IMG/VR virus record: IMGVR_UViG_3300028569_002710
Span: 1 to 59,437 of that record
DNA: 59,437 nt
Reading direction: 5' to 3' (one strand)
From: a virus
The notes under the pieces were generated by a model. The model saw nothing but the letters and a program-made list of their open reading frames with translations, did not search any database and was not told the DNA's origin. A program made the translations under genes and the position numbers. Shown here one piece after another: positions 1-59,437 of the stretch. Position 1 is the first letter of the stretch; each line of letters opens with the position of its first letter.

Positions 1-1
1 A

Positions 2-76
2 TATGGTAATATCTTAAGTTCTCCTTCAACAGATGGCATTAGTTTTAGCAGTAAATCAAAAATGCGTAAGCGTTAA
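2..76 (+). CDS. C-terminal fragment of an unknown protein (cut by window edge)
   Basis: An open frame enters from the left edge and stops at TAA 74-76 after about 24 residues that are rich in serine and end in a basic tail (KMRKR). A strong hairpin terminator follows about 75 bp later, which supports this being the end of a plus-strand gene. Nothing can be said about function from so short a piece. Confidence 0.5.
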   Translation, partial: YGNILSSPSTDGISFSSKSKMRKR

Positions 77-150
77 TTTTATGTTTCCTCTAATTCTGAT
101 GAGTTAAATTTCATCAGAATTAGATGGTTACTTTAGTTGAAATTTGAAAT

Positions 151-188
151 AATAAGCCCCCTCTTTTTTCAGAAGAGGGGGCTTATTT
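151..188. terminator. Bidirectional intrinsic terminator
   Basis: A near-perfect inverted repeat (AATAAGCCCCCTCTT and its complement) has a short loop. Flanking A and T residues give a T-rich tail on both strands. It sits between the plus-strand gene ending at 76 and the minus-strand gene ending at 212, so it can serve both. Confidence 0.85.
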
Positions 189-211
189 AATGACTTAGAT
201 AATTATCTGAA

Positions 212-2386
212 TTATCTCCATCCTCTCTTGAAAAGTCCGGGAATGCCATGTCTTGTTGGGACACCTTGATCATGGCCCATTTGGTGATATGTATTGTCTC
301 CTCCTATCATTGCTCCAATTCTGCCAAGAGGTCTCTTAGATGCTAAATATTCTGCTGGTGTCATTTGTCTTTGAGCAGGTTGTTGATTGGCGTATCCTTG
401 ACCTCGTCCTTGACCTCGTCCTTGTCCAGATCCTTCTCCAGATCCTTGGCCAGATCCCTGTCCTTGTCCTTGTCCAGATCCTTCTCCAGATCCTTGGCCA
501 GATCCCTGTCCAGATCCTTGACCTTGTCCTCCAATACCTCCTGCTGCTGCTCCCGCTTCTGTATCATTACCGAATCCGAAATCATCATCACCGAATCCGA
601 AATCATCATCACCTGAAACTCCAGAATCGGCTGCTTGTCCTAATCCAAGACTTCCAGATCCTTGTCCTAATCCAGAACCAAAATCAATCTTTGGTCCTAG
701 ACGACCAAGATGAGACATATCATTATTCTGAGGAAGGCTTAGATTGAGAGGTCCTGAATCAAAATTATCTTTTCCATACATGAAAGGTCCAGATTGAGTA
801 ACTCCAGCTGCATCAGCTGCTCTTCTTTGTGCGTAATATGCAGCCTGCATTGCAGGATCACTTTGCATACGAACATATTCAGCTGGTGTCAGATGTGGTT
901 GTACAAGTGGTATATTTTGATTCATATTATAAGATGGATTCATTTGTGGAGCTTCTATTCCTCCTGTTCCACCTGCTAGGTCATTTCCAAATTCATTACT
1001 ATCAAAGTCATCGGCACTACTTGGCAACGAACTAGATGCATTTGCTCCAAATCCTAATCCCTTTAAGTAATTTTGTCCTTGGCTGATTATGTTGTTATCA
1101 CCATGTAGTATAGATCCCAAGTTTCTTCCTACTGTTTTTGCTCCTGCTGCTATTCCTTGATGGAATTTTTCAGCGGAAGCTGGATCTACTCCTCCAGCAG
1201 GTAGAGAAGATCCTCCTTCTTGGCCTGCCATTCCTGCGTGTCCAGCATCTGGAGTTGCAGCCTCTGGAGCTATTGATGAAAGTGTAGCATCTAAAACTTT
1301 TGGATCTGCTTCTGGCATTACGTTAGAAACTTGTGTTCCAACCATATCCATCAATCCATATGATAACCTACCAAGTATACCACCTGTTGCTATCGATACG
1401 GCAATAATAGCAGCTAGTTTAGTGGCCTCACGAGGATCTTTAGTTACAAAGTTCTTAAGCTCTTTAATTCTGCCAGAAAGACCTCCAAGAGCTTTTACAG
1501 CTAATCCAGCAGTTCTTCCTGTTTGGCGACCAATCCAGCCTCCAATTGCTCCAGAAATTCCAGTATACTCTTTATTTTTTGCTTCTGTTAAAACGAGCCA
1601 TTCTTTGAATGAAACACTTTCAAATCTAGGTGCGCTAAAACCTGTGTGAGTTCCTATACTTCCATATGGGGAAGACTGTGGCATAGCCTTTGGAGCAGCA
1701 AGACCTATTTTAGGGTCTGATCTTTTAAGATTTTGTGGATAATTTTGTCTGGTTTGTGTGTTAAGATTATTTCGAGGAATCTCACGAAGATTTTTCCAAA
1801 AATCATCTCCACTACTTGGATCTGATGGCGCAGCTGTTTTAGCCATGTTAGTTACTGAAACTGGACCAGTTTGTGTCCCTGATTTACTTGGAGGAACCTC
1901 ACGAAGATTTTTCCAAAAATCATCGCCACTACTTGGTGTTGACGATTTAACAGCTGGCTTCTTTTTATTGAAAAAATCAAATCCCATGTCAACAGCTTTT
2001 CTTACACCGGGATTAAGTAATTTATTTAAGTGCTTTCTGGCAAAGAACATGGCAGCAGCCATTGGTAAAGTAGAAGCAGCACCAGCAGCAATCGAAGTTC
2101 CAGCATAAGCAGCAGAAGCTCCACCAGTAACACCAGCCATAACCATTGCTAAAGCAAGTGCTGGAGAAACTCCTGTTTTCTTGCTAAGAAAACTAGCCAT
2201 ATCGGCACTTTTAGCAATAGCTTTTTGAGCAATCCCAGAAAACATTTCAAAATTTTCTTCTCTTGCTCCGTAACCTTGTTTATAACCTTTTGATAATCCA
2301 CCAAAAAAATTACCTAAAACTGATTCGTATAACTCATCAAAATCGTTATAACCATTTGCGTCTAAAAATAATATGTTCTCATTCAT
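212..2386 (-). CDS. Large low-complexity virion-like protein with internal protease-site motif
   Basis: About 724 residues from the ATG at 2386; a longer frame would need a TTG at 2419 and has no better ribosome-binding site. Two Ala/Gly-rich hydrophobic stretches lie near residues 70-130 and 330-350. A duplicated motif SSGDDFWKNLRE occurs around residues 150-205, and SFKEWLVLTEA sits near residue 260. The C-terminal third is Gln/Pro/Gly/Ser-rich with a GQGSGEGS-type tandem array. I do not recognise the family. The composition and the LTE|A motif resemble a phage head-associated or injected protein. It has no enzymatic motif. Function is an inference only. Confidence 0.6.
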   Translation of the reverse strand: MNENILFLDANGYNDFDELYESVLGNFFGGLSKGYKQGYGAREENFEMFSGIAQKAIAKSADMASFLSKKTGVSPALALAMVMAGVTGGASAAYAGTSIAAGAASTLPMAAAMFFARKHLNKLLNPGVRKAVDMGFDFFNKKKPAVKSSTPSSGDDFWKNLREVPPSKSGTQTGPVSVTNMAKTAAPSDPSSGDDFWKNLREIPRNNLNTQTRQNYPQNLKRSDPKIGLAAPKAMPQSSPYGSIGTHTGFSAPRFESVSFKEWLVLTEAKNKEYTGISGAIGGWIGRQTGRTAGLAVKALGGLSGRIKELKNFVTKDPREATKLAAIIAVSIATGGILGRLSYGLMDMVGTQVSNVMPEADPKVLDATLSSIAPEAATPDAGHAGMAGQEGGSSLPAGGVDPASAEKFHQGIAAGAKTVGRNLGSILHGDNNIISQGQNYLKGLGFGANASSSLPSSADDFDSNEFGNDLAGGTGGIEAPQMNPSYNMNQNIPLVQPHLTPAEYVRMQSDPAMQAAYYAQRRAADAAGVTQSGPFMYGKDNFDSGPLNLSLPQNNDMSHLGRLGPKIDFGSGLGQGSGSLGLGQAADSGVSGDDDFGFGDDDFGFGNDTEAGAAAGGIGGQGQGSGQGSGQGSGEGSGQGQGQGSGQGSGEGSGQGRGQGRGQGYANQQPAQRQMTPAEYLASKRPLGRIGAMIGGDNTYHQMGHDQGVPTRHGIPGLFKRGWR
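395..530. repeat. In-gene minisatellite encoding Gly-Ser-Gln/Glu repeats
   Basis: Imperfect 6- and 12-bp units (TCCAGATCCTTC/CTTGGCC variants) repeat in tandem. A block of about 55 bp is present twice, near 425-465 and 475-515. On the minus strand they encode the GSGQGSGEGSGQG tail of the protein above. The array is in frame and is likely to vary in length by slippage. Confidence 0.85.
1780..1940. repeat. Duplicated 39-bp segment encoding SSGDDFWKNLRE
   Basis: CTCACGAAGATTTTTCCAAA and the following about 19 bp occur near 1780-1820 and 1900-1940 with one mismatch. They lie inside the virion-like gene and encode a repeated acidic/aromatic peptide. Confidence 0.85.
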
Positions 2387-2480
2387 AATCTTATTTATAA
2401 AAAAAATATTTTTTTTCAATAAAAAATTGGTGATTTATAAACAGCTTTATAAGATTATGATTTATTTATATTTACTTTAT

Positions 2481-2553
2481 TCCTCTTGCCAAGAGTCGAA
2501 CTTGGGTGACGCAGCTTTATAAGAACTGCCGGAGCTACCGGCTCCACAAGAGG
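2481..2553 (-). tRNA. tRNA-Ile(UAU), no encoded CCA
   Basis: Read on the minus strand, a 7-bp acceptor CCTCTTG/CAAGAGG with discriminator A closes the molecule. A T-arm CCAAG-TTCGACT-CTTGG is clear. The anticodon loop CTTATAA gives UAU, which reads AUA. The D-arm is unusual: a GAGC/GCTC stem with a short loop and two extra bases before the anticodon stem, so the isotype call is less sure than the tRNA call. The 3' end is not followed by CCA. Confidence 0.8.
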
Positions 2554-2556
2554 AAA

Positions 2557-2878
2557 TGGGCCCCCTGAGACTTGAACTCAGAACCGAACGATTATGCTTA
2601 CCACTACAACTTTCGTTGCCCCTTTCGGGTTTGTGGTCTGGACTATACCTTCCCTTTCGGGTCTGCCGTCTAGTCTCTACACCTTCCTGATTTCTCAGGC
2701 TTGGCTCGGTATTCCCATTTTACAGGGTTCACCGAATTTGACAGATTCTACTAATAGCTTCCACATAATTATATGAAAACAATTAGCAACCCTATAGAAG
2801 TCAACCATGCAAGATTTAACTTGTTTAGGTTGACTTACTCGTTAAGTCGTTTGCTCTAACCAGTTGAGCTAGAGGCCC
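2557..2878 (-). tRNA. tRNA-Ile(CAU) interrupted by a group I intron
   Basis: The 5' exon is 2845-2878 (34 nt) and the 3' exon 2557-2596 (40 nt). When joined they give acceptor GGGCCTC/GGGGCCC, D-arm GCTC/GAGC, anticodon stem AACGA/TCGTT, loop CTCATAA (anticodon CAU) and T-arm CTGAG/CTCAG. The joined anticodon arm closely matches bacterial tRNA-Ile2(CAU) (GACUCAUAAUCG in E. coli ileX), so Ile (lysidine-modified CAU) is more likely than Met. No CCA is encoded. The splice points are inferred from tRNA folding and the intron-terminal G. Confidence 0.88.
2597..2844 (-). other. Group I intron (tRNA type, about 248 nt) in the anticodon loop
   Basis: On the minus strand, the conserved core elements are all present in order: P/Q-like segments AATTCGGTGAACCC and GGGAATACCGAGCCAAGCC, then R (GTGTAGAGACTAGACGGC) and S (AAGGTATAGTCC). 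P7 forms between GACTA and TAGTC. Two GNRA-capped hairpins (CCCGAAAGGG and CAACGAAAGTTG) lie near the 3' end. The intron ends in G. The core closely resembles the cyanobacterial tRNA-Leu intron family (IC3 type). No homing endonuclease reading frame lies inside it. Confidence 0.92.
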
Positions 2879-2932
2879 TTACAACCACATTATAATCAAT
2901 CCAAACTTGAAATCAAGCGAAGATTGACTTTC

Positions 2933-3370
2933 TTATTGACTTTCTTCTTTAATCATTCTTTTGGCTTGTTCGATAATCCTATTGCAATTAACGCAATATG
3001 GATCACATTTTTCAATTTCTTCCATCATTTTATTCATGCTGAAGTGAGTGAGATAAGAAACCACATATTCTCGTTCGGACTGATCTTTGCGTATGAACTC
3101 GATGCATTCTGGTCTTCCTTCTCCAGAAAATCCACATCTTTTACATTTTAATTTCTGTTTATAATTTGACAAGTGTCGAGCCAGATTCAATCTCTTGTTT
3201 TTATTTTTTTCATAATAGTCATTTTTGTTATCATTATAATGTTCTTTTGAAATAATTCTTTGACATGGTTTGCAAATTGTATTTTTCAATATGCTTCCAT
3301 CTTTTCTTGTTTTCTTTTTAGCAAATTCCTCTTCATTTTTATCAATTTTGCAAGCTCTACATGTTGCCAT
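2933..3370 (-). CDS. Zinc-binding HNH-like protein
   Basis: About 145 residues. It carries CRAC...CKPC near the N-terminus and further CKRC and CVNC pairs in the C-terminal half, so it has two zinc-binding units arranged as in the treble-clef/HNH proteins of phages. The start at 3370 is chosen because AGGAG lies 9 nt upstream, and it overlaps the end of the upstream HNH gene by 14 nt. A clear catalytic His pair is not obvious, so nuclease activity is uncertain. It lies next to the intron-bearing tRNA. Confidence 0.7.
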   Translation of the reverse strand: MATCRACKIDKNEEEFAKKKTRKDGSILKNTICKPCQRIISKEHYNDNKNDYYEKNKNKRLNLARHLSNYKQKLKCKRCGFSGEGRPECIEFIRKDQSEREYVVSYLTHFSMNKMMEEIEKCDPYCVNCNRIIEQAKRMIKEESQ

Positions 3371-3890
3371 GAGTAAGACTCCTGTGACAGTTGGCACAAA
3401 GGACATCACACTTTTTAACTTCATCTAACAATCTACCTTGTCCTAAATCTTTTCTTTCAGCGACATTAAAAGATTTAGTTTTTTCGTTTCTATGATGGAA
3501 ATCTAGAGCGGCCCAATGCTCTTTATATCCACATATTTTGCAACCTTTTTCAAGTTTAATTTCCCTCAGCATCAAAGTTGTTCTCTGCCTGTAATTTAAT
3601 TCAGGCATGTCACTATCCCTACATTTTGATCTGTCGGCAAAATCAATCCATTTATCTAGTTCTTGGATGGAATCCTCTTGATCTGGTATTGAATTGGCTC
3701 CTTTTTTCTTTTTTGGGCCAATTGAATTTAATTTTTTACGCCACCATTTGTTTGCAGCTAGGTATGAGTCTTCTTTTGTATTGGGAGAATTAAGTTCACT
3801 GCATGAAATCCTGTAGCGAACACCGTTATGCATTTTGACCCATCTATTCTTTGTCCCTCCCTCCCATGACATCAAGTATTGAGAACCCAT
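3357..3890 (-). CDS. HNH endonuclease
   Basis: 177 residues. The C-terminal 70 residues contain CKICG...ALDFHHR...LLDEVKKCDVLCANCHRSLTHG, a complete HNH/treble-clef nuclease with two CxxC zinc pairs and the catalytic DFHHR histidines. The N-terminal half (WVKMHNGVRYRISCSEL, basic) probably binds DNA. AGAGGG lies upstream of the ATG. It is translationally coupled to the following zinc-binding gene. Such genes in phages are typically free-standing homing endonucleases, which fits its position beside a group I intron. Confidence 0.85.
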   Translation of the reverse strand: MGSQYLMSWEGGTKNRWVKMHNGVRYRISCSELNSPNTKEDSYLAANKWWRKKLNSIGPKKKKGANSIPDQEDSIQELDKWIDFADRSKCRDSDMPELNYRQRTTLMLREIKLEKGCKICGYKEHWAALDFHHRNEKTKSFNVAERKDLGQGRLLDEVKKCDVLCANCHRSLTHGNM

Positions 3891-4066
3891 CGAATTAACC
3901 CTCTGGAAAAATTCAACTTAGTTGAAGTAATGGCGACTGACATCGCCGATCAACTTTAACATTCTTTTTTTTCAAAACAAGCTTGAGATTTACATTTTAC
4001 AATTTTTGGAAGAAGCTTTTCTGATTCCTTTACGAAAGCAACTTTTTTCTATAAGATTTAATTATA

Positions 4067-4226
4067 GAGAAGGCTGGACGAGAGAACTCATCTCGTTGTG
4101 GTGGTTGGGGTGGTTGCAGGCCCAACACGATGATTAACCGTTGAAGGTTTAACTCCAAGCCAGAGGTTGTCATACCGACAGAATCAGGACAGGAAGCGGT
4201 CCCGATGCTGCCACAACAGCCTTCTC
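4067..4226 (+). ncRNA. Candidate structured RNA (about 160 nt)
   Basis: In a 382-bp stretch without a gene, GAGAAGGCTG (4067-4076) pairs with CAGCCTTCTC (4217-4226). Inside it, a second 10-bp helix forms between 4095-4104 and 4208-4217, including two G-U wobbles that pair only in plus-strand RNA. At least five small hairpins nest within: near 4079-4097, 4105-4125, 4134-4152, 4168-4180 and 4187-4202. No open frame covers it. It does not match RNase P, tmRNA or 6S RNA by eye. The identity is unknown. Confidence 0.55.
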
Positions 4227-4235
4227 AAAAATTAA

Positions 4236-4272
4236 GATTGCCTCCCTCTATTATCTATCGAGGGAGGCAATC
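4236..4272 (+). promoter_or_regulatory. 13-bp hairpin sequestering the Shine-Dalgarno of the next gene
   Basis: GATTGCCTCCCTC (4236-4248) pairs perfectly with 4260-4272 across an 11-nt loop. The ATG follows directly at 4273. The only ribosome-binding site, GAGGGAGG, is in the 3' arm. There is no T-tract after the stem, so it is not an ordinary terminator. Translation control is inferred. Confidence 0.7.
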
Positions 4273-5199
4273 ATGAAGTTTTATGTTTACTCAAAATACC
4301 AATTAGAATCTAAGGTTCACGAATCAAAATGGGCATGCACTCCTCTTTTGCATGAACACATAGGAAAAAAGCCATTACTAAACAATTCTTTTCATCCAAT
4401 AGGTGATTTTTCTTTATTAAAGCAAGAAAATTCTGATGAAGCTGATTACTTCATTGTTCCTTATTTAATAAGGCACACACATCACTTCATGAATGATTCG
4501 ACTTTGAATGATCATTTACATGATAGCCTTCCTTACTTTTCTAAAAGTCCTGAGAAGCATATTTTCTTTATAGGATCTGATGATAACAGACCAATTAAAT
4601 GTCTTGAAAATTCTATAAAGTTTTCATTTTCAGTTAGCAAGAGCAGTGAAGACAAGTGTCTTTACTATCAGCCTGTTGTTTCTGTTCCAGAAAAGATATC
4701 TCCAATTATAATGGCCAACTATGACATTTCGTTCCAAGGATATCTTTGCAATGACCTGAGAAGAAAAGCCGCCAAACAATTAATTTCATGTGATTTGAAA
4801 ACAGTTGTTATCAACACAAGATATTGGTTTGAAAAGTTTATGCAGAATGATACGAAGGAAATTGAAAGAAATTATTGTGGTTTAATGCAGATGTCTAAGT
4901 TTGTATTATGCCCAAGGGGATTTGGTCTTTCATCTGTGAGATTTTTTGAAACACTTGCTTTTGGAAGGATACCAGTATTGATTTCTGATGATACTAAACT
5001 TCCTCTTGAGGGGGAAATTGATTATGACAAATTTATAATTCGTGTTCAGGAAAATGATCTTGAGAGCATTGAAAGCAGAATAATTGATTTCAAGAAAAAC
5101 AATGATTTAATGGAAATTTCAAAAACTTCTAGAGAAACATGGGAAAAATGGTTTTGCCCTGAAAAAATAGAAGATTTCATTGTAAATAGTTTATGTTAA
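4273..5199 (+). CDS. Exostosin-family (GT47-like) glycosyltransferase
   Basis: 308 residues. The C-terminal half carries the exostosin signature SKFVLCPRGFGLSS, RFFETLAFGRIPVLISDD near residues 212-245, which forms the nucleotide-sugar pocket in GT47 enzymes. There is no signal peptide or membrane span, so it would act in the cytoplasm, presumably on phage or host glycans. The acceptor is unknown. It overlaps the next gene by 7 nt, and its start lies directly after a strong hairpin. Confidence 0.85.
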   Translation: MKFYVYSKYQLESKVHESKWACTPLLHEHIGKKPLLNNSFHPIGDFSLLKQENSDEADYFIVPYLIRHTHHFMNDSTLNDHLHDSLPYFSKSPEKHIFFIGSDDNRPIKCLENSIKFSFSVSKSSEDKCLYYQPVVSVPEKISPIIMANYDISFQGYLCNDLRRKAAKQLISCDLKTVVINTRYWFEKFMQNDTKEIERNYCGLMQMSKFVLCPRGFGLSSVRFFETLAFGRIPVLISDDTKLPLEGEIDYDKFIIRVQENDLESIESRIIDFKKNNDLMEISKTSRETWEKWFCPEKIEDFIVNSLC

Positions 5200-6338
5200 T
5201 CAACTTTAAGAATTGGCTTGAGTCTGAAGAAGAATCTTCACCAAGTAATATACTAATGCCTTCAAGTAATATAATCACACTTGGATCAAAAAGAGATCCA
5301 AAAGTAAGTGGTTTTTGTTTGCACAATCCACAGATCAATAAATTTGCACAAGAAAACTCTACACAGATGTTCATGGTATTGGCATTTGTTCTTTATACAA
5401 TCCAAAAAGAGTGGCAAATTGTTAGGCAGACATTCCCTGATTTCTTAAAGTGGGTTTTTGAAGAAGCAATTCCAAAAGATAATTGGGATTACAGGGGACA
5501 AAGTTTTTCTAAATATGCACATATACTTGGCATGCATAAGATTCATTCTCCCAATGAAGCAGCGCATATGAGGAAGTTATGGGAGCAGAAAAACACAATA
5601 TACAGCACAGTCATGAGTTTGTTAAGTGGAAAAGTATCAACAAGTCTGACTGATTCATCAGAATTTGAAATATTCAAATATCTTGTGCAAAATGTTTCTG
5701 GTCTTGGGGCTGTAAAAGCTGCTTTTGCCTCACAATTAATTATTGGCAAATTTGGCTGTATAGATTCAGTCAACACAAGAGCATATTTCGACATGATTAA
5801 AAAAGATATTAAGAAGAAAGATAAAAAATCTGGCTTTAAGCTGGTAGACAGGAAAGACAAAGACGGGAAATTAATTAGAGTAAAGGGTAAAAAGGTTCAA
5901 GATATCGAAACCAAAGACAGTGTAGTAGGCCTAAAAGGCTACGTTGAGTTCCTTGATTCTCTACAGCAATTGTATGGAGATGATATTTCCAAGATTCTGT
6001 GGGATGACTGGTGTCAGATTGTTGGAGAGAAAATTGTCAAGGCTGGAAGCGATCATGACATAACATTAAAGGTTAACAATCAGGAATTTACAATTAATCC
6101 ATATGTTCCCAAGAGCAACCTTAGAACTTTGTTGAACAAAGAAAAAGAACACTTAGGTCTTGTTGATCCTACTGCAATAGGGACAGGAGTGAGTCTCGGT
6201 CACCTATCAGCCATTACGCAATCTGGAGACTGGAGAACGCCTCAGATCAAGGCTATGGAAAACTTTGACTCAAATGGTGTTGTCAATTTAATTGAAAGAA
6301 TCAAGGAAGAAATTATTCTTGCAATTGAAGAAGCTTGA
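5193..6338 (+). CDS. Protein with capsid-targeting-like N-terminus and HhH-glycosylase-like segment
   Basis: 381 residues. It begins MLINFKNWLESEEESS, matching the N-terminal motif of other proteins in this window (at 55755 and 7096). Residues about 165-200 read VSGLGAVKAAFASQLIIGKFG followed by CIDSVNTR. This looks like the helix-hairpin-helix plus VDTHV-type catalytic-Asp region of HhH-GPD DNA glycosylases. Most of the rest is unrecognised, with a Lys-rich patch at about 203-235. DNA-repair function is a weak inference. It overlaps the upstream glycosyltransferase by 7 nt. Confidence 0.6.
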   Translation: MLINFKNWLESEEESSPSNILMPSSNIITLGSKRDPKVSGFCLHNPQINKFAQENSTQMFMVLAFVLYTIQKEWQIVRQTFPDFLKWVFEEAIPKDNWDYRGQSFSKYAHILGMHKIHSPNEAAHMRKLWEQKNTIYSTVMSLLSGKVSTSLTDSSEFEIFKYLVQNVSGLGAVKAAFASQLIIGKFGCIDSVNTRAYFDMIKKDIKKKDKKSGFKLVDRKDKDGKLIRVKGKKVQDIETKDSVVGLKGYVEFLDSLQQLYGDDISKILWDDWCQIVGEKIVKAGSDHDITLKVNNQEFTINPYVPKSNLRTLLNKEKEHLGLVDPTAIGTGVSLGHLSAITQSGDWRTPQIKAMENFDSNGVVNLIERIKEEIILAIEEA

Positions 6339-6355
6339 CACTACTCTGACATTCA

Positions 6356-6380
6356 GAAATCCGTCCTCCGTTGACAGACT
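6356..6380. repeat. Dispersed leader element, copy A
   Basis: AAATCCGTCCTCCGTTGACAG lies about 15 bp upstream of the gene at 6393. Near-identical or related copies occur at 27785, 37650, 37976 and 53927, each oriented the same way relative to a downstream gene. TCCG-TTGA-CGGA-type pairing gives a small hairpin in the better copies. Confidence 0.6.
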
Positions 6381-6392
6381 AAGGGAATAGAA

Positions 6393-7091
6393 ATGCCAAA
6401 GGAAGGCTATATTCGTGAAGATGGAATGGTTTATTGGCGTTACTGTAAGAGAAGAGGGGAAATTTGGGTAAAGCCAGAAGTTTACCAAGCTTACCACACT
6501 AGAAGAAAAAATTATCATACTATGTGTCGTCAAGATTACCATCGAAGACAAGAAATGTTGTCTCCGATGGATAGAAATTATTTTGGCAAGTATGACTTTG
6601 CGACTAATCTTTATTTTGTTGATGTTTCATCTACTGGCAAAGAAGTTTGGTTTACGAAGCAGCAATTTGATAAAATGGTTGAAATGAAGAGGGGTTATCG
6701 TCGAAAATATAAAAAGAAAATGCAAAATCTTCCTAAAAAAACTTTAAGGTTTGGAGATCAAAATCCTGATAATCCAAATGAATATGTGACTCATTTTCTA
6801 GGAAATCTTCCTCGTTTTGGCACTAAAGAACAATTAGAAAAAAGAATTAAGTCTTCTGCCATAGCAAGTAGAAAAAGCAAGATGAAAATGAAAAAAATTA
6901 GAAATAATGTTCTTTCAAGTATCAAAGTAAGAATTCGTCGTGGAACTGTTGATACTGCAACAGGATTAGTTTTCTGGGTTTATAATCAAGTTGGAATACC
7001 AAAGTGGATTACTGCTGATGATTATAAATCCAGAAAAGAAAAAGAATCAAATAGAAAAAAACTAAGAAAGCAAAAATCTAAAGTTAATTGA
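6393..7091 (+). CDS. Highly basic protein with three repeated aromatic motifs
   Basis: 232 residues and very rich in Lys/Arg. A motif of the form G-x-VYW-x-Y...G-x-x-W(V/I/F)T-x-x-x-Y/F occurs three times: around residues 8-40 (DGMVYWRY...EIWVKPEVYQ), 65-95 (LYFVDVSS...EVWFTKQQFD) and 185-220 (GLVFWVYN...PKWITADDY). This suggests three copies of a small DNA- or RNA-binding fold. I do not recognise the family. It sits downstream of the repeat element at 6356 and has a weak AAGGGAA ribosome-binding site. Confidence 0.65.
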   Translation: MPKEGYIREDGMVYWRYCKRRGEIWVKPEVYQAYHTRRKNYHTMCRQDYHRRQEMLSPMDRNYFGKYDFATNLYFVDVSSTGKEVWFTKQQFDKMVEMKRGYRRKYKKKMQNLPKKTLRFGDQNPDNPNEYVTHFLGNLPRFGTKEQLEKRIKSSAIASRKSKMKMKKIRNNVLSSIKVRIRRGTVDTATGLVFWVYNQVGIPKWITADDYKSRKEKESNRKKLRKQKSKVN

Positions 7092-7095
7092 TTTC

Positions 7096-7908
7096 TTACC
7101 TGTTGGTATTCCAATCACCTATTGTGGGTGGAAGACCTGCCCATTTTTTGGCTTGTGGCCATGTTTCTGGTTTGAAATCCTTTGGGTAAAAGCTCATAGG
7201 CTTTTTAGTATCTTTAGATGGTTCAACATTAATTACAGGTTCTGGTTTATAAGGAGGCACATAATAAGAAATAAATTCACTGAACATGTATGCTTTACTA
7301 CCAAAAACAACAATGGTTTTTAATGGATCACGAATTTTACCATCTTGTTCTAATTTTTTACATGCTGCCGCAGCAACTGAGATGGTAGGGTGTTTAGAGG
7401 TAGAATAAATTGCTATCAAATCAATTTGATTGAATATTCTTTTGAATGAATCCCCTATAGCTTCTAAATTTACACGTTCAGGCCAATTTGTCTGATCCTC
7501 TCCATATAAAAATCTTTTAATATTATCATTTGGAAGCCTTCTTTTTAATTTATCAAAATTAATCCTATAACCTATCCTGCCAACAGCAGCAACCACATCA
7601 GGACGTGTTTGGAAAATTTCATCATAAGCTTTCCGAAGCTTTAGCCCTATTATTGCGTCTTCTCTGGTTTTTGTATTAATTAAATTATCATGAGAACCTT
7701 CAGTTTTTCCAAAATAAGCTGTATCTGTAGATTCTAGATAAATAAATGGATCATGGGTTTCTGTAAGATCTCCATCTATGATCGAAGCGGCTGAAATCAT
7801 AACATCGTCATCTGGTTTCATGAATATTTCTAAACCATTTTTTACATCAGGGAAATAATCATCAGCTTCTCTTAAATTAAACCATTTATAAAAAGATAAA
7901 TTATTCAT
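7096..7908 (-). CDS. Unknown protein with capsid-targeting-like N-terminus
   Basis: 270 residues starting MNNLSFYKWFNLREADD. F-x-x-W-F-x-L-R-E|A has the LxE|A form cleaved by T4-type prohead proteases. The rest has no family I recognise. The C-terminus is Pro/Trp/Lys-rich (FYPKDFKPETWPQAKKW). It is convergent with the basic protein gene, 4 bp away, and lies 8 bp downstream of the small fibre-module gene. If the motif works as in T4, residues 1-14 are removed and the remainder is packaged. Confidence 0.6.
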   Translation of the reverse strand: MNNLSFYKWFNLREADDYFPDVKNGLEIFMKPDDDVMISAASIIDGDLTETHDPFIYLESTDTAYFGKTEGSHDNLINTKTREDAIIGLKLRKAYDEIFQTRPDVVAAVGRIGYRINFDKLKRRLPNDNIKRFLYGEDQTNWPERVNLEAIGDSFKRIFNQIDLIAIYSTSKHPTISVAAAACKKLEQDGKIRDPLKTIVVFGSKAYMFSEFISYYVPPYKPEPVINVEPSKDTKKPMSFYPKDFKPETWPQAKKWAGLPPTIGDWNTNR

Positions 7909-7916
7909 ATTTCCCC

Positions 7917-8171
7917 TTAAATTAATTCAAGAACCTTTGGTTCTTTGCCAATATAAGTTTCGTAGCATCTTATTGCCTTGCTTCCATTAAGAGTGAATGT
8001 ATCGCCATGTCTTAATGGTTTATGCCAATATGGAATGAGAACTTCAGTATTTTTTAATCCCAAAATAATATTCTCCATGCTGTTTGGCAATGTTTGACTT
8101 GCCAAAGCAACAGGATCAATAGTATTGACACGAAATGTATATTGGGGATAATCCTGCATGTTGTTAATCAT
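7917..8171 (-). CDS. Stand-alone copy of a shared about 80-residue fibre module
   Basis: 84 residues. From YTFRVN to KVLELI it aligns along its whole length with the C-termini of the two fibre-like proteins at 12913 and 13997. Shared features include SQxxPxSxEHIILxLxN, KPLKHGDTFTLxGxKAI and YIGKxPK. There is no extra domain, so this is the module by itself. It is likely a small beta-rich structural domain, perhaps an attachment or oligomerisation unit. The start at 8171 has no strong ribosome-binding site, and an in-frame ATG follows at residue 5. Confidence 0.7.
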   Translation of the reverse strand: MINNMQDYPQYTFRVNTIDPVALASQTLPNSMENIILGLKNTEVLIPYWHKPLRHGDTFTLNGSKAIRCYETYIGKEPKVLELI

Positions 8172-8194
8172 TAATTTTATCTATAATTTTGACT

Positions 8195-8290
8195 TCATGT
8201 TTCAGTCAAATAATACCAAGTTTTAATGATTAAAAGAACTGTTGTCGCCATGAAAATCAAGATTAAGGCTAAGACTTGGAATTCAGTCAT
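8195..8290 (-). CDS. 31-residue single-span membrane peptide
   Basis: The ATG at 8290 is preceded by GGAGG with 7-nt spacing. The product, MTEFQVLALILIFMATTVLL and eleven further residues, is almost entirely one transmembrane helix. It lies just upstream of the small fibre-module gene on the same strand. Function is unknown. The strong ribosome-binding site and clean hydrophobic profile support it being real. Confidence 0.7.
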   Translation of the reverse strand: MTEFQVLALILIFMATTVLLIIKTWYYLTET

Positions 8291-8348
8291 GGTTCAATCC
8301 TCCATCAATTAGACTTTAATCATTTTTTCGTAAATTTACAATCTGTCA

Positions 8349-8377
8349 TTGCAAATTCAATTTGAAAGAAATAATAT
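8349..8377 (+). promoter_or_regulatory. Possible sigma70-type promoter
   Basis: TTGCAA and TAATAT are separated by 17 bp, about 25 bp before the ATG at 8402. Both hexamers match consensus at 4 of 6 positions. In AT-rich DNA this could arise by chance. Confidence 0.3.
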
Positions 8378-8401
8378 GACCTAACCAAAGGAGGTGGACC
8401 T

Positions 8402-8659
8402 ATGAGTTTTGAAGAGATTAAAGAACAGCTTATCAATGAGAACCCAGAGGCTCTTTTAGCTGATGGTTTCGATGATGCTTTGATTGGTGTGGCTAGAAGA
8501 TGCAGCCAACCATCATTGGCTGTTTACGACAGAACTAAATGTATTGAAATTTTATCGAAAGATATGAGCCATGAAGAAGCAGAAGAATATTTTGAATTTA
8601 ATGTGACAGGATCATGGATGGGTCCAAATACTCCCATATTCATGCATTCACCTTTCTAA
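8402..8659 (+). CDS. Conserved small phage protein (DGFDDALIGVA family)
   Basis: 85 residues with a perfect AAAGGAGGT ribosome-binding site. It has the pattern ADGFDDALIGVARRC, an AVYDRTKCIEIL segment, DMSHEEAEEYFEFNV and GPNTPIF. I know this as a small conserved protein repeatedly found in unrelated large phages. Its role is not established as far as I know. It is acidic, soluble and single-domain, and stands as a monocistronic unit with its own terminator directly after the stop. Confidence 0.8.
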   Translation: MSFEEIKEQLINENPEALLADGFDDALIGVARRCSQPSLAVYDRTKCIEILSKDMSHEEAEEYFEFNVTGSWMGPNTPIFMHSPF

Positions 8660-8702
8660 AAAAAAGAGGGCTAGCCAATCTGAGGCTAGCCCTCTTTTTT
8701 TA
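8660..8702. terminator. Bidirectional intrinsic terminator
   Basis: AAGAGGGCTAGCC and its complement form a 13-bp stem with a 7-nt loop, flanked by A8 on one side and T8 on the other. It ends the gene at 8659 and, on the other strand, overlaps the stop codon of the small gene at 8700. Confidence 0.92.
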
Positions 8703-8852
8703 CTTTTGACGAATTTTTTTGCGGATATGATTTATGTCTGCTTTAGTTAGTTTATTCATAAATTTATCTTTATGTTTCTCAGCAATTCTGCTATAAATTA
8801 GCATATCGAAACAAAAATAAGTTAATGAAAAGCAAATCAGAGAAAGTATCAT
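8700..8852 (-). CDS. 50-residue membrane-anchored small protein
   Basis: AAGGAGG lies 9 nt upstream of the ATG at 8852 (an ATG two codons earlier is too close to it). The N-terminal 20 residues (MILSLICFSLTYFCFDMLIY) form one membrane helix. The tail is basic (KLTKADINHIRKKIRQK) and presumably cytoplasmic. There are no homologues I recognise. The convergent terminator overlaps its stop codon. Confidence 0.72.
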   Translation of the reverse strand: MILSLICFSLTYFCFDMLIYSRIAEKHKDKFMNKLTKADINHIRKKIRQK

Positions 8853-9027
8853 GAACATAAACCTCCTTGTTTATGGTGACATCTATATTTATTAATCTCA
8901 TGTTAATTTATGATAAAATTAGATAGAGAAATATAATTCAGTTTGAAGGAAAATGCACTTTACGAAATGAACAAACCACGGTATCTTCCATTTAGTGGTG
9001 ATTTTTTTTAAGTAAAGGGCATGAAAA

Positions 9028-9684
9028 ATGTTGGCAATGATTCTTCTTGTTGTGAGCGGTCAAAATGGTTTGGATGCCATGTATCAGGCTGTGAGATGTC
9101 GTTCGTCGAATTGTTCGCCATCTCAAACCAGTTATTTCAACACACCTGAAAGCATTACCCAAATGAGGCTTAACGCAACAAGTTTAGCTAGGAATCTTAG
9201 CAGCAACTCAGACATGCTAATGCCAGCAGTTGTTTCTGGAGATACCACTCACAGGGTTGCTGCTGCTTTTGCGGCAGGTATGACACACAAGTCAGACGAA
9301 GTTCTTTTTACACTTTTGGAAGACAATGATCCACTTGTTTCACAAGCTGCTCGTGAAGCTTTAACACACATTGCTGTTGTAAAGCTGAATAGGCGTGTTG
9401 ATTTTGGACCTTACCCAAATTCAGACCCTGCCCATAAATCTGATTCGGCAAACTTGTGGAGGATTTTCTACTCCAGAAATCGTGTCCCCAATTCTCAATC
9501 TTCTCCTAATGAAGATGAAGATCAAAACTCAGCTAGTCGTCGTGGAACATCAAAGAAAACAGTTGAAGTAAAAGCCACATTGCCAACTAGAAGGATCACG
9601 GTTGAAAGTATTGATGATACAACGATACCCGGATTCAAAATCAAAAGAATCGAAACTAGAACAGTGCCAGATGACACTAACTGA
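9028..9684 (+). CDS. Secreted or membrane-anchored HEAT-repeat protein
   Basis: 218 residues. The first 14 or so residues are hydrophobic and may act as a short signal peptide. Residues 70-120 (HRVAAAFAAGMTHKSDEVL, then a PLVSQAAREALTHIAV helix pair) are a HEAT-type alpha-alpha repeat. The C-terminus is Ser/Arg/Glu-rich and probably disordered. HEAT-repeat secreted proteins are common in Planctomycetota, so this may be host-derived. The ATG lies after AAAGGGC. Confidence 0.65.
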   Translation: MLAMILLVVSGQNGLDAMYQAVRCRSSNCSPSQTSYFNTPESITQMRLNATSLARNLSSNSDMLMPAVVSGDTTHRVAAAFAAGMTHKSDEVLFTLLEDNDPLVSQAAREALTHIAVVKLNRRVDFGPYPNSDPAHKSDSANLWRIFYSRNRVPNSQSSPNEDEDQNSASRRGTSKKTVEVKATLPTRRITVESIDDTTIPGFKIKRIETRTVPDDTN

Positions 9685-9712
9685 TAATCAGTAAAACATT
9701 AGGGCTATTGCC

Positions 9713-9925
9713 ATGAAGCCAAGAACTGTTTTTCTCTATCCGGGATACATCACTAAAGGATTGAAAGGTCGAATGTTCTGGCATCCAAAAATGCCAGAAC
9801 ATGACATGGAATTAAATGATTGGAAAACTGATAAAGCAGTTGAAATTTCAAGCTGTATTCATGATCCTTGGCCTTTCATTGAAGGAGGAAAAGATTGTTT
9901 GATGGAAATTGGCACTCAACAATGA
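9713..9925 (+). CDS. Small unknown protein
   Basis: 70 residues with PKMPEHDMELNDWKTDKAV and a HDPWPF segment. It follows the HEAT protein after 28 bp and precedes the M14 peptidase by 10 bp, so the three are probably co-transcribed. No motif is recognised. A weak AGGG lies upstream. Confidence 0.6.
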   Translation: MKPRTVFLYPGYITKGLKGRMFWHPKMPEHDMELNDWKTDKAVEISSCIHDPWPFIEGGKDCLMEIGTQQ

Positions 9926-9935
9926 TATATAATGC

Positions 9936-10958
9936 ATGAGCAATTTCAGGTTGATTACTTTGGCCCTGATCACTCTGCTCTTCGCAGTAGAGGGAATTGT
10001 TTTATACAAAAAAAATGTATTGCAAAAAATTGCTGGAAAAATAATTAAAAACAAAGCTGAAAACTACGCCAAAGAAAAAATAGAAAAGATTGCTGAAAAA
10101 ATTATCGATAAGTATTTACCTAAAAAAGTTTCAGATCTGCAAATCAGTGATGTAGCTCAAAATTATAAAAATCAAAGCGATATAATCAATCAACTTAAAA
10201 AGTGGAATAAAGAAGCTCCTGACTTTACTGATTTTGTTTCATATGGCAAAACAGCAAATGGCACAGAATGTAATTATTTCAGGATGGGTACAAAAGACAA
10301 ACCAAAAGTTCTTATTCAGGCTGGTTTACATGGCGATGAAGAATATGCCATACTCGCCACAATGCATTTGATGGAAAAGATATTAAATGGATACGGCAAA
10401 AATGATGATATGACATGGGTTCTTGATAATCGTGATATTTACTTTATTCCTGTTATTTCTCCAGATACATATCTAAAATCTGATAAAATTGAAGGGTTCA
10501 ATCCTTCAACAAGTTTTCCATATTCTCAAAGACCTAACAACCCTTCTCCTTCGCCAATTAAGCTTGCAATGTGTTTGATGAATCACATGAAATTCAAATC
10601 TGTAATCAATATGCATACGTTTGGCGAATCGATTTATGCTCCTGAGATTTGCCAAAAGGAAGATGGCAATAAAATCAACGATCTTATAAACAAAATGGTT
10701 GGAATGAATGGATATAAAACTGAAAGACTTGAAAACGCACATGGATCAGGGACAGACACAGATTGGTTTTACTCAGCTGGATCTTGTAGTATCAAAATGA
10801 TGTGGGGCAAAAAAAGCCGCCAATTTGTTGAATACGCAGAAGTAGGACCATCTGTAGAAAAAAGCTTATCTGCAATTCTTTTGTTCATAAAAGAATCAAC
10901 AGATTTAGAATTAAACCCAACTCCTCTTCGCACAGTTTATTATCAAGAAGTAGAATAA
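9936..10958 (+). CDS. Membrane-anchored M14-family zinc carboxypeptidase
   Basis: 340 residues. A signal anchor spans residues 4-24, then comes a Lys/Glu coiled-coil stalk (about 28-65) and the peptidase domain. Zinc ligands are H132 and E135 in GLHGDEEY and H227 in NMHTFG. The probable catalytic Glu lies in EYAEVG near residue 302. M14 peptidases of this type trim C-terminal residues from peptides, including cell-wall peptides. The topology would place the catalytic domain outside the cytoplasmic membrane, so a role in wall modification during lysis or exclusion is plausible. Confidence 0.8.
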   Translation: MSNFRLITLALITLLFAVEGIVLYKKNVLQKIAGKIIKNKAENYAKEKIEKIAEKIIDKYLPKKVSDLQISDVAQNYKNQSDIINQLKKWNKEAPDFTDFVSYGKTANGTECNYFRMGTKDKPKVLIQAGLHGDEEYAILATMHLMEKILNGYGKNDDMTWVLDNRDIYFIPVISPDTYLKSDKIEGFNPSTSFPYSQRPNNPSPSPIKLAMCLMNHMKFKSVINMHTFGESIYAPEICQKEDGNKINDLINKMVGMNGYKTERLENAHGSGTDTDWFYSAGSCSIKMMWGKKSRQFVEYAEVGPSVEKSLSAILLFIKESTDLELNPTPLRTVYYQEVE

Positions 10959-11375
10959 TTATTTCAAATTCTTAAGCTTATAAATAAGATGATAAACTTC
11001 GGTAGAAATTTCATCTAATTGATTATGGATAAATGTGTCTTTCTTATCAATCATATCATGAGAGCCTTCTACAAATTTAGCGAATGATTCAAAATAAGAT
11101 ATTACATCCTGATTAGTTGGTACAGAATTCATTTTGAATGAAAGAAGTCCATATTTCCCAGAATATGTTTCAAACATCGTATCAGCCAAATCAACAATTG
11201 ATTCATAAAAGCCACCAAGTGCTTTGTGCTGGCTATAAGACTTTGATTGCAAATGTGCATAATGAGCAAAATCACGAGATTCAAAAATTTTACTGAAAAG
11301 AATTGATATTGATTTTTCACCCGATGATGCTGCTTCGTTATATCCAATAGGTGGCATCAGGTTGTTATTGCTCAT
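10959..11375 (-). CDS. Ferritin/Dps-like helical protein (DUF5856-like)
   Basis: 138 residues from the ATG at 11375, preceded by AAAAGG with about 8-nt spacing; a longer frame to 11402 lacks a site. The pattern FESRDFAHYAHLQSKSYSQH, KALGGFYESIVDLADTMFE and SGKYG resembles the ferritin-like DUF5856 proteins of large phages, with the acidic/His residues of helices 1-2. Its stop directly abuts the stop of the convergent M14 gene. Starved-cell DNA protection is the family-level guess. Confidence 0.65.
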   Translation of the reverse strand: MSNNNLMPPIGYNEAASSGEKSISILFSKIFESRDFAHYAHLQSKSYSQHKALGGFYESIVDLADTMFETYSGKYGLLSFKMNSVPTNQDVISYFESFAKFVEGSHDMIDKKDTFIHNQLDEISTEVYHLIYKLKNLK

Positions 11376-11446
11376 TTTCGTTGCCTTTTTTATAGTTTTC
11401 ACAATACAATATATGTATCTGTCAACAAAAATATTTTGGTCAAATT

Positions 11447-11896
11447 ATGAAAGCAAATCAAGCATATTGGCGCAGTCAACAGCCTCATCCCCTTAATCCT
11501 AACACGCATGATGCAAAAATATATAAAGAATATATGTTAGATGGATCTACATTGCTTCTTGGATGCACAAGAAAGCTGGTTTGCATATCAGATTATCAGA
11601 TGGATTTAGATCCTTGGCTCAAAGGTCCAAATGTCATAAAAGGTGATTGGATAGATAACAATCAAGATTTTGTCAATATTATCGGCGATGGAGTTATGAA
11701 TCTCACCAAAGATTTAGCAAATGGTCTTTTGAAAATGGCAAAAAAACATTCTAAAAACTTAGTCGTCAGAAGTTTCAAAAGAAAAGAATCTTGGATGAGA
11801 GTTGCAGATTATTTTCCCGAAGCTAAAGATTTTAAGATAACTCCATATATCTCAAGACAACTAATTGATTATAATTTTTATGTTTGGAGATTCTAA
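11447..11896 (+). CDS. Truncated SAM-methyltransferase-like protein
   Basis: 149 residues. STLLLGCTRKLVCISDYQMD followed by KGDWI and NIIGDGVMNL resembles motifs I-III of class I methyltransferases, but the usual GxGxG is replaced by LLGCTRKL. Its C-terminal half is short for the fold. TAATG couples it to the next gene (adenylate-forming enzyme), so the two proteins probably act on the same small molecule or glycan. Confidence 0.65.
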   Translation: MKANQAYWRSQQPHPLNPNTHDAKIYKEYMLDGSTLLLGCTRKLVCISDYQMDLDPWLKGPNVIKGDWIDNNQDFVNIIGDGVMNLTKDLANGLLKMAKKHSKNLVVRSFKRKESWMRVADYFPEAKDFKITPYISRQLIDYNFYVWRF

Positions 11897-12930
11897 TGCA
11901 GAATCCTAATGTTGATGTTAAGAATATAATAGACAAATTTGAAAAAAGTCAATGGATTTATAGTCCAAATTTAGATTCAATTAAGCATTTGCCTATTATC
12001 ACAAGAGAAGAATTAAGAAATATGCCAATGGAAAAAGGCATGTTTGCCTGTAGCACTTCAGGTTCAACGGGCGAATCTCTTAAAGTACAAAAAAGTTATG
12101 CAGATTATGTTTGGTATATGGCTACGAATGTAAGGGAAATGATCTGGAGGAAATGGGATTTCACAAAAAATATTGCTGTTATAAGGCCAGATTCAAAACT
12201 AAGAGACCTGAGTGGGTGGGGCATTCCACAAAATATTGCTCCAATACAAGGGAACACATACCAAATTAATTTTGCGCCTATTTCTCAAATCCAATCTTGG
12301 CTTGAGGAAAAGAATCCTCACTACATTCACAGCAGACCATCTATTCTTGCTGAACTAGATTTGACTAAAATACCAAACCTTATTGATGTTAAAAGTACAG
12401 GCGAACTCGGTGGAACCATGTTTAGCAGTGAAGAATGTGGGACTATTTCAATTCAATGCCCTGACAATCCTTCTGTCCATCATGTGATGGAAAATCAAAT
12501 TGTTGAAGTGGATGAATCTGGAAACATGATCATCACAACCATGACAAATAAATATGTAAAAAGATATAAAAACGGAGATTGCATTGAACTTGGAGAATGT
12601 AGTTGCGGCAGAAAATTACAAACAATTAAAAAAATAAATGGTCGTGTAAGGAATATGTTCGTTCTACCAAATGGCGACAAGAAGTGGCCATTGATAGGAA
12701 GCAAAGTCTATTATGAACAATTTGGTATCAAAAAGTATAAAGTAATTCAAAAATCAATCGAAGAATTAGAGCTTCATATTATTGCGGAAAATCTTGGAGA
12801 AAGAGAAAAAGAACTTCAAGCCGTTGTTAAAAAATGGCTTGAAGCAGAAGTTAATGTGACAATTAAATATGTAGAATCATTCCCAAATTACAAGCATGAA
12901 GAATTCATCAGCTTAGTCAACTATCTCTAA
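11896..12930 (+). CDS. Adenylate-forming enzyme (PaaK/CapK-like, ANL superfamily)
   Basis: 344 residues. STSGSTGESLKVQKS near residue 52 is the ANL phosphate-binding loop. STGELGG, then GECSCGRKL and KKINGRVRNMFVLPNG match the phenylacetate-CoA ligase/CapK branch that activates a carboxylate as acyl-AMP. It is shorter than typical PaaK (about 430) because the N-terminus is abbreviated. The start is the ATG at 11896 behind GGAG. It overlaps the upstream methyltransferase-like gene by one base and the convergent fibre gene by 18 bp. The substrate is unknown. Confidence 0.8.
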   Translation: MQNPNVDVKNIIDKFEKSQWIYSPNLDSIKHLPIITREELRNMPMEKGMFACSTSGSTGESLKVQKSYADYVWYMATNVREMIWRKWDFTKNIAVIRPDSKLRDLSGWGIPQNIAPIQGNTYQINFAPISQIQSWLEEKNPHYIHSRPSILAELDLTKIPNLIDVKSTGELGGTMFSSEECGTISIQCPDNPSVHHVMENQIVEVDESGNMIITTMTNKYVKRYKNGDCIELGECSCGRKLQTIKKINGRVRNMFVLPNGDKKWPLIGSKVYYEQFGIKKYKVIQKSIEELELHIIAENLGEREKELQAVVKKWLEAEVNVTIKYVESFPNYKHEEFISLVNYL

Positions 12931-13143
12931 AATTTTTGGTAATTTACCAATATATTGCTGACTGCACTTAATTGCTTTTTGCCCATACAAAGTAAATGTA
13001 TCACCATGCTTCAAAGGCTTATCGACATAAGGAACATAAACAGTTTGATTTTCAAGATTAAGAATAATATGTTCTAGACTGTCTGGAAGATTTTGACTGA
13101 CTATAGATGTGTAATCTATAACATTGACTCTAAATGTAATTGT
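12913..13143. repeat. Recent duplication, copy 1 (shared C-terminal module)
   Basis: About 230 bp that are nearly identical at the DNA level to 13997-14221. Most differences are single substitutions, so copying within the genome was recent. Confidence 0.9.
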
Positions 13144-13923
13144 TGGATTTATATAAGTTAGTCCTTTTGAGCCTTCATCAGCAGCGACATCTAAAAATGC
13201 TTGAGCAATAATTTGACGCTCAGAAGATCCCATGTATTCGGGATCTTGCTTGGAAATTACTATAAAATAAATTTCATCAATTCCAGTTAAATTTTGCAAA
13301 CAATGATCGTCAAACTCATTGCCAGTATCATAAAGATGAACAATTCCACTTCCGTTTCCGGGCACAAAAATAAAATGATTAATTGAAGGATCGCCAGAGT
13401 CATAAACTTGCTTATTAAAGCATGTAAATTGGCGACCTTTACTTGTCAAGGTGAACACATTAACTTCATAACTACCACTGTCATCAGCACCAATATCCCC
13501 TGTGATTGAAAATTCTTCAATATCAATACCAGTTGCTACCATTACAAACATGTCTGGATACATATTTGTAAAATATTGACTTCCAGCACCAAAATATGAA
13601 CTGCCATCGGCAATTATTCCATCCATGGGGGGATTGGTGTAATCTCCGTTTCCTTCTGAGCCAGAAACACTGTGAGTGTAGGGAATAGAATTAGCACGGG
13701 CAGTATCATTGTCAGAACCATCATTATCTACATTAACATAAAGCTGAGTTAGATTTGTATTCAGGCAATTTCCACCATCATACATATCGTCTCCACCATC
13801 CTCAATGTTGGTGTTGACTCCCTCATCATCTGGTTCATCACTAAAATAATATGGATTGATAATGTTTTCGGTAATTGTTTCATATCCAAGATTTAATTTT
13901 GTCAAAACTGCTTCAATACCCAT
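12913..13923 (-). CDS. Fibre or adhesin-like protein with DGGDDMYDGGN domain and shared C-terminal module
   Basis: 336 residues. The N-terminal part has NIEDGGDDMYDGGNCLNTN and a Gly/Asp-rich beta-type domain to about residue 250. I have seen this motif in surface proteins of viruses and bacteria with lectin-like folds. The last 80 residues are the module shared with the genes at 7917 and 13997. It probably lies on the virion surface or serves in host recognition. The N-terminal domain has no catalytic signature. Confidence 0.7.
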   Translation of the reverse strand: MGIEAVLTKLNLGYETITENIINPYYFSDEPDDEGVNTNIEDGGDDMYDGGNCLNTNLTQLYVNVDNDGSDNDTARANSIPYTHSVSGSEGNGDYTNPPMDGIIADGSSYFGAGSQYFTNMYPDMFVMVATGIDIEEFSITGDIGADDSGSYEVNVFTLTSKGRQFTCFNKQVYDSGDPSINHFIFVPGNGSGIVHLYDTGNEFDDHCLQNLTGIDEIYFIVISKQDPEYMGSSERQIIAQAFLDVAADEGSKGLTYINPTITFRVNVIDYTSIVSQNLPDSLEHIILNLENQTVYVPYVDKPLKHGDTFTLYGQKAIKCSQQYIGKLPKILEIVD

Positions 13924-13996
13924 AATGTTCCTTTTTCAATGTGATTTACAAATTCACTGTCTCAATATTTTTTGCAAGCATGAATAATTTATGATA

Positions 13997-14221
13997 TTAG
14001 TCAACTATCTCTAATATTTTTGGCAATTTGCCAATATATTGCTGATAACATTTAATTGCTTTTTGTCCATACAAAGTAAATGTATCGCCATGCTTCAAAG
14101 GTTTATCAACATAAGAAACATAAACAGTTTGATTTTCAAGATTAAGAATAATATGTTCTAGACTGTCTGGAATATTTTGACTGAATATAGATGTGTAATC
14201 TATAACATTAACTCTAAATGT
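13997..14221. repeat. Recent duplication, copy 2 (shared C-terminal module)
   Basis: Partner of 12913-13143. The similarity ends close to the boundary between the propeller and the module, as expected for domain shuffling. Confidence 0.9.
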
Positions 14222-15310
14222 GTAAACTGGCAATGGATAATTTATAGTAATTTCATCCGTTATGGCTTGAATATTACTTCCACCTAAGGAAAAAAAGTTC
14301 CATTTTTTGTCTGAAGCAATTTGTAATGGAGAAGATCTGTCATTAGTGGTTACATCTCCTAATACGCCAGCATAATTATTACCCCATCCCCATAAAGTAC
14401 CATTGGATTTCAATGCGACAACATTGCCAATTCCAGCATAGGCACTTGCCCAATTAGAATCAGTTCCGACTTGAACTGGAGATGATATTGTTGCCGTATA
14501 GCCATTTCCTAATGCTCCAGAGTCTCCTTCTCCCCACGCCCATAGAGTTCCATTTGTTTTTAATGCTACTACATTGGAGGCAGTAGAAGAAACACTTGAC
14601 CAATCACTTGAGCTTCCTACTTGAGCAGGCGAAGACAAATCAATCGTGTCGTTATTTCCTAAAACACCAAAACTACCATTTCCCCAAGACCAAAGAGTTC
14701 CATTGTTTTTAATTGCAAATGAAGATGAAGAAGAATTAGAGACTTGTTTCCAATCACTATCTGTTGTTATTTGAACTGGTGAGGAGTAATCAAGTATGTC
14801 GTTTTGTCCCAATTCTCCATCACTTCCTTCTCCCCATCCCCAGAGTGTTCCATCTGTTTTTATTGCCAAAGTGTGTGCAAGTGCTTTTGAAATTTGCTCC
14901 CAATTATTATCAGATCCCACTTGAACTGGAGAAGATCTTGAATTTTCATCATTTAGTCCAAGAATTCCAAAAAAATTGCTACCCCATGTCCACAATGTAC
15001 CATCTGATCGAATAGCAGAATTACTAAAAACCCCTGCTGAAACTTCTTTCCATAAAAGATTACCTATCTGAACTGGAGATGACTGTGCGTTAGTAGTGCC
15101 ATTTCCGATTGATCCATTGCTACCTTCACCCCATGCCCATAGAGTTCCATCTTTTTTAATGGCAAGAGAATGAGTGCCACTGGTAGAAACTTTTTCCCAA
15201 ACGCTTCCAGATATTATGTTTTGTACTGGAGAAGATCTATCAATTGTGTCGTTATCTCCTAATACACCGTAACCGTTACTTCCCCACGCCCAAAGTTCAT
15301 TGCCTGCCAT
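13997..15310 (-). CDS. RCC1-repeat beta-propeller fused to the shared fibre module
   Basis: 437 residues from the ATG at 15310 (GGAAAG upstream; a GTG at 15325 is less likely). About seven repeats of roughly 50 residues with the core LWAWGxGxxGxLGxxxxxxxSSPVQ, then a W-x-x-V-S and LAIKxDGT strand, predict a seven-bladed RCC1-type propeller covering residues 1-350. The C-terminal 80 residues are the shared module. There is no sign of nucleotide-exchange function. A display or receptor-binding role is inferred from the module. Confidence 0.85.
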   Translation of the reverse strand: MAGNELWAWGSNGYGVLGDNDTIDRSSPVQNIISGSVWEKVSTSGTHSLAIKKDGTLWAWGEGSNGSIGNGTTNAQSSPVQIGNLLWKEVSAGVFSNSAIRSDGTLWTWGSNFFGILGLNDENSRSSPVQVGSDNNWEQISKALAHTLAIKTDGTLWGWGEGSDGELGQNDILDYSSPVQITTDSDWKQVSNSSSSSFAIKNNGTLWSWGNGSFGVLGNNDTIDLSSPAQVGSSSDWSSVSSTASNVVALKTNGTLWAWGEGDSGALGNGYTATISSPVQVGTDSNWASAYAGIGNVVALKSNGTLWGWGNNYAGVLGDVTTNDRSSPLQIASDKKWNFFSLGGSNIQAITDEITINYPLPVYTFRVNVIDYTSIFSQNIPDSLEHIILNLENQTVYVSYVDKPLKHGDTFTLYGQKAIKCYQQYIGKLPKILEIVD

Positions 15311-15464
15311 AACACTACTTTCCACAAAGTGTAAATTTATGTAATTATTATTTACCCCACAAAAACTACCAAAATTAAAACATAATATTTATGTTTTTGA
15401 CTTAAAACTTAAAAATTTTTAAGTCGAAATAAGTAGTTAATACTTAAAAGAAGATAATGTTAAT

Positions 15465-16043
15465 TCACTTTATTTTCTTGAAAACAGAATATGGATAATT
15501 TTCATTGGATTTCATATTGTCTTTTTCAAATTTGGCGAATTTTCCACTATCATTTTTTAATGATAATGGTTCAAAAGAATCAGCAACACTTGTATCTGTC
15601 ATCTTGAAATTTGAATTATAAATTACAAAATAACCATCTTTGTTGAGCTTATTGGACAATTCAACAACAGATTCCTCAAATTTAGAGAAAGGATAAATTT
15701 CACTACAATCTTTTCTGTTTTGCAATTGCGGATATCGACAGAAAACAGACAAAGCAAAAATAAAATCAAATGTACCATGGCCTTCAGCCGTTGTATCATA
15801 AGATATTTTATCACTATTTTTCATATAGTTGGCTATTTTTATAAACCTTTCATTAATATCAATTCCAACAATTTCTGATTCAGGAAAATAATTTACTAGA
15901 GTCTTGCATTCTAGTCCAATTGAACATCCGAAAGACATAATTCGGATATTCCCTGTTTTTAATTTTGAACAGTAATCGAAAAGATCAGGATAACGATTCT
16001 TTCTTGTTATACCGCTATATTGATGTAATTTATTTTTATCCAT
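15465..16043 (-). CDS. Class I SAM-dependent methyltransferase
   Basis: 192 residues from the ATG at 16043, which has AAGGAG 5-6 nt upstream. Motif I is IMSFGCSIGLECKTL (about residues 36-50), followed by acidic strand end VGIDIN and FDFIFALSVF. A C-terminal strand DGYFVIYNSNFK completes the Rossmann fold. The substrate is unknown. It is monocistronic, between a fibre gene and the sigma gene. Confidence 0.75.
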   Translation of the reverse strand: MDKNKLHQYSGITRKNRYPDLFDYCSKLKTGNIRIMSFGCSIGLECKTLVNYFPESEIVGIDINERFIKIANYMKNSDKISYDTTAEGHGTFDFIFALSVFCRYPQLQNRKDCSEIYPFSKFEESVVELSNKLNKDGYFVIYNSNFKMTDTSVADSFEPLSLKNDSGKFAKFEKDNMKSNENYPYSVFKKIK

Positions 16044-16174
16044 AATACTCCTTAAAAAAGTCTTGAATTGCAAACTGTGATAGCTGGTACAAATAAATTT
16101 TTTAATTTATGCTTTAACATTAAATGTATATCAAAAATCATCTATGTATTTATAAAATTTTTACCAAATTTAAT

Positions 16175-16203
16175 TTGACAACATCATTGATTGGTAATAT
16201 TTT
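16175..16203 (+). promoter_or_regulatory. Probable sigma70-type promoter for the sigma-factor gene
   Basis: A perfect TTGACA is separated by 17 bp from TATTTT, about 36 bp before the ATG at 16240. This host-type promoter would make the gene an early one. Confidence 0.55.
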
Positions 16204-16239
16204 ATCTATATGGTTATTTATTTTTAATCAGAGGCAGTT

Positions 16240-17142
16240 ATGAATAATTCTGATTGTGTTCATGAAAAAATTAAATTCTTTCACCATGCCAGCTTCGATG
16301 ATATCAATCAGCGTAATAAAATCATGGAAAGAATTCCAGAATACAAAGAATTTCAGAAAAGTCTAAGCAAAGTCCAAAAAATTAAAACCGATAAAATAAA
16401 CCCAGAAATGCTTCCTTGCTACCAATCTGCTCTCCTCAATTTCCAACAAGAACAACATCTCTTCAAAAAGCTTAATTTTTTGAAATATCGTGCAAAAAAT
16501 TTATTTTCCAATGTCAATTGCAAACATTTAGAAGCAAAACATAAACTTGCCAATCACTTATACCGAAAAGCTCTTGCTGTCAGGAACCAAATCGCTGAAT
16601 GCAATTTCCGACTAGCAACTCAAATCATGAAACATAAAAATGTAATGCAAGATGGAAACAGCACTGAACAAATGTTAAGCGATGCTTATTTCGATGTTTT
16701 GAAGGCTGTTGACTATTTCAACTGGACACTTGGACATAGATTCAGCACATATGCAACTTGGGTCGTGAAGAAGAATTTCTTCAGAGACGCTAAGACCAAG
16801 ATGAATCAATCTGAAAAAGTTTCATTTCTTGATGATTCTCGTGCAGAAATGATCGAAGATAGAGGCACTGGAGAGGCTGATGAAAAGGACCATGAATCAA
16901 GACAATGTCTGATTAAGAGACTGATTGGAATGCTCGTCCGTGAGAATATAGGCACTGATCGAGTAAGGCAAGCATATGTACTCGAAAAATATTTCGGCGT
17001 AAATGGACGTGACAAAATGACACTCGAACAAATCAGTGATGAGGTGGGAGTGACGAAAGAAAGAGTCCGACAACTCAAGGAAAAAGGGTTGGAATGGATC
17101 AGGGAAAAAGTCGAAGAATTAGGACTTTCCATTGATGATTAG
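16240..17142 (+). CDS. Sigma-70 family RNA polymerase sigma factor
   Basis: 300 residues. A basic, Lys-rich N-terminus (about 1-105) is followed by region 2 with AYFDVLKAVDYFNWTLGHRF and STYATWVVKK. Region 4 is MTLEQISDEVGVTKERVRQLKEKGLEWI near residues 265-290, the -35-binding helix-turn-helix of primary-type sigma factors. Region 3 is short. It would redirect host RNA polymerase to phage promoters. A consensus-like promoter and AGAGGCAG site precede it. A second, different sigma gene lies at 52279. Confidence 0.9.
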   Translation: MNNSDCVHEKIKFFHHASFDDINQRNKIMERIPEYKEFQKSLSKVQKIKTDKINPEMLPCYQSALLNFQQEQHLFKKLNFLKYRAKNLFSNVNCKHLEAKHKLANHLYRKALAVRNQIAECNFRLATQIMKHKNVMQDGNSTEQMLSDAYFDVLKAVDYFNWTLGHRFSTYATWVVKKNFFRDAKTKMNQSEKVSFLDDSRAEMIEDRGTGEADEKDHESRQCLIKRLIGMLVRENIGTDRVRQAYVLEKYFGVNGRDKMTLEQISDEVGVTKERVRQLKEKGLEWIREKVEELGLSIDD

Positions 17143-17150
17143 ATTTTTGC

Positions 17151-17179
17151 TTTACATTCAATAAAAAGACGAGTATACT
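17151..17179 (+). promoter_or_regulatory. Strong sigma70-type promoter
   Basis: TTTACA and TATACT, each matching consensus at 5 of 6 positions, have the optimal 17-bp spacing. The expected transcript start is near 17186, just at the start of a structured leader for the gene at 17275. Confidence 0.65.
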
Positions 17180-17181
17180 CA

Positions 17182-17263
17182 CTTTGCTGACGCAAACGAT
17201 GTGGTCCTGACTCACAATGTGTGGTAAGTCAGGTCAACCTTCACAAAGTATGTGCCAGCAAAG
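17182..17263 (+). promoter_or_regulatory. Structured 5' leader
   Basis: CTTTGCTG (17182-17189) pairs with CAGCAAAG (17256-17263), enclosing a second hairpin CCTGACT/AGTCAGG (17206-17233). The ATG follows 11 nt after the outer stem. It may stabilise the mRNA or respond to a ligand; no known riboswitch class is recognised. Confidence 0.5.
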
Positions 17264-17274
17264 GGTTAGATAAC

Positions 17275-18168
17275 ATGTCAACTAAGCGTGCTGTTTCTTC
17301 GCAACAGATTTCCTCTACTGTTGCCTCTGTGGGTGTCAAGAAAACTGGTTTGGCTGGTCTTGCCAAAATTGCCAGTAAGTCATCGTCGCCAAACAACAAG
17401 CCCCAGAAATGGGAAATGCCTTTGACTCCTGAGTCTCAATTGCAGGCTCAAAGATGGATTGCTGCCAAGACTGTCCTCGAACCAGTGATGGCTCGTGTCG
17501 AGAACAGCAAGGATGAATTCGTCCAATATGCTATGAGCGTCATGGCCCAGAAGCTGTTTGATAACAAGAGCAAACCTTCAAACCCCCTTGTTGTCCTCCG
17601 CAAAGAGGATGGGAGCATCGATAGCACTTTTCAGTTCTTGATGACAGACAAGTTCAAGGTGAAGCTACCAGAAGCTCCAGTTGATGAAGATGCAGCAGAA
17701 TTTTACGCTACCATATTTTCTGATTTAGGTTTGCATCCTCATGACGCAAACAATTTGGTTGAAAGCGAACTCGATCTTTCGCCAAGCATCGAATTCCGCA
17801 GTCCCAAGGAATTGACTTCGGGCCGTTACGGTGAAAACAGGGAGTGGATTGAGTCCACTCCAGCAGAAAAGTTAGCAGGTGAAAAAATGACTGCACTTGT
17901 CCTTTGGAACGGACAAGGGAAGGCTCCTGCTGCTCTAACGGACGAAGAGAAGGCCTTGGTGGTTGTGAGTTCAGCTTCTGTGAAAATCAAGGCTGGATTC
18001 TATGATCGTCTATCCACCTATTGCCGTTCTGTGGAGCAGGTTGTGGCCGTTTTAGGCTTGATTCAACCTGTAGTCTATCCAGCCTACGCAAAGTTCGCCA
18101 CAAATGATTCTGTGACAGTACAGGCTCAGCGAAAAATCGCAGCGGCTGCGGAAATTTTGGGTGGATAA
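17275..18168 (+). CDS. Probably highly expressed unknown protein
   Basis: 297 residues from the ATG at 17275 (a frame extension upstream would run through the leader). Codon use and GC (near half) differ from the AT-rich neighbours and resemble csrA and parB here. A Ser/Lys-rich N-terminus is followed by an all-helical acidic body with PEAPVDEDAAEFYATIFSDL, then SASVKIKAGFYDRL. I recognise no family. The combination of a near-consensus promoter, structured leader, optimised codons and a strong terminator suggests an abundant structural or nucleic-acid-binding protein. Confidence 0.75.
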   Translation: MSTKRAVSSQQISSTVASVGVKKTGLAGLAKIASKSSSPNNKPQKWEMPLTPESQLQAQRWIAAKTVLEPVMARVENSKDEFVQYAMSVMAQKLFDNKSKPSNPLVVLRKEDGSIDSTFQFLMTDKFKVKLPEAPVDEDAAEFYATIFSDLGLHPHDANNLVESELDLSPSIEFRSPKELTSGRYGENREWIESTPAEKLAGEKMTALVLWNGQGKAPAALTDEEKALVVVSSASVKIKAGFYDRLSTYCRSVEQVVAVLGLIQPVVYPAYAKFATNDSVTVQAQRKIAAAAEILGG

Positions 18169-18190
18169 TAAAACCTAAAGTTGTTAATAT

Positions 18191-18224
18191 AAGGGGGAAG
18201 GCTCAATGCTTTCCCCCTTTTTTT
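18191..18224 (+). terminator. Intrinsic terminator
   Basis: AAGGGGGAA pairs with TTCCCCCTT, extended by GGC/GCT in the loop, and is followed by T8. It ends the monocistronic unit at 17275-18168. Confidence 0.9.
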
Positions 18225-18239
18225 AGGTGCAATGATAAA

Positions 18240-18770
18240 ATGTTAGAATCTTTAATTGCTGCCACATCAATAAAAGAAAAAGTTGCTATTATTTGCGACT
18301 TTTATAAATCAAAAAGGCTCGACAACAATCTTGAGCCGATGTGGATTCATAGAGCTTATGAAATCGCACAACATTATCTTGATGATAAATTGCCAAAAGA
18401 AGAAATGGGCATTCTTCATGAAGTTATTCGTAGTCATTTAATGCCAGATGGAACTGAAGTTCTGTCCATGCCTAATGTGCCGAAAAGTCCAATTCGTATT
18501 ATGCATCAAGGATGGAAGATTGGAACTCCGACATGGATATTCATGGGAAGAAAAGAACCTGATGCTGTGACTGATTTAGGAAACAAATGGGTTGCGGTAA
18601 AAAGAACAGTTCCTCCAGATCTTTACAAATCATTTGACCCCAAAATACCAGATACGATTTGGTTAGCTTATAACTTGGAAAAACAATTTGGTCTAGATTC
18701 AAAAAATTGTATTGGACCAGCTTTGTATCTCAATCAGTTAGTCGAGATCGTAGAAGAACAACCACGATGA
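18240..18770 (+). CDS. Unknown soluble protein
   Basis: 176 residues, mixed alpha/beta, with WIHRAYEIAQHYL, a PKSPIRIMHQGWKIGTPTW stretch and KWVAVKRTVPPDLY. It is expected to be cytoplasmic. No family is recognised. It lies 8 bp before the next small gene and likely shares a transcript with it. The start ATG is preceded by AGGTGCAATGATAA. Confidence 0.6.
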   Translation: MLESLIAATSIKEKVAIICDFYKSKRLDNNLEPMWIHRAYEIAQHYLDDKLPKEEMGILHEVIRSHLMPDGTEVLSMPNVPKSPIRIMHQGWKIGTPTWIFMGRKEPDAVTDLGNKWVAVKRTVPPDLYKSFDPKIPDTIWLAYNLEKQFGLDSKNCIGPALYLNQLVEIVEEQPR

Positions 18771-18777
18771 GGGCATC

Positions 18778-18960
18778 ATGGAAAACAACAGATGGAGTCA
18801 AGAAATGACTGAGATTTGCAACGATGATATTCTTGACTATTTCGATAAAGGCAAGTCTATACTTGTTTCTTATAAATTTTTATATGATGGTTTAGAAAAA
18901 ATTCGTTTTGTAAGAATAAACGAAAAAAATCACTTTGTGAAAAAAGTCAAAAAAAATTAA
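18778..18960 (+). CDS. Small unknown protein
   Basis: 60 residues. The acidic first half has NNRWSQEMTEICNDDI; the basic C-terminus ends KKVKKN. GAGGGC lies upstream of the ATG. It probably forms a two-gene operon with the preceding gene. No motif is recognised. Confidence 0.6.
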   Translation: MENNRWSQEMTEICNDDILDYFDKGKSILVSYKFLYDGLEKIRFVRINEKNHFVKKVKKN

Positions 18961-18974
18961 AAACAGAATTTTAA

Positions 18975-19319
18975 TTATTGTCCATTGATTTGTGCTGAAG
19001 AAAATTTAATCAGCATGATTCCTATGAACATCATGCTGATTCCGATTAAACCAATTTTATTGAATTTGATTCCAAATATTAATATTGGTAAAAAATAATA
19101 GACTAAAACCAAAGTGAAGTCATACATCATGCTAAAGGCATATATTTCCTTTTGCTCTGAAATTACTTTTGTGCCGCTAAACCAAAGATAGTTGCAAACA
19201 CTTCCTACTAATATTCCAAGTGGGACATACCACCAGAAAGCATGTAATTCTTTCTTGTAACTGATAAAACATGATATAGCATTAAACAATGCTGCTACAA
19301 GAAGAATTAAATATTGCAT
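18975..19319 (-). CDS. Four-span membrane protein (EamA/SMR-like)
   Basis: 114 residues with four hydrophobic helices at about 1-20, 28-50, 62-82 and 88-108. Size and spacing recall a half-EamA or small-multidrug-resistance type transporter, but the defining SMR glutamate in helix 1 is absent. Convergent with the gene ending at 18960. Function is unknown. Confidence 0.6.
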   Translation of the reverse strand: MQYLILLVAALFNAISCFISYKKELHAFWWYVPLGILVGSVCNYLWFSGTKVISEQKEIYAFSMMYDFTLVLVYYFLPILIFGIKFNKIGLIGISMMFIGIMLIKFSSAQINGQ

Positions 19320-19474
19320 TGTTTCTCAAATCAAGAATGATTTTTAGATCTACACTTCTTATTATATTATTTTTTCCTAAATTCGTAAAGATGCAGAATT
19401 AAATTTCTCTGAGCAAAAAACCTATAATTTGCCTGATACTTATTTTTTTCTTAAACTTTAATGGAGGAAAAATT

Positions 19475-19933
19475 ATGAAACTTGATTTTTTGTCTAATCT
19501 TTTGACTAATGAAGATGTGAATGTGAGTTTCCTTTTGCCTTCTGGCAAGTATGTGAGTCCTCATTTTCATGTCACGGAAGTTGCCAAGGTGCAGAAGGCA
19601 TTTACTGATTGTGGTGGCGTAAAAAGAAGCAAGGAATATGTAACTCTTCAGTTGTGGCATGGTGATGATTTCGATCATCGTTTAACGACAAATACTCTTT
19701 CCAAAATTATTGGTCATTTGGATGATAAATCCGCAATAAATTTAGAAGTTCTCGTTGAGTTGGAGGAAAGTACAATTGGACTATATGAAATTGAAGAAGC
19801 TATAGTTTATGGAGGCTTTAATTCCATGAAAAGTCAGGCTATTGTTTTCCAGTTGAAGAGGACTTCGACTAATTGTCTTGCCCCTGATAAGTGTGGTCTA
19901 AAGCCACAAAAATGTGGAACAAACTGCTGCTAA
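19475..19933 (+). CDS. DUF6428-family protein with Cys-rich tail
   Basis: 152 residues. The pattern of FLLPSGKYVSPHFHVTEVAK, FTDCGGV, YVTLQLWHGDDFDHRL and TNTLSKII fits the DUF6428 family, which is otherwise bacterial and often near arsenic or stress genes. The C-terminus adds CLAPDKCGLKPQKCGTNCC, five cysteines that could bind metal. An AATGGAGGA site precedes the ATG. It is followed 15 bp later by another well-initiated small gene. A role in metal or redox sensing is possible but unproven. Confidence 0.75.
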   Translation: MKLDFLSNLLTNEDVNVSFLLPSGKYVSPHFHVTEVAKVQKAFTDCGGVKRSKEYVTLQLWHGDDFDHRLTTNTLSKIIGHLDDKSAINLEVLVELEESTIGLYEIEEAIVYGGFNSMKSQAIVFQLKRTSTNCLAPDKCGLKPQKCGTNCC

Positions 19934-19948
19934 AGGAGGATTGAACTG

Positions 19949-20203
19949 ATGTTTTGTGAATTACCTATTGTGCAACCTGAAACTTGTTTTGCGATTGAGG
20001 GTGAGTGCGTCAATCAAGACGACACAGCCCTAGTCAAGAAGCTTTACAAGCAAATAAAGAGGAAGAACCCAATAGTTGCGGTATGGATCAGAGAATGGTC
20101 TAAAAAGACAAAAGACAAGATGGGAGCGATGGCATGCGCTCTTATTGTTTATCGTCTTATTGAAAGTCAGTTTGAAGCAGATTTCATGAATGAGATGCTT
20201 TGA
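19949..20203 (+). CDS. Small unknown protein in operon with DUF6428
   Basis: 84 residues with an AAAGGAGGA ribosome-binding site. It contains KKLYKQIKRKNPIVAVWIRE followed by KMGAMACALIVYRLIE, suggesting an alpha-helical fold. No family is recognised. It is co-transcribed with the DUF6428 gene, and a long hairpin follows right after its stop codon. Confidence 0.7.
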   Translation: MFCELPIVQPETCFAIEGECVNQDDTALVKKLYKQIKRKNPIVAVWIREWSKKTKDKMGAMACALIVYRLIESQFEADFMNEML

Positions 20204-20208
20204 TTTTT

Positions 20209-20246
20209 CTTGGTTAGAGATGCTAAATATATCATCTCTAACCAAG
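20209..20246 (+). promoter_or_regulatory. 14-bp hairpin overlapping the ribosome-binding site of the DUF1003 gene
   Basis: CTTGGTTAGAGATG (20209-20222) pairs perfectly with 20233-20246 across a 10-nt loop. The AAGGA site of the next gene begins inside the 3' arm, and the ATG is 8 nt later. No T-tract follows on either strand. Same architecture as the hairpin at 4236. Confidence 0.65.
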
Positions 20247-20253
20247 GATCATG

Positions 20254-20658
20254 ATGGAACAAGATTGCCGTACCTTGGGCGAAAAAGTCAGTGATGCAGT
20301 TGCCAAGTTCGGAGGTTCTTGGAATTTCATTCTATCTGGTTTTTTTATAATCCTAATTTGGGTTATATCTAACAACATTTATTTATTCTACCACTGGGAC
20401 GAATATCCATTTATTCTTCTCAACCTGTTTCTTTCCTTGATTGCAGCTTTTCAAGCGCCATTCATCATGATGGCTCAAAGAAGAGTTGAAGTAAAGCAGG
20501 ACGCAATTTACAGGGCTCTATTCAGAGAAATCAAGGAACTGGTAGAAATAGACCTTAATCTCGAACACGAGGTTTTGGAAACAAATAAAAAACTAGAACA
20601 GGAAATTCAACTAATAAAACAAATTCTAGAGAAGCCTCAGGCCGAAGAGACATTATGA
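20254..20658 (+). CDS. DUF1003 membrane protein
   Basis: 134 residues from the second of two adjacent ATGs, which has better spacing from AAGGA. GEKVSDAVAKFGGSWNFI, the helix pair FIILIWVISNNIYLFYHW and FILLNLFLSLIAAFQAPFIM, and MAQRR define DUF1003. The C-terminal 50 residues form a Glu/Lys coiled coil. It is an inner-membrane protein of unknown function found in many bacteria. It overlaps the downstream HNH gene by 4 nt. Confidence 0.85.
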   Translation: MEQDCRTLGEKVSDAVAKFGGSWNFILSGFFIILIWVISNNIYLFYHWDEYPFILLNLFLSLIAAFQAPFIMMAQRRVEVKQDAIYRALFREIKELVEIDLNLEHEVLETNKKLEQEIQLIKQILEKPQAEETL

Positions 20659-21551
20659 AATACAGGGCAACCTGCACAATTATATTTAACTTTGAATCTG
20701 ATTTGCCTTATGAACAAGCTTTGGAACTAGCAAAACAACATCTAGACGATATTCCCACGAAAGAGGGAATCGATGACATCAGAACAATTCTCCAACTCGA
20801 TAAGTTAAAATCAAAGGTTGAAAAAATAAAACTTGGAGAATTTACGCTTGATGAAGTAATGCCTTTCATAACAAATGATCCAGAAAGAAAAGAATACCAA
20901 GTCAAGAATACGATCTATCAAGTAAAAATGAATACAGACAGATATCATGTATTCAAAAATAACATGTTTTGTGTTTCATGTGGATTGGAAGGGAAAAAAC
21001 TATTACTTGAATGTTATCCTGCTGATATGATCCCACATTTTAATCTTTATGGCGAAGAAGACAACAAACTTGTTCTTTTCACAAAAGACCACATCACAGC
21101 AAAAGCTTTTGGAGGAGAAGACACTCTCGATAACTTCCAGACCATGTGCAGCACTTGCAATACTTTGAAGGCTCACAGCAATCTCACAGTTGATTCAGTG
21201 GCTAAACTACGAAGAACATATGACGAGAATAGAAAAAAAATAGGTAAAAAGAAACTTCATGTTCTTATAGAAAATGAAAGATTGAAACTTGAACAGCCAT
21301 GGCCTCATTTAATTTATAAAAATAATTCCAAACCAGCAAATGCAGTCCAATGCCTTTTTAACATGGTCATATTTGAAGATGGGGACGAAATGATTGCAGT
21401 TCCAGAAAAAGAATTACCAAAATCTATTGTTGCAAGAGGATGCATTGAAAAAGATACATATCTCGAAGAAATTCTAGAAATAAACAATAAGAGCGCATGT
21501 AAATTATCTGACTTGGTAGTGATTATCGCCAAAGAGTATCTTACAAAATGA
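20655..21551 (+). CDS. HNH endonuclease with N-terminal extension
   Basis: 298 residues. The centre contains MFCVSCGLEGKKL, KDHITAKAFGGEDTLDNFQT and MCSTCNTLKA (about residues 100-175): two CxxC zinc pairs and the DHI...N catalytic core. The first 90 residues resemble a small regulatory domain with DLPYEQALELAKQHL; the C-terminal 100 residues are unassigned. ATGA overlap with the DUF1003 gene implies coupled translation. Possible homing or restriction-type nuclease. Confidence 0.8.
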   Translation: MKYRATCTIIFNFESDLPYEQALELAKQHLDDIPTKEGIDDIRTILQLDKLKSKVEKIKLGEFTLDEVMPFITNDPERKEYQVKNTIYQVKMNTDRYHVFKNNMFCVSCGLEGKKLLLECYPADMIPHFNLYGEEDNKLVLFTKDHITAKAFGGEDTLDNFQTMCSTCNTLKAHSNLTVDSVAKLRRTYDENRKKIGKKKLHVLIENERLKLEQPWPHLIYKNNSKPANAVQCLFNMVIFEDGDEMIAVPEKELPKSIVARGCIEKDTYLEEILEINNKSACKLSDLVVIIAKEYLTK

Positions 21552-21593
21552 AAAAACAAACACTAAATACTTTAGTTAAATTAAAGGAGTGCT

Positions 21594-22196
21594 ATGGAAC
21601 TAGAAGATTGGGAGAAAGAACTTAGAAATGAGTATGGGAGTCCTGAAGTTAAGGCTGAACCTACACCATCAGCCCAATCCACTCCAGTTCCTGTGCAAGA
21701 ACCAAAAGTAGAAGAACCAAAAGTAGAAATCAAACCTGTAGATGACAAATCTAAAGATAGCGGCACATGGCTATTCCTTGTTCTTTTTTTAATTCTTGGA
21801 ATTACAATAGTTTGGATCTATGATGACAAAACTGGTGGCAAAATAAAGTCTTCAATCATGTCCACGTTCCATAGCAAAGAAAATGTTCAGCCTGAAGAAA
21901 AAGAATTGATATCTGATGCTGAAGTTGGCAAATTAAAAAATGAATTAGAAAAATTTAGATCAGAAAATAAAACAGCTATTGATGCAATTCAAGCAAAATT
22001 AAATTCAAACTCATCAAAAATTGGGTTAATGGGTTTACTTATAAACGAAAATTTCACTATGATCATGAACGGCAAAGATGCAAGTGATTTCATTTTCTTT
22101 AATCGTGATTGGACATTGGACAGAATGCCAAAATACATCGAAATGACAGAAGATGATAAAGAATATCTTAAAAAATTTATAAGAAAAAATCAGTAA
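21594..22196 (+). CDS. Single-span membrane protein with Pro/Glu-rich N-terminus and coiled coil
   Basis: 200 residues. Residues 15-50 are Pro/Val/Glu-rich (repeated EPKVEEPKVE) and face the cytoplasm. One membrane helix lies at about 59-78. The C-terminal domain begins with a coiled coil (ELEKFRSENKTAIDAIQAKL). AAAGGAGTG precedes the ATG. It is probably a phage inner-membrane protein; function is unknown. It overlaps the convergent gene at 22190 by 7 bp. Confidence 0.65.
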   Translation: MELEDWEKELRNEYGSPEVKAEPTPSAQSTPVPVQEPKVEEPKVEIKPVDDKSKDSGTWLFLVLFLILGITIVWIYDDKTGGKIKSSIMSTFHSKENVQPEEKELISDAEVGKLKNELEKFRSENKTAIDAIQAKLNSNSSKIGLMGLLINENFTMIMNGKDASDFIFFNRDWTLDRMPKYIEMTEDDKEYLKKFIRKNQ

Positions 22197-22882
22197 GATC
22201 TGTAGACTTCGGTTCCAGTATAACCATTTGATGTAGACAAATCCATGATTGCATTAGCAATGTAATCTGCCGTAATAAGTGCTAATTCCTTATCATGTCT
22301 TAAATCATAAACAACCTCAACCTGCATTGAACTAACATTTGGATCATAATCCCATTTACGAAAATACTGATTGAGGTTGTTTCTAGACCAACCACTCATT
22401 TGCCCACCAGCTTTACCTTCGTAAGAAGTTATTCCTGATTGATTCATAAAATGCAAGAAAAGATTTTTCTGCCACACATCACATGAATAACTATTTGGCT
22501 TACCAGATCCATATCCAACTACAACATCAAGATAAGGATCTTTTGATATTATCCTATGTCTATTTCCCATGCCGTGAATATAAAAAACATATGCTATTTG
22601 ATTAGTTTTGAGAATTTTGTTTTTGAATCTAATGATTGGATCTAAAAACTCTTCACGAACAACATCTTCTTGACAATGATAGATGTTGTTGCAATCTGCA
22701 ATATCTTTGAAGATATCTACAGTTTCTCCTCTTTCCCATCCTCTGTTAATCACTGCATAAGAGCCAATAGTGGAAGCAATGGCTTCAACCATCACATCAG
22801 TATTTTCATCGTCTCCCTTATAGCCATGAGGAGCGACTACGATAACTGGAATATTACCTTCGATAATACTGACTCTTTCCAT
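22190..22882 (-). CDS. N-formylglutamate amidohydrolase-like hydrolase (tentative)
   Basis: 230 residues. VIVVAPHGYKGDDENTD near the N-terminus, VINRGWERGETVD, and later YVFYIHGMGNRHRI suggest a zinc amidohydrolase of the formylglutamate amidohydrolase/M14-like superfamily, with H19 and the later H as metal ligands. The remainder diverges strongly. If correct it would cleave small amides or peptide linkages. The alternative is another metallo-hydrolase family. The isolated gene has a moderate AAGGAAC site. Confidence 0.45.
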   Translation of the reverse strand: MERVSIIEGNIPVIVVAPHGYKGDDENTDVMVEAIASTIGSYAVINRGWERGETVDIFKDIADCNNIYHCQEDVVREEFLDPIIRFKNKILKTNQIAYVFYIHGMGNRHRIISKDPYLDVVVGYGSGKPNSYSCDVWQKNLFLHFMNQSGITSYEGKAGGQMSGWSRNNLNQYFRKWDYDPNVSSMQVEVVYDLRHDKELALITADYIANAIMDLSTSNGYTGTEVYRSY

Positions 22883-22937
22883 AATTTAATTATAGTTCCT
22901 TTTGTATTGAAAAATATTTCCAAAATAATACATAACA

Positions 22938-22963
22938 TTTGTGCTTGAAAAGGCAAGCACAAA
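22938..22963 (+). promoter_or_regulatory. 10-bp leader hairpin
   Basis: TTTGTGCTTG pairs perfectly with CAAGCACAAA across a 6-nt loop. It lies 14 nt upstream of the ATG at 22978. The ribosome-binding site AAGG is outside the stem, so the stem may protect the mRNA or end transcription arriving from upstream. Confidence 0.45.
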
Positions 22964-22977
22964 AAACAAGGGTTTTG

Positions 22978-23157
22978 ATGATTATAGACAATAAACTGGA
23001 CTTATCCTCCAAAAAAACAGATGAAATTAAAAAATATCTTGAAGCCATTCTAGCCATAAAATATAAGTTTGGTATTCCATCAAAAGAAAACGGATTTCTT
23101 AAAGTAACTATAAGCCGCCTTCAAAGAAGGTCAGATTGCTTAAACCCATCAAATTAA
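22978..23157 (+). CDS. Small unknown protein
   Basis: 59 residues from the ATG at 22978, which follows AAGGGTTTTG. It is basic and helical, with KTDEIKKYLEAILAIKYKFG and a C-terminal SRLQRRSD. No family is recognised. It is monocistronic, with a leader hairpin and an imperfect terminator overlapping its stop. Confidence 0.55.
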   Translation: MIIDNKLDLSSKKTDEIKKYLEAILAIKYKFGIPSKENGFLKVTISRLQRRSDCLNPSN

Positions 23158-23190
23158 GACAGGTCTAAGCAATCACAGACCTAATTTTTT
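23129..23190 (+). terminator. Probable intrinsic terminator
   Basis: GGTC-a-GATTGCTTA (23129-23142) pairs with TAAGCAATC-aca-GACC (23166-23181), then TAATTTTTTA follows. It overlaps the end of the small gene and the stop of the convergent gene at 23189. Confidence 0.6.
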
Positions 23191-24028
23191 ACTCGACAAT
23201 TCCGGGAACAGGTCCAACATTTTCCAAAATCCACTCTCTGCCCTTTACCTTGCAAAGCTTAACGAAAAGTAAAAATTCAAACAAGTTGTTATTTTGACTG
23301 AGATGATTCTTTCTATCTTTCGCCGACATGAAAGCTAACTTCTTGGCAAGTTCCAAAGCTTTCTTGTACTCATCTCTAGCCCTTTTTCTTTCCTCACGAG
23401 GACTGATCTTTTTCTTCTCGATTTTTATATCTTTCCATTCTGGAAACTTTCGGTCAATTGTTAATGTTGCCAATTCCTTAGAGTAATTGTGGAATCTCAC
23501 GAGGTTATAGATATACATCTTCCTCCTTTCCACTTTAATCTCATTTGAAAAATTCAATTTATGACCACTGCTGATAGAAGCATTCTCTTCAGCAAGATAA
23601 GCTGGCTGACCTGAAAGAGTGTTTTGTAACTTCCCAACAATAAAATTGGCAAATTCTAAATCGTCAGGAACGTCATATAAGTCAAAAAAACCAAAACGAC
23701 AGACAGCAGCATGATGCATTTCTGTCAGATATTCATGCCTTTCGGCATTATATCTCTTGCTTTCTGAATGGAAATGCCCCAAAAACCTTTTATTTTCAAC
23801 AAGCTTCTCAATGACCCAAGAAGATGGATCTTTACCCATATCGCTGCACAAAAGGATGCACTTGTCACCTTCAACAGTAGGCTTGATGAAAGGGTACTTT
23901 TTGAGAATTATTCTGGCTACATGTGCAGTTTTAGCGGCATCGAAACGATGGATGTAAAACCAAACTTTCTTGACGTTCATTCCCAGTTCTCCGTCTGTGA
24001 CTCTGATCTCCACATCTCTTATTCGCAT
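23189..24028 (-). CDS. Unknown protein with C-terminal basic helical domain
   Basis: 279 residues. The N-terminal 110 residues are alpha/beta with YIHRFDAAKTAHVARIILKK and LLCSDMGKDPSSWVIE. A long Lys/Arg/Glu-rich helix (EERKRARDEYKKALELAKKL) follows near residue 215. It could bind nucleic acid, but I see no known domain. It probably shares a transcript with the gene at 24068. Confidence 0.6.
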   Translation of the reverse strand: MRIRDVEIRVTDGELGMNVKKVWFYIHRFDAAKTAHVARIILKKYPFIKPTVEGDKCILLCSDMGKDPSSWVIEKLVENKRFLGHFHSESKRYNAERHEYLTEMHHAAVCRFGFFDLYDVPDDLEFANFIVGKLQNTLSGQPAYLAEENASISSGHKLNFSNEIKVERRKMYIYNLVRFHNYSKELATLTIDRKFPEWKDIKIEKKKISPREERKRARDEYKKALELAKKLAFMSAKDRKNHLSQNNNLFEFLLFVKLCKVKGREWILENVGPVPGIVE

Positions 24029-24067
24029 CGAATCTCAGTTATTTCAGAAAACTCTTCAGATAAAAAA

Positions 24068-24328
24068 TCAAACTTTTTTCAAGCATACTATTGGCTGTTT
24101 GGTATCACGATGTACAACAAATATGTCATTCTTGGAAACATAAGCAATATGCTTCTTCCTGCAAAGCTTAACCTTGCTGCATATTTCTTCTTGACTTGGA
24201 CTTGCAATTTTCAAGACTGAATCCGTTGCAGAAATCTTATCAATCATCCATTCGTCCAATTCATTGTCATATGTGCTATCGACCACACATAGTCTAAGAT
24301 CGACGTTTTTGCCTAATGGGTTTTTCAT
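24068..24328 (-). CDS. Small unknown protein
   Basis: 86 residues from the ATG at 24328, preceded by AAAGGA; a frame extension uses TTG and is less likely. It has alternating strands, with KNVDLRLCVVDSTYDNELDE and KKHIAYVSKNDIFVVHRD. No family is recognised. It lies 39 bp upstream of the 23189 gene on the same strand. Confidence 0.6.
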   Translation of the reverse strand: MKNPLGKNVDLRLCVVDSTYDNELDEWMIDKISATDSVLKIASPSQEEICSKVKLCRKKHIAYVSKNDIFVVHRDTKQPIVCLKKV

Positions 24329-24415
24329 CTCATCGATTCCTTTCAAAAATTTGCTTTATCCTATAATAACTTATAGAATTTAAGGTAATTTGTAAACAGA
24401 GAATAAAAAAAAATT

Positions 24416-24889
24416 ATGATATATTGTGATTTAGATGGTGTTCTTGTTGATTTAGCTGGAAAACTAAGTGATATATATGGATTTCATCTTAGCAACGGAG
24501 AAACATTCATAGACTACTTCAACAGTTATATCGACAAGCTCACAAGCAAAGAAAAAATTGAATTTTGGGCAAATCTACCTGAAACAAAAGACTGTCAAAT
24601 CCTATGGGATTTTATCAAAGAATATAAACCTTATATCCTGACATCATGTTCAGAGTCAAAAGAAGCATGTGAAGGTAAAAATATATGGTGCCAGAATCAT
24701 ATTGGCGTTTCTGGAAATAGAATTATCTGTGTTGAGAAAAGCAAGTTGAAAAAATATTACGCTAGTTCAGGAAAAATACTAATAGACGATCTCCCCAGTA
24801 ACATCCAAGAATGGCATGACTGGGGAGGAACTGGAATATTACACGTTGATGCTGAGAGAACAATCAATGAGCTTAGAAAGGCATTCTAA
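24416..24889 (+). CDS. HAD-superfamily phosphatase (deoxyribonucleotidase-like)
   Basis: 157 residues. MIYCDLDGVLVDL supplies the DxD nucleophile pair at D5 and D7. YILTSCS is motif II, KSKLKKYY supplies the Lys, and ILIDDLPSNIQEW with GGTGILH are motif IV and the tail typical of 5'(3')-deoxyribonucleotidase-like phage proteins. It likely hydrolyses nucleotide monophosphates. It abuts the convergent glycosyltransferase gene with no gap. Confidence 0.82.
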   Translation: MIYCDLDGVLVDLAGKLSDIYGFHLSNGETFIDYFNSYIDKLTSKEKIEFWANLPETKDCQILWDFIKEYKPYILTSCSESKEACEGKNIWCQNHIGVSGNRIICVEKSKLKKYYASSGKILIDDLPSNIQEWHDWGGTGILHVDAERTINELRKAF

Positions 24890-26032
24890 TCAATCTACTG
24901 GCAAAATATTGTTGAAAGAACAAGCAATACTGTGAAGGTGTTTCACATATTTTCCTGTGTCGTAATAAGCTTCATTATTTATGAAGAAACAAAATCTTGG
25001 GAATGGATTCTTTCTTGATTGACCAACAAGTCTTGTTGTTGCGTTAAGCAAACCTATTCTTTGACCATGATCAGAATAAATTTGTGCAATTTCAAGAAGA
25101 TGTTCGTTTCTTTCTGGGCAAAATGGCTCTGCCTGCATCAATAATGAAATAGCAGCCTCATCATCTTTGATTATTCTTTGGCACTCTGCCATGAAAACTA
25201 GAACCATGTAGGCCATTTCATCCATGTGCTTCGGCTTTTTAGTTTCTGAGTATTGATGAACAACATTCAAATATTGCTCAAAAAAGAATATAGCTCTTCT
25301 TGCACATTCATGTAAATGATTTGTTCCAAAAGGCCACTTTGTTCTTGGATCAAGAACTGCATCTCTATAGCTTTTGCCAATATAGAAAAGATGATATGTG
25401 TCATTAGACATCTTACTGTCAGACAAAAGATCCTTCTCTATCTCTAAAGCATCGGAATAAAACTTAGTGGGATTGAACCAAGTCCTGCCGTCACCCATGA
25501 TTAAGTGTTTGAATTTTGGAGAAAGAGAAACCCTCTGGAATCCTTCGCCTATATTATCTTTGTCCATATAAATGGTTTCATGACGCTTATCATGCTTGAA
25601 TTTCCAAGGAAGCTTAGAGTTCCATAGCCAACAGCGTTGATAACTGCATTGACCTTGCAGCGCAACTATATTGAAGCTTTCGATAGTTGTATCGTTGATT
25701 AGCTTCCAATCAAGTTCATCATCGACCTGCAAAATCTCATCAGCGTCGATTCTCAATATCCAATCACAGTTGTGTGAAGCTTGCAAAGCTGTTTGTAAAG
25801 CATGATCACGATTATATCCGGGATACTGCCAAGAAATTTCATAAAGAAATCCGGGTATGTTCTTATCCTGAAAGAAGTTACGAATTATTTCTTGTGTTCC
25901 GTCAGTGGAGCCATTGTCCTGAATAATCCAATAGTCAATATAATTATAACAAGATTCAAGCATCCTTTTGATTACATGGGCTTCATTGGCGACCATAGTA
26001 TTCAAGCAGATTCTAGACCTTTTGGGTTCCAT
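24890..26032 (-). CDS. GT2-family glycosyltransferase
   Basis: 380 residues. ICLNTMVANEAHVIKRMLES, IIQDNGSTDGTQEIIRNFF and WILRIDADEIL form the GT-A fold nucleotide-sugar site, with DxD at about residue 97. The C-terminal 120 residues are helical, possibly TPR-like. It is cytoplasmic, and donor and acceptor are unknown. It starts a minus-strand gene cluster and may decorate phage proteins or host surface glycans. Confidence 0.85.
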   Translation of the reverse strand: MEPKRSRICLNTMVANEAHVIKRMLESCYNYIDYWIIQDNGSTDGTQEIIRNFFQDKNIPGFLYEISWQYPGYNRDHALQTALQASHNCDWILRIDADEILQVDDELDWKLINDTTIESFNIVALQGQCSYQRCWLWNSKLPWKFKHDKRHETIYMDKDNIGEGFQRVSLSPKFKHLIMGDGRTWFNPTKFYSDALEIEKDLLSDSKMSNDTYHLFYIGKSYRDAVLDPRTKWPFGTNHLHECARRAIFFFEQYLNVVHQYSETKKPKHMDEMAYMVLVFMAECQRIIKDDEAAISLLMQAEPFCPERNEHLLEIAQIYSDHGQRIGLLNATTRLVGQSRKNPFPRFCFFINNEAYYDTGKYVKHLHSIACSFNNILPVD

Positions 26033-26060
26033 CTTAACCTCTTAAAGCGACAAATGATGA

Positions 26061-26450
26061 TTACCGTTGTGATCCGTCTTCTGTCGAAGGAACATCTATT
26101 GCAGGTAATTCTGGGACTGACATACCTTTATTTTTCATTTCTCTGAAAATAAGGGTTGTGGCCAGATGCAAAAGATTAACGCTATCATAAGGCTTGAAGC
26201 TATTCAACTCAATTTTCATTCCCATTTCTTCTTTGCTGGACATTGGCATTAAGAGAATATAAGAATTGTTTGGTCTATTGCGAAATTCAGTCAAAAGTTG
26301 TTCTTTAGTTGCTAATTCGAGATCTTCAAGCAAATATTGAGATTGAATTAATTTAATGTGTCTCAGCATATAGATGCGATAAAACAAAAATATAAATGTA
26401 GCTAAAGTAAATCCTGCGATGAATATTGATAAGAGAAAGAGATAATCCAT
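26061..26450 (-). CDS. Single-span membrane protein
   Basis: 129 residues. The first 28 (YLFLLSIFIAGFTLATFIFL) form a signal anchor. The remainder is cytoplasmic with YLLEDLELATKEQLLTEFRN and an acidic, Pro-rich C-terminus. Function is unknown. It lies 8 bp after the GGCT-like gene in the same operon. Confidence 0.65.
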   Translation of the reverse strand: MDYLFLLSIFIAGFTLATFIFLFYRIYMLRHIKLIQSQYLLEDLELATKEQLLTEFRNRPNNSYILLMPMSSKEEMGMKIELNSFKPYDSVNLLHLATTLIFREMKNKGMSVPELPAIDVPSTEDGSQR

Positions 26451-26458
26451 AAAATTCC

Positions 26459-26887
26459 TTACTTTCTATGCCAAAAAGATCCACAGCATGCCGCTCCATT
26501 TATCGGCTGTTTGTACAAATAAGCATAAGCTTTATTTTCTTGTACATCATTCCAAACTGTTTTGTCAATAGGCAAACGACTAAGAGTAAACTCTTCGATA
26601 TTTATGGTTGATCTTTCAAACAAATTAATTTCTACGCCTTCTATTTTATCCAATCTTACAAGACAATCCTCATCAACTTCCCAAATTTCACCAAAAATAG
26701 ATTTATCTGCCTTGATATTATTTTGTTCGGCAAGTTTTTTATTGAGAAGGGCGGGATATCCTCCTGTTGCATGCATGCTATATTCAGGCTTTGTTTTAGC
26801 AGTTCCCAAATAGATCTGTCCCTGCAAAGCATAATTTCTAGTAAACCCTATTTTTAGAGTTCCGTAAACAAAAAGCAATACGCTCAT
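26459..26887 (-). CDS. Gamma-glutamylcyclotransferase-like (GGCT/AIG2) protein
   Basis: 142 residues. LLFVYGTLKIG at residues 4-14 is the substrate loop of the cyclotransferase fold. GGYPALL, then IFGEIWEVDEDCLVRLDKIE supply the remaining strands and probable catalytic Glu, and AYAYLYK is the last strand. These enzymes release 5-oxoproline from gamma-glutamyl compounds. Start overlaps the stop of a 44-residue membrane peptide by 4 nt. An amidoligase-like protein, a frequent partner of GGCT-like genes, is encoded at 52906. Confidence 0.85.
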   Translation of the reverse strand: MSVLLFVYGTLKIGFTRNYALQGQIYLGTAKTKPEYSMHATGGYPALLNKKLAEQNNIKADKSIFGEIWEVDEDCLVRLDKIEGVEINLFERSTINIEEFTLSRLPIDKTVWNDVQENKAYAYLYKQPINGAACCGSFWHRK

Positions 26888-27018
26888 TCATCTTCCTTAA
26901 TTCTTGTTGTCTCATCTTCATTAGTTCTTGTAATAGCAATAATGAAAGTGCAAATTACAAAAGCACTTAGCATAAAAAACACAAAAGAACCTAAATGAGA
27001 TAGTGTGCTGTAAATCAT
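26884..27018 (-). CDS. 44-residue membrane peptide
   Basis: The ATG at 27018 lies one base after the stop of the upstream gene and the frame ends in an ATGA overlap with the GGCT-like gene, so it fits exactly between two genes. One membrane helix (SFVFFMLSAFVICTFIIAI) is followed by a charged tail RTNEDETTRIKEDE. Function is unknown. Confidence 0.68.
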   Translation of the reverse strand: MIYSTLSHLGSFVFFMLSAFVICTFIIAITRTNEDETTRIKEDE

Positions 27019-27019
27019 T

Positions 27020-27640
27020 TTAAGAGTAATCCTTTATTTGTAAAGAAAAAGAATTAGCGAAGGAAACAAAGAAATTCAAGACAAGATCATCGCTTTGCAC
27101 AGAACCTTGTAGATATCCTCTTTCAAAGAGGTAGGCCTTGCAACCAAAAAATCCATTCCAAAAATCATATGTTCCAAGCATATAATCGCTAGACAAGTAT
27201 TTGCCATGTACATTTTCAATTTTCTGCTTCAAAGATTCTATCATTGCAGCCCTGTCATATAAATTGACTACAGACTGAGTCAAATCCTGCACATTAAAAG
27301 AACTTAATCCACAAATCAAATCAGATTCTCCGTCAACAGATGACGTATTTCTAGAATAAATTCCAGCTTTAGGCAAAATCTCAGGCTGAGTCCAAAGACA
27401 TCTTTGATTTTTTTCTAAATTTTGAACCAAAGTGTAATCCACATTACAATCTGTCTTGAATTTATTCAAAACAGGAACATAACGAAAATTAAGTTCAGCA
27501 ATCTTTGTGATTGCTTCTTCTGGCAAATCTTTGCCTATAATTAGAGCATCGAGTGATGCAGATTTGGTATTACGGACCCAATTGAGGCCAAACTTATTCC
27601 AACTGTTCTCATTGAAAAAAGTAGAAACAATATAACTCAT
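27020..27640 (-). CDS. Unknown protein, possibly glycan-related
   Basis: 206 residues. YIVSTFFNENSWNKFGLNWV at the start, LDALIIGKDLPEEAI, and near the end YDFWNGFFGCKAYLFERGYL recall small GT-A-type glycosyltransferases, but no DxD is evident. Coupled to the following peptide and GGCT gene. The family assignment is uncertain. Confidence 0.5.
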   Translation of the reverse strand: MSYIVSTFFNENSWNKFGLNWVRNTKSASLDALIIGKDLPEEAITKIAELNFRYVPVLNKFKTDCNVDYTLVQNLEKNQRCLWTQPEILPKAGIYSRNTSSVDGESDLICGLSSFNVQDLTQSVVNLYDRAAMIESLKQKIENVHGKYLSSDYMLGTYDFWNGFFGCKAYLFERGYLQGSVQSDDLVLNFFVSFANSFSLQIKDYS

Positions 27641-27763
27641 TTAGCTCAACCCTCTTGGCATGTGAAGTCTCTCAAAACAAGAAAATTAGTTTTCATTTAT
27701 TATGATAGTTACATTGACAGCCAAAAAGACAATATTTTAGCTGATATTCATCGAAACATCACA

Positions 27764-27791
27764 CCCTCCGCCCTCCGCCCTCCGCCCTCCG
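27764..27791. repeat. Four tandem CCCTCCG heptamers (G-quadruplex motif on minus strand)
   Basis: CCCTCCG is repeated four times without interruption, then runs into the dispersed leader element (about 27785-27815). The minus strand reads GGG-CGGA-GGG-CGGA-GGG-CGGA-GGG, a textbook G3N4 quadruplex pattern in very AT-rich DNA. It lies between clpX and the gene at 27020, and would be in the minus-strand transcript. Confidence 0.9.
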
Positions 27792-27815
27792 TTTCATCAA
27801 CGGAAGGCGGATTTC
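27785..27815. repeat. Dispersed leader element, copy B
   Basis: On the minus strand GGAAATCCGCCTTCCGTTGA followed by TGAAACGGAGG matches the leader element. It merges into four heptamer repeats. It is 145-175 nt upstream of the gene at 27020-27640. Confidence 0.55.
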
Positions 27816-27865
27816 CAAAATAATGATAATCCTAATGAACCAAAAGGTCAATAGATCTTAAAAAT

Positions 27866-29134
27866 TTAAGCTGCTAGGCTTTTTTGAAAAAGAGCAGTTT
27901 GACCCAAAACGACATCCTTGGTAACTACTACTGTTTCTCCACCATGATCTGTCAAATGGTACATGATGTCAATCATGAATTCTTCCATGACAGTCCTTAG
28001 TCCACGAGCTCCAGTTCCAACACTCAAGGCTTTCTTGGCAATTTCTCGTAAAGCTTCGTCAGTGAATGACAACTTTACATTATCTTGCCAACACATTTTC
28101 TGATATTGTTTCACGAGAGCATCTTTAGGATCGGTAAGAATCTTCATAAGGCTTTCTTCGTCAAGACCTTTCAAAGGTGTCACAACAGGAAGACGACCAA
28201 CTAGTTCTGGGATCATTCCAAACTCGATAAGGTCATCCTGAGTGACATGCTGAAGAATCCATTCTTCATCAAGATTCGATGAAGCACTTCCGAACCCCAT
28301 TTGATTTTTACCTATTCTACGCTTAATAATGTCTTCTAGGCCATTAAAAGCACCACCACAGATGAATAGTACGTTAGTAGTATCAACCTGAAGGAACTGC
28401 TGCTCTGGATGTTTACGGCCACCACCGGGAGGCACATTGCAAACAGTACCTTCAAGCATTTTCAGTAGAGCCTGTTGAACTCCTTCCCCTGATACATCAC
28501 GAGTGATACTAACACTTTGGCTTGTCTTACCAATCTTATCGATCTCATCAAGGAAAATAATTCCAGTCTGAGCCAATTCAATGTTAAAATCAGCTTCCCT
28601 TACAATCTTAAGAATTAAATTCTCGACATCTTCTCCAACATACCCAGCTTCTGTAAGGGTTGTTGCATCGCCAATTGCGAATGGAACTTCAAGAATCTTT
28701 GCAAGAGTCCTAGCCAAAGAAGTCTTTCCTGATCCAGTTGGCCCTATCAACAGGATATTTGACTTTTCGATATTAACATCAGAGAATGGATTATCATCAG
28801 TGATGCAAAAATTCTGAGTCAATCTTTTATAATGATTAGTGACAGCAACTGCCAAACAACGCTTGGCCTTATCTTGGCCAATGATGCTCTTGTCAAGATG
28901 TTCAACAATTTGCTTTGGAGAAGGAATCATCTTTTTTGCACTCATGTTTGCAGCTTTGCTGTTCTTACTCACCATGGTTTGACAAATTTCGATGCACTCT
29001 GCACATATGTAAACCTTGCTCCCAGCAGGTCTACCATTCTGTTCACGGCTGATATTTGGACCTTCAACTAACATCCCTGCCTGAGAACTAGACATTCCAC
29101 AGTAGTCACAGAAAGGACCCTTCTTTTTCGCCAT
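27866..29134 (-). CDS. clpX: ClpX-like AAA+ unfoldase
   Basis: 422 residues, full length for ClpX. An N-terminal zinc domain (C9, C12, C44, C47) binds adaptors. Walker A GPTGSGKT is at 131-138 and Walker B IIFLDEID at 192-199. The pore loop GYVG lies near 164 and the RKH loop near 240. The ClpP-docking loop is kept as MGF (279-281), where bacterial ClpX usually has IGF. It could therefore plug into host ClpP and redirect proteolysis. No clpP is in the window. A good AAGGAG site precedes the ATG. Confidence 0.95.
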
Positions 29135-29219
29135 GAATCAAACTCCTTAGTTTCAACTTGCCAAAATCATTATACAGTAATTCTTGATTAATTTAACAAG
29201 AAACAACTATTATATATTA

Positions 29220-29319
29220 ATGGCTGGTCAGATAATGGAGGTCGTTTTCACACTTTCCTGACCCGGTATCTGTTTATGCAGAAGCAAAGATTAAGTGTTG
29301 TCCGCTATGCAACAGCCAT
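29220..29319 (+). ncRNA. Possible small structured RNA upstream of a terminator
   Basis: Between clpX and the next gene lies about 190 bp without a reading frame. ATGGCTG (29220) pairs with CAGCCAT (29319). GGTCAG (29226) can pair with CTGACC (29258), and GTTG with CAAC near 29300. Strand is uncertain. It could equally be leader sequence for clpX. Confidence 0.3.
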
Positions 29320-29324
29320 CAAAA

Positions 29325-29354
29325 TCAAAAAACCCCGTTCGTATGTGAACGGGG
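29325..29354 (-). terminator. Intrinsic terminator of the winged-helix gene
   Basis: CCCCGTTC pairs with GAACGGGG across a 6-nt loop. On the minus strand it is followed by TTTTTTG. It ends the gene at 29392-29832. Confidence 0.9.
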
Positions 29355-29391
29355 TGTGCTAAATCAAGTTTATTGTTTCAAATCGTAAAAA

Positions 29392-29832
29392 CTAGTCAAT
29401 CTTGCCAGAAAACTGATATTCACGGGTCATATCATTTTTCGTGAAAACGCCCTTCTTGCAAAGTTTCTGCAAACACTGATAAACCATGTTGCTCAAATTA
29501 CCACTGTTAGTCTTATAGCCGGTTTCAAGAACGAGTTCAGCAATTTTCTCATACCTCATGAAATGAGGATGCTGCTGACCAATTGTTTCCAAAAGATTGG
29601 GCAGTTTCATTGACTTACCGCTGGAAACAGGAGAAGCAATACGAGTGCGACGAACCTTAACAGAGTTGTCACCACGAAAAATTACTGGGTCTTCATGACT
29701 GGTCGGAATATCTGTATCAATAGTATGCTCTTCTTCGAGCCTGACAAGCTCCTCGATACAGTTAATCTTCTTAGCAATCTTATCTTGCTGTGCCTTAAGT
29801 GCTACCAATTCGTTTGCCCAAGATGTCTTCAC
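29392..29832 (-). CDS. Coiled-coil plus winged-helix-like DNA-binding protein
   Basis: 146 residues. The N-terminal coiled coil (about 5-35, VALKAQQDKIAKKINCIEEL) is followed by an acidic linker and a C-terminal domain. In that domain YEKIAELVLETGYKTNSGNL, NMVYQCLQKLCKKGVF and a YQFSG wing look like a winged helix. It is divergent from csrA, with an inverted repeat between them. It is probably a small transcription regulator. Confidence 0.65.
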   Translation of the reverse strand: MKTSWANELVALKAQQDKIAKKINCIEELVRLEEEHTIDTDIPTSHEDPVIFRGDNSVKVRRTRIASPVSSGKSMKLPNLLETIGQQHPHFMRYEKIAELVLETGYKTNSGNLSNMVYQCLQKLCKKGVFTKNDMTREYQFSGKID

Positions 29833-29849
29833 GTCTTTGCTCCTTAATA

Positions 29850-29879
29850 TACTGGCGTGTTAGTAAATGAAAGCCAGTA
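29850..29879. promoter_or_regulatory. Inverted repeat (possible operator)
   Basis: TACTGGC and GCCAGTA are separated by 16 bp, 18 bp upstream of the winged-helix gene and in the divergent region shared with csrA. This is the expected place for an autoregulatory operator. Confidence 0.4.
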
Positions 29880-29974
29880 AGTAATTAATATACGAATTTT
29901 TTTTTGTTGTAAAGCCATGTTGCAGAAAAAAAAGTAAAAATTGTAAAATTTCAGCAAACTTACTCGCTTAATAT

Positions 29975-30014
29975 TGTGTCAGAGGACACATGGAAAGCAA
30001 AGAAAGGAAGTTAA
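29975..30014 (+). promoter_or_regulatory. GGA-rich csrA leader with hairpin
   Basis: GTGTCAGAGGACAC forms a 5-bp hairpin and is followed by three GGA triplets within about 35 nt, the last being the AAGGAAG ribosome-binding site. CsrA recognises GGA in such leaders, so autorepression is plausible. Confidence 0.45.
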
Positions 30015-30245
30015 ATGCTGGTACTTAGTCGCAAGAAGGACGAACAGATCATTCTACAGGTCCCCGGTATGCAGGACATAGTCCTGACGGTTGTGAGGAT
30101 CGATAACCGCAACAAGGTCAGGATCGGGATTGAAGCCAATAAGAGTGTGACAGTGCTGCGTAAGGAACTCGCAGCAAACGCCATGGAAATTGACCCCCGT
30201 GCCCCCAAAGGCCAGATCTCAGCAATAACTGATGATACTAAATAG
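30015..30245 (+). CDS. csrA: CsrA carbon-storage/translation regulator
   Basis: 76 residues, slightly longer than usual. MLVLSRKKDEQIIL, VVRIDNRNKVRIGIEA and SVTVLRKEL are the strands of the CsrA dimer. The RNA-binding residues L4 and the Arg in VLRKE (R49, equivalent to R44 in E. coli) are kept. The protein represses or activates mRNAs by binding GGA motifs near ribosome-binding sites. GC is higher than in the surrounding DNA, suggesting host origin. The leader itself is GGA-rich. Confidence 0.95.
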   Translation: MLVLSRKKDEQIILQVPGMQDIVLTVVRIDNRNKVRIGIEANKSVTVLRKELAANAMEIDPRAPKGQISAITDDTK

Positions 30246-30250
30246 AAAAT

Positions 30251-30553
30251 TCAGTATTTTATATAAGATTTGTTGGCAACACCCAACTTTTTAAGAACTT
30301 GCAGGAATTCTTGATGTGAATATTCATTGTCAGCAACATATGCCAAAACAAGAATAATCATGTCTTCATCAAGCTTTGTATGCCATTTCAATTGCTCATG
30401 ATTGAAATGGTTTTTTCTGACAAGCCATCCAGCCGAAAGCAACTGGTTGATATCACTTGAATCAAAAACTTGACTACAGATAGAACAAGAAATCAACCCA
30501 TCTGAAAGTTGCTCTTGTAGTTCGTGACCGCAAAAAGGGCATAAATGAATCAT
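30251..30553 (-). CDS. Zinc-ribbon protein
   Basis: 100 residues from the ATG at 30553; an extended frame would run through the upstream terminator. LCPFCGHELQEQLSDGLISC plus SICSQVF is a four-Cys zinc ribbon (residues 4-30). A helical tail follows with MIILVLAYVADNEYSH. It may bind nucleic acid. It is convergent with csrA, 5 bp away. Confidence 0.65.
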   Translation of the reverse strand: MIHLCPFCGHELQEQLSDGLISCSICSQVFDSSDINQLLSAGWLVRKNHFNHEQLKWHTKLDEDMIILVLAYVADNEYSHQEFLQVLKKLGVANKSYIKY

Positions 30554-30569
30554 TAATGTATTTATGCAC

Positions 30570-30606
30570 GAAAAAATAAAACCGTCCCATATTTTGTATG
30601 GGACGG
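30570..30606 (-). terminator. Intrinsic terminator after parB
   Basis: CCGTCCCATA pairs with TATGGGACGG across a 5-nt loop. On the minus strand a TTTTATTTTTT tract follows. It separates parB (stop 30622) from the zinc-ribbon gene. Confidence 0.88.
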
Positions 30607-30621
30607 CTTTAATTTCATAAA

Positions 30622-31839
30622 TCAAGCTGAATAATGACGTTTCAAAGTGCTAATCCAATCAGGGTTATTCACAAGAATGTTGTCATTAAATATTTTCACT
30701 ACCAACTTCAAGGCATCAACATGAGCAGTGAAGTCATCTCCCTCACCATTATTCCTCACCAAATTGGCAAAGAAATCACGTCCCTCAATGATTTTTGACT
30801 CTCTCATCTTTCTAGGTCCACCCTTGGGACCACGCTTGTTTGAAGTTCGAGGTATTTCGCCAGCAATTTGCTGACTTGCTTCCCTAATTTCCCTCGTAGT
30901 CGTAACAGGATTAGTGGTTTCCTCTATCTTGCGACGAACTGCACGAGATTCTACTTCCGCTCTGGCCAAATTGCTTCTGGCTTGATCCTGCTGTTGAGGG
31001 CTTTGAGCCAACACAACTTCGCCCTTAGCAATGTCTTCATTCGCCTCAGCCTGCTCTGCACGTCGAACAAGCCTTGCAATACGACGACCAGATGTTTCAT
31101 TTGCAGATTCATGCGCTGCAACTCTTACCTGATTACGGACCTTCTCGTCCTCAATTGCTGCCAACTCGACAGCAGAGTTGCGATCCAATCTGCCTTCAAT
31201 CAAATCAGCAAGTGTATGAGAATCCAAAGAAGCAATCAGACGGTCAGTGTCGGAAAGCCATTTTGAATCCTGTTGCAGGACTTCCATGATCTTTGCGTCA
31301 CTGGCCCCATTGTCACGAAGCTGAATTACTTCAACTATCTCATGACCATCTGTCAGATTGATGCGAGTCTTGTTTTCTGCCCATGCCAAAACAAGAGCGT
31401 CAAGATCGTCTCTGCACATGAAAATTTGACAAGGAACAAATTCATAAGCTTCATCAGCAGAAGCAGTTCTGCTGATAAATTCGCCCTTTTCATTGACCTT
31501 AGGAGTCCTTGGGTCAGCAACCATTTCCTTCTTGCGAATCAAGAAATCAAGAGAACGATAACGCCTGTCTCCACCTACAACCATCGGAAGGAATTTGTCT
31601 CCATCCTTTACCCACCTACAGACTAAAGGGTTGAGAAGAGTGTTCTTCTTGATGCTCTCACGGAGTTGAGATGACAAGTTCTTGTCAACAATGTCAGACT
31701 GACCACGTTCAGTCAAAAGACGTGGATTGTTCTTAGGAGCAATAATACTTGAAAAAGGAACCATAAAAAGGTTCCCAGTCAAATGCCTACTTCCTTCTGG
31801 CAAACCACTCATCACCAAGTCTTGTGTCTTCACTGACAT
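30622..31839 (-). CDS. ParB-like partition/nuclease-domain protein
   Basis: 405 residues. The ParB/Srx-type N-domain spans residues 20-165 with LRESIKKNTLLNPLVCRW, PMVVGGDRRYRSLDFL (89-96 core) and a helical WAENKTRINLT segment. A helix-turn-helix-like part follows (about 170-230), then an Arg/Glu-rich coiled coil and a basic linker (KRGPKGGPRKMRESK). Family members bind parS-like DNA and hydrolyse CTP, serving in segregation or transcription. No ParA is in the window. GC is above neighbours. Confidence 0.85.
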   Translation of the reverse strand: MSVKTQDLVMSGLPEGSRHLTGNLFMVPFSSIIAPKNNPRLLTERGQSDIVDKNLSSQLRESIKKNTLLNPLVCRWVKDGDKFLPMVVGGDRRYRSLDFLIRKKEMVADPRTPKVNEKGEFISRTASADEAYEFVPCQIFMCRDDLDALVLAWAENKTRINLTDGHEIVEVIQLRDNGASDAKIMEVLQQDSKWLSDTDRLIASLDSHTLADLIEGRLDRNSAVELAAIEDEKVRNQVRVAAHESANETSGRRIARLVRRAEQAEANEDIAKGEVVLAQSPQQQDQARSNLARAEVESRAVRRKIEETTNPVTTTREIREASQQIAGEIPRTSNKRGPKGGPRKMRESKIIEGRDFFANLVRNNGEGDDFTAHVDALKLVVKIFNDNILVNNPDWISTLKRHYSA

Positions 31840-31918
31840 GTCTTAACCTCATTCCGTCAAAGAGTAACTTGTTTCCAAAAAAGCAGAAGCACAAATAAAG
31901 TAAGCAGACTCAGTTAAA

Positions 31919-32392
31919 ATGTCAACACCACTAAACCAAAAGGTCAAAACAATGAATGACGAAGAAAGAAATTTCATCAAATCCGAAAGAATCAAAGAAG
32001 AATTTGAAGAATACAAGAAATTTGCTTACAAGAAAAATTTCTTTGTCATGGCCTTAGCTCTTGTTCTAGCAACTCAAACACAAAAGTTTGCTTCTTCTAT
32101 GACAGAGTCACTTGTTATGCCAATCATCAATTACTTGATATCAGCAACTAATGGCAACTGGCGCAATCTAGTTTTTACGCCAACAAAAGGACTTGAACTT
32201 GAAATTGGAAATCTAGTCAACGCCTTCCTTGAATTCACGATTGTTACAGCAATGCTATACTTGATCTTTCAAAAAATCATCAAAAGATTTGATCCTAATG
32301 CAGAACTGGAAATTCCTCATGCTAATCATACCGTCAACGCCGGACGGATTTCTCTAGGAATCATAGACGAAAAAAACCCAAAAATCAACTAA
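31919..32392 (+). CDS. mscL: MscL-like mechanosensitive channel
   Basis: 157 residues. After a charged N-terminal 45 residues come two membrane helices, NFFVMALALVLATQTQKFAS and LVNAFLEFTIVTAMLYLIF, separated by a loop containing ESLVMPIINYL, as in MscL. The usual GNVVDLA start is replaced by NFFVMALALVLA. The channel would form a large pore opened by membrane tension, so a role in lysis or osmotic control is possible. Its last 45 bp were copied to 37670. Confidence 0.75.
   Translation: MSTPLNQKVKTMNDEERNFIKSERIKEEFEEYKKFAYKKNFFVMALALVLATQTQKFASSMTESLVMPIINYLISATNGNWRNLVFTPTKGLELEIGNLVNAFLEFTIVTAMLYLIFQKIIKRFDPNAELEIPHANHTVNAGRISLGIIDEKNPKIN
32344..32389. repeat. Source copy of a 45-bp repeat (mscL 3' end)
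   Basis: ACGGATTTCTCTAGGAATC and the following about 26 bp recur at 37670-37714 with one A fewer in an A-run. Here the sequence is coding. Confidence 0.9.
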
Positions 32393-32410
32393 TCCAAAAG
32401 ATCAAAAAAA

Positions 32411-33058
32411 TCAATCATACAAAGGAGAAACACAATTAAACTTTGTTTTACACCTATCGCAAATTATATCTGGGGCATTACTTCCATCTGGTCGGCGACC
32501 TGATCTGATACTATTGTGAGGAGGAGGACAAGAACATTCGTATTTCAAGAAGAAAATTTTTGATGGTTTCAAATTATTGATTGCTAAAACTAAAGACTTT
32601 TCGTTCTCATTCAATAATTCATTATCAATATGTATGTTAGAAATAATTGACTTGAGATTTTGATTTTTATCAAGTTCAATCTTAAAATCTTTAGTCGAAA
32701 AACTGTTATCAATTTCCAATGTTGTGTTTGACCAACCTTGATTCTTATCTTTATAAACAACCAAACCGCACTTTACGGCAAGCTTCATAAATTTTGAGTT
32801 ATGATACTGATTATCATTAACATCTATAACTTTATTTTTATAATTTGATAAATGTATCATTTCATGAAGCAAGTTGACGCAAATAATTTCTTTATTTATA
32901 TTTACAAAACCAGAACCCATAACAATAATATTTTCGTCAGATTGCCACCTTAATGAAACTTTTTTACTCACATCAACAATAATCTCTGGAGCAGAGAGAT
33001 TGGAATCAAAAAACAATCTGTTGAAAATGGAAAAAACACTGTTGATGCTGGCAATCAT
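32411..33058 (-). CDS. SprT-like zinc metallopeptidase
   Basis: 215 residues. LLHEMIHLSNY supplies the HExxH site (H65, E66, H69), and YHNSKFMKLAVKCGLVV follows as in SprT/Spartan. The C-terminus has a CSCPPPH...CDRCK zinc ribbon. Family members cleave proteins cross-linked to DNA. The gene is convergent with mscL, 18 bp away. Expected to be cytoplasmic. Confidence 0.82.
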   Translation of the reverse strand: MIASINSVFSIFNRLFFDSNLSAPEIIVDVSKKVSLRWQSDENIIVMGSGFVNINKEIICVNLLHEMIHLSNYKNKVIDVNDNQYHNSKFMKLAVKCGLVVYKDKNQGWSNTTLEIDNSFSTKDFKIELDKNQNLKSIISNIHIDNELLNENEKSLVLAINNLKPSKIFFLKYECSCPPPHNSIRSGRRPDGSNAPDIICDRCKTKFNCVSPLYD

Positions 33059-33121
33059 GACCTGATCTCCAAATTAGGAAAGATCATCATAACAATCAGA
33101 AAGAAATTTGTCAACCAACGA

Positions 33122-33147
33122 AAAAGGCTGGCAATCAGCCAGCCTTC
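33122..33147 (-). terminator. Intrinsic terminator
   Basis: AAGGCTGG and CCAGCCTT form a 9-bp stem with a 7-nt loop. On the minus strand it is followed by TTTTTCG. It ends the small gene at 33168. Confidence 0.85.
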
Positions 33148-33167
33148 CTGAATTAAATTAAATTAAA

Positions 33168-33329
33168 TTAATAGAGACGTAAGTTACAAACTGTTATTGC
33201 TGGAACCCAAGCGCCAGAAACACCAGAACAGATTCCAAGAGCCTGCTGGTTCTTAGTACACTGAGCGGTAAAAAATTTCCAAGTAGTAGTTGTATAAGTG
33301 TTATCGACATTTTTGCAACGAAAGCCCAT
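33168..33329 (-). CDS. 53-residue Cys-containing small protein
   Basis: TAAGGAGG lies 6 nt upstream of the ATG at 33329. The product MGFRCKNVDNTYTTTTWKFF has four cysteines in all (C5, C24, C34, C49) and a Thr-rich N-terminus. There is no signal peptide. It has its own terminator. Function is unknown; it may be a small structural or toxin-like peptide. Confidence 0.68.
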   Translation of the reverse strand: MGFRCKNVDNTYTTTTWKFFTAQCTKNQQALGICSGVSGAWVPAITVCNLRLY

Positions 33330-33359
33330 AAAACCTCCTTATTGTACACAAATTATATA

Positions 33360-34139
33360 TTATACCTGTTGATTATTTTTATAAATTTCGTCGAACTGAC
33401 TTCGTACATTTCGCAATATTTCTTGTGCTTTCTTATTTTTGTCTAATTGTTTCAAAGTGCCTCTTCCTTCATGTTGAACCCAGCTTTTCCCACAAACTCC
33501 CTGTTTATAGCCACTTTTTGCCATTCTGATTGCAAATTCTTCTGTCTCTACACCTGCATAAGGACATTCATGCAAAAATCCAACTCTATTAAATAATTCA
33601 CGATTTGCCAAAACACAATACATCGGCAAGAAACCATCTTCTAATATTTTATCTTCTCTTGTTTGGCCCTTTTGGGCCTTTAGATCAGAAGAATCAACTG
33701 TTGGATTATCTGTCATCGCTGAAACCATTTTTACATTATTCTCTTTCATAATTGCAAGAGATTGACCAAGATTAAAAAGCCAATTTTGATCCTGAACACG
33801 AACATCGGAATGTAAAATAGCAACGAAAGGAATGTCTTTACGAAAAGGATTCTTCAGCGCATTATTGACCGATGCTCCAAATCCCTTGCACTTATCATTC
33901 TTCAAAAACCTCAATCCTTCTACCTTTTTCTTCTGCAATTGCTCTACAAAACTTTTATTCACAGAACCATCATCGACAAGAGTAATAAGATACCTGTTCT
34001 TTTGAACAGTATTGAAAATATCATTTACCAAATTGATAACTTTTGCTTGTTCGTTATAAAATGGAATAATTATTTCTACAGATGAAAGATAAAATGGTTT
34101 TGCCTCAATAGTTTTATTTAGGAAAATTTTTTCTTCCAT
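33360..34139 (-). CDS. GT2-family glycosyltransferase
   Basis: 259 residues. VEIIIPFYNEQAKVINLV, ITLVDDGSVNKSFVEQL, KCKGFGASVNNAL and FVAILHSDVRVQ form a full GT-A core with the DxD-equivalent HSD near residue 108. It is the last gene of a four-gene operon with SET-domain and VWA-like proteins. It probably transfers sugar to an unknown acceptor. Confidence 0.85.
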   Translation of the reverse strand: MEEKIFLNKTIEAKPFYLSSVEIIIPFYNEQAKVINLVNDIFNTVQKNRYLITLVDDGSVNKSFVEQLQKKKVEGLRFLKNDKCKGFGASVNNALKNPFRKDIPFVAILHSDVRVQDQNWLFNLGQSLAIMKENNVKMVSAMTDNPTVDSSDLKAQKGQTREDKILEDGFLPMYCVLANRELFNRVGFLHECPYAGVETEEFAIRMAKSGYKQGVCGKSWVQHEGRGTLKQLDKNKKAQEILRNVRSQFDEIYKNNQQV

Positions 34140-34140
34140 T

Positions 34141-34674
34141 TCACACCCCGATTTCTGTCAAGGCAGAATTAAATTCATCCATGTTGTTGGAGCTTAAGAA
34201 GATGCCGTTGTTTTCATTTACCATATCTTTAAGCAATGAAAAATCACAATGATCACCTATTGCAATTACTCCAACTTTATATTCATAATTTTTATTCTTC
34301 TTGGCATCAAACAAAGCTCTATAGTGACCTTTGAATTTCCCGTTAAAACGATCAGTAATAATAACTATGTACTTATCAGAGTCCTCAACTGAATCTCCAA
34401 CAACAGAAGCAATTCTTCGAGTTGCTTCTCCTATCCTGAAATCAACAGGATCTATATAAGAATCAATTTGATGTATTCCTCCGCCACACATTCTTGGTAC
34501 TTTATTATCAGCATCACTTACAACAACAAGAAGATTCTCATCAGAAGAAGCAATTCTTGAAACAAGTTGCTTTTTAACCATATCAATTATTCTTCCGCCT
34601 TGCTTGTCATGTCTAATAGATAGATCGAAAACAATGCCAAGTAACTTTTTTCTACCGAAATCAAATTTTTCCAT
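34141..34674 (-). CDS. VWA-like domain protein
   Basis: 177 residues from the ATG at 34674 (AAGGTGAAC upstream). KLLGIVFDLSIRHDKQGGRI matches the first strand of a von Willebrand A domain, with D-L-S in place of DxSxS. LLVVVSDADNKV, KYIVIITDRFNG and VGVIAIGDH are the later strands of the fold. The metal site looks degenerate. It likely acts in protein assembly. One base separates it from the GT2 gene. Confidence 0.72.
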   Translation of the reverse strand: MEKFDFGRKKLLGIVFDLSIRHDKQGGRIIDMVKKQLVSRIASSDENLLVVVSDADNKVPRMCGGGIHQIDSYIDPVDFRIGEATRRIASVVGDSVEDSDKYIVIITDRFNGKFKGHYRALFDAKKNKNYEYKVGVIAIGDHCDFSLLKDMVNENNGIFLSSNNMDEFNSALTEIGV

Positions 34675-34678
34675 ATGT

Positions 34679-35218
34679 TCACCTTGGCAACAATTTCTTA
34701 AGTCCATAAAGATCAAAATCCAAGAATTGCTGCCAATCCTTTTTTTCACATTTAGCGTTGCTGTGCTGCTCATTCACCCAATCAAGAACATCATTCCACT
34801 TATGTCCGTAATTGCCAAATATCTCTTCGTCTTGCTCAACATCCCTTAAAAACCAATAAAAAGCCTTACCATGATGTATACTTGTCTGAGGATACTGATC
34901 TCCAACATATCTTATTTCCACACTTTGAATCGCAACATCATCAGTGTGATTTACAATCCCAGCATATCCAAGAGGCAAAATAAGATAGTCGCCAATGTTC
35001 ACAAGATCATTTTTTACTTTTATACTTGCTGCAAATTTATATGAGTTAAAAAAATATGTACACTCATCAGCAGTAGAACCTCTTTTAACCATAACCCCAG
35101 TTATTGGTAAAAATTCATCCTTTTTAATTTTTCTTTTGGCAAATAATCCCTTACCGGCCAATTTCATAGTTGATTCTTTAATATAAAATCTGTCATCGTT
35201 TTCTTCAATGGTAATCAT
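34679..35218 (-). CDS. SET-domain protein (lysine methyltransferase-like)
   Basis: 179 residues. GKGLFAKRKIKKDEFLPITG near the start, LPLGYAGIVNHTDDV in the centre, and EQDEEIFGNYGHKWNDV near residues 138-153 are the SET-N, NHxxxx and ExxxxYG motifs that bind SAM and the lysine. It is rare in phages. It overlaps the 92-residue gene by 4 nt, so its partner or substrate may be encoded in the operon. Confidence 0.82.
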   Translation of the reverse strand: MITIEENDDRFYIKESTMKLAGKGLFAKRKIKKDEFLPITGVMVKRGSTADECTYFFNSYKFAASIKVKNDLVNIGDYLILPLGYAGIVNHTDDVAIQSVEIRYVGDQYPQTSIHHGKAFYWFLRDVEQDEEIFGNYGHKWNDVLDWVNEQHSNAKCEKKDWQQFLDFDLYGLKKLLPR

Positions 35219-35493
35219 TCAATATTTCCTTTAACAATTGCCTCATTAAGTTCTTGTAAAGTTACTGTCCTTCCCAAGAAATCTGAAAAACTTTCAAGAA
35301 AATGATTTATTATAGAAAGAGCCACTGATTCAGCAAGCTCTTGATGATTCAATATGTTTTTTCTAGCTTGTTCAAAACTTTCTAAATCCAAACCCCAATC
35401 AAAAACCTCGCCTTCAACCTTAAGGACTTTTATCATTCCAATTTCATCGTCAAAAGCCTCTATTACTTCTAATTTTTTCATATAAACACTCAT
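35215..35493 (-). CDS. Small unknown protein, first gene of the SET operon
   Basis: 92 residues, acidic, mostly helical, with DEIGMIKVLKVEGEVFDWGL and SVALSIINHFLESFSDFLG. A possible alternative start is the second Met at residue 5. It overlaps the SET gene by 4 nt. No family is recognised. Confidence 0.62.
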   Translation of the reverse strand: MSVYMKKLEVIEAFDDEIGMIKVLKVEGEVFDWGLDLESFEQARKNILNHQELAESVALSIINHFLESFSDFLGRTVTLQELNEAIVKGNIE

Positions 35494-35527
35494 ATAAAAT
35501 GTTAACCAAATTAAATGAGTTTGAAAA

Positions 35528-36466
35528 ATGCAATTTAATAATCAAAATACACAAAACGAAATTATGACAATTAAAAGTTTCATGATGACACTTGATTCTA
35601 TGAAAATGTTCATGCAAAGATTGCTTGATCAGGAAAATGCAATTTTTGAAGCACCTAAAAATTCAAATGATAAAATTCGTGAAATTACCGATTTAAGACT
35701 TCTTGCAAAAAGCGACCACTGGCCCGAATCTTTACGTCCAGAAGACATTGTCTCCACAGAGGAAGAGAAACTTCATGAAGCTGCAATGATTATAAGCAAC
35801 TTGATCACAACCGATATTGTAGACAAAAAGATATTGGTATTTGGATGCAAGGAAGGACATATTGGTTTTGTGTCAAGTCAACTGTTCGGACCCAAAAAAG
35901 TTGTGTGTTATGATATCGAAGACAATAACTGGGATCATTTTGAAAAAGATAAAAATTTAATTTACACAAAAAATTGGGATGAAGTAGTATCAAACGGTTC
36001 TTATGATATAGTTGTTATCAATGATATTATCGATCATTCACAAGAATTTGAAAAGAGTCTTCAAAAAATAATTAAATTAAAATCAGATAGTTGTAGAATA
36101 TTCGTCAGATGCCATCCATGGTGCAGTCGTGACGGATGCCACATCCACTCAACTCTCAATAAAGCATATCTACATCTTGTACATACTGAAGACGAACTTT
36201 TCGCAATGGGGATAAAACCAGTTAAAACAGTTGCTCTTCTTAATCCAATTGCCAGTTATAGAAGAATGTTTCAAGCTGCTGGCCTTTCTATTATTCGAGA
36301 AAACATAGCAAAAAGAGATGTAGAACTATTCTTCACTCAAAATCCAATACTATTGAGACGAATTAAAGAAAGATGGAAAAACAGCGAAATTCCAGAATAT
36401 GCCAATGGAACAGCTTTCCCAAGAGAACATCTTGAAATCCAATATGTAGATTTTACTTTGATGTGA
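35528..36466 (+). CDS. Class I SAM-dependent methyltransferase
   Basis: 312 residues. KKILVFGCKEGHIGFVSSQL followed by VVCYDIED and YDIVVINDIIDH form motifs I, II and IV. An N-terminal helical extension of about 90 residues and a C-terminal about 100 residues rich in Arg/His frame it. The substrate is unknown. Its 3' end overlaps the convergent AAA gene by 14 bp. Confidence 0.75.
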   Translation: MQFNNQNTQNEIMTIKSFMMTLDSMKMFMQRLLDQENAIFEAPKNSNDKIREITDLRLLAKSDHWPESLRPEDIVSTEEEKLHEAAMIISNLITTDIVDKKILVFGCKEGHIGFVSSQLFGPKKVVCYDIEDNNWDHFEKDKNLIYTKNWDEVVSNGSYDIVVINDIIDHSQEFEKSLQKIIKLKSDSCRIFVRCHPWCSRDGCHIHSTLNKAYLHLVHTEDELFAMGIKPVKTVALLNPIASYRRMFQAAGLSIIRENIAKRDVELFFTQNPILLRRIKERWKNSEIPEYANGTAFPREHLEIQYVDFTLM

Positions 36467-37628
36467 TTATATTCTCAGCAGTAAACCAATCGTCTCTGTC
36501 GTTTCCGGGCAAGTTAGATGCAATTCTACGCCGATAAATATTTTCAGCAATTCTATTGATTTGAGTACAATCAATATTTTTCCCTAATTTTAGCATAGCT
36601 TCTTTGAAAGTCAGTCCTTGATCTTGGTACTCCTTAATCCGATAGATTTGATCCAAATTCATTCCTGCTGTCAAATCAGCCCAATCTTCTCCCAATATCC
36701 TGCTCCTAGCCTCAAAAGATGGATTGTCAAAATGCTTGACGAATTTGAAACGACTCGGTCTATCCTTCAAAGCATCATCAACCTTGTCAATATCATTAAC
36801 AGTCATAATGAAAACGACTTTATCATAAGTGTTGTAAACACCATCTAAACCATTAAGAATTATATCAAAAGTAAATTTAATATAATTCCTGTCATTGCCC
36901 ATAGTGCATTGTCTTTTATCAAAATAATTATCAAAATCTTCCATAAGAACTATGCATTTTGATGGAATGTTTGAAAACATAAACAAAAGGTCATGGTTGT
37001 TCCACTCTGGGTTCAAAGTGAAAATCATAATCGGCAATTCATATTTCGTTGACAAATATTTGACTAAAGATGTCTTGCCAGTTCCGGGCAAACCATGAAG
37101 AAGAGCACTTGTCTTGATCCTCTTGCCAGAAACCATTTCTCCAACTTCATTGTCGAAGTCACGCCACAAAACAGGATCTATCATTGGCTCATTCATTCTT
37201 ATTTTCAAAGAACCAATCTTATCCGTTCCAAAAGGCAAAAGAAGTCTTATTGGAACACCACTAGTTCTGAAACTGGCATCTTTCAAACCAACATTCAAAA
37301 AAATCTTGAATCTATTATAATCCCACCTGAAACAGGTGATCACTGTTAAGTAATCTTTGCTTTGCCAGCCAGCTTGAAAAAGACGCTCATTACGAGTTAG
37401 GAAAAAACATGGAATTGACTTTGGAAAACAAAAAACAGAATAGAAAACAGGATATTGAGCTTCTGAAGTGAATTCCTCATACAAGACAAATTTATTGTCA
37501 TTCTTGAAATAATCATAAAGAGTCTTGAATGTGTTCCCGTCTACTCTTATTTCAATAAAAACAACATATTTACAAAAAGCCCATATTCCAAAAAAAGATG
37601 CTGCTAAAGTCAAAATAGTGGAAAACAT
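36453..37628 (-). CDS. BCS1-like membrane-anchored AAA+ ATPase
   Basis: 391 residues. An N-terminal membrane helix (about 3-26) is followed by a BCS1-type domain, then Walker A HGLPGTGKTSL near residue 183 and Walker B CIVLMEDFDNYFD. MTVNDIDKVDDALKDRPSRF provides sensor 1 and the arginine finger. Mitochondrial BCS1 moves a folded protein across a membrane. Here the substrate is unknown. The leader carries a dispersed element and the copied mscL fragment. Confidence 0.85.
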   Translation of the reverse strand: MFSTILTLAASFFGIWAFCKYVVFIEIRVDGNTFKTLYDYFKNDNKFVLYEEFTSEAQYPVFYSVFCFPKSIPCFFLTRNERLFQAGWQSKDYLTVITCFRWDYNRFKIFLNVGLKDASFRTSGVPIRLLLPFGTDKIGSLKIRMNEPMIDPVLWRDFDNEVGEMVSGKRIKTSALLHGLPGTGKTSLVKYLSTKYELPIMIFTLNPEWNNHDLLFMFSNIPSKCIVLMEDFDNYFDKRQCTMGNDRNYIKFTFDIILNGLDGVYNTYDKVVFIMTVNDIDKVDDALKDRPSRFKFVKHFDNPSFEARSRILGEDWADLTAGMNLDQIYRIKEYQDQGLTFKEAMLKLGKNIDCTQINRIAENIYRRRIASNLPGNDRDDWFTAENIITSK

Positions 37629-37649
37629 CTTTGATGTCTCGTCTTTTCC

Positions 37650-37680
37650 CTCCGCCCACCAACTGATGAACGGATTTCTC
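37650..37680. repeat. Dispersed leader element, copy C
   Basis: CCCTCCGCCCACC, then GATGAACGGATTTC, is related to the element at 27785 and lies 20 bp upstream of the BCS1-like gene start. It merges directly into the copied mscL fragment. Confidence 0.5.
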
Positions 37681-37714
37681 TAGGAATCATAGACGAAAAA
37701 ACCCAAAAATCAAC
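37670..37714. repeat. Non-coding copy of the mscL 3' end
   Basis: 45 bp matching 32344-32389 except for one A deleted from a homopolymer. The fragment lies between genes and has no reading frame of its own, so it records a recent short-range duplication of about 5.3 kb span. Confidence 0.9.
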
Positions 37715-37724
37715 AAGAATCCAA

Positions 37725-37961
37725 TCACTTTTTGACAGACTTGGTCTTGGCCTTGACAGCCTTGATTTCTACAGGAGGTGCAATCTGATCATTAAGCCAT
37801 TTTTCTACAAGATCTGCATCTGGACCTTGTACAAATGTTCGATCCTGACCACCTGTTTTTGTAGAATAAAAAGTGGCTATCTTAGTATTGCCTTCAACCT
37901 TAAATTCAACTCTGACAATATGAGACATATTAATCCATTGATTCGACAATTTCAACCACAT
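37725..37961 (-). CDS. Small beta-rich unknown protein with basic tail
   Basis: 78 residues. LSNQWINMSHIVRVEFKVEG and RTFVQGPDADLVEKWLND suggest a small beta-barrel with a helix, like single-domain DNA-binding or PH-like folds. The tail is Lys-rich (KAVKAKTKSVKK). It sits after a degenerate copy of the dispersed leader element (37976). Function is unknown. Confidence 0.62.
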   Translation of the reverse strand: MWLKLSNQWINMSHIVRVEFKVEGNTKIATFYSTKTGGQDRTFVQGPDADLVEKWLNDQIAPPVEIKAVKAKTKSVKK

Positions 37962-37975
37962 ATAAAAACTGCTTT

Positions 37976-38005
37976 CCCGTCAACAGACGACGAATTTCTT
38001 TGAAG
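37976..38005. repeat. Dispersed leader element, copy G (degenerate)
   Basis: On the minus strand CTTCAAAGAAATTCGTCGTC followed by TGTTGACGGG lies 15 nt upstream of the start of the gene at 37725. It matches the consensus leader element (GAAATCCGTCCTCCGTTGACGGA) with several substitutions. Confidence 0.4.
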
Positions 38006-38053
38006 AAATAAAAATTAACGAACAAATCAATTGTAGTCAAAATAAGAATTTAA

Positions 38054-38641
38054 TCAAGCAACATCTTCTGCGACAAGAAAATGAACCCAAGATTCAACCC
38101 TTGAATCATCCAGATATAAATTGGACAAAGGCTTTCTAGGCTCACGGAGAAGTTTCATGCCTGCTTGTTTTGGAGTCCTGCCAGCTTTTTGGGAATTGCA
38201 ACCAACACAGGCAACAACAATGTTTTCCCAATTAGTTTTGCCTCCCTGACAACGAGGAACAATATGGTCTAAAGATAATTCATCACTCTTTTTTTTCTCG
38301 CCACAATATTGGCAAGTGCTATTGTCTCTTCTGTAAATGCTTCTTCTGTTGAACTGGGCCTTGGTGCATGGGACTTTATCATACTTCGTATATTGTATGA
38401 CCTCAGGAACTCTGTAAGAGGCACTTACAGTCCTAATCTTCAATTCATCATCACTTGGCATGATCTGTGACCACTCATGCCATTCAAACATCATAAAATC
38501 ATTGCTAGGATCAATAATTTTTGCTTTTGGTGTTCCATCATCATATGTCGAGAAAACCTTGCTAAGGGCCTTCTCAAGAGTAATAATCGCAATAGCACGC
38601 CATGATTTGTTAAGGACAAGAACTTTTCTCTCGGCCAACAC
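38054..38641 (-). CDS. HNH endonuclease (bacterial type)
   Basis: About 195 residues. CQYCGEKKKSDELSLDHIVP, then RCQGGKTNWENIVVACVGCN with NSQKAG is a full HNH core with two zinc-binding CxxC pairs. The N-terminal VLVLNKSWRAIAI is typical of a widespread bacterial HNH family. I take the GTG at 38641 behind GGAGG as start; an in-frame GTG two codons earlier overlaps that site. Confidence 0.88.
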   Translation of the reverse strand: MLAERKVLVLNKSWRAIAIITLEKALSKVFSTYDDGTPKAKIIDPSNDFMMFEWHEWSQIMPSDDELKIRTVSASYRVPEVIQYTKYDKVPCTKAQFNRRSIYRRDNSTCQYCGEKKKSDELSLDHIVPRCQGGKTNWENIVVACVGCNSQKAGRTPKQAGMKLLREPRKPLSNLYLDDSRVESWVHFLVAEDVA

Positions 38642-38728
38642 AAGCACCTCCGCTTAATCTATCTAAGATATTGAAGGCGAACTATTTTTAGATGTTTGAT
38701 GCCTACAGAAACATTTTTCCCAAAAGCA

Positions 38729-38956
38729 CTATTCTTCATCATTTTCAATATCATTATTTTCAGGTGATGCGCTGCTGTTGAAAGATTCCTTAAAAATCGT
38801 AGCTTGAAGTTCTCGAACAAGCTTCAGAGCTTCATCACGCTGGAATCCAGCATTAACCAAATCCTTATGATACGAATAAAGGAAATTAGCAAAGATATTG
38901 AGAAATGCTCCAACCTGTTCAAATGCAGCAATTGTGCGAATATGCTTATCGTTCAT
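38729..38956 (-). CDS. Small helical unknown protein
   Basis: 75 residues from the ATG at 38956 (AGGGGAAAA upstream). The sequence TIAAFEQVGAFLNIFANFLY and EALKLVRELQATIFKESF is amphipathic helical; the C-terminus is acidic. No family is recognised. It follows the 39001 gene by 44 bp. Confidence 0.6.
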   Translation of the reverse strand: MNDKHIRTIAAFEQVGAFLNIFANFLYSYHKDLVNAGFQRDEALKLVRELQATIFKESFNSSASPENNDIENDEE

Positions 38957-39000
38957 AGTTTTTCCCCTTAAATCAATTATTGGGGAATTATAAATCAAAG

Positions 39001-39417
39001 TCAAATTGGTGGCAAATTTGAATATTCAGGACTTATACATTTGATCTTAGTCACAAGCCTTAAAAATCCCTTATATGGCACTTCTTTACCGGGAACATCA
39101 TGATCTAATGGTTCTTTAGATTTACCGGGAACCATATTAATATCCCATGGATCGCCTTCGCCATTATTTATTTTATCGCCATATTGCTTATGTCCGGGTA
39201 GATGTGTGATGTCCCAAGGTGCTCCATCTCCATTACACCATAACCTCTCATCCTGCGATACATATAGAATGGCATCAGCAGCTTGAGGAAGATAGTGAGC
39301 AGGAGGATAATTACCCAGCCCACCATAAGAAAGTGGGTAAAGCAAAGACTTCAATGCCGTGCGGCTATTACCTTCTTTAAGCAAAAAAAAATCATTAAAA
39401 GAACATAGTCTTTCCAT
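39001..39417 (-). CDS. Unknown protein with capsid-targeting-like N-terminus
   Basis: 138 residues beginning MERLCSFNDFFLLKEGNS: SF-x-x-F-F-x-L-K-E|G has the LxE|G form of T4-type prohead protease sites. An internal repeat PWDITHLPGHKQYGDK / PWDINMVPGKS follows a GDG or EGD turn. No enzymatic motif is present. It is likely a packaged or head-bound protein if the motif is functional. Confidence 0.62.
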   Translation of the reverse strand: MERLCSFNDFFLLKEGNSRTALKSLLYPLSYGGLGNYPPAHYLPQAADAILYVSQDERLWCNGDGAPWDITHLPGHKQYGDKINNGEGDPWDINMVPGKSKEPLDHDVPGKEVPYKGFLRLVTKIKCISPEYSNLPPI

Positions 39418-39463
39418 GAAGTTATATATAAATGTAAATCAAATAATTACCAAGGAAACAAAT

Positions 39464-40066
39464 ATGGTCAAAAACTTCATTCTGGAAAAATTTGAAAAAG
39501 AAAAAAATAATGGAACAGATATAAATCAGCATTTAGAAACAATTAAAAAATACGCATCAGAATGTGAACATGTAACTGAGATGGGAGTCAGAGGAATAAT
39601 ATCTACTTGGGCTTTGCTCGCAGCCAAACCAAAAAAAATTGTTTGTTACGATGTGTCAAACATTAATGTTTCTGAACCTAAGAAAGCCGCCGAAGAAGAT
39701 GGAATTGAATTTATTTTCATTAACGCAGATGTTCTTACACTCTCAATCGAAAAAACAGATTTACTTTTCATCGATACACTTCACAGATATTTACAATTGA
39801 AAAAAGAACTAGAAGCTCATGCATCAAATGTAAATAAATATATAATAATGCACGACACAACTACATTTGGAACAATAGATGAACCCATTTATCAACCAAA
39901 TTGCAAGTTAATTAACATTAATTCAGAAAAACAAGGACTAGTTCCTGCTTTAGAAGAATTTATGATAAGCGAAGAAGGTAAAAATTGGACGATTAAAGAA
40001 GTTTTCACTAACAACAACGGACTTACAATAATTGAAAGAAAAAAATGCCAAATAGCCTTAAACTAA
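39464..40066 (+). CDS. Rossmann-fold transferase (cephalosporin-hydroxylase/CmcI-like)
   Basis: 200 residues from the ATG at 39464, preceded by CAAGGAAAC. EHVTEMGVRGIISTWALLAA, KKIVCYDVSNIN, DLLFIDTLHRYLQLKKEL and NKYIIMHDTTTFG resemble the CmcI-type SAM-dependent family found in sugar and antibiotic pathways. It overlaps the TylF-like gene by 22 bp. The three genes 39464-41638 form a methyltransferase cluster. Confidence 0.75.
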   Translation: MVKNFILEKFEKEKNNGTDINQHLETIKKYASECEHVTEMGVRGIISTWALLAAKPKKIVCYDVSNINVSEPKKAAEEDGIEFIFINADVLTLSIEKTDLLFIDTLHRYLQLKKELEAHASNVNKYIIMHDTTTFGTIDEPIYQPNCKLININSEKQGLVPALEEFMISEEGKNWTIKEVFTNNNGLTIIERKKCQIALN

Positions 40067-40812
40067 ATTTTCTCAAAAGAATTCTTACAGATAGCGCCAA
40101 TGATGAAAAAATAAGAGAAAAGTTTTTTGAAAATGGCGAATATCCATCTAAGGATGAAATGCAAAAAGTTATTTCAAGCCCAATAGACAAAATTCGTGAA
40201 ACAGGATTTGACTGGCCTGAAAGAGCACACACGATGATAGGCATGATTCGACTCAACAATTTACATAAATGTCTTGACGAAATAAGAGAGAAAAAAATTG
40301 ATGGAGACATCATTGAAACAGGAGTTTGGCGTGGAGGGGCTTGTATTTTTATGAAAAAATATCTTGACCTTTATGAAATGAATAAAAAAGTGTTTATAGC
40401 CGATTCATTCGCAGGATTGCCAAAACCTGAACATCCTGAAGATGAGGGAGATCATCATCACGGAGTAGCTATTCTAAGAGTTGGCTTAGAAGAAGTAAAA
40501 AACAATTTTTCAATATATCGTGCTTTAGATGAAAATGTCATATTCCTTAAAGGATGGTTTTCCGATACACTTCCAAACAATAAAGAAATTGAAAAACTTT
40601 GCATATTACGCATGGATGGAGACATGTATAAATCAACAATGGATGTCTATGAATCTTGTTGGGAAAAACTTGTCAAAGGAGGATTTGCAATTGTTGATGA
40701 TTGGTGCTTAAAAGGAGCACAAAAAGCAACAGTTGATTTTAGAAATAGAAAGAATATTAATGATCAAATCATAACAATAGATGGATGTGGGGTTTTCTGG
40801 AAAAAATCATAA
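40045..40812 (+). CDS. TylF/MycF-family O-methyltransferase
   Basis: 255 residues. GDIIETGVWRGGACIFMKKY, VFIADSFAGLPKPEHPEDEG, ILRMDGDMYKSTMDVYESCW and GGFAIVDDWCLKGAQKAT are the characteristic TylF motifs, including the DxD metal site. Family members O-methylate sugars in macrolide-type products. Here it probably methylates a glycan. Overlaps the preceding gene. Confidence 0.9.
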   Translation: MPNSLKLNFLKRILTDSANDEKIREKFFENGEYPSKDEMQKVISSPIDKIRETGFDWPERAHTMIGMIRLNNLHKCLDEIREKKIDGDIIETGVWRGGACIFMKKYLDLYEMNKKVFIADSFAGLPKPEHPEDEGDHHHGVAILRVGLEEVKNNFSIYRALDENVIFLKGWFSDTLPNNKEIEKLCILRMDGDMYKSTMDVYESCWEKLVKGGFAIVDDWCLKGAQKATVDFRNRKNINDQIITIDGCGVFWKKS

Positions 40813-40891
40813 CCACTCTTTAATAAGAGAGTGAATTATTGTATATAATTATATTCATAAATCATTTTAATATATTGTGAAAGATAAAACA

Positions 40892-41638
40892 ATGGCATAT
40901 TCAAGCAACAATCCTCCAAAAAATAAACCACCACAGCAACCACTTGAAAATCAATCAATGGCTTCAAATGGTCCAGCTTTTCAACAAGCTATGGAAAAAG
41001 CACTCAAAGACAATGAAAGTGTTGTTTTAGACGTAGGATCAAACATAGGAGTAATGGCTCATTCTTTTCTTCTACTAGGATATTCAAAAGTTCATTTATT
41101 TGAGCCATCTCCATGTATGATCGAAAGCAGTAAAAAATTATTGGAATCATTTGGAGATAAATGTGTTTATAATCAAGTTGGAATTAGCGATTCAAAGAGT
41201 TCTCTTAAAAATGTTAAATTGCTCAATTCATGGGTAATGTGTGGAGATGGACAAGAAATAAATCTTCCAGTAAGTCCCGGTGCTCTTGAATTGCAACCAA
41301 CTGTTTTTGATACAGAATTAATTACACTTGACGATTACTGTAAGGATCTAAATCGTGTAGATTTATTGAAAATTGATGTTGAAGGTTATGAATACAAAGT
41401 ACTTCTCGGCGCAAAAGAAACAATTCATAAATTTAAGCCAATCATTCTCTTAGAACTTTCTCTCTACATTGATCATATTGAAAATGGAGATATACCTTTA
41501 TTTATTGATCACATATATCAACTTGGTTACGATGTTTTTGATCAAAAAAATCTCCCTATATCTAAAGAAAGAATGATTAAGCAATATCCTTACCATAGTT
41601 CTTGTGATGTAATACTTTATCCTAGAACTAATCTTTAG
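40892..41638 (+). CDS. FkbM-family methyltransferase
   Basis: 248 residues from the ATG at 40892; a GTG 15 bp upstream is an alternative. VVLDVGSNIGVMAHSFLLLG, HLFEPSPCMIESS, LITLDDYC and VDLLKIDVEGYEYKVLLGA are the FkbM signature. A Pro/Asn-rich N-terminus of about 20 residues precedes it. It likely methylates a sugar or lipid-linked glycan. Third gene of the cluster. Confidence 0.9.
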   Translation: MAYSSNNPPKNKPPQQPLENQSMASNGPAFQQAMEKALKDNESVVLDVGSNIGVMAHSFLLLGYSKVHLFEPSPCMIESSKKLLESFGDKCVYNQVGISDSKSSLKNVKLLNSWVMCGDGQEINLPVSPGALELQPTVFDTELITLDDYCKDLNRVDLLKIDVEGYEYKVLLGAKETIHKFKPIILLELSLYIDHIENGDIPLFIDHIYQLGYDVFDQKNLPISKERMIKQYPYHSSCDVILYPRTNL

Positions 41639-41879
41639 CTATTGGGAAATTAAATATTCTTCCTGTAAAGAAAATCAAAAAAATCATTCCTGTGCTTTGC
41701 CAGTAATTTATTTCTTTACAACAAGTCAAAACTTCAACGCAAATATTATTCCAAGCATATTGAAAAGGGAAAGCCATAATACAAGCCATACAGAAAACAG
41801 CAATAATGCCAATTACAAAAGATCCTGCTGGAGTAAGAATCTTTTCAATCTTATCGTCTTCATCCATGTCTTTTTTCAT
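41628..41879 (-). CDS. Two-span membrane protein
   Basis: 83 residues with an acidic N-terminus and two membrane helices (about 18-40 and 58-76). Four cysteines include a CC pair in the periplasmic loop. No family is recognised. Convergent and overlapping by 11 bp with the FkbM gene. Confidence 0.6.
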   Translation of the reverse strand: MKKDMDEDDKIEKILTPAGSFVIGIIAVFCMACIMAFPFQYAWNNICVEVLTCCKEINYWQSTGMIFLIFFTGRIFNFPIAKD

Positions 41880-41918
41880 CGTGTCACCAGAATAGGTTGG
41901 TAATATGATCTAAAATAA

Positions 41919-41992
41919 TACCCCCGGTTGGATTCAAACCAACGACTTGCGCTTTAGAAAAACGCTACTCTATTCACCTGAGTTACGGGGGC
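41919..41992 (-). tRNA. tRNA-Arg(UCU), no encoded CCA
   Basis: Acceptor GCCCCCG/CGGGGGT, D-arm ACTC/GAGT, anticodon stem GCGTT/AGCGC with loop TTTCTAA (anticodon UCU, reading AGA/AGG), T-arm GTTGG/CCAAC with TTTGAAT. Discriminator A at 41919; no CCA follows. AGA is a frequent Arg codon in AT-rich phage genes. Confidence 0.93.
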
Positions 41993-42053
41993 AACACATT
42001 CAATTTTACAAAGAATTATTGGCCATGTCAATTGAATGTGGCTATAATTTTAC

Positions 42054-42530
42054 ATGAAATCCTCAACTCTCCACAAATGTGTTTGCCTCATGTTAGAGGA
42101 TTGGGACGAAGACAAAAGCCGTTCTGGTTTTCACTATGCATTTGCAATAAGAAAAAATAGAATCATAGAAATGGGAAAAAACAATCCTGTTATGATGTCA
42201 GCGAAAGCATATAAATTAGCTCAAAAATTTAATATTGCACACTGGAAAAAATATCCATTCCTTCATGCTGAAGCAGACCTTCTCCTCAAACTTGATGAAA
42301 AGTTTTATAACAGGAAAACAACAATACTAAGCATGAAAATAAATAGACATGGAAAATTTAGAATGGCAAAACCATGTTACAAATGCGAAATCGCATTGCA
42401 AAAATCTAATTTGATGAATGTTGTTTGGAGTCTAAATGACAATACAAATTTAATATTACCAATTCTTGGAAACTATCAAGAAAAGACCGCCTCGACCAGC
42501 TTGTTTAGCACCGAAGTGCAAACAATTTAA
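42054..42530 (+). CDS. Cytidine/deoxycytidylate deaminase-like protein
   Basis: 158 residues. FLHAEADLLLKL (H71, E73) and AKPCYKCEIAL (C108, C111) give the zinc-binding HAE...PCxxC motif. The N-terminal GFHYAFAIRKNRIIEMGKNN is the first beta hairpin of the deaminase fold. It could deaminate a free nucleotide or a nucleic-acid base. It is shorter than dCMP deaminase and may be single-domain. It lies directly upstream of a DNA methyltransferase. Confidence 0.8.
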   Translation: MKSSTLHKCVCLMLEDWDEDKSRSGFHYAFAIRKNRIIEMGKNNPVMMSAKAYKLAQKFNIAHWKKYPFLHAEADLLLKLDEKFYNRKTTILSMKINRHGKFRMAKPCYKCEIALQKSNLMNVVWSLNDNTNLILPILGNYQEKTASTSLFSTEVQTI

Positions 42531-42608
42531 GAATCCTCAAACTGGTTGTCATTGGCGTGTCGAAGCACGAATGCTCTGAAATATTTATAAATGTAACTTT
42601 AATATTTG

Positions 42609-43478
42609 ATGGAATCAAAAATTATAAATTCAGATTGCATCGAAGGATTAAAACAAATCGAGCGCAATAGTGTACAAACATGCATAACATCTCCTCCTTA
42701 CTGGCAATTAAGAGATTATGGCCAGAAAGATCAACTCGGAACAGAGAAGACCCCAGAAGAGTTCGTCGCAAGAATGGTACAGATATTCAGAGAAGTTCGT
42801 GATGTTCTCCGTGATGACGGAACAATCTGGATCAATCTTGGTGATACATTTTGTGGAGGAGGAGGATATTGTCCTACAGCACCATCAAATCAAGCTGGAA
42901 GTAAACAATCCACTAATCGTGGAGTCAAAGCAAAGCCAAGACCAGTTCCTCCCGGATTCAAAGCTAAAGATTTAGTTGGCATACCTTGGATGGTAGCAAT
43001 GGCTTTAAGATCAGAAGGTTGGTATCTCAGAGCTGATATTATTTGGGAAAAATCCAATGGAATGCCTGAAGCAGTCAAAGATAGACCTACAAGATGCCAT
43101 GAATATGTTTTTTTACTTACTAAAAATCCACATTATTTTTATAATTCTGAAGCCATAAAAGAAGAAAAAACAGAAGGAGCCAACAAAAGAAATAAAAGAT
43201 CAGTTTGGAAAATAAATCAAAAACCATACGCAGGAGCTCACTTTGCCGTGTTCCCAGAAGAACTAGTCAAAACTTGCATGCTGGCAGGAAGCAAAGAAGG
43301 TGATCTTGTTTTAGACCCATTTGTCGGCTCAGGGACAACAGGAGCAGTTGCAAATAAACTTAAAAGAAATTTTATTGGGATAGATCTTAATCCTGATTAT
43401 TGCATCATGGCAGAAGAAAGAATTAAAAAAGAAAATCCGCCTTGCGAAGGCGGATTACAACAATTCAAAATCGATTAA
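42609..43478 (+). CDS. DNA methyltransferase (N4-cytosine-type, beta class)
   Basis: 289 residues from the ATG at 42609. TSPPYW at 27-32 is the catalytic SPPY; WYLRADIIWEKSNGMPE and CHEYVFLLTK are the next motifs. LVLDPFVGSGTTGAVANKL comes last, so it has the beta arrangement. SPPY favours N4-methylcytosine over N6-adenine. No cognate restriction nuclease is adjacent, so it is probably protective. The specificity is unknown. A short hairpin overlaps the 3' end. Confidence 0.92.
   Translation: MESKIINSDCIEGLKQIERNSVQTCITSPPYWQLRDYGQKDQLGTEKTPEEFVARMVQIFREVRDVLRDDGTIWINLGDTFCGGGGYCPTAPSNQAGSKQSTNRGVKAKPRPVPPGFKAKDLVGIPWMVAMALRSEGWYLRADIIWEKSNGMPEAVKDRPTRCHEYVFLLTKNPHYFYNSEAIKEEKTEGANKRNKRSVWKINQKPYAGAHFAVFPEELVKTCMLAGSKEGDLVLDPFVGSGTTGAVANKLKRNFIGIDLNPDYCIMAEERIKKENPPCEGGLQQFKID
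43433..43456 (+). terminator. Possible hairpin within the DNA-methyltransferase 3' end
   Basis: AATCCGCC and GGCGGATT flank TTGCGAA inside the final codons of the gene. The T-tract after it is missing, so termination is uncertain. It may instead limit 3' degradation. Confidence 0.35.
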
Positions 43479-43480
43479 AA

Positions 43481-44323
43481 TCAGCCATTGATTGCAAGCC
43501 AAGGATTTGCGCTCATTACCTTGAATGACCTGCAAATATGATAGTTGTTATCTACACCAGTAACGCCATAAATTCCAATATAACTACCACCGGGAATCCA
43601 CACACCGCCAAAAAGATACATGTTGTATCTTAGGACTTTAACATTATTCATATAAACATGAAGATATTGTTCGGTTGCAGAAGCATATTCGTAAATAACT
43701 TCCCAAACTCTAAAAGTCGCATCATCAAGTTCTTGATTGGTTAAGATTGCGTCTTCAATTAAAGAGCCATTTTTATAAACCTTAACATCATCATCTTCAT
43801 CATCGATGTATACAGATATTGAGCCATTACTGCCACCTCCAGCACTGCTTGATCCCATAAAAATTGTAATGTTGTCTGCGCCATCCCCTTCACCAGAATA
43901 AGTTGTAGCCCTTATGTAGACATTTTTATTGTAATCATAATTTTTTTCCCAATAAAGATATCCAAGCTGTTCATCAACATTTTCTGTTAATACAACACCA
44001 TTATTTATAGTGTCATAAAAAGCATCGTCAGATATAGTTGCACCAGCAACAATGGATGGATCTCCCTGATCGGCACACCAGTTGATTGTGCTATCACCAA
44101 TGCTAACATTTGAAACTGGTCTTGCGTGAATCAAAGTTGCTTGAGCAACTACCTTGCCATCGATTATTTCTTTGGCTTTTTCAAAATCAACTTTTTTGTT
44201 GAATTTCAAAGTGGTAGTCAAACCGTCAGAACTTTTACCGACTATTCGATGATGAACATTAGCGCCGTTGAAAAGCTTTTTCAAATCTGCAAGTTTATCC
44301 GTTGATACATCAAGATTTAACAT
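43481..44323 (-). CDS. Lectin-like fibre protein (paralogue 3)
   Basis: 280 residues from the ATG at 44323, which has GAGGAG upstream; it follows the paralogue at 44332 by 8 bp. The N-terminal 60 residues are a small helical/beta domain of its own. The rest is the shared lectin-like domain: FYDTINNGVVLTE, LYWEKNYDYNKNVYIRAT, VKVYKNGSLIEDA, VWEVIYEYAS and HICRSFKVMSANPWL. The order fits a ConA/legume-lectin jelly roll. It is likely part of a tail fibre or receptor-binding complex. Confidence 0.75.
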   Translation of the reverse strand: MLNLDVSTDKLADLKKLFNGANVHHRIVGKSSDGLTTTLKFNKKVDFEKAKEIIDGKVVAQATLIHARPVSNVSIGDSTINWCADQGDPSIVAGATISDDAFYDTINNGVVLTENVDEQLGYLYWEKNYDYNKNVYIRATTYSGEGDGADNITIFMGSSSAGGGSNGSISVYIDDEDDDVKVYKNGSLIEDAILTNQELDDATFRVWEVIYEYASATEQYLHVYMNNVKVLRYNMYLFGGVWIPGGSYIGIYGVTGVDNNYHICRSFKVMSANPWLAING

Positions 44324-44331
44324 TTCACTCC

Positions 44332-45663
44332 TCAAGATTGCAAAATAGACTCAAGCAAACTTAGCCAACCACCATCTTCGCCACCTAGCGGAGAAGCATC
44401 ATACCAATCCCAACCAAGGACATATATTTTTCCAGAACCATATGGAATCATTGTCACTACAGATTCATTCGCACCACTTCCTTCGTAAATTGTCACAGAC
44501 TCTGCTGGCAAAGTAGAGGTTTCCAAATAACTAGTATTATTTGAATTTGGAATAGTAGGGCTTTCACTTGGGAAAAGAGCAGAACCAGCGACTGTGAGAC
44601 TTATTGGCTCACTAACGCCACCCTCTCCACCACTGATGATACTAAAGCTAAATATATCGTTCAAGAAAGGAATCACATCTCCATTGTCAGGGGCAAACAT
44701 TAACAGTCTGCCGCCATTAGAAACAAAATTATTTACTGCACTTTTAGCGCCTGCACTCATGTCTGGCAAAATGTCAGCCTTTTCAATTTCGGGAATAACA
44801 ACATAGCCATAACTGATTTCATAAACCACACTATTCCATCCAGATTCTGATATATCTGAAAATGTTTCATAAGCGATGGTGTTAGCATCCAAGTATGCCA
44901 TAATATTATTGGCTTCATAAGCATTACCGCCCATAGGATCAGCAACATAGTCAACATAAGTGTCATTGATGAGTATGTAAATTCCATCTCTTTTCTTTAG
45001 AATTTTTGGTACATTTATTGTCAGCCAAGGAATTGCGCTTCTTACTTCAAAAGACTTGCAATAATGAATATTGGTTAAAACTGCTGTGTTGGCAAATACT
45101 CCAATATTAGCATCAGTGATATATCCGCCACCAATATCTACTCTGCAAATATGTTTTCCGTTCATTAAAACTGTTACATATCTCACATCGCTTGTCTTGT
45201 ATTCATAAATAACTTCAAAAGTACGCCAAGTGGCATCGCCAAGAATATCACCAGAAACATAACCCTCGCTAGTAAATTCACTTGTTTCTACATATATGGA
45301 ATTATCTGTGTCATTAAAATAAACATAAACGCCGCAGAAATAAATTCCACAATTATTGCCACCAGTTCCAAGTCCAGCTAGAAATGTTCCTTTAATATAA
45401 ACATCTTTTGTCAGATCATATGGTCTATTCCAGTAAACCGTACCAGATTGGTCGGCACTATTAGGAGTAAGAATTAAACCTGTATTATGATCATCGTATG
45501 ATGCATCTCCTTGAGAGAATGCATCCGAAGGAGCGCCTTGGCAAGCATTCCAAAATATTTTTGGTGCTCCAATATTGACAGAAAGAAGCGGATCACGATT
45601 GCTTTTTCCACTGCGATGACCAATTCTGCCGCCTTGAGCAGTGACTTCTTGATTATTTTCCAT
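44332..45663 (-). CDS. Lectin-like fibre protein with extra C-terminal GATase-like domain (paralogue 2)
   Basis: 443 residues. Residues 25-220 are the shared jelly-roll domain: YWNRPYDLTKDVYIKGT, TWRTFEVIYEYKTSD and HYCKSFEVRSAIPWL. Residues 225-443 add a domain with MSAGAKSAVNNFVSNGGRLL and YGSGKIYVLGWDWYD, resembling bacterial DUF4350/glutamine-amidotransferase-like folds without an obvious catalytic Cys. It is a fibre-type protein with a fused accessory domain. AAAGGAATA precedes the start. Confidence 0.75.
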   Translation of the reverse strand: MENNQEVTAQGGRIGHRSGKSNRDPLLSVNIGAPKIFWNACQGAPSDAFSQGDASYDDHNTGLILTPNSADQSGTVYWNRPYDLTKDVYIKGTFLAGLGTGGNNCGIYFCGVYVYFNDTDNSIYVETSEFTSEGYVSGDILGDATWRTFEVIYEYKTSDVRYVTVLMNGKHICRVDIGGGYITDANIGVFANTAVLTNIHYCKSFEVRSAIPWLTINVPKILKKRDGIYILINDTYVDYVADPMGGNAYEANNIMAYLDANTIAYETFSDISESGWNSVVYEISYGYVVIPEIEKADILPDMSAGAKSAVNNFVSNGGRLLMFAPDNGDVIPFLNDIFSFSIISGGEGGVSEPISLTVAGSALFPSESPTIPNSNNTSYLETSTLPAESVTIYEGSGANESVVTMIPYGSGKIYVLGWDWYDASPLGGEDGGWLSLLESILQS

Positions 45664-45682
45664 AATTTATTCCTTTATCGAA

Positions 45683-46396
45683 TTATCTATTTAGTTTTAG
45701 CCAAGGAGTTGCGCTTTTCACATCAAATGATTTGCATAGGTGTTCATTATCTGCTGTACCACACCAACCGCTTGCGCCGACATATGTTCCTGCGTCACCT
45801 ACCCAAGACCCAACATCAACACGACAAACATATACATTATCTATTTGGACTTGAACAAAGGCGCTTGAATCACTTACATATTCATAAATAATTTCAAATT
45901 TTCTCCACTGAAGATCATCTAACGTCAAATTTGTGTAAAATGTTGTGTCAATCAAGACTCCATTTTTGTATACTTTAACAACATCGTCATTAAATTCATC
46001 AAAAAATACAGCTATTCCATTTGTTGCATCACTTGAAACTGTTAGACTATCATCTACACCAAAAAAAACAGTTATTCCGTCTCCATCAGTCTCTACTGAT
46101 CCTTCTCCTCCAGCAAGAAATGTACCAGAAATATAAATGTTTTTGGTATAATCAAAATCTTTATCCCAATAAAGGGAGCCTTTTGTATCAGCCGTGGCTT
46201 CTGTTAAATAAACACCATTATTTATGGAATCATAATATGCAGTAAAATTATCGCCATCAAATTCGGCATTTACAACTGCTGTGGGATCGCCCATGCAACT
46301 ATCCCATTTAATTGGCGTGTCTCCAATGCTCTGATCTGCTAATGTGTCAGAATGAATTAGTTCAACTTGTGCAATGACTTCTTCTTTATTTTCCAC
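45683..46396 (-). CDS. Lectin-like fibre protein (paralogue 1)
   Basis: 237 residues starting at a GTG (46396) with AGAGGAG upstream. Nearly the whole protein is the shared domain: YYDSINNGVYLTE, LYWDKDFDYTKNIYISGT, VKVYKNGVLIDTTF, WRKFEIIYEYVSD and HLCKSFDVKSATPWLKLN. It is the smallest of three tandem copies, so it is probably close to the ancestral unit. Confidence 0.75.
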   Translation of the reverse strand: MENKEEVIAQVELIHSDTLADQSIGDTPIKWDSCMGDPTAVVNAEFDGDNFTAYYDSINNGVYLTEATADTKGSLYWDKDFDYTKNIYISGTFLAGGEGSVETDGDGITVFFGVDDSLTVSSDATNGIAVFFDEFNDDVVKVYKNGVLIDTTFYTNLTLDDLQWRKFEIIYEYVSDSSAFVQVQIDNVYVCRVDVGSWVGDAGTYVGASGWCGTADNEHLCKSFDVKSATPWLKLNR

Positions 46397-46442
46397 GAAA
46401 ACTCCTCTACGGAAAATTTTATCTTATATTATATATGATAAA

Positions 46443-46476
46443 AAAAATATCTCTCCGCAAAGAGAGATATTTTAAT
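46443..46476 (-). terminator. Intrinsic terminator-like hairpin before the fibre cluster
   Basis: AATATCTCT pairs with AGAGATATT with a short loop. On the minus strand it is followed by a T-run (TTTTTTT). It ends the gene at 46498. Confidence 0.75.
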
Positions 46477-46497
46477 ATAAAAATATTACCAAAAGCT

Positions 46498-47307
46498 TTA
46501 CTTAACAGTAAAGAAGAAAAGTTGAACCATTCTTGCTTTGTCAACAACATCACTTTGAAGTCCTTCATAGGTACTTGCTGAGTGAATCATCTTTGCGTCC
46601 CAAATTGCCAATCTGTTATAAATGGCTCCAACCTTATCAACTAATTCCCAGTTATCTGGATGTAGGATGTTGTAGTCATTATAAATTTCTTCATTAGCCG
46701 CTCTGCGTTGTTCATCGTTTTGGAATCTATCAAATTCCAAAGGATGATTTGTTGGGCGACGAGAATGATATTTATTGTCTCTCCAGAAGCTTGTGCCAGC
46801 AGATGGTGGCGCAAATGGAGTCAAGTAAATTGCTGCTGCATAGCTTTGAGCATCGCTGTGATAGACAAGTGGATCATTATAGCCTGTTATTTGGAAGCAA
46901 CCATTGGCAGGCTGATTGAGCCAATCGACAATTGGTCTTCCTAAAACACGCTCAAATTCTTCTTTAACGAAAGGCCAAAGGAATCTTTCTTTAGTTCTCT
47001 TGCCCTTATAAAATCTATTATCAGCAACAAAATCTTGTTCCATAGCAAAAGCACGAATTTCATCAGGATTTTTATAAAAATCATCGACAATAATTAAATG
47101 AGGTGTTCTCCTGTTGAAGTTGAGAGGTGGCGATCCTTTCGGAATTCCCTCGCTCAAGTCCTTTTCAAGAATCCACATTGTGAGTTCAGCTTCTCCAACT
47201 TGACAGTAATATTTATTTGTACCATCAGAATTTGCAATGTGAGATAGAATAACAGCATTCTGGTTTTGAAATACAACTCTCTGATTAACAAAAAATCTAG
47301 GTTCCAT
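46498..47307 (-). CDS. 2OG-Fe(II) oxygenase-like protein (DUF6445-like)
   Basis: 269 residues from the ATG at 47307 behind AGGGAG. HLIIVDDFYKNPDEIRAFAM is the start of the double-stranded beta-helix region. VYHSDAQSYAAAIYLTPFAP gives the HxD iron motif (H150, D152). The distal His is in WDAKMIHSAST (H242). This pattern fits prolyl-hydroxylase-type oxygenases and the DUF6445 family. The substrate is unknown; it may modify a fibre protein next door or a glycan. Confidence 0.78.
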   Translation of the reverse strand: MEPRFFVNQRVVFQNQNAVILSHIANSDGTNKYYCQVGEAELTMWILEKDLSEGIPKGSPPLNFNRRTPHLIIVDDFYKNPDEIRAFAMEQDFVADNRFYKGKRTKERFLWPFVKEEFERVLGRPIVDWLNQPANGCFQITGYNDPLVYHSDAQSYAAAIYLTPFAPPSAGTSFWRDNKYHSRRPTNHPLEFDRFQNDEQRRAANEEIYNDYNILHPDNWELVDKVGAIYNRLAIWDAKMIHSASTYEGLQSDVVDKARMVQLFFFTVK

Positions 47308-47343
47308 TTTTTCTCCCTTTGACCAACATGATAATATAGTGGG

Positions 47344-47382
47344 AGAAAAAAGAAACCGGAACAATTACTGTTCCGGTTTCAA
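47344..47382 (-). terminator. Intrinsic terminator
   Basis: GAAACCGGAAC pairs with GTTCCGGTTTC across a 7-nt loop. On the minus strand TTTTTTC follows. It ends the secreted-protein gene at 47404. Confidence 0.88.
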
Positions 47383-47403
47383 ATTAATTATTATTGATAT
47401 AGA

Positions 47404-47751
47404 TCAATAGCGGCAGCAAGCATACCACATGCCATTAGATCCTTGTGCGACACCATGATCACGAACTGGGTACTGGCCGTAATAGCAGCAGTTGCGAATA
47501 GCAGCTTGAGGACTAGAAGCCATGCCTACTCCTTCTTTGCCGCTGTTTCCGCCAAAATGCCCTATTCTTCCTATTGAGGCCATATGGTTGGCGACTCCCT
47601 GTGCGCTTCCCAAAAATGCATTGACAATAGGACGATTGGTTGTTGTGGCTGGACGACTATTTGTTTTACGGCTAAAAACGCCGAAAGGTCCAGCTTCAAC
47701 ACTTGAACCAACAACCAAGACAAGAACCAAAACAATCAAGTTCCTAGACAT
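47404..47751 (-). CDS. Secreted planctomycete-type Cys-rich small protein
   Basis: 115 residues. A signal peptide (MSRNLIVLVLVLVVGSSVEA, cleavage after A20) is followed by a low-complexity linker and the C-terminus AIRNCCYYGQYPVRDHGVAQ with GSNGMWYACCRY. I associate this CCYxG...GVA...WYACxxY tail with small secreted proteins of Planctomycetota. It is the best host clue in the window. AAGGAA precedes the ATG and two hairpins lie in its leader. Confidence 0.8.
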   Translation of the reverse strand: MSRNLIVLVLVLVVGSSVEAGPFGVFSRKTNSRPATTTNRPIVNAFLGSAQGVANHMASIGRIGHFGGNSGKEGVGMASSPQAAIRNCCYYGQYPVRDHGVAQGSNGMWYACCRY

Positions 47752-47769
47752 GTGGCATTTCCTTACCAG

Positions 47770-47817
47770 AAAGTTGCGAGTATCAGGATCGCAACAACCC
47801 TGTGCTTTTGAAGCACG
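47770..47817 (-). promoter_or_regulatory. Two-hairpin leader of the secreted-protein gene
   Basis: GTTGCGA/TCGCAAC (about 47774-47796) and GTGCTT/AAGCAC (about 47802-47816) form two small stem-loops between the promoter region and the ATG at 47751. They may protect the mRNA. No known motif. Confidence 0.35.
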
Positions 47818-47871
47818 CTCAGAATCCTACATGGAAAAAATGTGAATGTAAAGTCCAAACAAATTATATTT

Positions 47872-48642
47872 TTATAGCATCTTATACATTGCTTTTCTTG
47901 CAGACCAAGATGTCAATTTGTCTTGCATATATTTTCTGATGTCATTCATGTTCCATGGTGTTCCAAAAGGAACATTCTTACGAATATGATCGACTCCAAC
48001 ATCAAGAGTCAGATCTATGCCTTTTGTCGAAGATGAGACTGCAAGCAAATCCTCAACAATTTTTTGATTTTTGATTCCATATCTTTTCAATACTGAGGAA
48101 AATCCTTCTGTATAAACTTTTTCATCATATCTTGAAAGCATTCCATGATCTTCGTTGTAAAAACCATTATGAACATGACCGTAAAGCATCCATGATCCAC
48201 GATTAGCCTTATTCCATGATCTTGCCGGATAATGACTTGTAAAAATATTTTGTCCATTGATATTGAAAAGATAATTTTCGTAACAGGCAGTAAAAAAATC
48301 AGAACATTCTTTTCTTTCATCGTGATTGCCAAGAATCAAATAAACATTCTTACATTTAATTCTTTCACGATAATCCTTAATTTCTTTCTTGTCAGAATTA
48401 CATGTGAAGTCACCAAGGATGACAAGATTATCATTTTTTTCGACAACAGCATTGATGTTGTGAATTATGGTTGCGTCCATAAGATCAACAGATGACTTAC
48501 TTACCTTGAAATCTGTATGAGGTATAGTTCCATGATTAATCATTTCGCAAACATTCATTTCTTCTTCTGAAAGGAATGGTCTTTTGCAATACTTAATTAT
48601 GTTGGAATGACCAAAATGGGGATCTGCAATAAAGTGCCACAT
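47872..48642 (-). CDS. Calcineurin-like metallophosphoesterase
   Basis: 256 residues. FIADPHFGHSNIIKYCKRPF near the start, LVILGDFTCN, LILGNHDERKE and FTSHYPARSW ... LYGHVHNGF are the five motifs with D8, H10, D76, N108/H109 and two later His as metal ligands. It hydrolyses phosphoesters; its substrate may be a nucleotide or cap-like group. It is in a run of minus-strand genes. Confidence 0.9.
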   Translation of the reverse strand: MWHFIADPHFGHSNIIKYCKRPFLSEEEMNVCEMINHGTIPHTDFKVSKSSVDLMDATIIHNINAVVEKNDNLVILGDFTCNSDKKEIKDYRERIKCKNVYLILGNHDERKECSDFFTACYENYLFNINGQNIFTSHYPARSWNKANRGSWMLYGHVHNGFYNEDHGMLSRYDEKVYTEGFSSVLKRYGIKNQKIVEDLLAVSSSTKGIDLTLDVGVDHIRKNVPFGTPWNMNDIRKYMQDKLTSWSARKAMYKML

Positions 48643-48655
48643 TTTTTGATTGCCT

Positions 48656-49327
48656 CTAATTCCAAATAGATTCAGATCCGACTATGTTAGAAGATTTCTT
48701 GACTCCATCAGGCAATACAAGTCTGTTTTTTATTTCTGCTTCATCGAGCTTATGAAATTCTTCTTTCCATCCATGTTTCATTATATTTGCTTGTCCAATA
48801 ACTGGACTTATACCTGTGTATTTTGTGAAACCGAACATAAACCTCATGACAGCAGGTTTTGTCTCTATCATTAAATTTGATTCTTTATGTTGATATCCAA
48901 AAAGAGCATCATCGAAATTATCATCTTTGATTGAATAGTTTTGTCCACAGCGCAATACCAAAGTAAACAATGATCTTTTGAAAAAACAATCTTTCCAAAA
49001 ATTTGATGGTTCAATGTATAAAATATGGGGAACAGATGTCAAGCCAAAATCAGAGAATTTCAGGTTTGGACAAGTCTTGCTTTTTTGAACAATGTTTTCA
49101 AACTTATGAACAAATGCAACAACATCTTCTGCTTTTTCGGCCTTGTGTGAAAAATAAAAACCAACTATTTTATCATCAAATTTTGTGGCAAACTGTTCAC
49201 GACAATGATCCCATTGTGTCAATTTATTCTTTTCTTTTTCAACAGCAAAGCTTCCAACAGGAGGGCTGCAATAAATCAAAGTTATATCTTTAGTAGGCAA
49301 GAATATATCTTTGTCTTGTTTCTTCAT
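48656..49327 (-). CDS. Unknown protein, last gene of a three-gene operon
   Basis: 223 residues from the ATG at 49327, overlapping the upstream stop by 4 nt. ITLIYCSPPVGSFAVEKEKN and PHILYIEPSNFWKDCFFKRS are distinctive but match nothing I recognise. There is no membrane span. The composition is alpha/beta, possibly an enzyme. It is coupled to two other unknown genes. Confidence 0.58.
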   Translation of the reverse strand: MKKQDKDIFLPTKDITLIYCSPPVGSFAVEKEKNKLTQWDHCREQFATKFDDKIVGFYFSHKAEKAEDVVAFVHKFENIVQKSKTCPNLKFSDFGLTSVPHILYIEPSNFWKDCFFKRSLFTLVLRCGQNYSIKDDNFDDALFGYQHKESNLMIETKPAVMRFMFGFTKYTGISPVIGQANIMKHGWKEEFHKLDEAEIKNRLVLPDGVKKSSNIVGSESIWN

Positions 49328-50169
49328 TTTTCTGACACCTTTGACAATAAGACATTGCATCCTGATTCTAAAACATTCGATTCTATCTTCTCAATCACAA
49401 CAGAAGAACGAAGGCATTGTTTTGCTTGTTTTCTACCAATTGTATTATTATTCGCAAATGGTATTCTTGGCAAAAGCAAAGCTTTATAAATTGAACTTTT
49501 ACCACGCCAACTACATGTAATTTTTAGGATTGATCTTTCATTATTTGAATTAACAAAAAGTATATGACCACCATCATGTTTTGCATAAGGTAAATCAGAA
49601 AGATAATTAATGCTTTTGCGATCAAATCTAAAACGAAAAAAATGTTCTATTGATGGCTTTTCACCACATCCTTCAGAACAAATGTTCTTACTGCCTCTAG
49701 TGTAATGTTGAAGCATTTCAACGCAAATATCTTTTCCTGATGGATAAGCGTTCCATCTTTCATTCATGCTGCCATAAAAGACTACATCAAGAACCTGATC
49801 GGGTGTAATGTTGCATGTAATGTTACGAGGATTGATGACTCTAAGATAATCATTATTTTCATTATTGCTGACAACACAAAGAGAAGCTTTGTGTTGATTT
49901 TTACCATCAAATAAATTCACTCCTCCAAGGTAAAGAGTGCTTTCAAAATACTTGATAATCTCTGTTTTTTGGGCTACGGAAACCATCCATCCATCAGGAA
50001 CCTCTGTTACTTCTTCGACTGACAAGAATGAACCACTCAGATCAAGTTTGTAATCTTGAAAAGATTTATCATTAAATATGACGTGCATTTTTTGACCCGC
50101 AAGAAGGCGAACCAAAGAATTTTTTGAATTAGGATTTTTAATCCTTATTGGGCAATAGTTCTTTTGCAT
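49324..50169 (-). CDS. Unknown beta-rich protein, middle gene of a three-gene operon
   Basis: 281 residues from the ATG at 50169. It shows beta-strand patterns such as MHVIFNDKSFQDYKLDLSGS and a Cys-rich SKNICSEGCGEKP segment near residue 165. No known domain. It overlaps the upstream gene by 32 nt and the downstream by 4 nt, so the three products are probably made together. Confidence 0.58.
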   Translation of the reverse strand: MQKNYCPIRIKNPNSKNSLVRLLAGQKMHVIFNDKSFQDYKLDLSGSFLSVEEVTEVPDGWMVSVAQKTEIIKYFESTLYLGGVNLFDGKNQHKASLCVVSNNENNDYLRVINPRNITCNITPDQVLDVVFYGSMNERWNAYPSGKDICVEMLQHYTRGSKNICSEGCGEKPSIEHFFRFRFDRKSINYLSDLPYAKHDGGHILFVNSNNERSILKITCSWRGKSSIYKALLLPRIPFANNNTIGRKQAKQCLRSSVVIEKIESNVLESGCNVLLSKVSEK

Positions 50170-50800
50170 GTTTATCAATTATATTCACAAGCCAATTTGA
50201 ATGATTCTGCACCTTATTTAACACTTCATTCTTCCAGTTCCGTAAGACCATAGGGCTAAAACAAGAAAATTTCCTTAATATTTCAGAAATATATGCAATT
50301 CTTGTTTCATTTGAATTTTCATCATCGAGTGTTTGAAATAAAAGATATTTTATATCTCCACTTTGTTTTTGTAAAAAACTATCATATGAACTTACAAACA
50401 TTTCCCATCCTGTGATAAAAGCTAAATCTTTATCACGAATAAGATTGACTGAAGTTAATTTTTTACAAAAATGATAAACGAAACTTTCGTATTCGCTCCA
50501 TCTTATTGTTGTGATATGATGAATTCCAAAAACCTGATCTTTTACATGACCATCAGGAATTTGATAATGTATTGCAGCCTCATAATGACCCGGATGATGA
50601 TCACTATAAACCCATTTTACTTCAAATATGCCAAAAGATGGAGTTGCGTTACTTGCAGTATAAAATGAAGGTTGGCCAAGAATATCTGACCAAATATGAT
50701 TATCTCTACATTTGAAAAAAACACAAGAATTTGCATTATGATGTACCAACGGCACATCTCTTATTTGATGCCTTTTGAAATATTCTTCATATAAACGCAT
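50138..50800 (-). CDS. Unknown protein, first gene of a three-gene operon
   Basis: 220 residues. PLVHHNANSCVFFKCRDNHI, GIFEVKWVYSDHHPGHYEA and HYQIPDGHVKDQ are rich in His and aromatic residues. It could bind metal. No family is recognised. Its 3' end overlaps the next gene, which suggests complex formation. Confidence 0.58.
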   Translation of the reverse strand: MRLYEEYFKRHQIRDVPLVHHNANSCVFFKCRDNHIWSDILGQPSFYTASNATPSFGIFEVKWVYSDHHPGHYEAAIHYQIPDGHVKDQVFGIHHITTIRWSEYESFVYHFCKKLTSVNLIRDKDLAFITGWEMFVSSYDSFLQKQSGDIKYLLFQTLDDENSNETRIAYISEILRKFSCFSPMVLRNWKNEVLNKVQNHSNWLVNIIDKHAKELLPNKD

Positions 50801-50808
50801 ATTTTTTA

Positions 50809-51033
50809 CTAATTAAAGTCATTGAGAAATTGTTGCACAATATAGGGGTCAACCAATAAAGACCACCTATTTTCCTTTTCGTCCCATGACAAAGGATATT
50901 TGTCAGGCACCGTATCAACGATGTCAAAAAGATCACCATTACTCTTTGCACGCTCAACTGAACGCTGAAACAGGAGCGGATGCAAATCTGAATATTTTTT
51001 TCTAAGCTTATCTACAATTTTTTCATCAAGCAT
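50809..51033 (-). CDS. Small conserved unknown protein
   Basis: 74 residues. LFQRSVERAKSNGDLFDIVD followed by KYPLSWDEKENRWSLLVDPY matches a small-protein pattern I have seen in large phages and bacteria with no assigned function. It probably belongs to the same transcript as the three-gene operon, 8 bp away. Confidence 0.65.
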   Translation of the reverse strand: MLDEKIVDKLRKKYSDLHPLLFQRSVERAKSNGDLFDIVDTVPDKYPLSWDEKENRWSLLVDPYIVQQFLNDFN

Positions 51034-51078
51034 AATAAATTGTATCCATCAGCTTTTCATTAATCAAATCTCTTAAAC

Positions 51079-51381
51079 TTAATCGTTTTTTGAACGACCA
51101 CTTATAAAACTCTTTGGACCAGACAAAGAAGTTTTAAGTTTGTAATATCTCCAAGCTGCACAACACACAACACCGCCCAAAACCGACATTATCAAACCAG
51201 AAGTCTGGAATGACTGATGACCCATTCCTAACAAGAAATTAATTGTACCACCAACAAATGAACCAGCCACTCCAATTCCCAATGTTGGAAGATAACCAAT
51301 AGGCTCGTCTCCGGGGTGCAAAGACTTAGCAATATAACCAACAATAAGACCGAACAGAATCCAAGAAATTATAAAAAACAT
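51079..51381 (-). CDS. GlsB/YeaQ/YmgE-family membrane protein
   Basis: 100 residues. IISWILFGLIVGYIAKSLHP, GYLPTLGIGVAGSFVGGTIN and a third helix SGLIMSVLGGVVCCAAW give the three-span pattern of the transglycosylase-associated family. The role in bacteria is a stress-linked membrane protein. Basic C-terminal tail. GAGGTGATG precedes the ATG, and the gene at 51386 overlaps the same transcript. Confidence 0.85.
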   Translation of the reverse strand: MFFIISWILFGLIVGYIAKSLHPGDEPIGYLPTLGIGVAGSFVGGTINFLLGMGHQSFQTSGLIMSVLGGVVCCAAWRYYKLKTSLSGPKSFISGRSKND

Positions 51382-51385
51382 GACA

Positions 51386-52249
51386 TCACCTCACCGATTT
51401 GATTTCCAAATAAGAATCAGGAGTATGATCGTCAGCAAGATCAGCACAAAGATCTTTCATGTATCTAACATACTGTCGATCAAACTGAGAATAGCTCTTA
51501 AACCCATAAATCATTCCCAAAACAGTTTCAGGCTTATTCTTTGACTGTAATCTAAGAAAACCTTGAAGCTTTACTTCGCCAAACTCTTTTCTCAACATCA
51601 AACAAAGACAAGCAGCCTGTTGATCAAATATTTTTTTGTTTTCATTTGTCTGCTTGTTATAATCATCTTCTGAAGTTGTGAATATTTGATCAGCAGAATT
51701 AGTAAACTGTTCTTTTCTTGCAATATCATTGAATGATTTTAGAACCTGACGAACATCAGTAACAGAACCATTCAAAAGAATACAACCTCTCTTGAACCAA
51801 ACAGGCAAAGTTGTTGATTCAGCAACCTCATATTCATATAAACAAACTTGTGTCAAATAAGGCAATAATGATTTATTAGGCTTATCATCGCCAACACACC
51901 AAATGACATTAAGTTCTTTTCTGAGTTGAACCTTCCCAGCATTTAGATTAAAAAGATTCTTAAGAAGATCATAATCTGGTACAACAAAAACACGGCACTC
52001 CTTCGTGAACTTTACATCTGGAAAACCCCATCGAGTCAAAACCGATGACTTCAAAGAATCAATTGTTTCCGAAAGATCCTTACCCTTTTGATTGTCAATG
52101 CTTAAAACAGTGAAATTCTTTGACGTATATCTGTTCCATTCCAAATTTTTAATCTGAGGATCAATAGCTTCCACTTGGACAGGAGTAGCTTGATCTTGCG
52201 CCATCAAATTTTGCAAAGAAAAAAAGATAAAGAACAAATTTTTAAGCAT
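51386..52249 (-). CDS. Secreted DUF1570-like protein (peptidase-like, degenerate)
   Basis: 287 residues from the ATG at 52249. A signal peptide (MLKNLFFIFFSLQNLMAQ) is followed by a beta-type domain (KNFTVLSIDNQKGKDLSETI) and a central LPVWFKRGCILLNGSV, which recalls planctomycete DUF1570/peptidase-MA-like proteins with LPxWFxEG. The usual HExxH is absent. It may be exported to the periplasm during infection. It is 4 bp from the membrane-protein gene. Confidence 0.6.
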   Translation of the reverse strand: MLKNLFFIFFSLQNLMAQDQATPVQVEAIDPQIKNLEWNRYTSKNFTVLSIDNQKGKDLSETIDSLKSSVLTRWGFPDVKFTKECRVFVVPDYDLLKNLFNLNAGKVQLRKELNVIWCVGDDKPNKSLLPYLTQVCLYEYEVAESTTLPVWFKRGCILLNGSVTDVRQVLKSFNDIARKEQFTNSADQIFTTSEDDYNKQTNENKKIFDQQAACLCLMLRKEFGEVKLQGFLRLQSKNKPETVLGMIYGFKSYSQFDRQYVRYMKDLCADLADDHTPDSYLEIKSVR

Positions 52250-52278
52250 AATTTTCACCAACTCATAGATTAAATTAT

Positions 52279-52821
52279 TTAAGCCGCTCTTTCGTATAAT
52301 TCAAATTCATAATATTTCCATGTCATACGAATTTTTTCAATTATTTTTTTAATTATCTGGCTGATTCTAGATTCATCCAATTGCAATTCATCAGCGATTT
52401 GGTGCATTCTCTTGCCATTAACATAGTAATCCAGAAAAATCTCTTTCTCTCTCTTGTCCATAAACTTTAACAGAACATCATAAAATTCTTTTTCATCATA
52501 ATCACAAGAATATATTGAAAGTTCTTCCGAATCTGGATCAATCTGAACTGTGGGAAGACGCTTTGATTCTAACATTGCATATTGCACTATAGACCAATTA
52601 ATTTTAGAAAACGCAAAAGTAGAAAATTTAGTATTTTTATTTTTATTATATTCATTAGCAGCTTTAACTAGACCCATATATGCAGCTGATTGCAACTCGT
52701 CATAACTAAAATAAGGATATTTGCTTTGATTCATCCTTGCTATTTTATCAGCCAAATCAATATGAGAAAGCGTAAGAATTTCAATTTCTTCTTTTGTTTT
52801 TATCAGTTTTTTTCGTGCCAT
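52279..52821 (-). CDS. Second sigma-70 family sigma factor (FliA/WhiG-like)
   Basis: 180 residues. YFSYDELQSAAYMGLVKAAN with STFAFSKINWSIVQYAM is region 2; REKEIFLDYYVNGKRMHQIA, then DELQLDESRISQIIKKI is region 4. Region 3 is short or missing, so it resembles alternative sigma factors. With the gene at 16240 it could give two successive classes of phage promoters. Confidence 0.88.
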   Translation of the reverse strand: MARKKLIKTKEEIEILTLSHIDLADKIARMNQSKYPYFSYDELQSAAYMGLVKAANEYNKNKNTKFSTFAFSKINWSIVQYAMLESKRLPTVQIDPDSEELSIYSCDYDEKEFYDVLLKFMDKREKEIFLDYYVNGKRMHQIADELQLDESRISQIIKKIIEKIRMTWKYYEFELYERAA

Positions 52822-52905
52822 TGTAGTACCTCGAAAGTTTTTGAAAGTTAAGCAGTTAAATTATATAGTAAAAATCAAAATCATTCAACCGTTTTTTTGA
52901 AAAAA

Positions 52906-53913
52906 TCATTCATAAATGCGAATTGGCGACCACATTTGATTCAAAATAAACTTCGCCTCATTAGCAATCTTCAAAACATCTTTAGATTTATAAAATTCAA
53001 CAGCGTCACCATTGTGATTCAAAATTCTTTCCAAAAACCATGTTTTTGTTTCATGTATCGATTCGCTCATGATAATAAAAATATTTTTTGAATGGCTCAG
53101 ACCAAACATTTGCAATCCCTCTTCAAGTCCACAATGATGCAAATTTTTAGGCATCTTTCTGTCTTTGCAACTGTCAATAAACAAAAGAAAAAGCTTAACC
53201 CAACATCGAATGTCACGAGGCTCAAGAGTGCCTTCTGGCCACCTTAATTCAATAGTGCGACGATTTGGACTGTTGTCATTTACAGCACGAACCAAATTAA
53301 CCAAATTAAGATTAAACCTTCTATCATCATTGTCGAAATAACTTAAATTCTTTGGAGAAACAGCTTCCAAGAAATCATGACAAGTATATGATTTTTCCCG
53401 ACATAAACCAAAAACATTATCATTACAAGATGGCGCAAACATGAACTTGCAGTGTTCACTTTGATAGCGCCTTATTGGTAAAATCATGCTCATTAATCGT
53501 TCAATCTTGATCCAACAAGCAACAATAACTGCAACCTGATCCATGGTAAGATCAGAAACCTCTGCATGAACATGTAAGCCGCAATTATGATTTGCTTTAC
53601 AGCCAATATCGTTTAATTTCGAGCTTACAAACGATACATGATCAATATCATCTATTCCTTTTCCTATAAAAGAAGCAATCTCAACACCCTTAGGACCATT
53701 GCGACCTTTCAATCCACAGGTGGCATCATCCTTTATGTGCCAATAACAATTGTTATTGGAAAGAGCATAGCGAGAAACATAAGCGTTGTACTTGGAAACA
53801 GTTGAAATAACAGATTGAACAGCTTTCTTTTTGACCTCATTGCCAACTTCTAATTCAACGCCAAATCTCCTTTGACTATCAAACTTGACATATTTTAACT
53901 TCTTTTGTTCCAT
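52906..53913 (-). CDS. Putative amidoligase (ATP-grasp-like, PF12224-type)
   Basis: 335 residues from the ATG at 53913 behind GAGG; longer frames run through a repeat. FGVELEVGNEV near residue 18, YWHIKDDATC, GVEIASFIGKG and CGLHVHAEVSDL near 108 are motifs of the amidoligase family, related to glutamine synthetase. Such enzymes are proposed to form amide bonds on peptides, often with a GGCT-like cyclotransferase, one of which lies at 26459. The substrate is unknown. The C-terminal 100 residues are unassigned. Confidence 0.8.
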   Translation of the reverse strand: MEQKKLKYVKFDSQRRFGVELEVGNEVKKKAVQSVISTVSKYNAYVSRYALSNNNCYWHIKDDATCGLKGRNGPKGVEIASFIGKGIDDIDHVSFVSSKLNDIGCKANHNCGLHVHAEVSDLTMDQVAVIVACWIKIERLMSMILPIRRYQSEHCKFMFAPSCNDNVFGLCREKSYTCHDFLEAVSPKNLSYFDNDDRRFNLNLVNLVRAVNDNSPNRRTIELRWPEGTLEPRDIRCWVKLFLLFIDSCKDRKMPKNLHHCGLEEGLQMFGLSHSKNIFIIMSESIHETKTWFLERILNHNGDAVEFYKSKDVLKIANEAKFILNQMWSPIRIYE

Positions 53914-53926
53914 TACCATACCTCTT

Positions 53927-53953
53927 CCGTCCGTCAGCGGAGGACGGATTTCC
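53927..53953. repeat. Dispersed leader element, copy D
   Basis: On the minus strand, GGAAATCCGTCCTCCGCTGA continues into CGGACGG and lies about 14 nt upstream of the amidoligase ATG. The CCGTCC/GGACGG arms make the best hairpin of the set. Confidence 0.65.
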
Positions 53954-54008
53954 ATGAAGCAGCATCATAAACTTTTCAGAGGGGCAAAACAAGACTGTTT
54001 TTTTTTGA

Positions 54009-54305
54009 TTAAGTTTGCTCTGGAACATCGTATGATCTCAAATTTGGCAAATCATCAAGAGCCGACTCTCCCCTCATTCTCCTTGCAATCATTTCCATCT
54101 CACGTTCATATTTTTCATCCCAAGTCTGAGATTTTTTAGCAGAAGGAGGAACAGCCGATGGAGAATCAGAAATAATTTCAACCAATTCTGCAAACATATT
54201 GTCAAAACGATCATTCATCCTAACAAGAAAGATACCAATGAAAAACAAAAAAACCAAATTGATAATAAGAATCATAAAACACAACGACAAAATAATTGCT
54301 TCCAC
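54009..54305 (-). CDS. Single-span membrane protein
   Basis: 98 residues. A membrane helix (IILSLCFMILIINLVFLFFI) is followed by a helical cytoplasmic part and a C-terminal segment rich in charged residues (WDEKYEREMEMIARRMRGES). Function is unknown. It is 9 bp after the virion gene at 54315. Confidence 0.62.
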   Translation of the reverse strand: MEAIILSLCFMILIINLVFLFFIGIFLVRMNDRFDNMFAELVEIISDSPSAVPPSAKKSQTWDEKYEREMEMIARRMRGESALDDLPNLRSYDVPEQT

Positions 54306-54314
54306 AATTTTCTC

Positions 54315-55718
54315 CTAAATCACAGCAGTCGAAGATCTCGCAAAACTTGTCCCCAACTGATATAAAGTTGGAGGTTTAGGGATAATCGAACTAATGTCCT
54401 TGTTTTCACCCTTATTGAAAATATTTGTACTAGAAATCCTTATGTTCAAATAAGGATTATCAGTCCAATATGAAGATTTGAAAATACCAATTCTATCATT
54501 CAATAGAACGCTAATTGGCACAATCCCATTCCCATTATTAATATAGTTTGTTTTCGTGTTCAAATTGAAAATAAAATCTTCTTTGAAATTCCTCACTGTT
54601 TCACAAACATCGTCAGAAGAAAAAATAATTACAATTCTTGTATCAATGGCAATATTTGTTCCAAGATTCTTTCTTGTAACTATAATCGAAAATTTGAAAG
54701 CAGGAGTGCTTGTTGCGTTTTCTTGACCGAAAGGACTATTTGTACAAGCCCACTCAAACTGAAAACGCCAATTTTCAATATTTGCATTATCACCAGACGA
54801 ACCTTCAAAATGCTTAAAAGCCAACCATGAATTACTACGACCACTGTAAATAAGTGGCAATATTGACGGGAAAGTATAAGCATTACGCTGCAAGAAATTA
54901 CCTAAAACACCGGGATTACTAAAGTTATTTTCTATGAATAACTCTAATGGGAAACTTATACATGAGCCACAAGCTGTGGCAACTGTGTTGGTAGGAGCGA
55001 TAAGAGCAGGAGCAGATCCTAATCCAAAAATAACATCACTTAACAAGAAGGTTTTTATTCCACCATATGTCAAGAAACTAGTAGCAAATGAACTAACCGC
55101 TCCACCTGATCCACCAGTTAAAACATGACCACCAGAACTATCATAAACAAAATTAGATGTTGTCGGAGTTACTGCTCCACTTGTAATTGCTGCATCTGCA
55201 CTTCCGTAAAATGTAGCACCTCCACTTCCTTGATATCTTTGATAAATCTGCACAACTGAAACAGTCATGCCCATCTTTATCAAAGATCTAGTGCTTACAG
55301 AAAATTGAGGAAATTTATAATCAACAACTTGTAAGTCATTCGGAAGACTAGGATCATTGAGGTAAATATCAGCAGGCTGGCTATACCTCTTAAGGTAAAC
55401 TATTTCCCAGTTTCGAGACTCACGAGCAAAATATTCACCAACCTCTTTGGGAGTTCTTGCAAGAATTGTTTGTATAAAATTTTGCTTTTCTGGAACAGAT
55501 ACATCTAAAGACTTTGTGTCATCAGGAGGATGAACATATCCTTCTATAACCCACCAATACAAAGGCAACTCGCCTACAGACCAATAAAAAGAAATCTCAG
55601 ATTCAATTTCTTCATTTACAGCGTAATAAACCTGCAAGTCAACCGAAAATTGTTGTACAACACCTGCCGTTCCATCAATCAGAACTCCATCAGACATTGT
55701 ATCATTGTAAATTGTCAT
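54315..55718 (-). CDS. Virion-like beta-rich protein
   Basis: 467 residues. The composition (Ser/Thr/Asn/Ile, few Cys or His) and strands such as VQQFSVDLQVYYAVNEEIES and FPQFSVSTRSLIKMGMTVSV suggest a phage structural protein. A Gly/Ala/Ser segment lies near 165-260. No signature is recognised. It is in the same minus-strand cluster as other probable virion genes (57813, 55755). Confidence 0.6.
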   Translation of the reverse strand: MTIYNDTMSDGVLIDGTAGVVQQFSVDLQVYYAVNEEIESEISFYWSVGELPLYWWVIEGYVHPPDDTKSLDVSVPEKQNFIQTILARTPKEVGEYFARESRNWEIVYLKRYSQPADIYLNDPSLPNDLQVVDYKFPQFSVSTRSLIKMGMTVSVVQIYQRYQGSGGATFYGSADAAITSGAVTPTTSNFVYDSSGGHVLTGGSGGAVSSFATSFLTYGGIKTFLLSDVIFGLGSAPALIAPTNTVATACGSCISFPLELFIENNFSNPGVLGNFLQRNAYTFPSILPLIYSGRSNSWLAFKHFEGSSGDNANIENWRFQFEWACTNSPFGQENATSTPAFKFSIIVTRKNLGTNIAIDTRIVIIFSSDDVCETVRNFKEDFIFNLNTKTNYINNGNGIVPISVLLNDRIGIFKSSYWTDNPYLNIRISSTNIFNKGENKDISSIIPKPPTLYQLGTSFARSSTAVI

Positions 55719-55754
55719 ATAAACTATTTATTGGCCAAACAGAAAATCCAACAA

Positions 55755-56978
55755 TTAATAAGCACTGGCCAAGAAAATTTCTTTTTCTCGCTGATTCATA
55801 GCCTTTGTTATATCTGGGCCTTTAAGATGCATAAAATCTTTGCTGTTAGTTTGTTGCTTATAATTAGCAAAATGAACTAAATAATTATTTTTTTCTAACT
55901 TTGCAAATTCCAGTAAATCTTTCTTAACATCATGCAAAGCATCTCTACGCCTCAAAAATGTAATAATTTCGCTTCCATCAAATTCTGTTAATCTTAAGAA
56001 AAATTCCACTTTATCAGAAATATCATTTGGATATTTTAATGCAGACAATTGTTTTCTTACTACTGATGAATTCGTATTGTTTCTTAGAATAAAAGCTAAC
56101 GAAGCAGGAAAACTATTGCTTTCTTCATAGTTTTGAACATCAATAATCAAATTAGGCAAAACAGCAGGGAAAAGATCTAAGTCTTGATAATTTCTGAAGA
56201 AGTTATTTTTATTTATCGCTGCCTTAAAACCACTCGTGAATTCGGCCACAATCCTTTCTCCTGAAACACCTTCCAAAAATTTGAATTTATTAATTGCATT
56301 CAAAGTGTCCTTGTCAACATTATCCTTGATTAAGCCGGGATTAAACCTGCTGAAAAAGCGAACAAGGCGAAGAACTCTAAGTTTATCTTCTCTAAATCTT
56401 TCTTCTGGATTCCCAACCGGCCTAGCAACAAGATTTTTAATATCATTAATTCCTTGCCCACGACCATCAATGGTGTTGTAATCTATAATTCTTTTTTTGT
56501 CTATGTCGTAGAAAAGAGCATTCATAGTCAAGTCTCTTCTCTGTGCATCCTTATCTGCCGTAGAATAGCTCACTCTATCTGGTCTTCGACCATCACCATG
56601 AATAGGATCATAATATTCTTCTCTAAATGTTGCTATCTCATATTCTTTTCCATCCATAATAGCTGAAATAACACCAAATGCTTCTCCCTTAGGAAGAACT
56701 CTAATCCCATGTCTTTGCGCTTCTTCTGATGATAAAATCTTAGTTATGTCTTCTGGCCTAGCATCAGTTGTTAAATCAACATCCTTTGGACCTCCACCCT
56801 TCCCATTCATATGGAAGTGACTAATCAGGAAGTCACGGATAACTCCACCAACAGCATACAACTTTTTACCATGCTTTTTGAATAATTCATTCAAAAAAAC
56901 AATGTCATCAGGCATCGGTATTTCCATATCGATGACATCTTGTTTTTCTTCGCTTTCAAGCCATAATCTAAAATTCAT
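55755..56978 (-). CDS. cca: CCA tRNA nucleotidyltransferase (class II), with capsid-targeting-like N-terminus
   Basis: 407 residues from the ATG at 56978 (a TTG 18 bp upstream is less likely). It begins MNFRLWLESEEKQD, like other tagged proteins here. YAVGGVIRDFL (G44-G45), GPKDVDLTTDARP (D67, D69), RRDLTMNAL and NPEERFREDKLRVLRLVRFF are the nucleotidyltransferase motifs of bacterial CCA/poly(A) polymerases. It adds CCA to tRNAs, and the three tRNAs in this window lack it. Confidence 0.9.
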   Translation of the reverse strand: MNFRLWLESEEKQDVIDMEIPMPDDIVFLNELFKKHGKKLYAVGGVIRDFLISHFHMNGKGGGPKDVDLTTDARPEDITKILSSEEAQRHGIRVLPKGEAFGVISAIMDGKEYEIATFREEYYDPIHGDGRRPDRVSYSTADKDAQRRDLTMNALFYDIDKKRIIDYNTIDGRGQGINDIKNLVARPVGNPEERFREDKLRVLRLVRFFSRFNPGLIKDNVDKDTLNAINKFKFLEGVSGERIVAEFTSGFKAAINKNNFFRNYQDLDLFPAVLPNLIIDVQNYEESNSFPASLAFILRNNTNSSVVRKQLSALKYPNDISDKVEFFLRLTEFDGSEIITFLRRRDALHDVKKDLLEFAKLEKNNYLVHFANYKQQTNSKDFMHLKGPDITKAMNQREKEIFLASAY

Positions 56979-57006
56979 AACATATTTAATGCTCAAATGA
57001 ATTAAA

Positions 57007-57789
57007 TCAAAGCATAGAAATATTTTTTTTGTTTGTTTTTTTTATTTCTTTTGTTTCGTCAAACCATTTCACGCCATAACCTTCTACTATCTTGCGAAAA
57101 TTATTTGAATTATGTGTATGCTGAAAAAGAACTGGTGCGCTATTCAAATGAGGACATCCTCTTTTATCAGGATAAGAGAATCTATAATCACTGTTTGGAT
57201 CTCCAACTTTATAGATTAATTTATTAGAAGTAATATTATTATATAACTCTCTCTCTATATCTGATTCTCTAGGAATAGAAAAAGGCATCATAAAATTATT
57301 TTTCCACAAATCAGCAAAAGAAGAAACTCTACAACCAAATACTTGTGTATTGAACGACTTTCCCGGATACATGTTCCAATAAGTACCAACATAATCACAA
57401 TCGACCAAATGTTTAAGAAAATATTCAACAAAATCAGGAGCAACTGCTATATCTTCGGCAAGATGAATTAAATAATCTTTCCCTGTTGCAGCAGCAAATT
57501 CAGTTGCCATCCTTATTGAAGTAGCCGCTCCATCTTGATGATTTTTTTGAATACTGTTAGAGAGAACTATTCTTGCCCTCTTATAAACTTCTAAAGCAAT
57601 ATTTCTTTCTCTTTGATCCATATTCCAAATATCAAAACAAATTGCAGAAACAATAACATCGTGTTCTCCTTTCGGATTCGCACAATCAATTGCCGCAATT
57701 AACATTTTCAAATGTTCAATAGGATTTATAGATCCATCTGATTTATGATGAGTCCCATTATAAGAAAAAGATAATGCTAAATTACTCAT
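57007..57789 (-). CDS. GT-A-type glycosyltransferase-like protein
   Basis: 260 residues. AATGKDYLIHLAEDIAVAPD supplies the DxD-like metal motif (EDI) near residue 115, and FVEYFLKHLVDCDYVGTYW with VFGCRVSSFADLW fit a GT2-like fold. The C-terminal tail is Lys-rich. Donor and acceptor are unknown. It lies 28 bp downstream of the CCA gene start on the same strand. Confidence 0.7.
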   Translation of the reverse strand: MSNLALSFSYNGTHHKSDGSINPIEHLKMLIAAIDCANPKGEHDVIVSAICFDIWNMDQRERNIALEVYKRARIVLSNSIQKNHQDGAATSIRMATEFAAATGKDYLIHLAEDIAVAPDFVEYFLKHLVDCDYVGTYWNMYPGKSFNTQVFGCRVSSFADLWKNNFMMPFSIPRESDIERELYNNITSNKLIYKVGDPNSDYRFSYPDKRGCPHLNSAPVLFQHTHNSNNFRKIVEGYGVKWFDETKEIKKTNKKNISML

Positions 57790-57812
57790 TACCTATTTAC
57801 TAATTAAGAATA

Positions 57813-58223
57813 TTAATTGGCGCTAGAAAGATTAAATTTTGGAGTAAGATTAAGAATATCTCCGTCTGCAAGAACTCTTGCTGCCGCAAATTCTTCCGCC
57901 CACAAACAAACACCAGAAGTTGCGCCAACTACATAATAACCATAAATTGTGTTGGTAGTAACACCACATGTCCATGATTGTGTCGCAACACTAGATTCAG
58001 CTTTATTACTTACAGTTGAAGGTGTGGCCCAATCTGATCTTGCAATGGTCTTATCTACATAATTTGTAAAATCAGCCTCAGTAAAACTACCAACAACAGT
58101 TGCTGCAATTGGAGTGTAATTATTCTTATAAAGCTTAAGAATATAATCCTCTGTATCAGCAGTGTTTTTTAACAATTTAGTCAAAAGTTCAATTTCGCCA
58201 AGATCAGGAACTACTAGTGCCAC
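57813..58223 (-). CDS. Small virion-like structural protein
   Basis: 136 residues from a GTG at 58223 with AAGGAGGAGA directly upstream; the upstream frame would overlap PhoH more. Helical N-terminus (IELLTKLLKNTADTEDYILK), then NYVDKTIARSDWATP and a beta-rich part SGVCLWAEEFAAARVLADGD. The pattern is common to phage structural genes near tail modules. It overlaps phoH by 20 bp. Confidence 0.7.
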   Translation of the reverse strand: MALVVPDLGEIELLTKLLKNTADTEDYILKLYKNNYTPIAATVVGSFTEADFTNYVDKTIARSDWATPSTVSNKAESSVATQSWTCGVTTNTIYGYYVVGATSGVCLWAEEFAAARVLADGDILNLTPKFNLSSAN

Positions 58224-58938
58224 TCTCCTCCTTATCCTCTTCCAACTTCTCAAGAATCGATGCAATCAATGGATGTCGAACAATAGAATTAGCCTTGAAG
58301 TTTATTATTCCAACTCCCTTTAAGCTTGACAACCTATCAACAACATTCATCAAAGCCCTGTCCTTCCAAGGCAAATCGCTTTGCATCGGATCACCAGTAA
58401 TGATTACTTTACTGTTCTGTCCAAATCTTGTAAGAAACAATTTAATTTCAGCATAATTGCAATTCTGAGCTTCATCAAGAATACAAACTGAATCATGAAA
58501 ACTTCTACCACGCATAAACTGAAGAGGAGAAAGCTCTACACTCTTATTGATTATGTCCCTCTGTGGAGAAAATGTTCCCAAACACCTATCCATACAATCA
58601 AAAAGAGGAAGCATATAAGGGTTTAATTTTTCTTCCGCCGAGCCCGGTAAAAACCCAAGTCCTCGGCCACCAGCTTCAATGGTTGGTCTTGTTATAATAA
58701 TTTTTTCTTTTCTTTTAGCTAAAATCTCACTAATTGCAAAGGCGCAAGCGAGGTGTGACTTCCCCGTACCGGGAGCTCCTAGCAAAAACAAAACATCATG
58801 CTGATCAAATGCACCCCAAGCCATTTTTTGAGCAGCATTCATAAACTCAACATGAAATGGCTTTTTACCACTAGCATGCTGTGCTGGTGTTGTGTTGGTC
58901 TTTTCATTCTTGACGGGTTTTTTTCTTGGTTTTGCCAT
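58204..58938 (-). CDS. phoH: PhoH-like ATPase
   Basis: 244 residues. A basic N-terminal 25 residues precede the ATPase. Walker A GAPGTGKS is at 54-61, followed by KEKIIITRPTIEAGGRGLGF. Walker B CILDEAQN is near 150. VIITGDPMQSDLP and GIINFKANSIVRHPLI are the PhoH motifs. PhoH proteins are common in phages and act as ATP-dependent RNA helicase/RNase partners. It lies upstream of the structural gene at 57813. Confidence 0.92.
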   Translation of the reverse strand: MAKPRKKPVKNEKTNTTPAQHASGKKPFHVEFMNAAQKMAWGAFDQHDVLFLLGAPGTGKSHLACAFAISEILAKRKEKIIITRPTIEAGGRGLGFLPGSAEEKLNPYMLPLFDCMDRCLGTFSPQRDIINKSVELSPLQFMRGRSFHDSVCILDEAQNCNYAEIKLFLTRFGQNSKVIITGDPMQSDLPWKDRALMNVVDRLSSLKGVGIINFKANSIVRHPLIASILEKLEEDKEESGTSSS

Positions 58939-59029
58939 GCCTTATTTAAGCAATGCAGTAATTTATTTTTTAATGCAAAACAATAAATATAGAGACAATA
59001 GTTTTATTTTATTTTATTAAGGAGAAAAT

Positions 59030-59437
59030 ATGGGCGCTACAAGTCAAGAAGGAACAGGAATAGGATCGGCAGAAAAATCTTTACCGAAAATTGTAAACGG
59101 TGTAGTAAAAAAAGTAAACATACAAGAGGGTAAAATTTTTGAAAACTTTTCATCGAATATAACAATTTCCACAGCAGACGGAATAGTGAATTCCATTAGT
59201 GCTTCAAATATTACTATCAAAGGTGGAAATGGATATCCATTAGCGGCTAATGGTATCGATGCTGATGGTGGTAGTGTTTTCATAAAAGGTGGTCACGCTA
59301 ACGGTAATGGTGAAGGCGGAAACATCAACATCGAAGCTGGCAATACTGGAGATGGTCCAGATGCAAACGCTGGAGATGTAACGATTAGAGGTGGCAATGC
59401 AGATGCTGCCGATAATTCCGATGCAGGAGATGTATTC
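59030..59437 (+). CDS. Glycine-rich fibre-like protein, N-terminal part (cut by window edge)
   Basis: 136 residues to the window edge, from an ATG behind AAGGAGAAAAT. After residue 50 the sequence has strands of the form GDVTIRGG and GGSVFIKGG with glycine/asparagine turns (repeats of 15-20 residues). This resembles right-handed beta-helix or Gly-rich tail proteins of phages. It is divergent from phoH. Confidence 0.7.
   Translation, partial: MGATSQEGTGIGSAEKSLPKIVNGVVKKVNIQEGKIFENFSSNITISTADGIVNSISASNITIKGGNGYPLAANGIDADGGSVFIKGGHANGNGEGGNINIEAGNTGDGPDANAGDVTIRGGNADAADNSDAGDVF

Follow-up and report, generated by a model that had tools for sequence, protein, structure and literature searches.

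The locus

The window, i.e. the whole stretch of DNA that was analysed, comprises 59,437 bases of an IMG/VR virus record and has a GC content of 35.5%. It is a linear fragment of a large phage, in which PhoH, ClpX-like, sigma-factor and HNH genes are present. Between an HNH ORF on the minus strand (3357-3890, with its start at 3890) and a GT47 exostosin-like glycosyltransferase gene on the plus strand (Table 1) there are 382 bases without a convincing gene, in agreement with the non-coding stretch of about 380 bp reported in a preliminary description made from this sequence alone. The RNA considered here occupies positions 4067-4226 of this stretch.

Two neighbouring HNH endonuclease genes of phrog_2255 (2933-3890, minus strand) directly adjoin the RNA; genes of this type are often mobile. 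Further upstream ARAGORN calls a tRNA-Ile (anticodon tat) at 2480-2554, which the Rfam tRNA model does not report at its gathering score.

Folding of the segment in the window

Compared with 495 plus-strand windows of 160 nt, segment 4067-4226 has the lowest folding energy, -60.3 kcal/mol; its z-score is about -2.9, which places it 28th, with 27 windows better. Folding energy alone is no proof of a functional RNA, since the z-score reaches only that rank and the minus strand folds equally well (-60.2). The two long helices of 10 bp each that had been proposed are present as P1 and P2, and the inner one, P2, credited with two G-U pairs, holds three. Hairpins do lie within these helices, though not the five or more that had been counted: the fold supported by covariation has four arms, namely P1a, P3, P4 with its inner hairpin P4a, and P5. 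In the single-sequence minimum-energy fold of the window several small hairpins take the place of P4; this fold is more stable than the conserved one by 3.4 kcal/mol.

Relatives of the RNA in other phages

The search started from the protein encoded after the GT47 gene (5193-6338), which led to the IMG/VR contigs L002 and L003. At the syntenic place of both contigs nhmmer found a similar stretch, with the RNA in the same place and on the same strand before the same GT47 gene. In L002 it spans 4931-5087 and is followed by GT47 (59% identical to that of the window) and then by the same next gene. The window and L002 contigs belong to related phages, 71 window ORFs having homologues, the strongest of them mostly 50-77% identical. 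Close relatives of the GT47 protein were found in IMG/VR only in L002 and L003, and GenBank phages gave only weak partial matches. The contigs L004 to L009, which carry more distant relatives of the neighbour protein, contain no match to the RNA models, and the GT47 gene is not at the corresponding place in L004 and L009, the two with ORFs listed.

A third lineage was obtained by running a degenerate pattern, built on J4/5 and the P5 loop, over IMG/VR and filtering the matches with covariance model R1, made from the window and L002. It consists of L057, L065, L076 and L080 and scores 51.8 bits (E 5.7e-10) with R1, which was built without it. Pre-selection by the pattern extended only to J4/5 and the 5′ half of P5; as far as P2, P3 and P4 are concerned, the match owes nothing to the pattern. 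The phage of this lineage has a GC content of 47% and only three protein matches to the window phage (PhoH, at 48%, and two others). The gene that follows its RNA is small and unrelated to GT47; in L076 it encodes a 73-aa early-type protein.

Several other candidates were rejected. The pattern AACACGATG..CATACCnACA gave 39 matches, all coding or unrelated except those in L013/L014, which are the L002/L003 contigs. The match of model R2 to the 595-kb phage LR756511 (21.6 bits) lies antisense within a kinase-like gene and has most of P2 broken, and four pattern matches in bacterial or archaeal genomes were ruled out by the model. A blastn search of GenBank phages found no match, nor did R2 in 450 bacterial genomes from two phyla (52 and 398); the latter result says little, because the hosts are unknown. 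The comparison rests on just three sequences that are independent, and two of these belong to a single phage clade; E-values are rough, and records very close to the window's own genome may be missing from the searched collections.

Two observations concern the regions upstream of the relatives. In L002 a group I intron-like stretch (4596-4866; RF00028, 22.7 bits, E 0.0016, below gathering) lies 5′ of the RNA beside an apparent tRNA 3′ half, with a terminator after that; it is possibly an intron-split tRNA gene. In L076 a GC-rich hairpin, GCGGG/CCCGC (7735-7768), lies directly 5′ of the RNA and is invariant across the four contigs of the third lineage.

Covariation

Since MAFFT alone misplaces the outer helices, N placeholders were used to steer the alignment and P1a, present only in the window, was left out; both controls, slid and shuffled, used this steered alignment too. 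Between the window and L002, P1 included and with the single-stranded landmarks as guides for aligning them, 41 of the 42 pairs are kept in both sequences, 17 having changed on both sides and 7 showing a compatible one-sided change; when the partners are slid by 1-3 columns, the share of paired cells falls from 98.8% to 32-46%. Core alignment A8, with three sequences, has 95 of its 96 cells paired; half of the pairs (16/32) are double-changed and several exist in three different versions. Across both alignments slid partners pair in 27-46% of the cells, versus 99% for those left unslid. Given alignment A8 alone, without any structure supplied, RNAalifold returned the same helices.

A lack of covariation in relatives had been named beforehand as the result that would refute the RNA; what we find is strong covariation. 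From these comparisons we consider it confirmed that the plus strand of 4067-4226 encodes a real, conserved structured RNA, as had been suggested. A chance fold of a GC-rich stretch without functional RNA would fit the modest z-score and the equally stable minus strand, but it is practically excluded, and already refuted, by covariation in three lineages that is lost when the partners are slid and by the RNAalifold fold. The same alignments bear on the strand. The plus strand had been inferred from the G-U pairs of a single sequence, a weak argument because the minus strand folds equally well. The inference was nevertheless right: the relatives pair in 95/96 cells on the plus strand and in 82/96 on the minus, and by this measure the functional strand is the plus strand.

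Architecture of the RNA

The RNA is a four-way junction of P2, P3, P4 (with P4a) and P5, closed by the 10-bp helix P1 in two of the lineages (Table 1). No nucleotide separates P5, a helix of eight pairs, from P2, while six nucleotides form J3/4 and nine form J4/5. The junction strands, ACG at the end of J3/4 and ACCnACAnA in J4/5, the P5 loop AGGA, and three inner pairs each in P4 and P5 are near-invariant, whereas the outer pairs covary freely. As judged from the alignments, the centre of the RNA is tightly constrained and its arms change freely. The UCC of the P4a loop and the GGA of the P5 loop could pair if P4 and P5 lay side by side; this contact stays an inference because both motifs are invariant and hence show no covariation.

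Table 1. Elements of the structured RNA and of the region downstream of it, in window coordinates
Element	Position	Strand	Basis or remark
Possible outward extension of P1, 5′ strand UUAAUU	4058-4063 (partner 4230-4235)	+	Leader fold; absent in L002
P1, 5′ strand, 10 bp with 4217-4226	4067-4076	+	Window vs L002: 8/10 pairs double-changed, 10/10 kept
P1a hairpin, CGAGA/UCUCG	4079-4095	+	Fold only; window-only (L002 has AGA), so no covariation evidence
P2, 5′ strand, 8 conserved pairs plus UU/AA extension, with 4207-4216	4096-4105	+	Covariation, three lineages
P3 hairpin, 4 bp GGGU/GCCC, loop length varies	4108-4123	+	4/4 pairs double-changed in at least one relative
J3/4, AACACG, ACG invariant	4124-4129	+	Alignment A8
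P4, 9 bp, one bulged U in the window, inner hairpin P4a at 4146-4161	4130-4173	+	5/9 pairs double-changed, all kept
UCC in P4a loop, possible loop-loop contact with GGA 4192-4194	4154-4156	+	Three lineages; contact inferred
J4/5, ACC(A/G)ACA(C/G)A, near-invariant single strand	4174-4182	+	Alignment
P5 hairpin, loop AGGA..CG conserved	4183-4206	+	2 pairs double-changed; one A-C mismatch in the window
P2, 3′ strand	4207-4216	+	Covariation and fold
P1, 3′ strand	4217-4226	+	Window/L002 alignment
13-bp SD-masking hairpin, SD GGGAGG at 4262-4267, ends at ATG	4236-4272	+	Leader fold
GT47 exostosin-like glycosyltransferase gene, 308 aa, 3′ of the RNA	4273-5199	+	Pfam PF03016, E 2.9e-23

Relation to known RNAs

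To our knowledge, few well-defined structured RNAs other than tRNAs and introns exist in phage genomes. The statement that the RNA belongs to no recognised family holds against Rfam for the window, L002 and L076 copies. With Rfam 15 the whole window has no match at the gathering thresholds and the site has none at E<=10; for the sites of the window, L002 and L076 the best chance matches reach 9-20 bits, far below the cut-offs. A superficial likeness to SRP RNA, tmRNA, tRNA and group I introns lies in a GGA(A)GC-like loop and in the cloverleaf-like four-way junction, but the RNA differs from them in lacking any Rfam match and any tRNA or tmRNA call by ARAGORN at the site. The SRP likeness (GGAAGC) is accordingly unsupported by Rfam, and that to the tRNA cloverleaf by either Rfam, including its tRNA model, or ARAGORN.

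The closest published objects are the manA (RF01745) and wcaG (RF01761) motifs, structured RNAs of large phages that lie in the 5′ leaders of genes concerned with sugars or exopolysaccharides and have been proposed to be riboswitches (PMC2864571). The setting is alike, a glycosyltransferase gene following the RNA in two lineages (46 nt downstream in the window and 23 nt in L002), which is not so in L076. The RNA differs from manA and wcaG in its four-way junction, in its own conserved strands and in its occurrence before an unrelated gene as well, and neither model matches the window, L002 or L076 even at E<=10. As the resemblance is one of setting and not a model match, the RNA is filed as a new family, a phage structured leader or non-coding RNA whose function is inferred. 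Riboswitches in which loop-loop contacts join parallel helices, such as the purine riboswitch, offer an analogy: conservation centred on the junction, a pair of helices nearly equal in length (P4 of 9 bp, P5 of 8 bp) with complementary loops, and a hairpin downstream that blocks expression. Here, however, there are four helices instead of three, no common sequence and no known ligand, and the loop-loop contact is unproven.

Hairpins between the RNA and the next gene

In each of the three lineages a hairpin that would be inhibitory comes after the RNA, and next, on the strand of the RNA, an ORF. The masked ribosome-binding site pointed out in the preliminary description is borne out in the window, where the 13-bp hairpin directly before the GT47 start codon encloses the SD; its loop is AT-rich, TATTATCTATC. 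In L002 a shorter and weaker hairpin holds the start codon. In L076 the corresponding element is a GC-rich intrinsic terminator of nine pairs (7939-7963) with a T-run, about 14 nt before the ATG at 7981 and with the SD in between; this arrangement leaves little room for a promoter, so the gene probably needs read-through. The four contigs of the third lineage have no variable site in the 264 nt between the upstream ORF and the ATG, whereas 11.5% of sites vary in the flanking ORFs.

The leader folds as two independent domains, and no convincing alternative structure was found that couples the junction to the downstream hairpin. A switch in which P1 and the SD hairpin would exchange strands, considered by hand, was dropped because the SD is paired in both states.

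A model for the function of the RNA

Considering (i) the covariation, (ii) the same place and strand before GT47 in L002 and L003, (iii) a third lineage recovered by a model built without it, and (iv) the hairpins that precede all three genes, we propose that the RNA is a cis-acting phage leader, riboswitch-like or protein-responsive, a reading that we hold with slightly more conviction than doubt, in the absence of transcript data and with ligand and function inferred. In the model, a phage mRNA would carry the RNA as its 5′ leader domain, and the RNA would act in cis on the next gene. The junction, made up of the strands J3/4 and J4/5 together with those inner pairs that are conserved in P4 and P5, would bind a small molecule or a protein while P4 and P5, side by side, touch through UCC and GGA, and binding would alter whether the downstream hairpin forms. 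The genes under control would differ, GT47 in the window and L002 and the 73-aa protein in L076. The RNA thus conceived probably helps to decide whether the next gene is switched on, its function being inferred. Two features expected of a riboswitch are at hand, a conserved structured domain with conserved junction nucleotides and an expression platform before the gene, and junctions as compact and highly conserved as this one are the kind to which a ligand or a protein binds. Against the cis-acting leader count the absence of a convincing switch, a second SD-masking hairpin in the window (before gene 20251, see below) that does without this RNA, the different downstream genes and the small number of independent sequences.

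A more specific version, which we entertain only tentatively, is a riboswitch class particular to large phages, in which a four-way-junction aptamer, its ligand binding inferred, would sense a metabolite or signal of the infection state and control unrelated genes through whatever platform lies downstream. Strongly supported by covariation and present in two phage groups with scarcely any proteins in common otherwise, the RNA is a testable candidate for the means by which large phages monitor the infected cell's state or set the timing of their genes, and model R2 and the consensus can be used directly for annotating other phages.

The main rival is a free-standing small RNA acting in trans, which would bind a protein or base-pair with host or phage RNA, P1 marking its ends and the gene being a mere neighbour. 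It remains possible, with less support than the cis-acting leader: the downstream genes are not alike between lineages, the strong terminator after the RNA in L076 is equally expected of a free small RNA, a long helix closes the RNA in the window and L002, and the RNA is GC-rich (about 51-55%) within a genome of 35% GC. A small RNA of this kind does not account for the position always directly 5′ of a same-strand ORF with an expression-blocking hairpin in between, and no consensus sigma-70 promoter lies right before the RNA, in a scan that omits phage promoters. Moreover, in the third lineage the linker, terminator and SD vary no more than the RNA does; because all of them are conserved together the cis-acting leader is favoured.

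Control could also reside only in the hairpin before GT47, as a T4-like device that masks the ribosome-binding site and keeps read-through transcripts silent until transcription begins within it from a later promoter; the junction RNA would then be unrelated. The hairpin meets the T4-type criterion, being stable, with the SD inside and just before the start codon, and such hairpins are known for T4-type phages, e.g. that of mobE of phage Aeh1 (referred to in PMC3014915). As to a late transcript start within it, the loop is AT-rich, but no promoter motif of the window phage could be established. The likeness to mobE covers the hairpin only, and the covarying junction RNA has no counterpart there. 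In the window a 16-bp hairpin with an AT-rich loop (20207-20258) likewise masks the SD of gene 20251-20658, which encodes a small membrane-like protein and has no such RNA, so that the RNA is not necessarily what drives the hairpin at 4236-4272. The related phage (L148, about 378-443) keeps the hairpin of the 20251 type with a different stem, and RBS-masking hairpins therefore seem to be a means of control that recurs in this phage group; that before GT47 may be one instance of a general T4-like device of the window phage. As the whole explanation this is rather unlikely, as it leaves unexplained the conserved junction RNA and its recurrence beside the terminator of L076.

Somewhat less likely still is that the RNA binds a phage or host RNA-binding protein, for example a translational repressor, or a CsrA-like protein at CAGGA of P5, and serves autoregulation instead of small-molecule sensing. 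This would be a sub-case of cis action or of a sponge, overlapping both the cis and the trans readings, so that our degrees of confidence in the rivals are not exclusive. CsrA targets and sponges usually carry several GGA sites, and just one such loop is found here; its CAGGA is invariant, which speaks for the proposal, but a protein that binds the loop leaves the conserved junction strands unexplained. mRNAs of T4 and similar phages are regulated by RNA-binding repressors (PMC3014915), which counts in favour of a bound protein.

A recurrent N-terminal motif

Apart from the RNA, an N-terminal motif like M-x-x-F-K-x-W-L/F-x-x-E is common to several seemingly unrelated proteins of these phages. 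Its sites lie at 5193, 7096 and 55755 in the window, at 5998, 6750, 7619 and 12451 in L148, at 9236 and 10001 in L004, and at 9016, 9447 and 10004 in L009; a strict regular expression retrieves it in only 3 of 85 ORFs of the window and 7 of 125 of the relative. We take the motif to resemble the capsid-targeting sequence of T4 internal proteins, and one possibility is that it is a leader for packaging proteins into the phage head.
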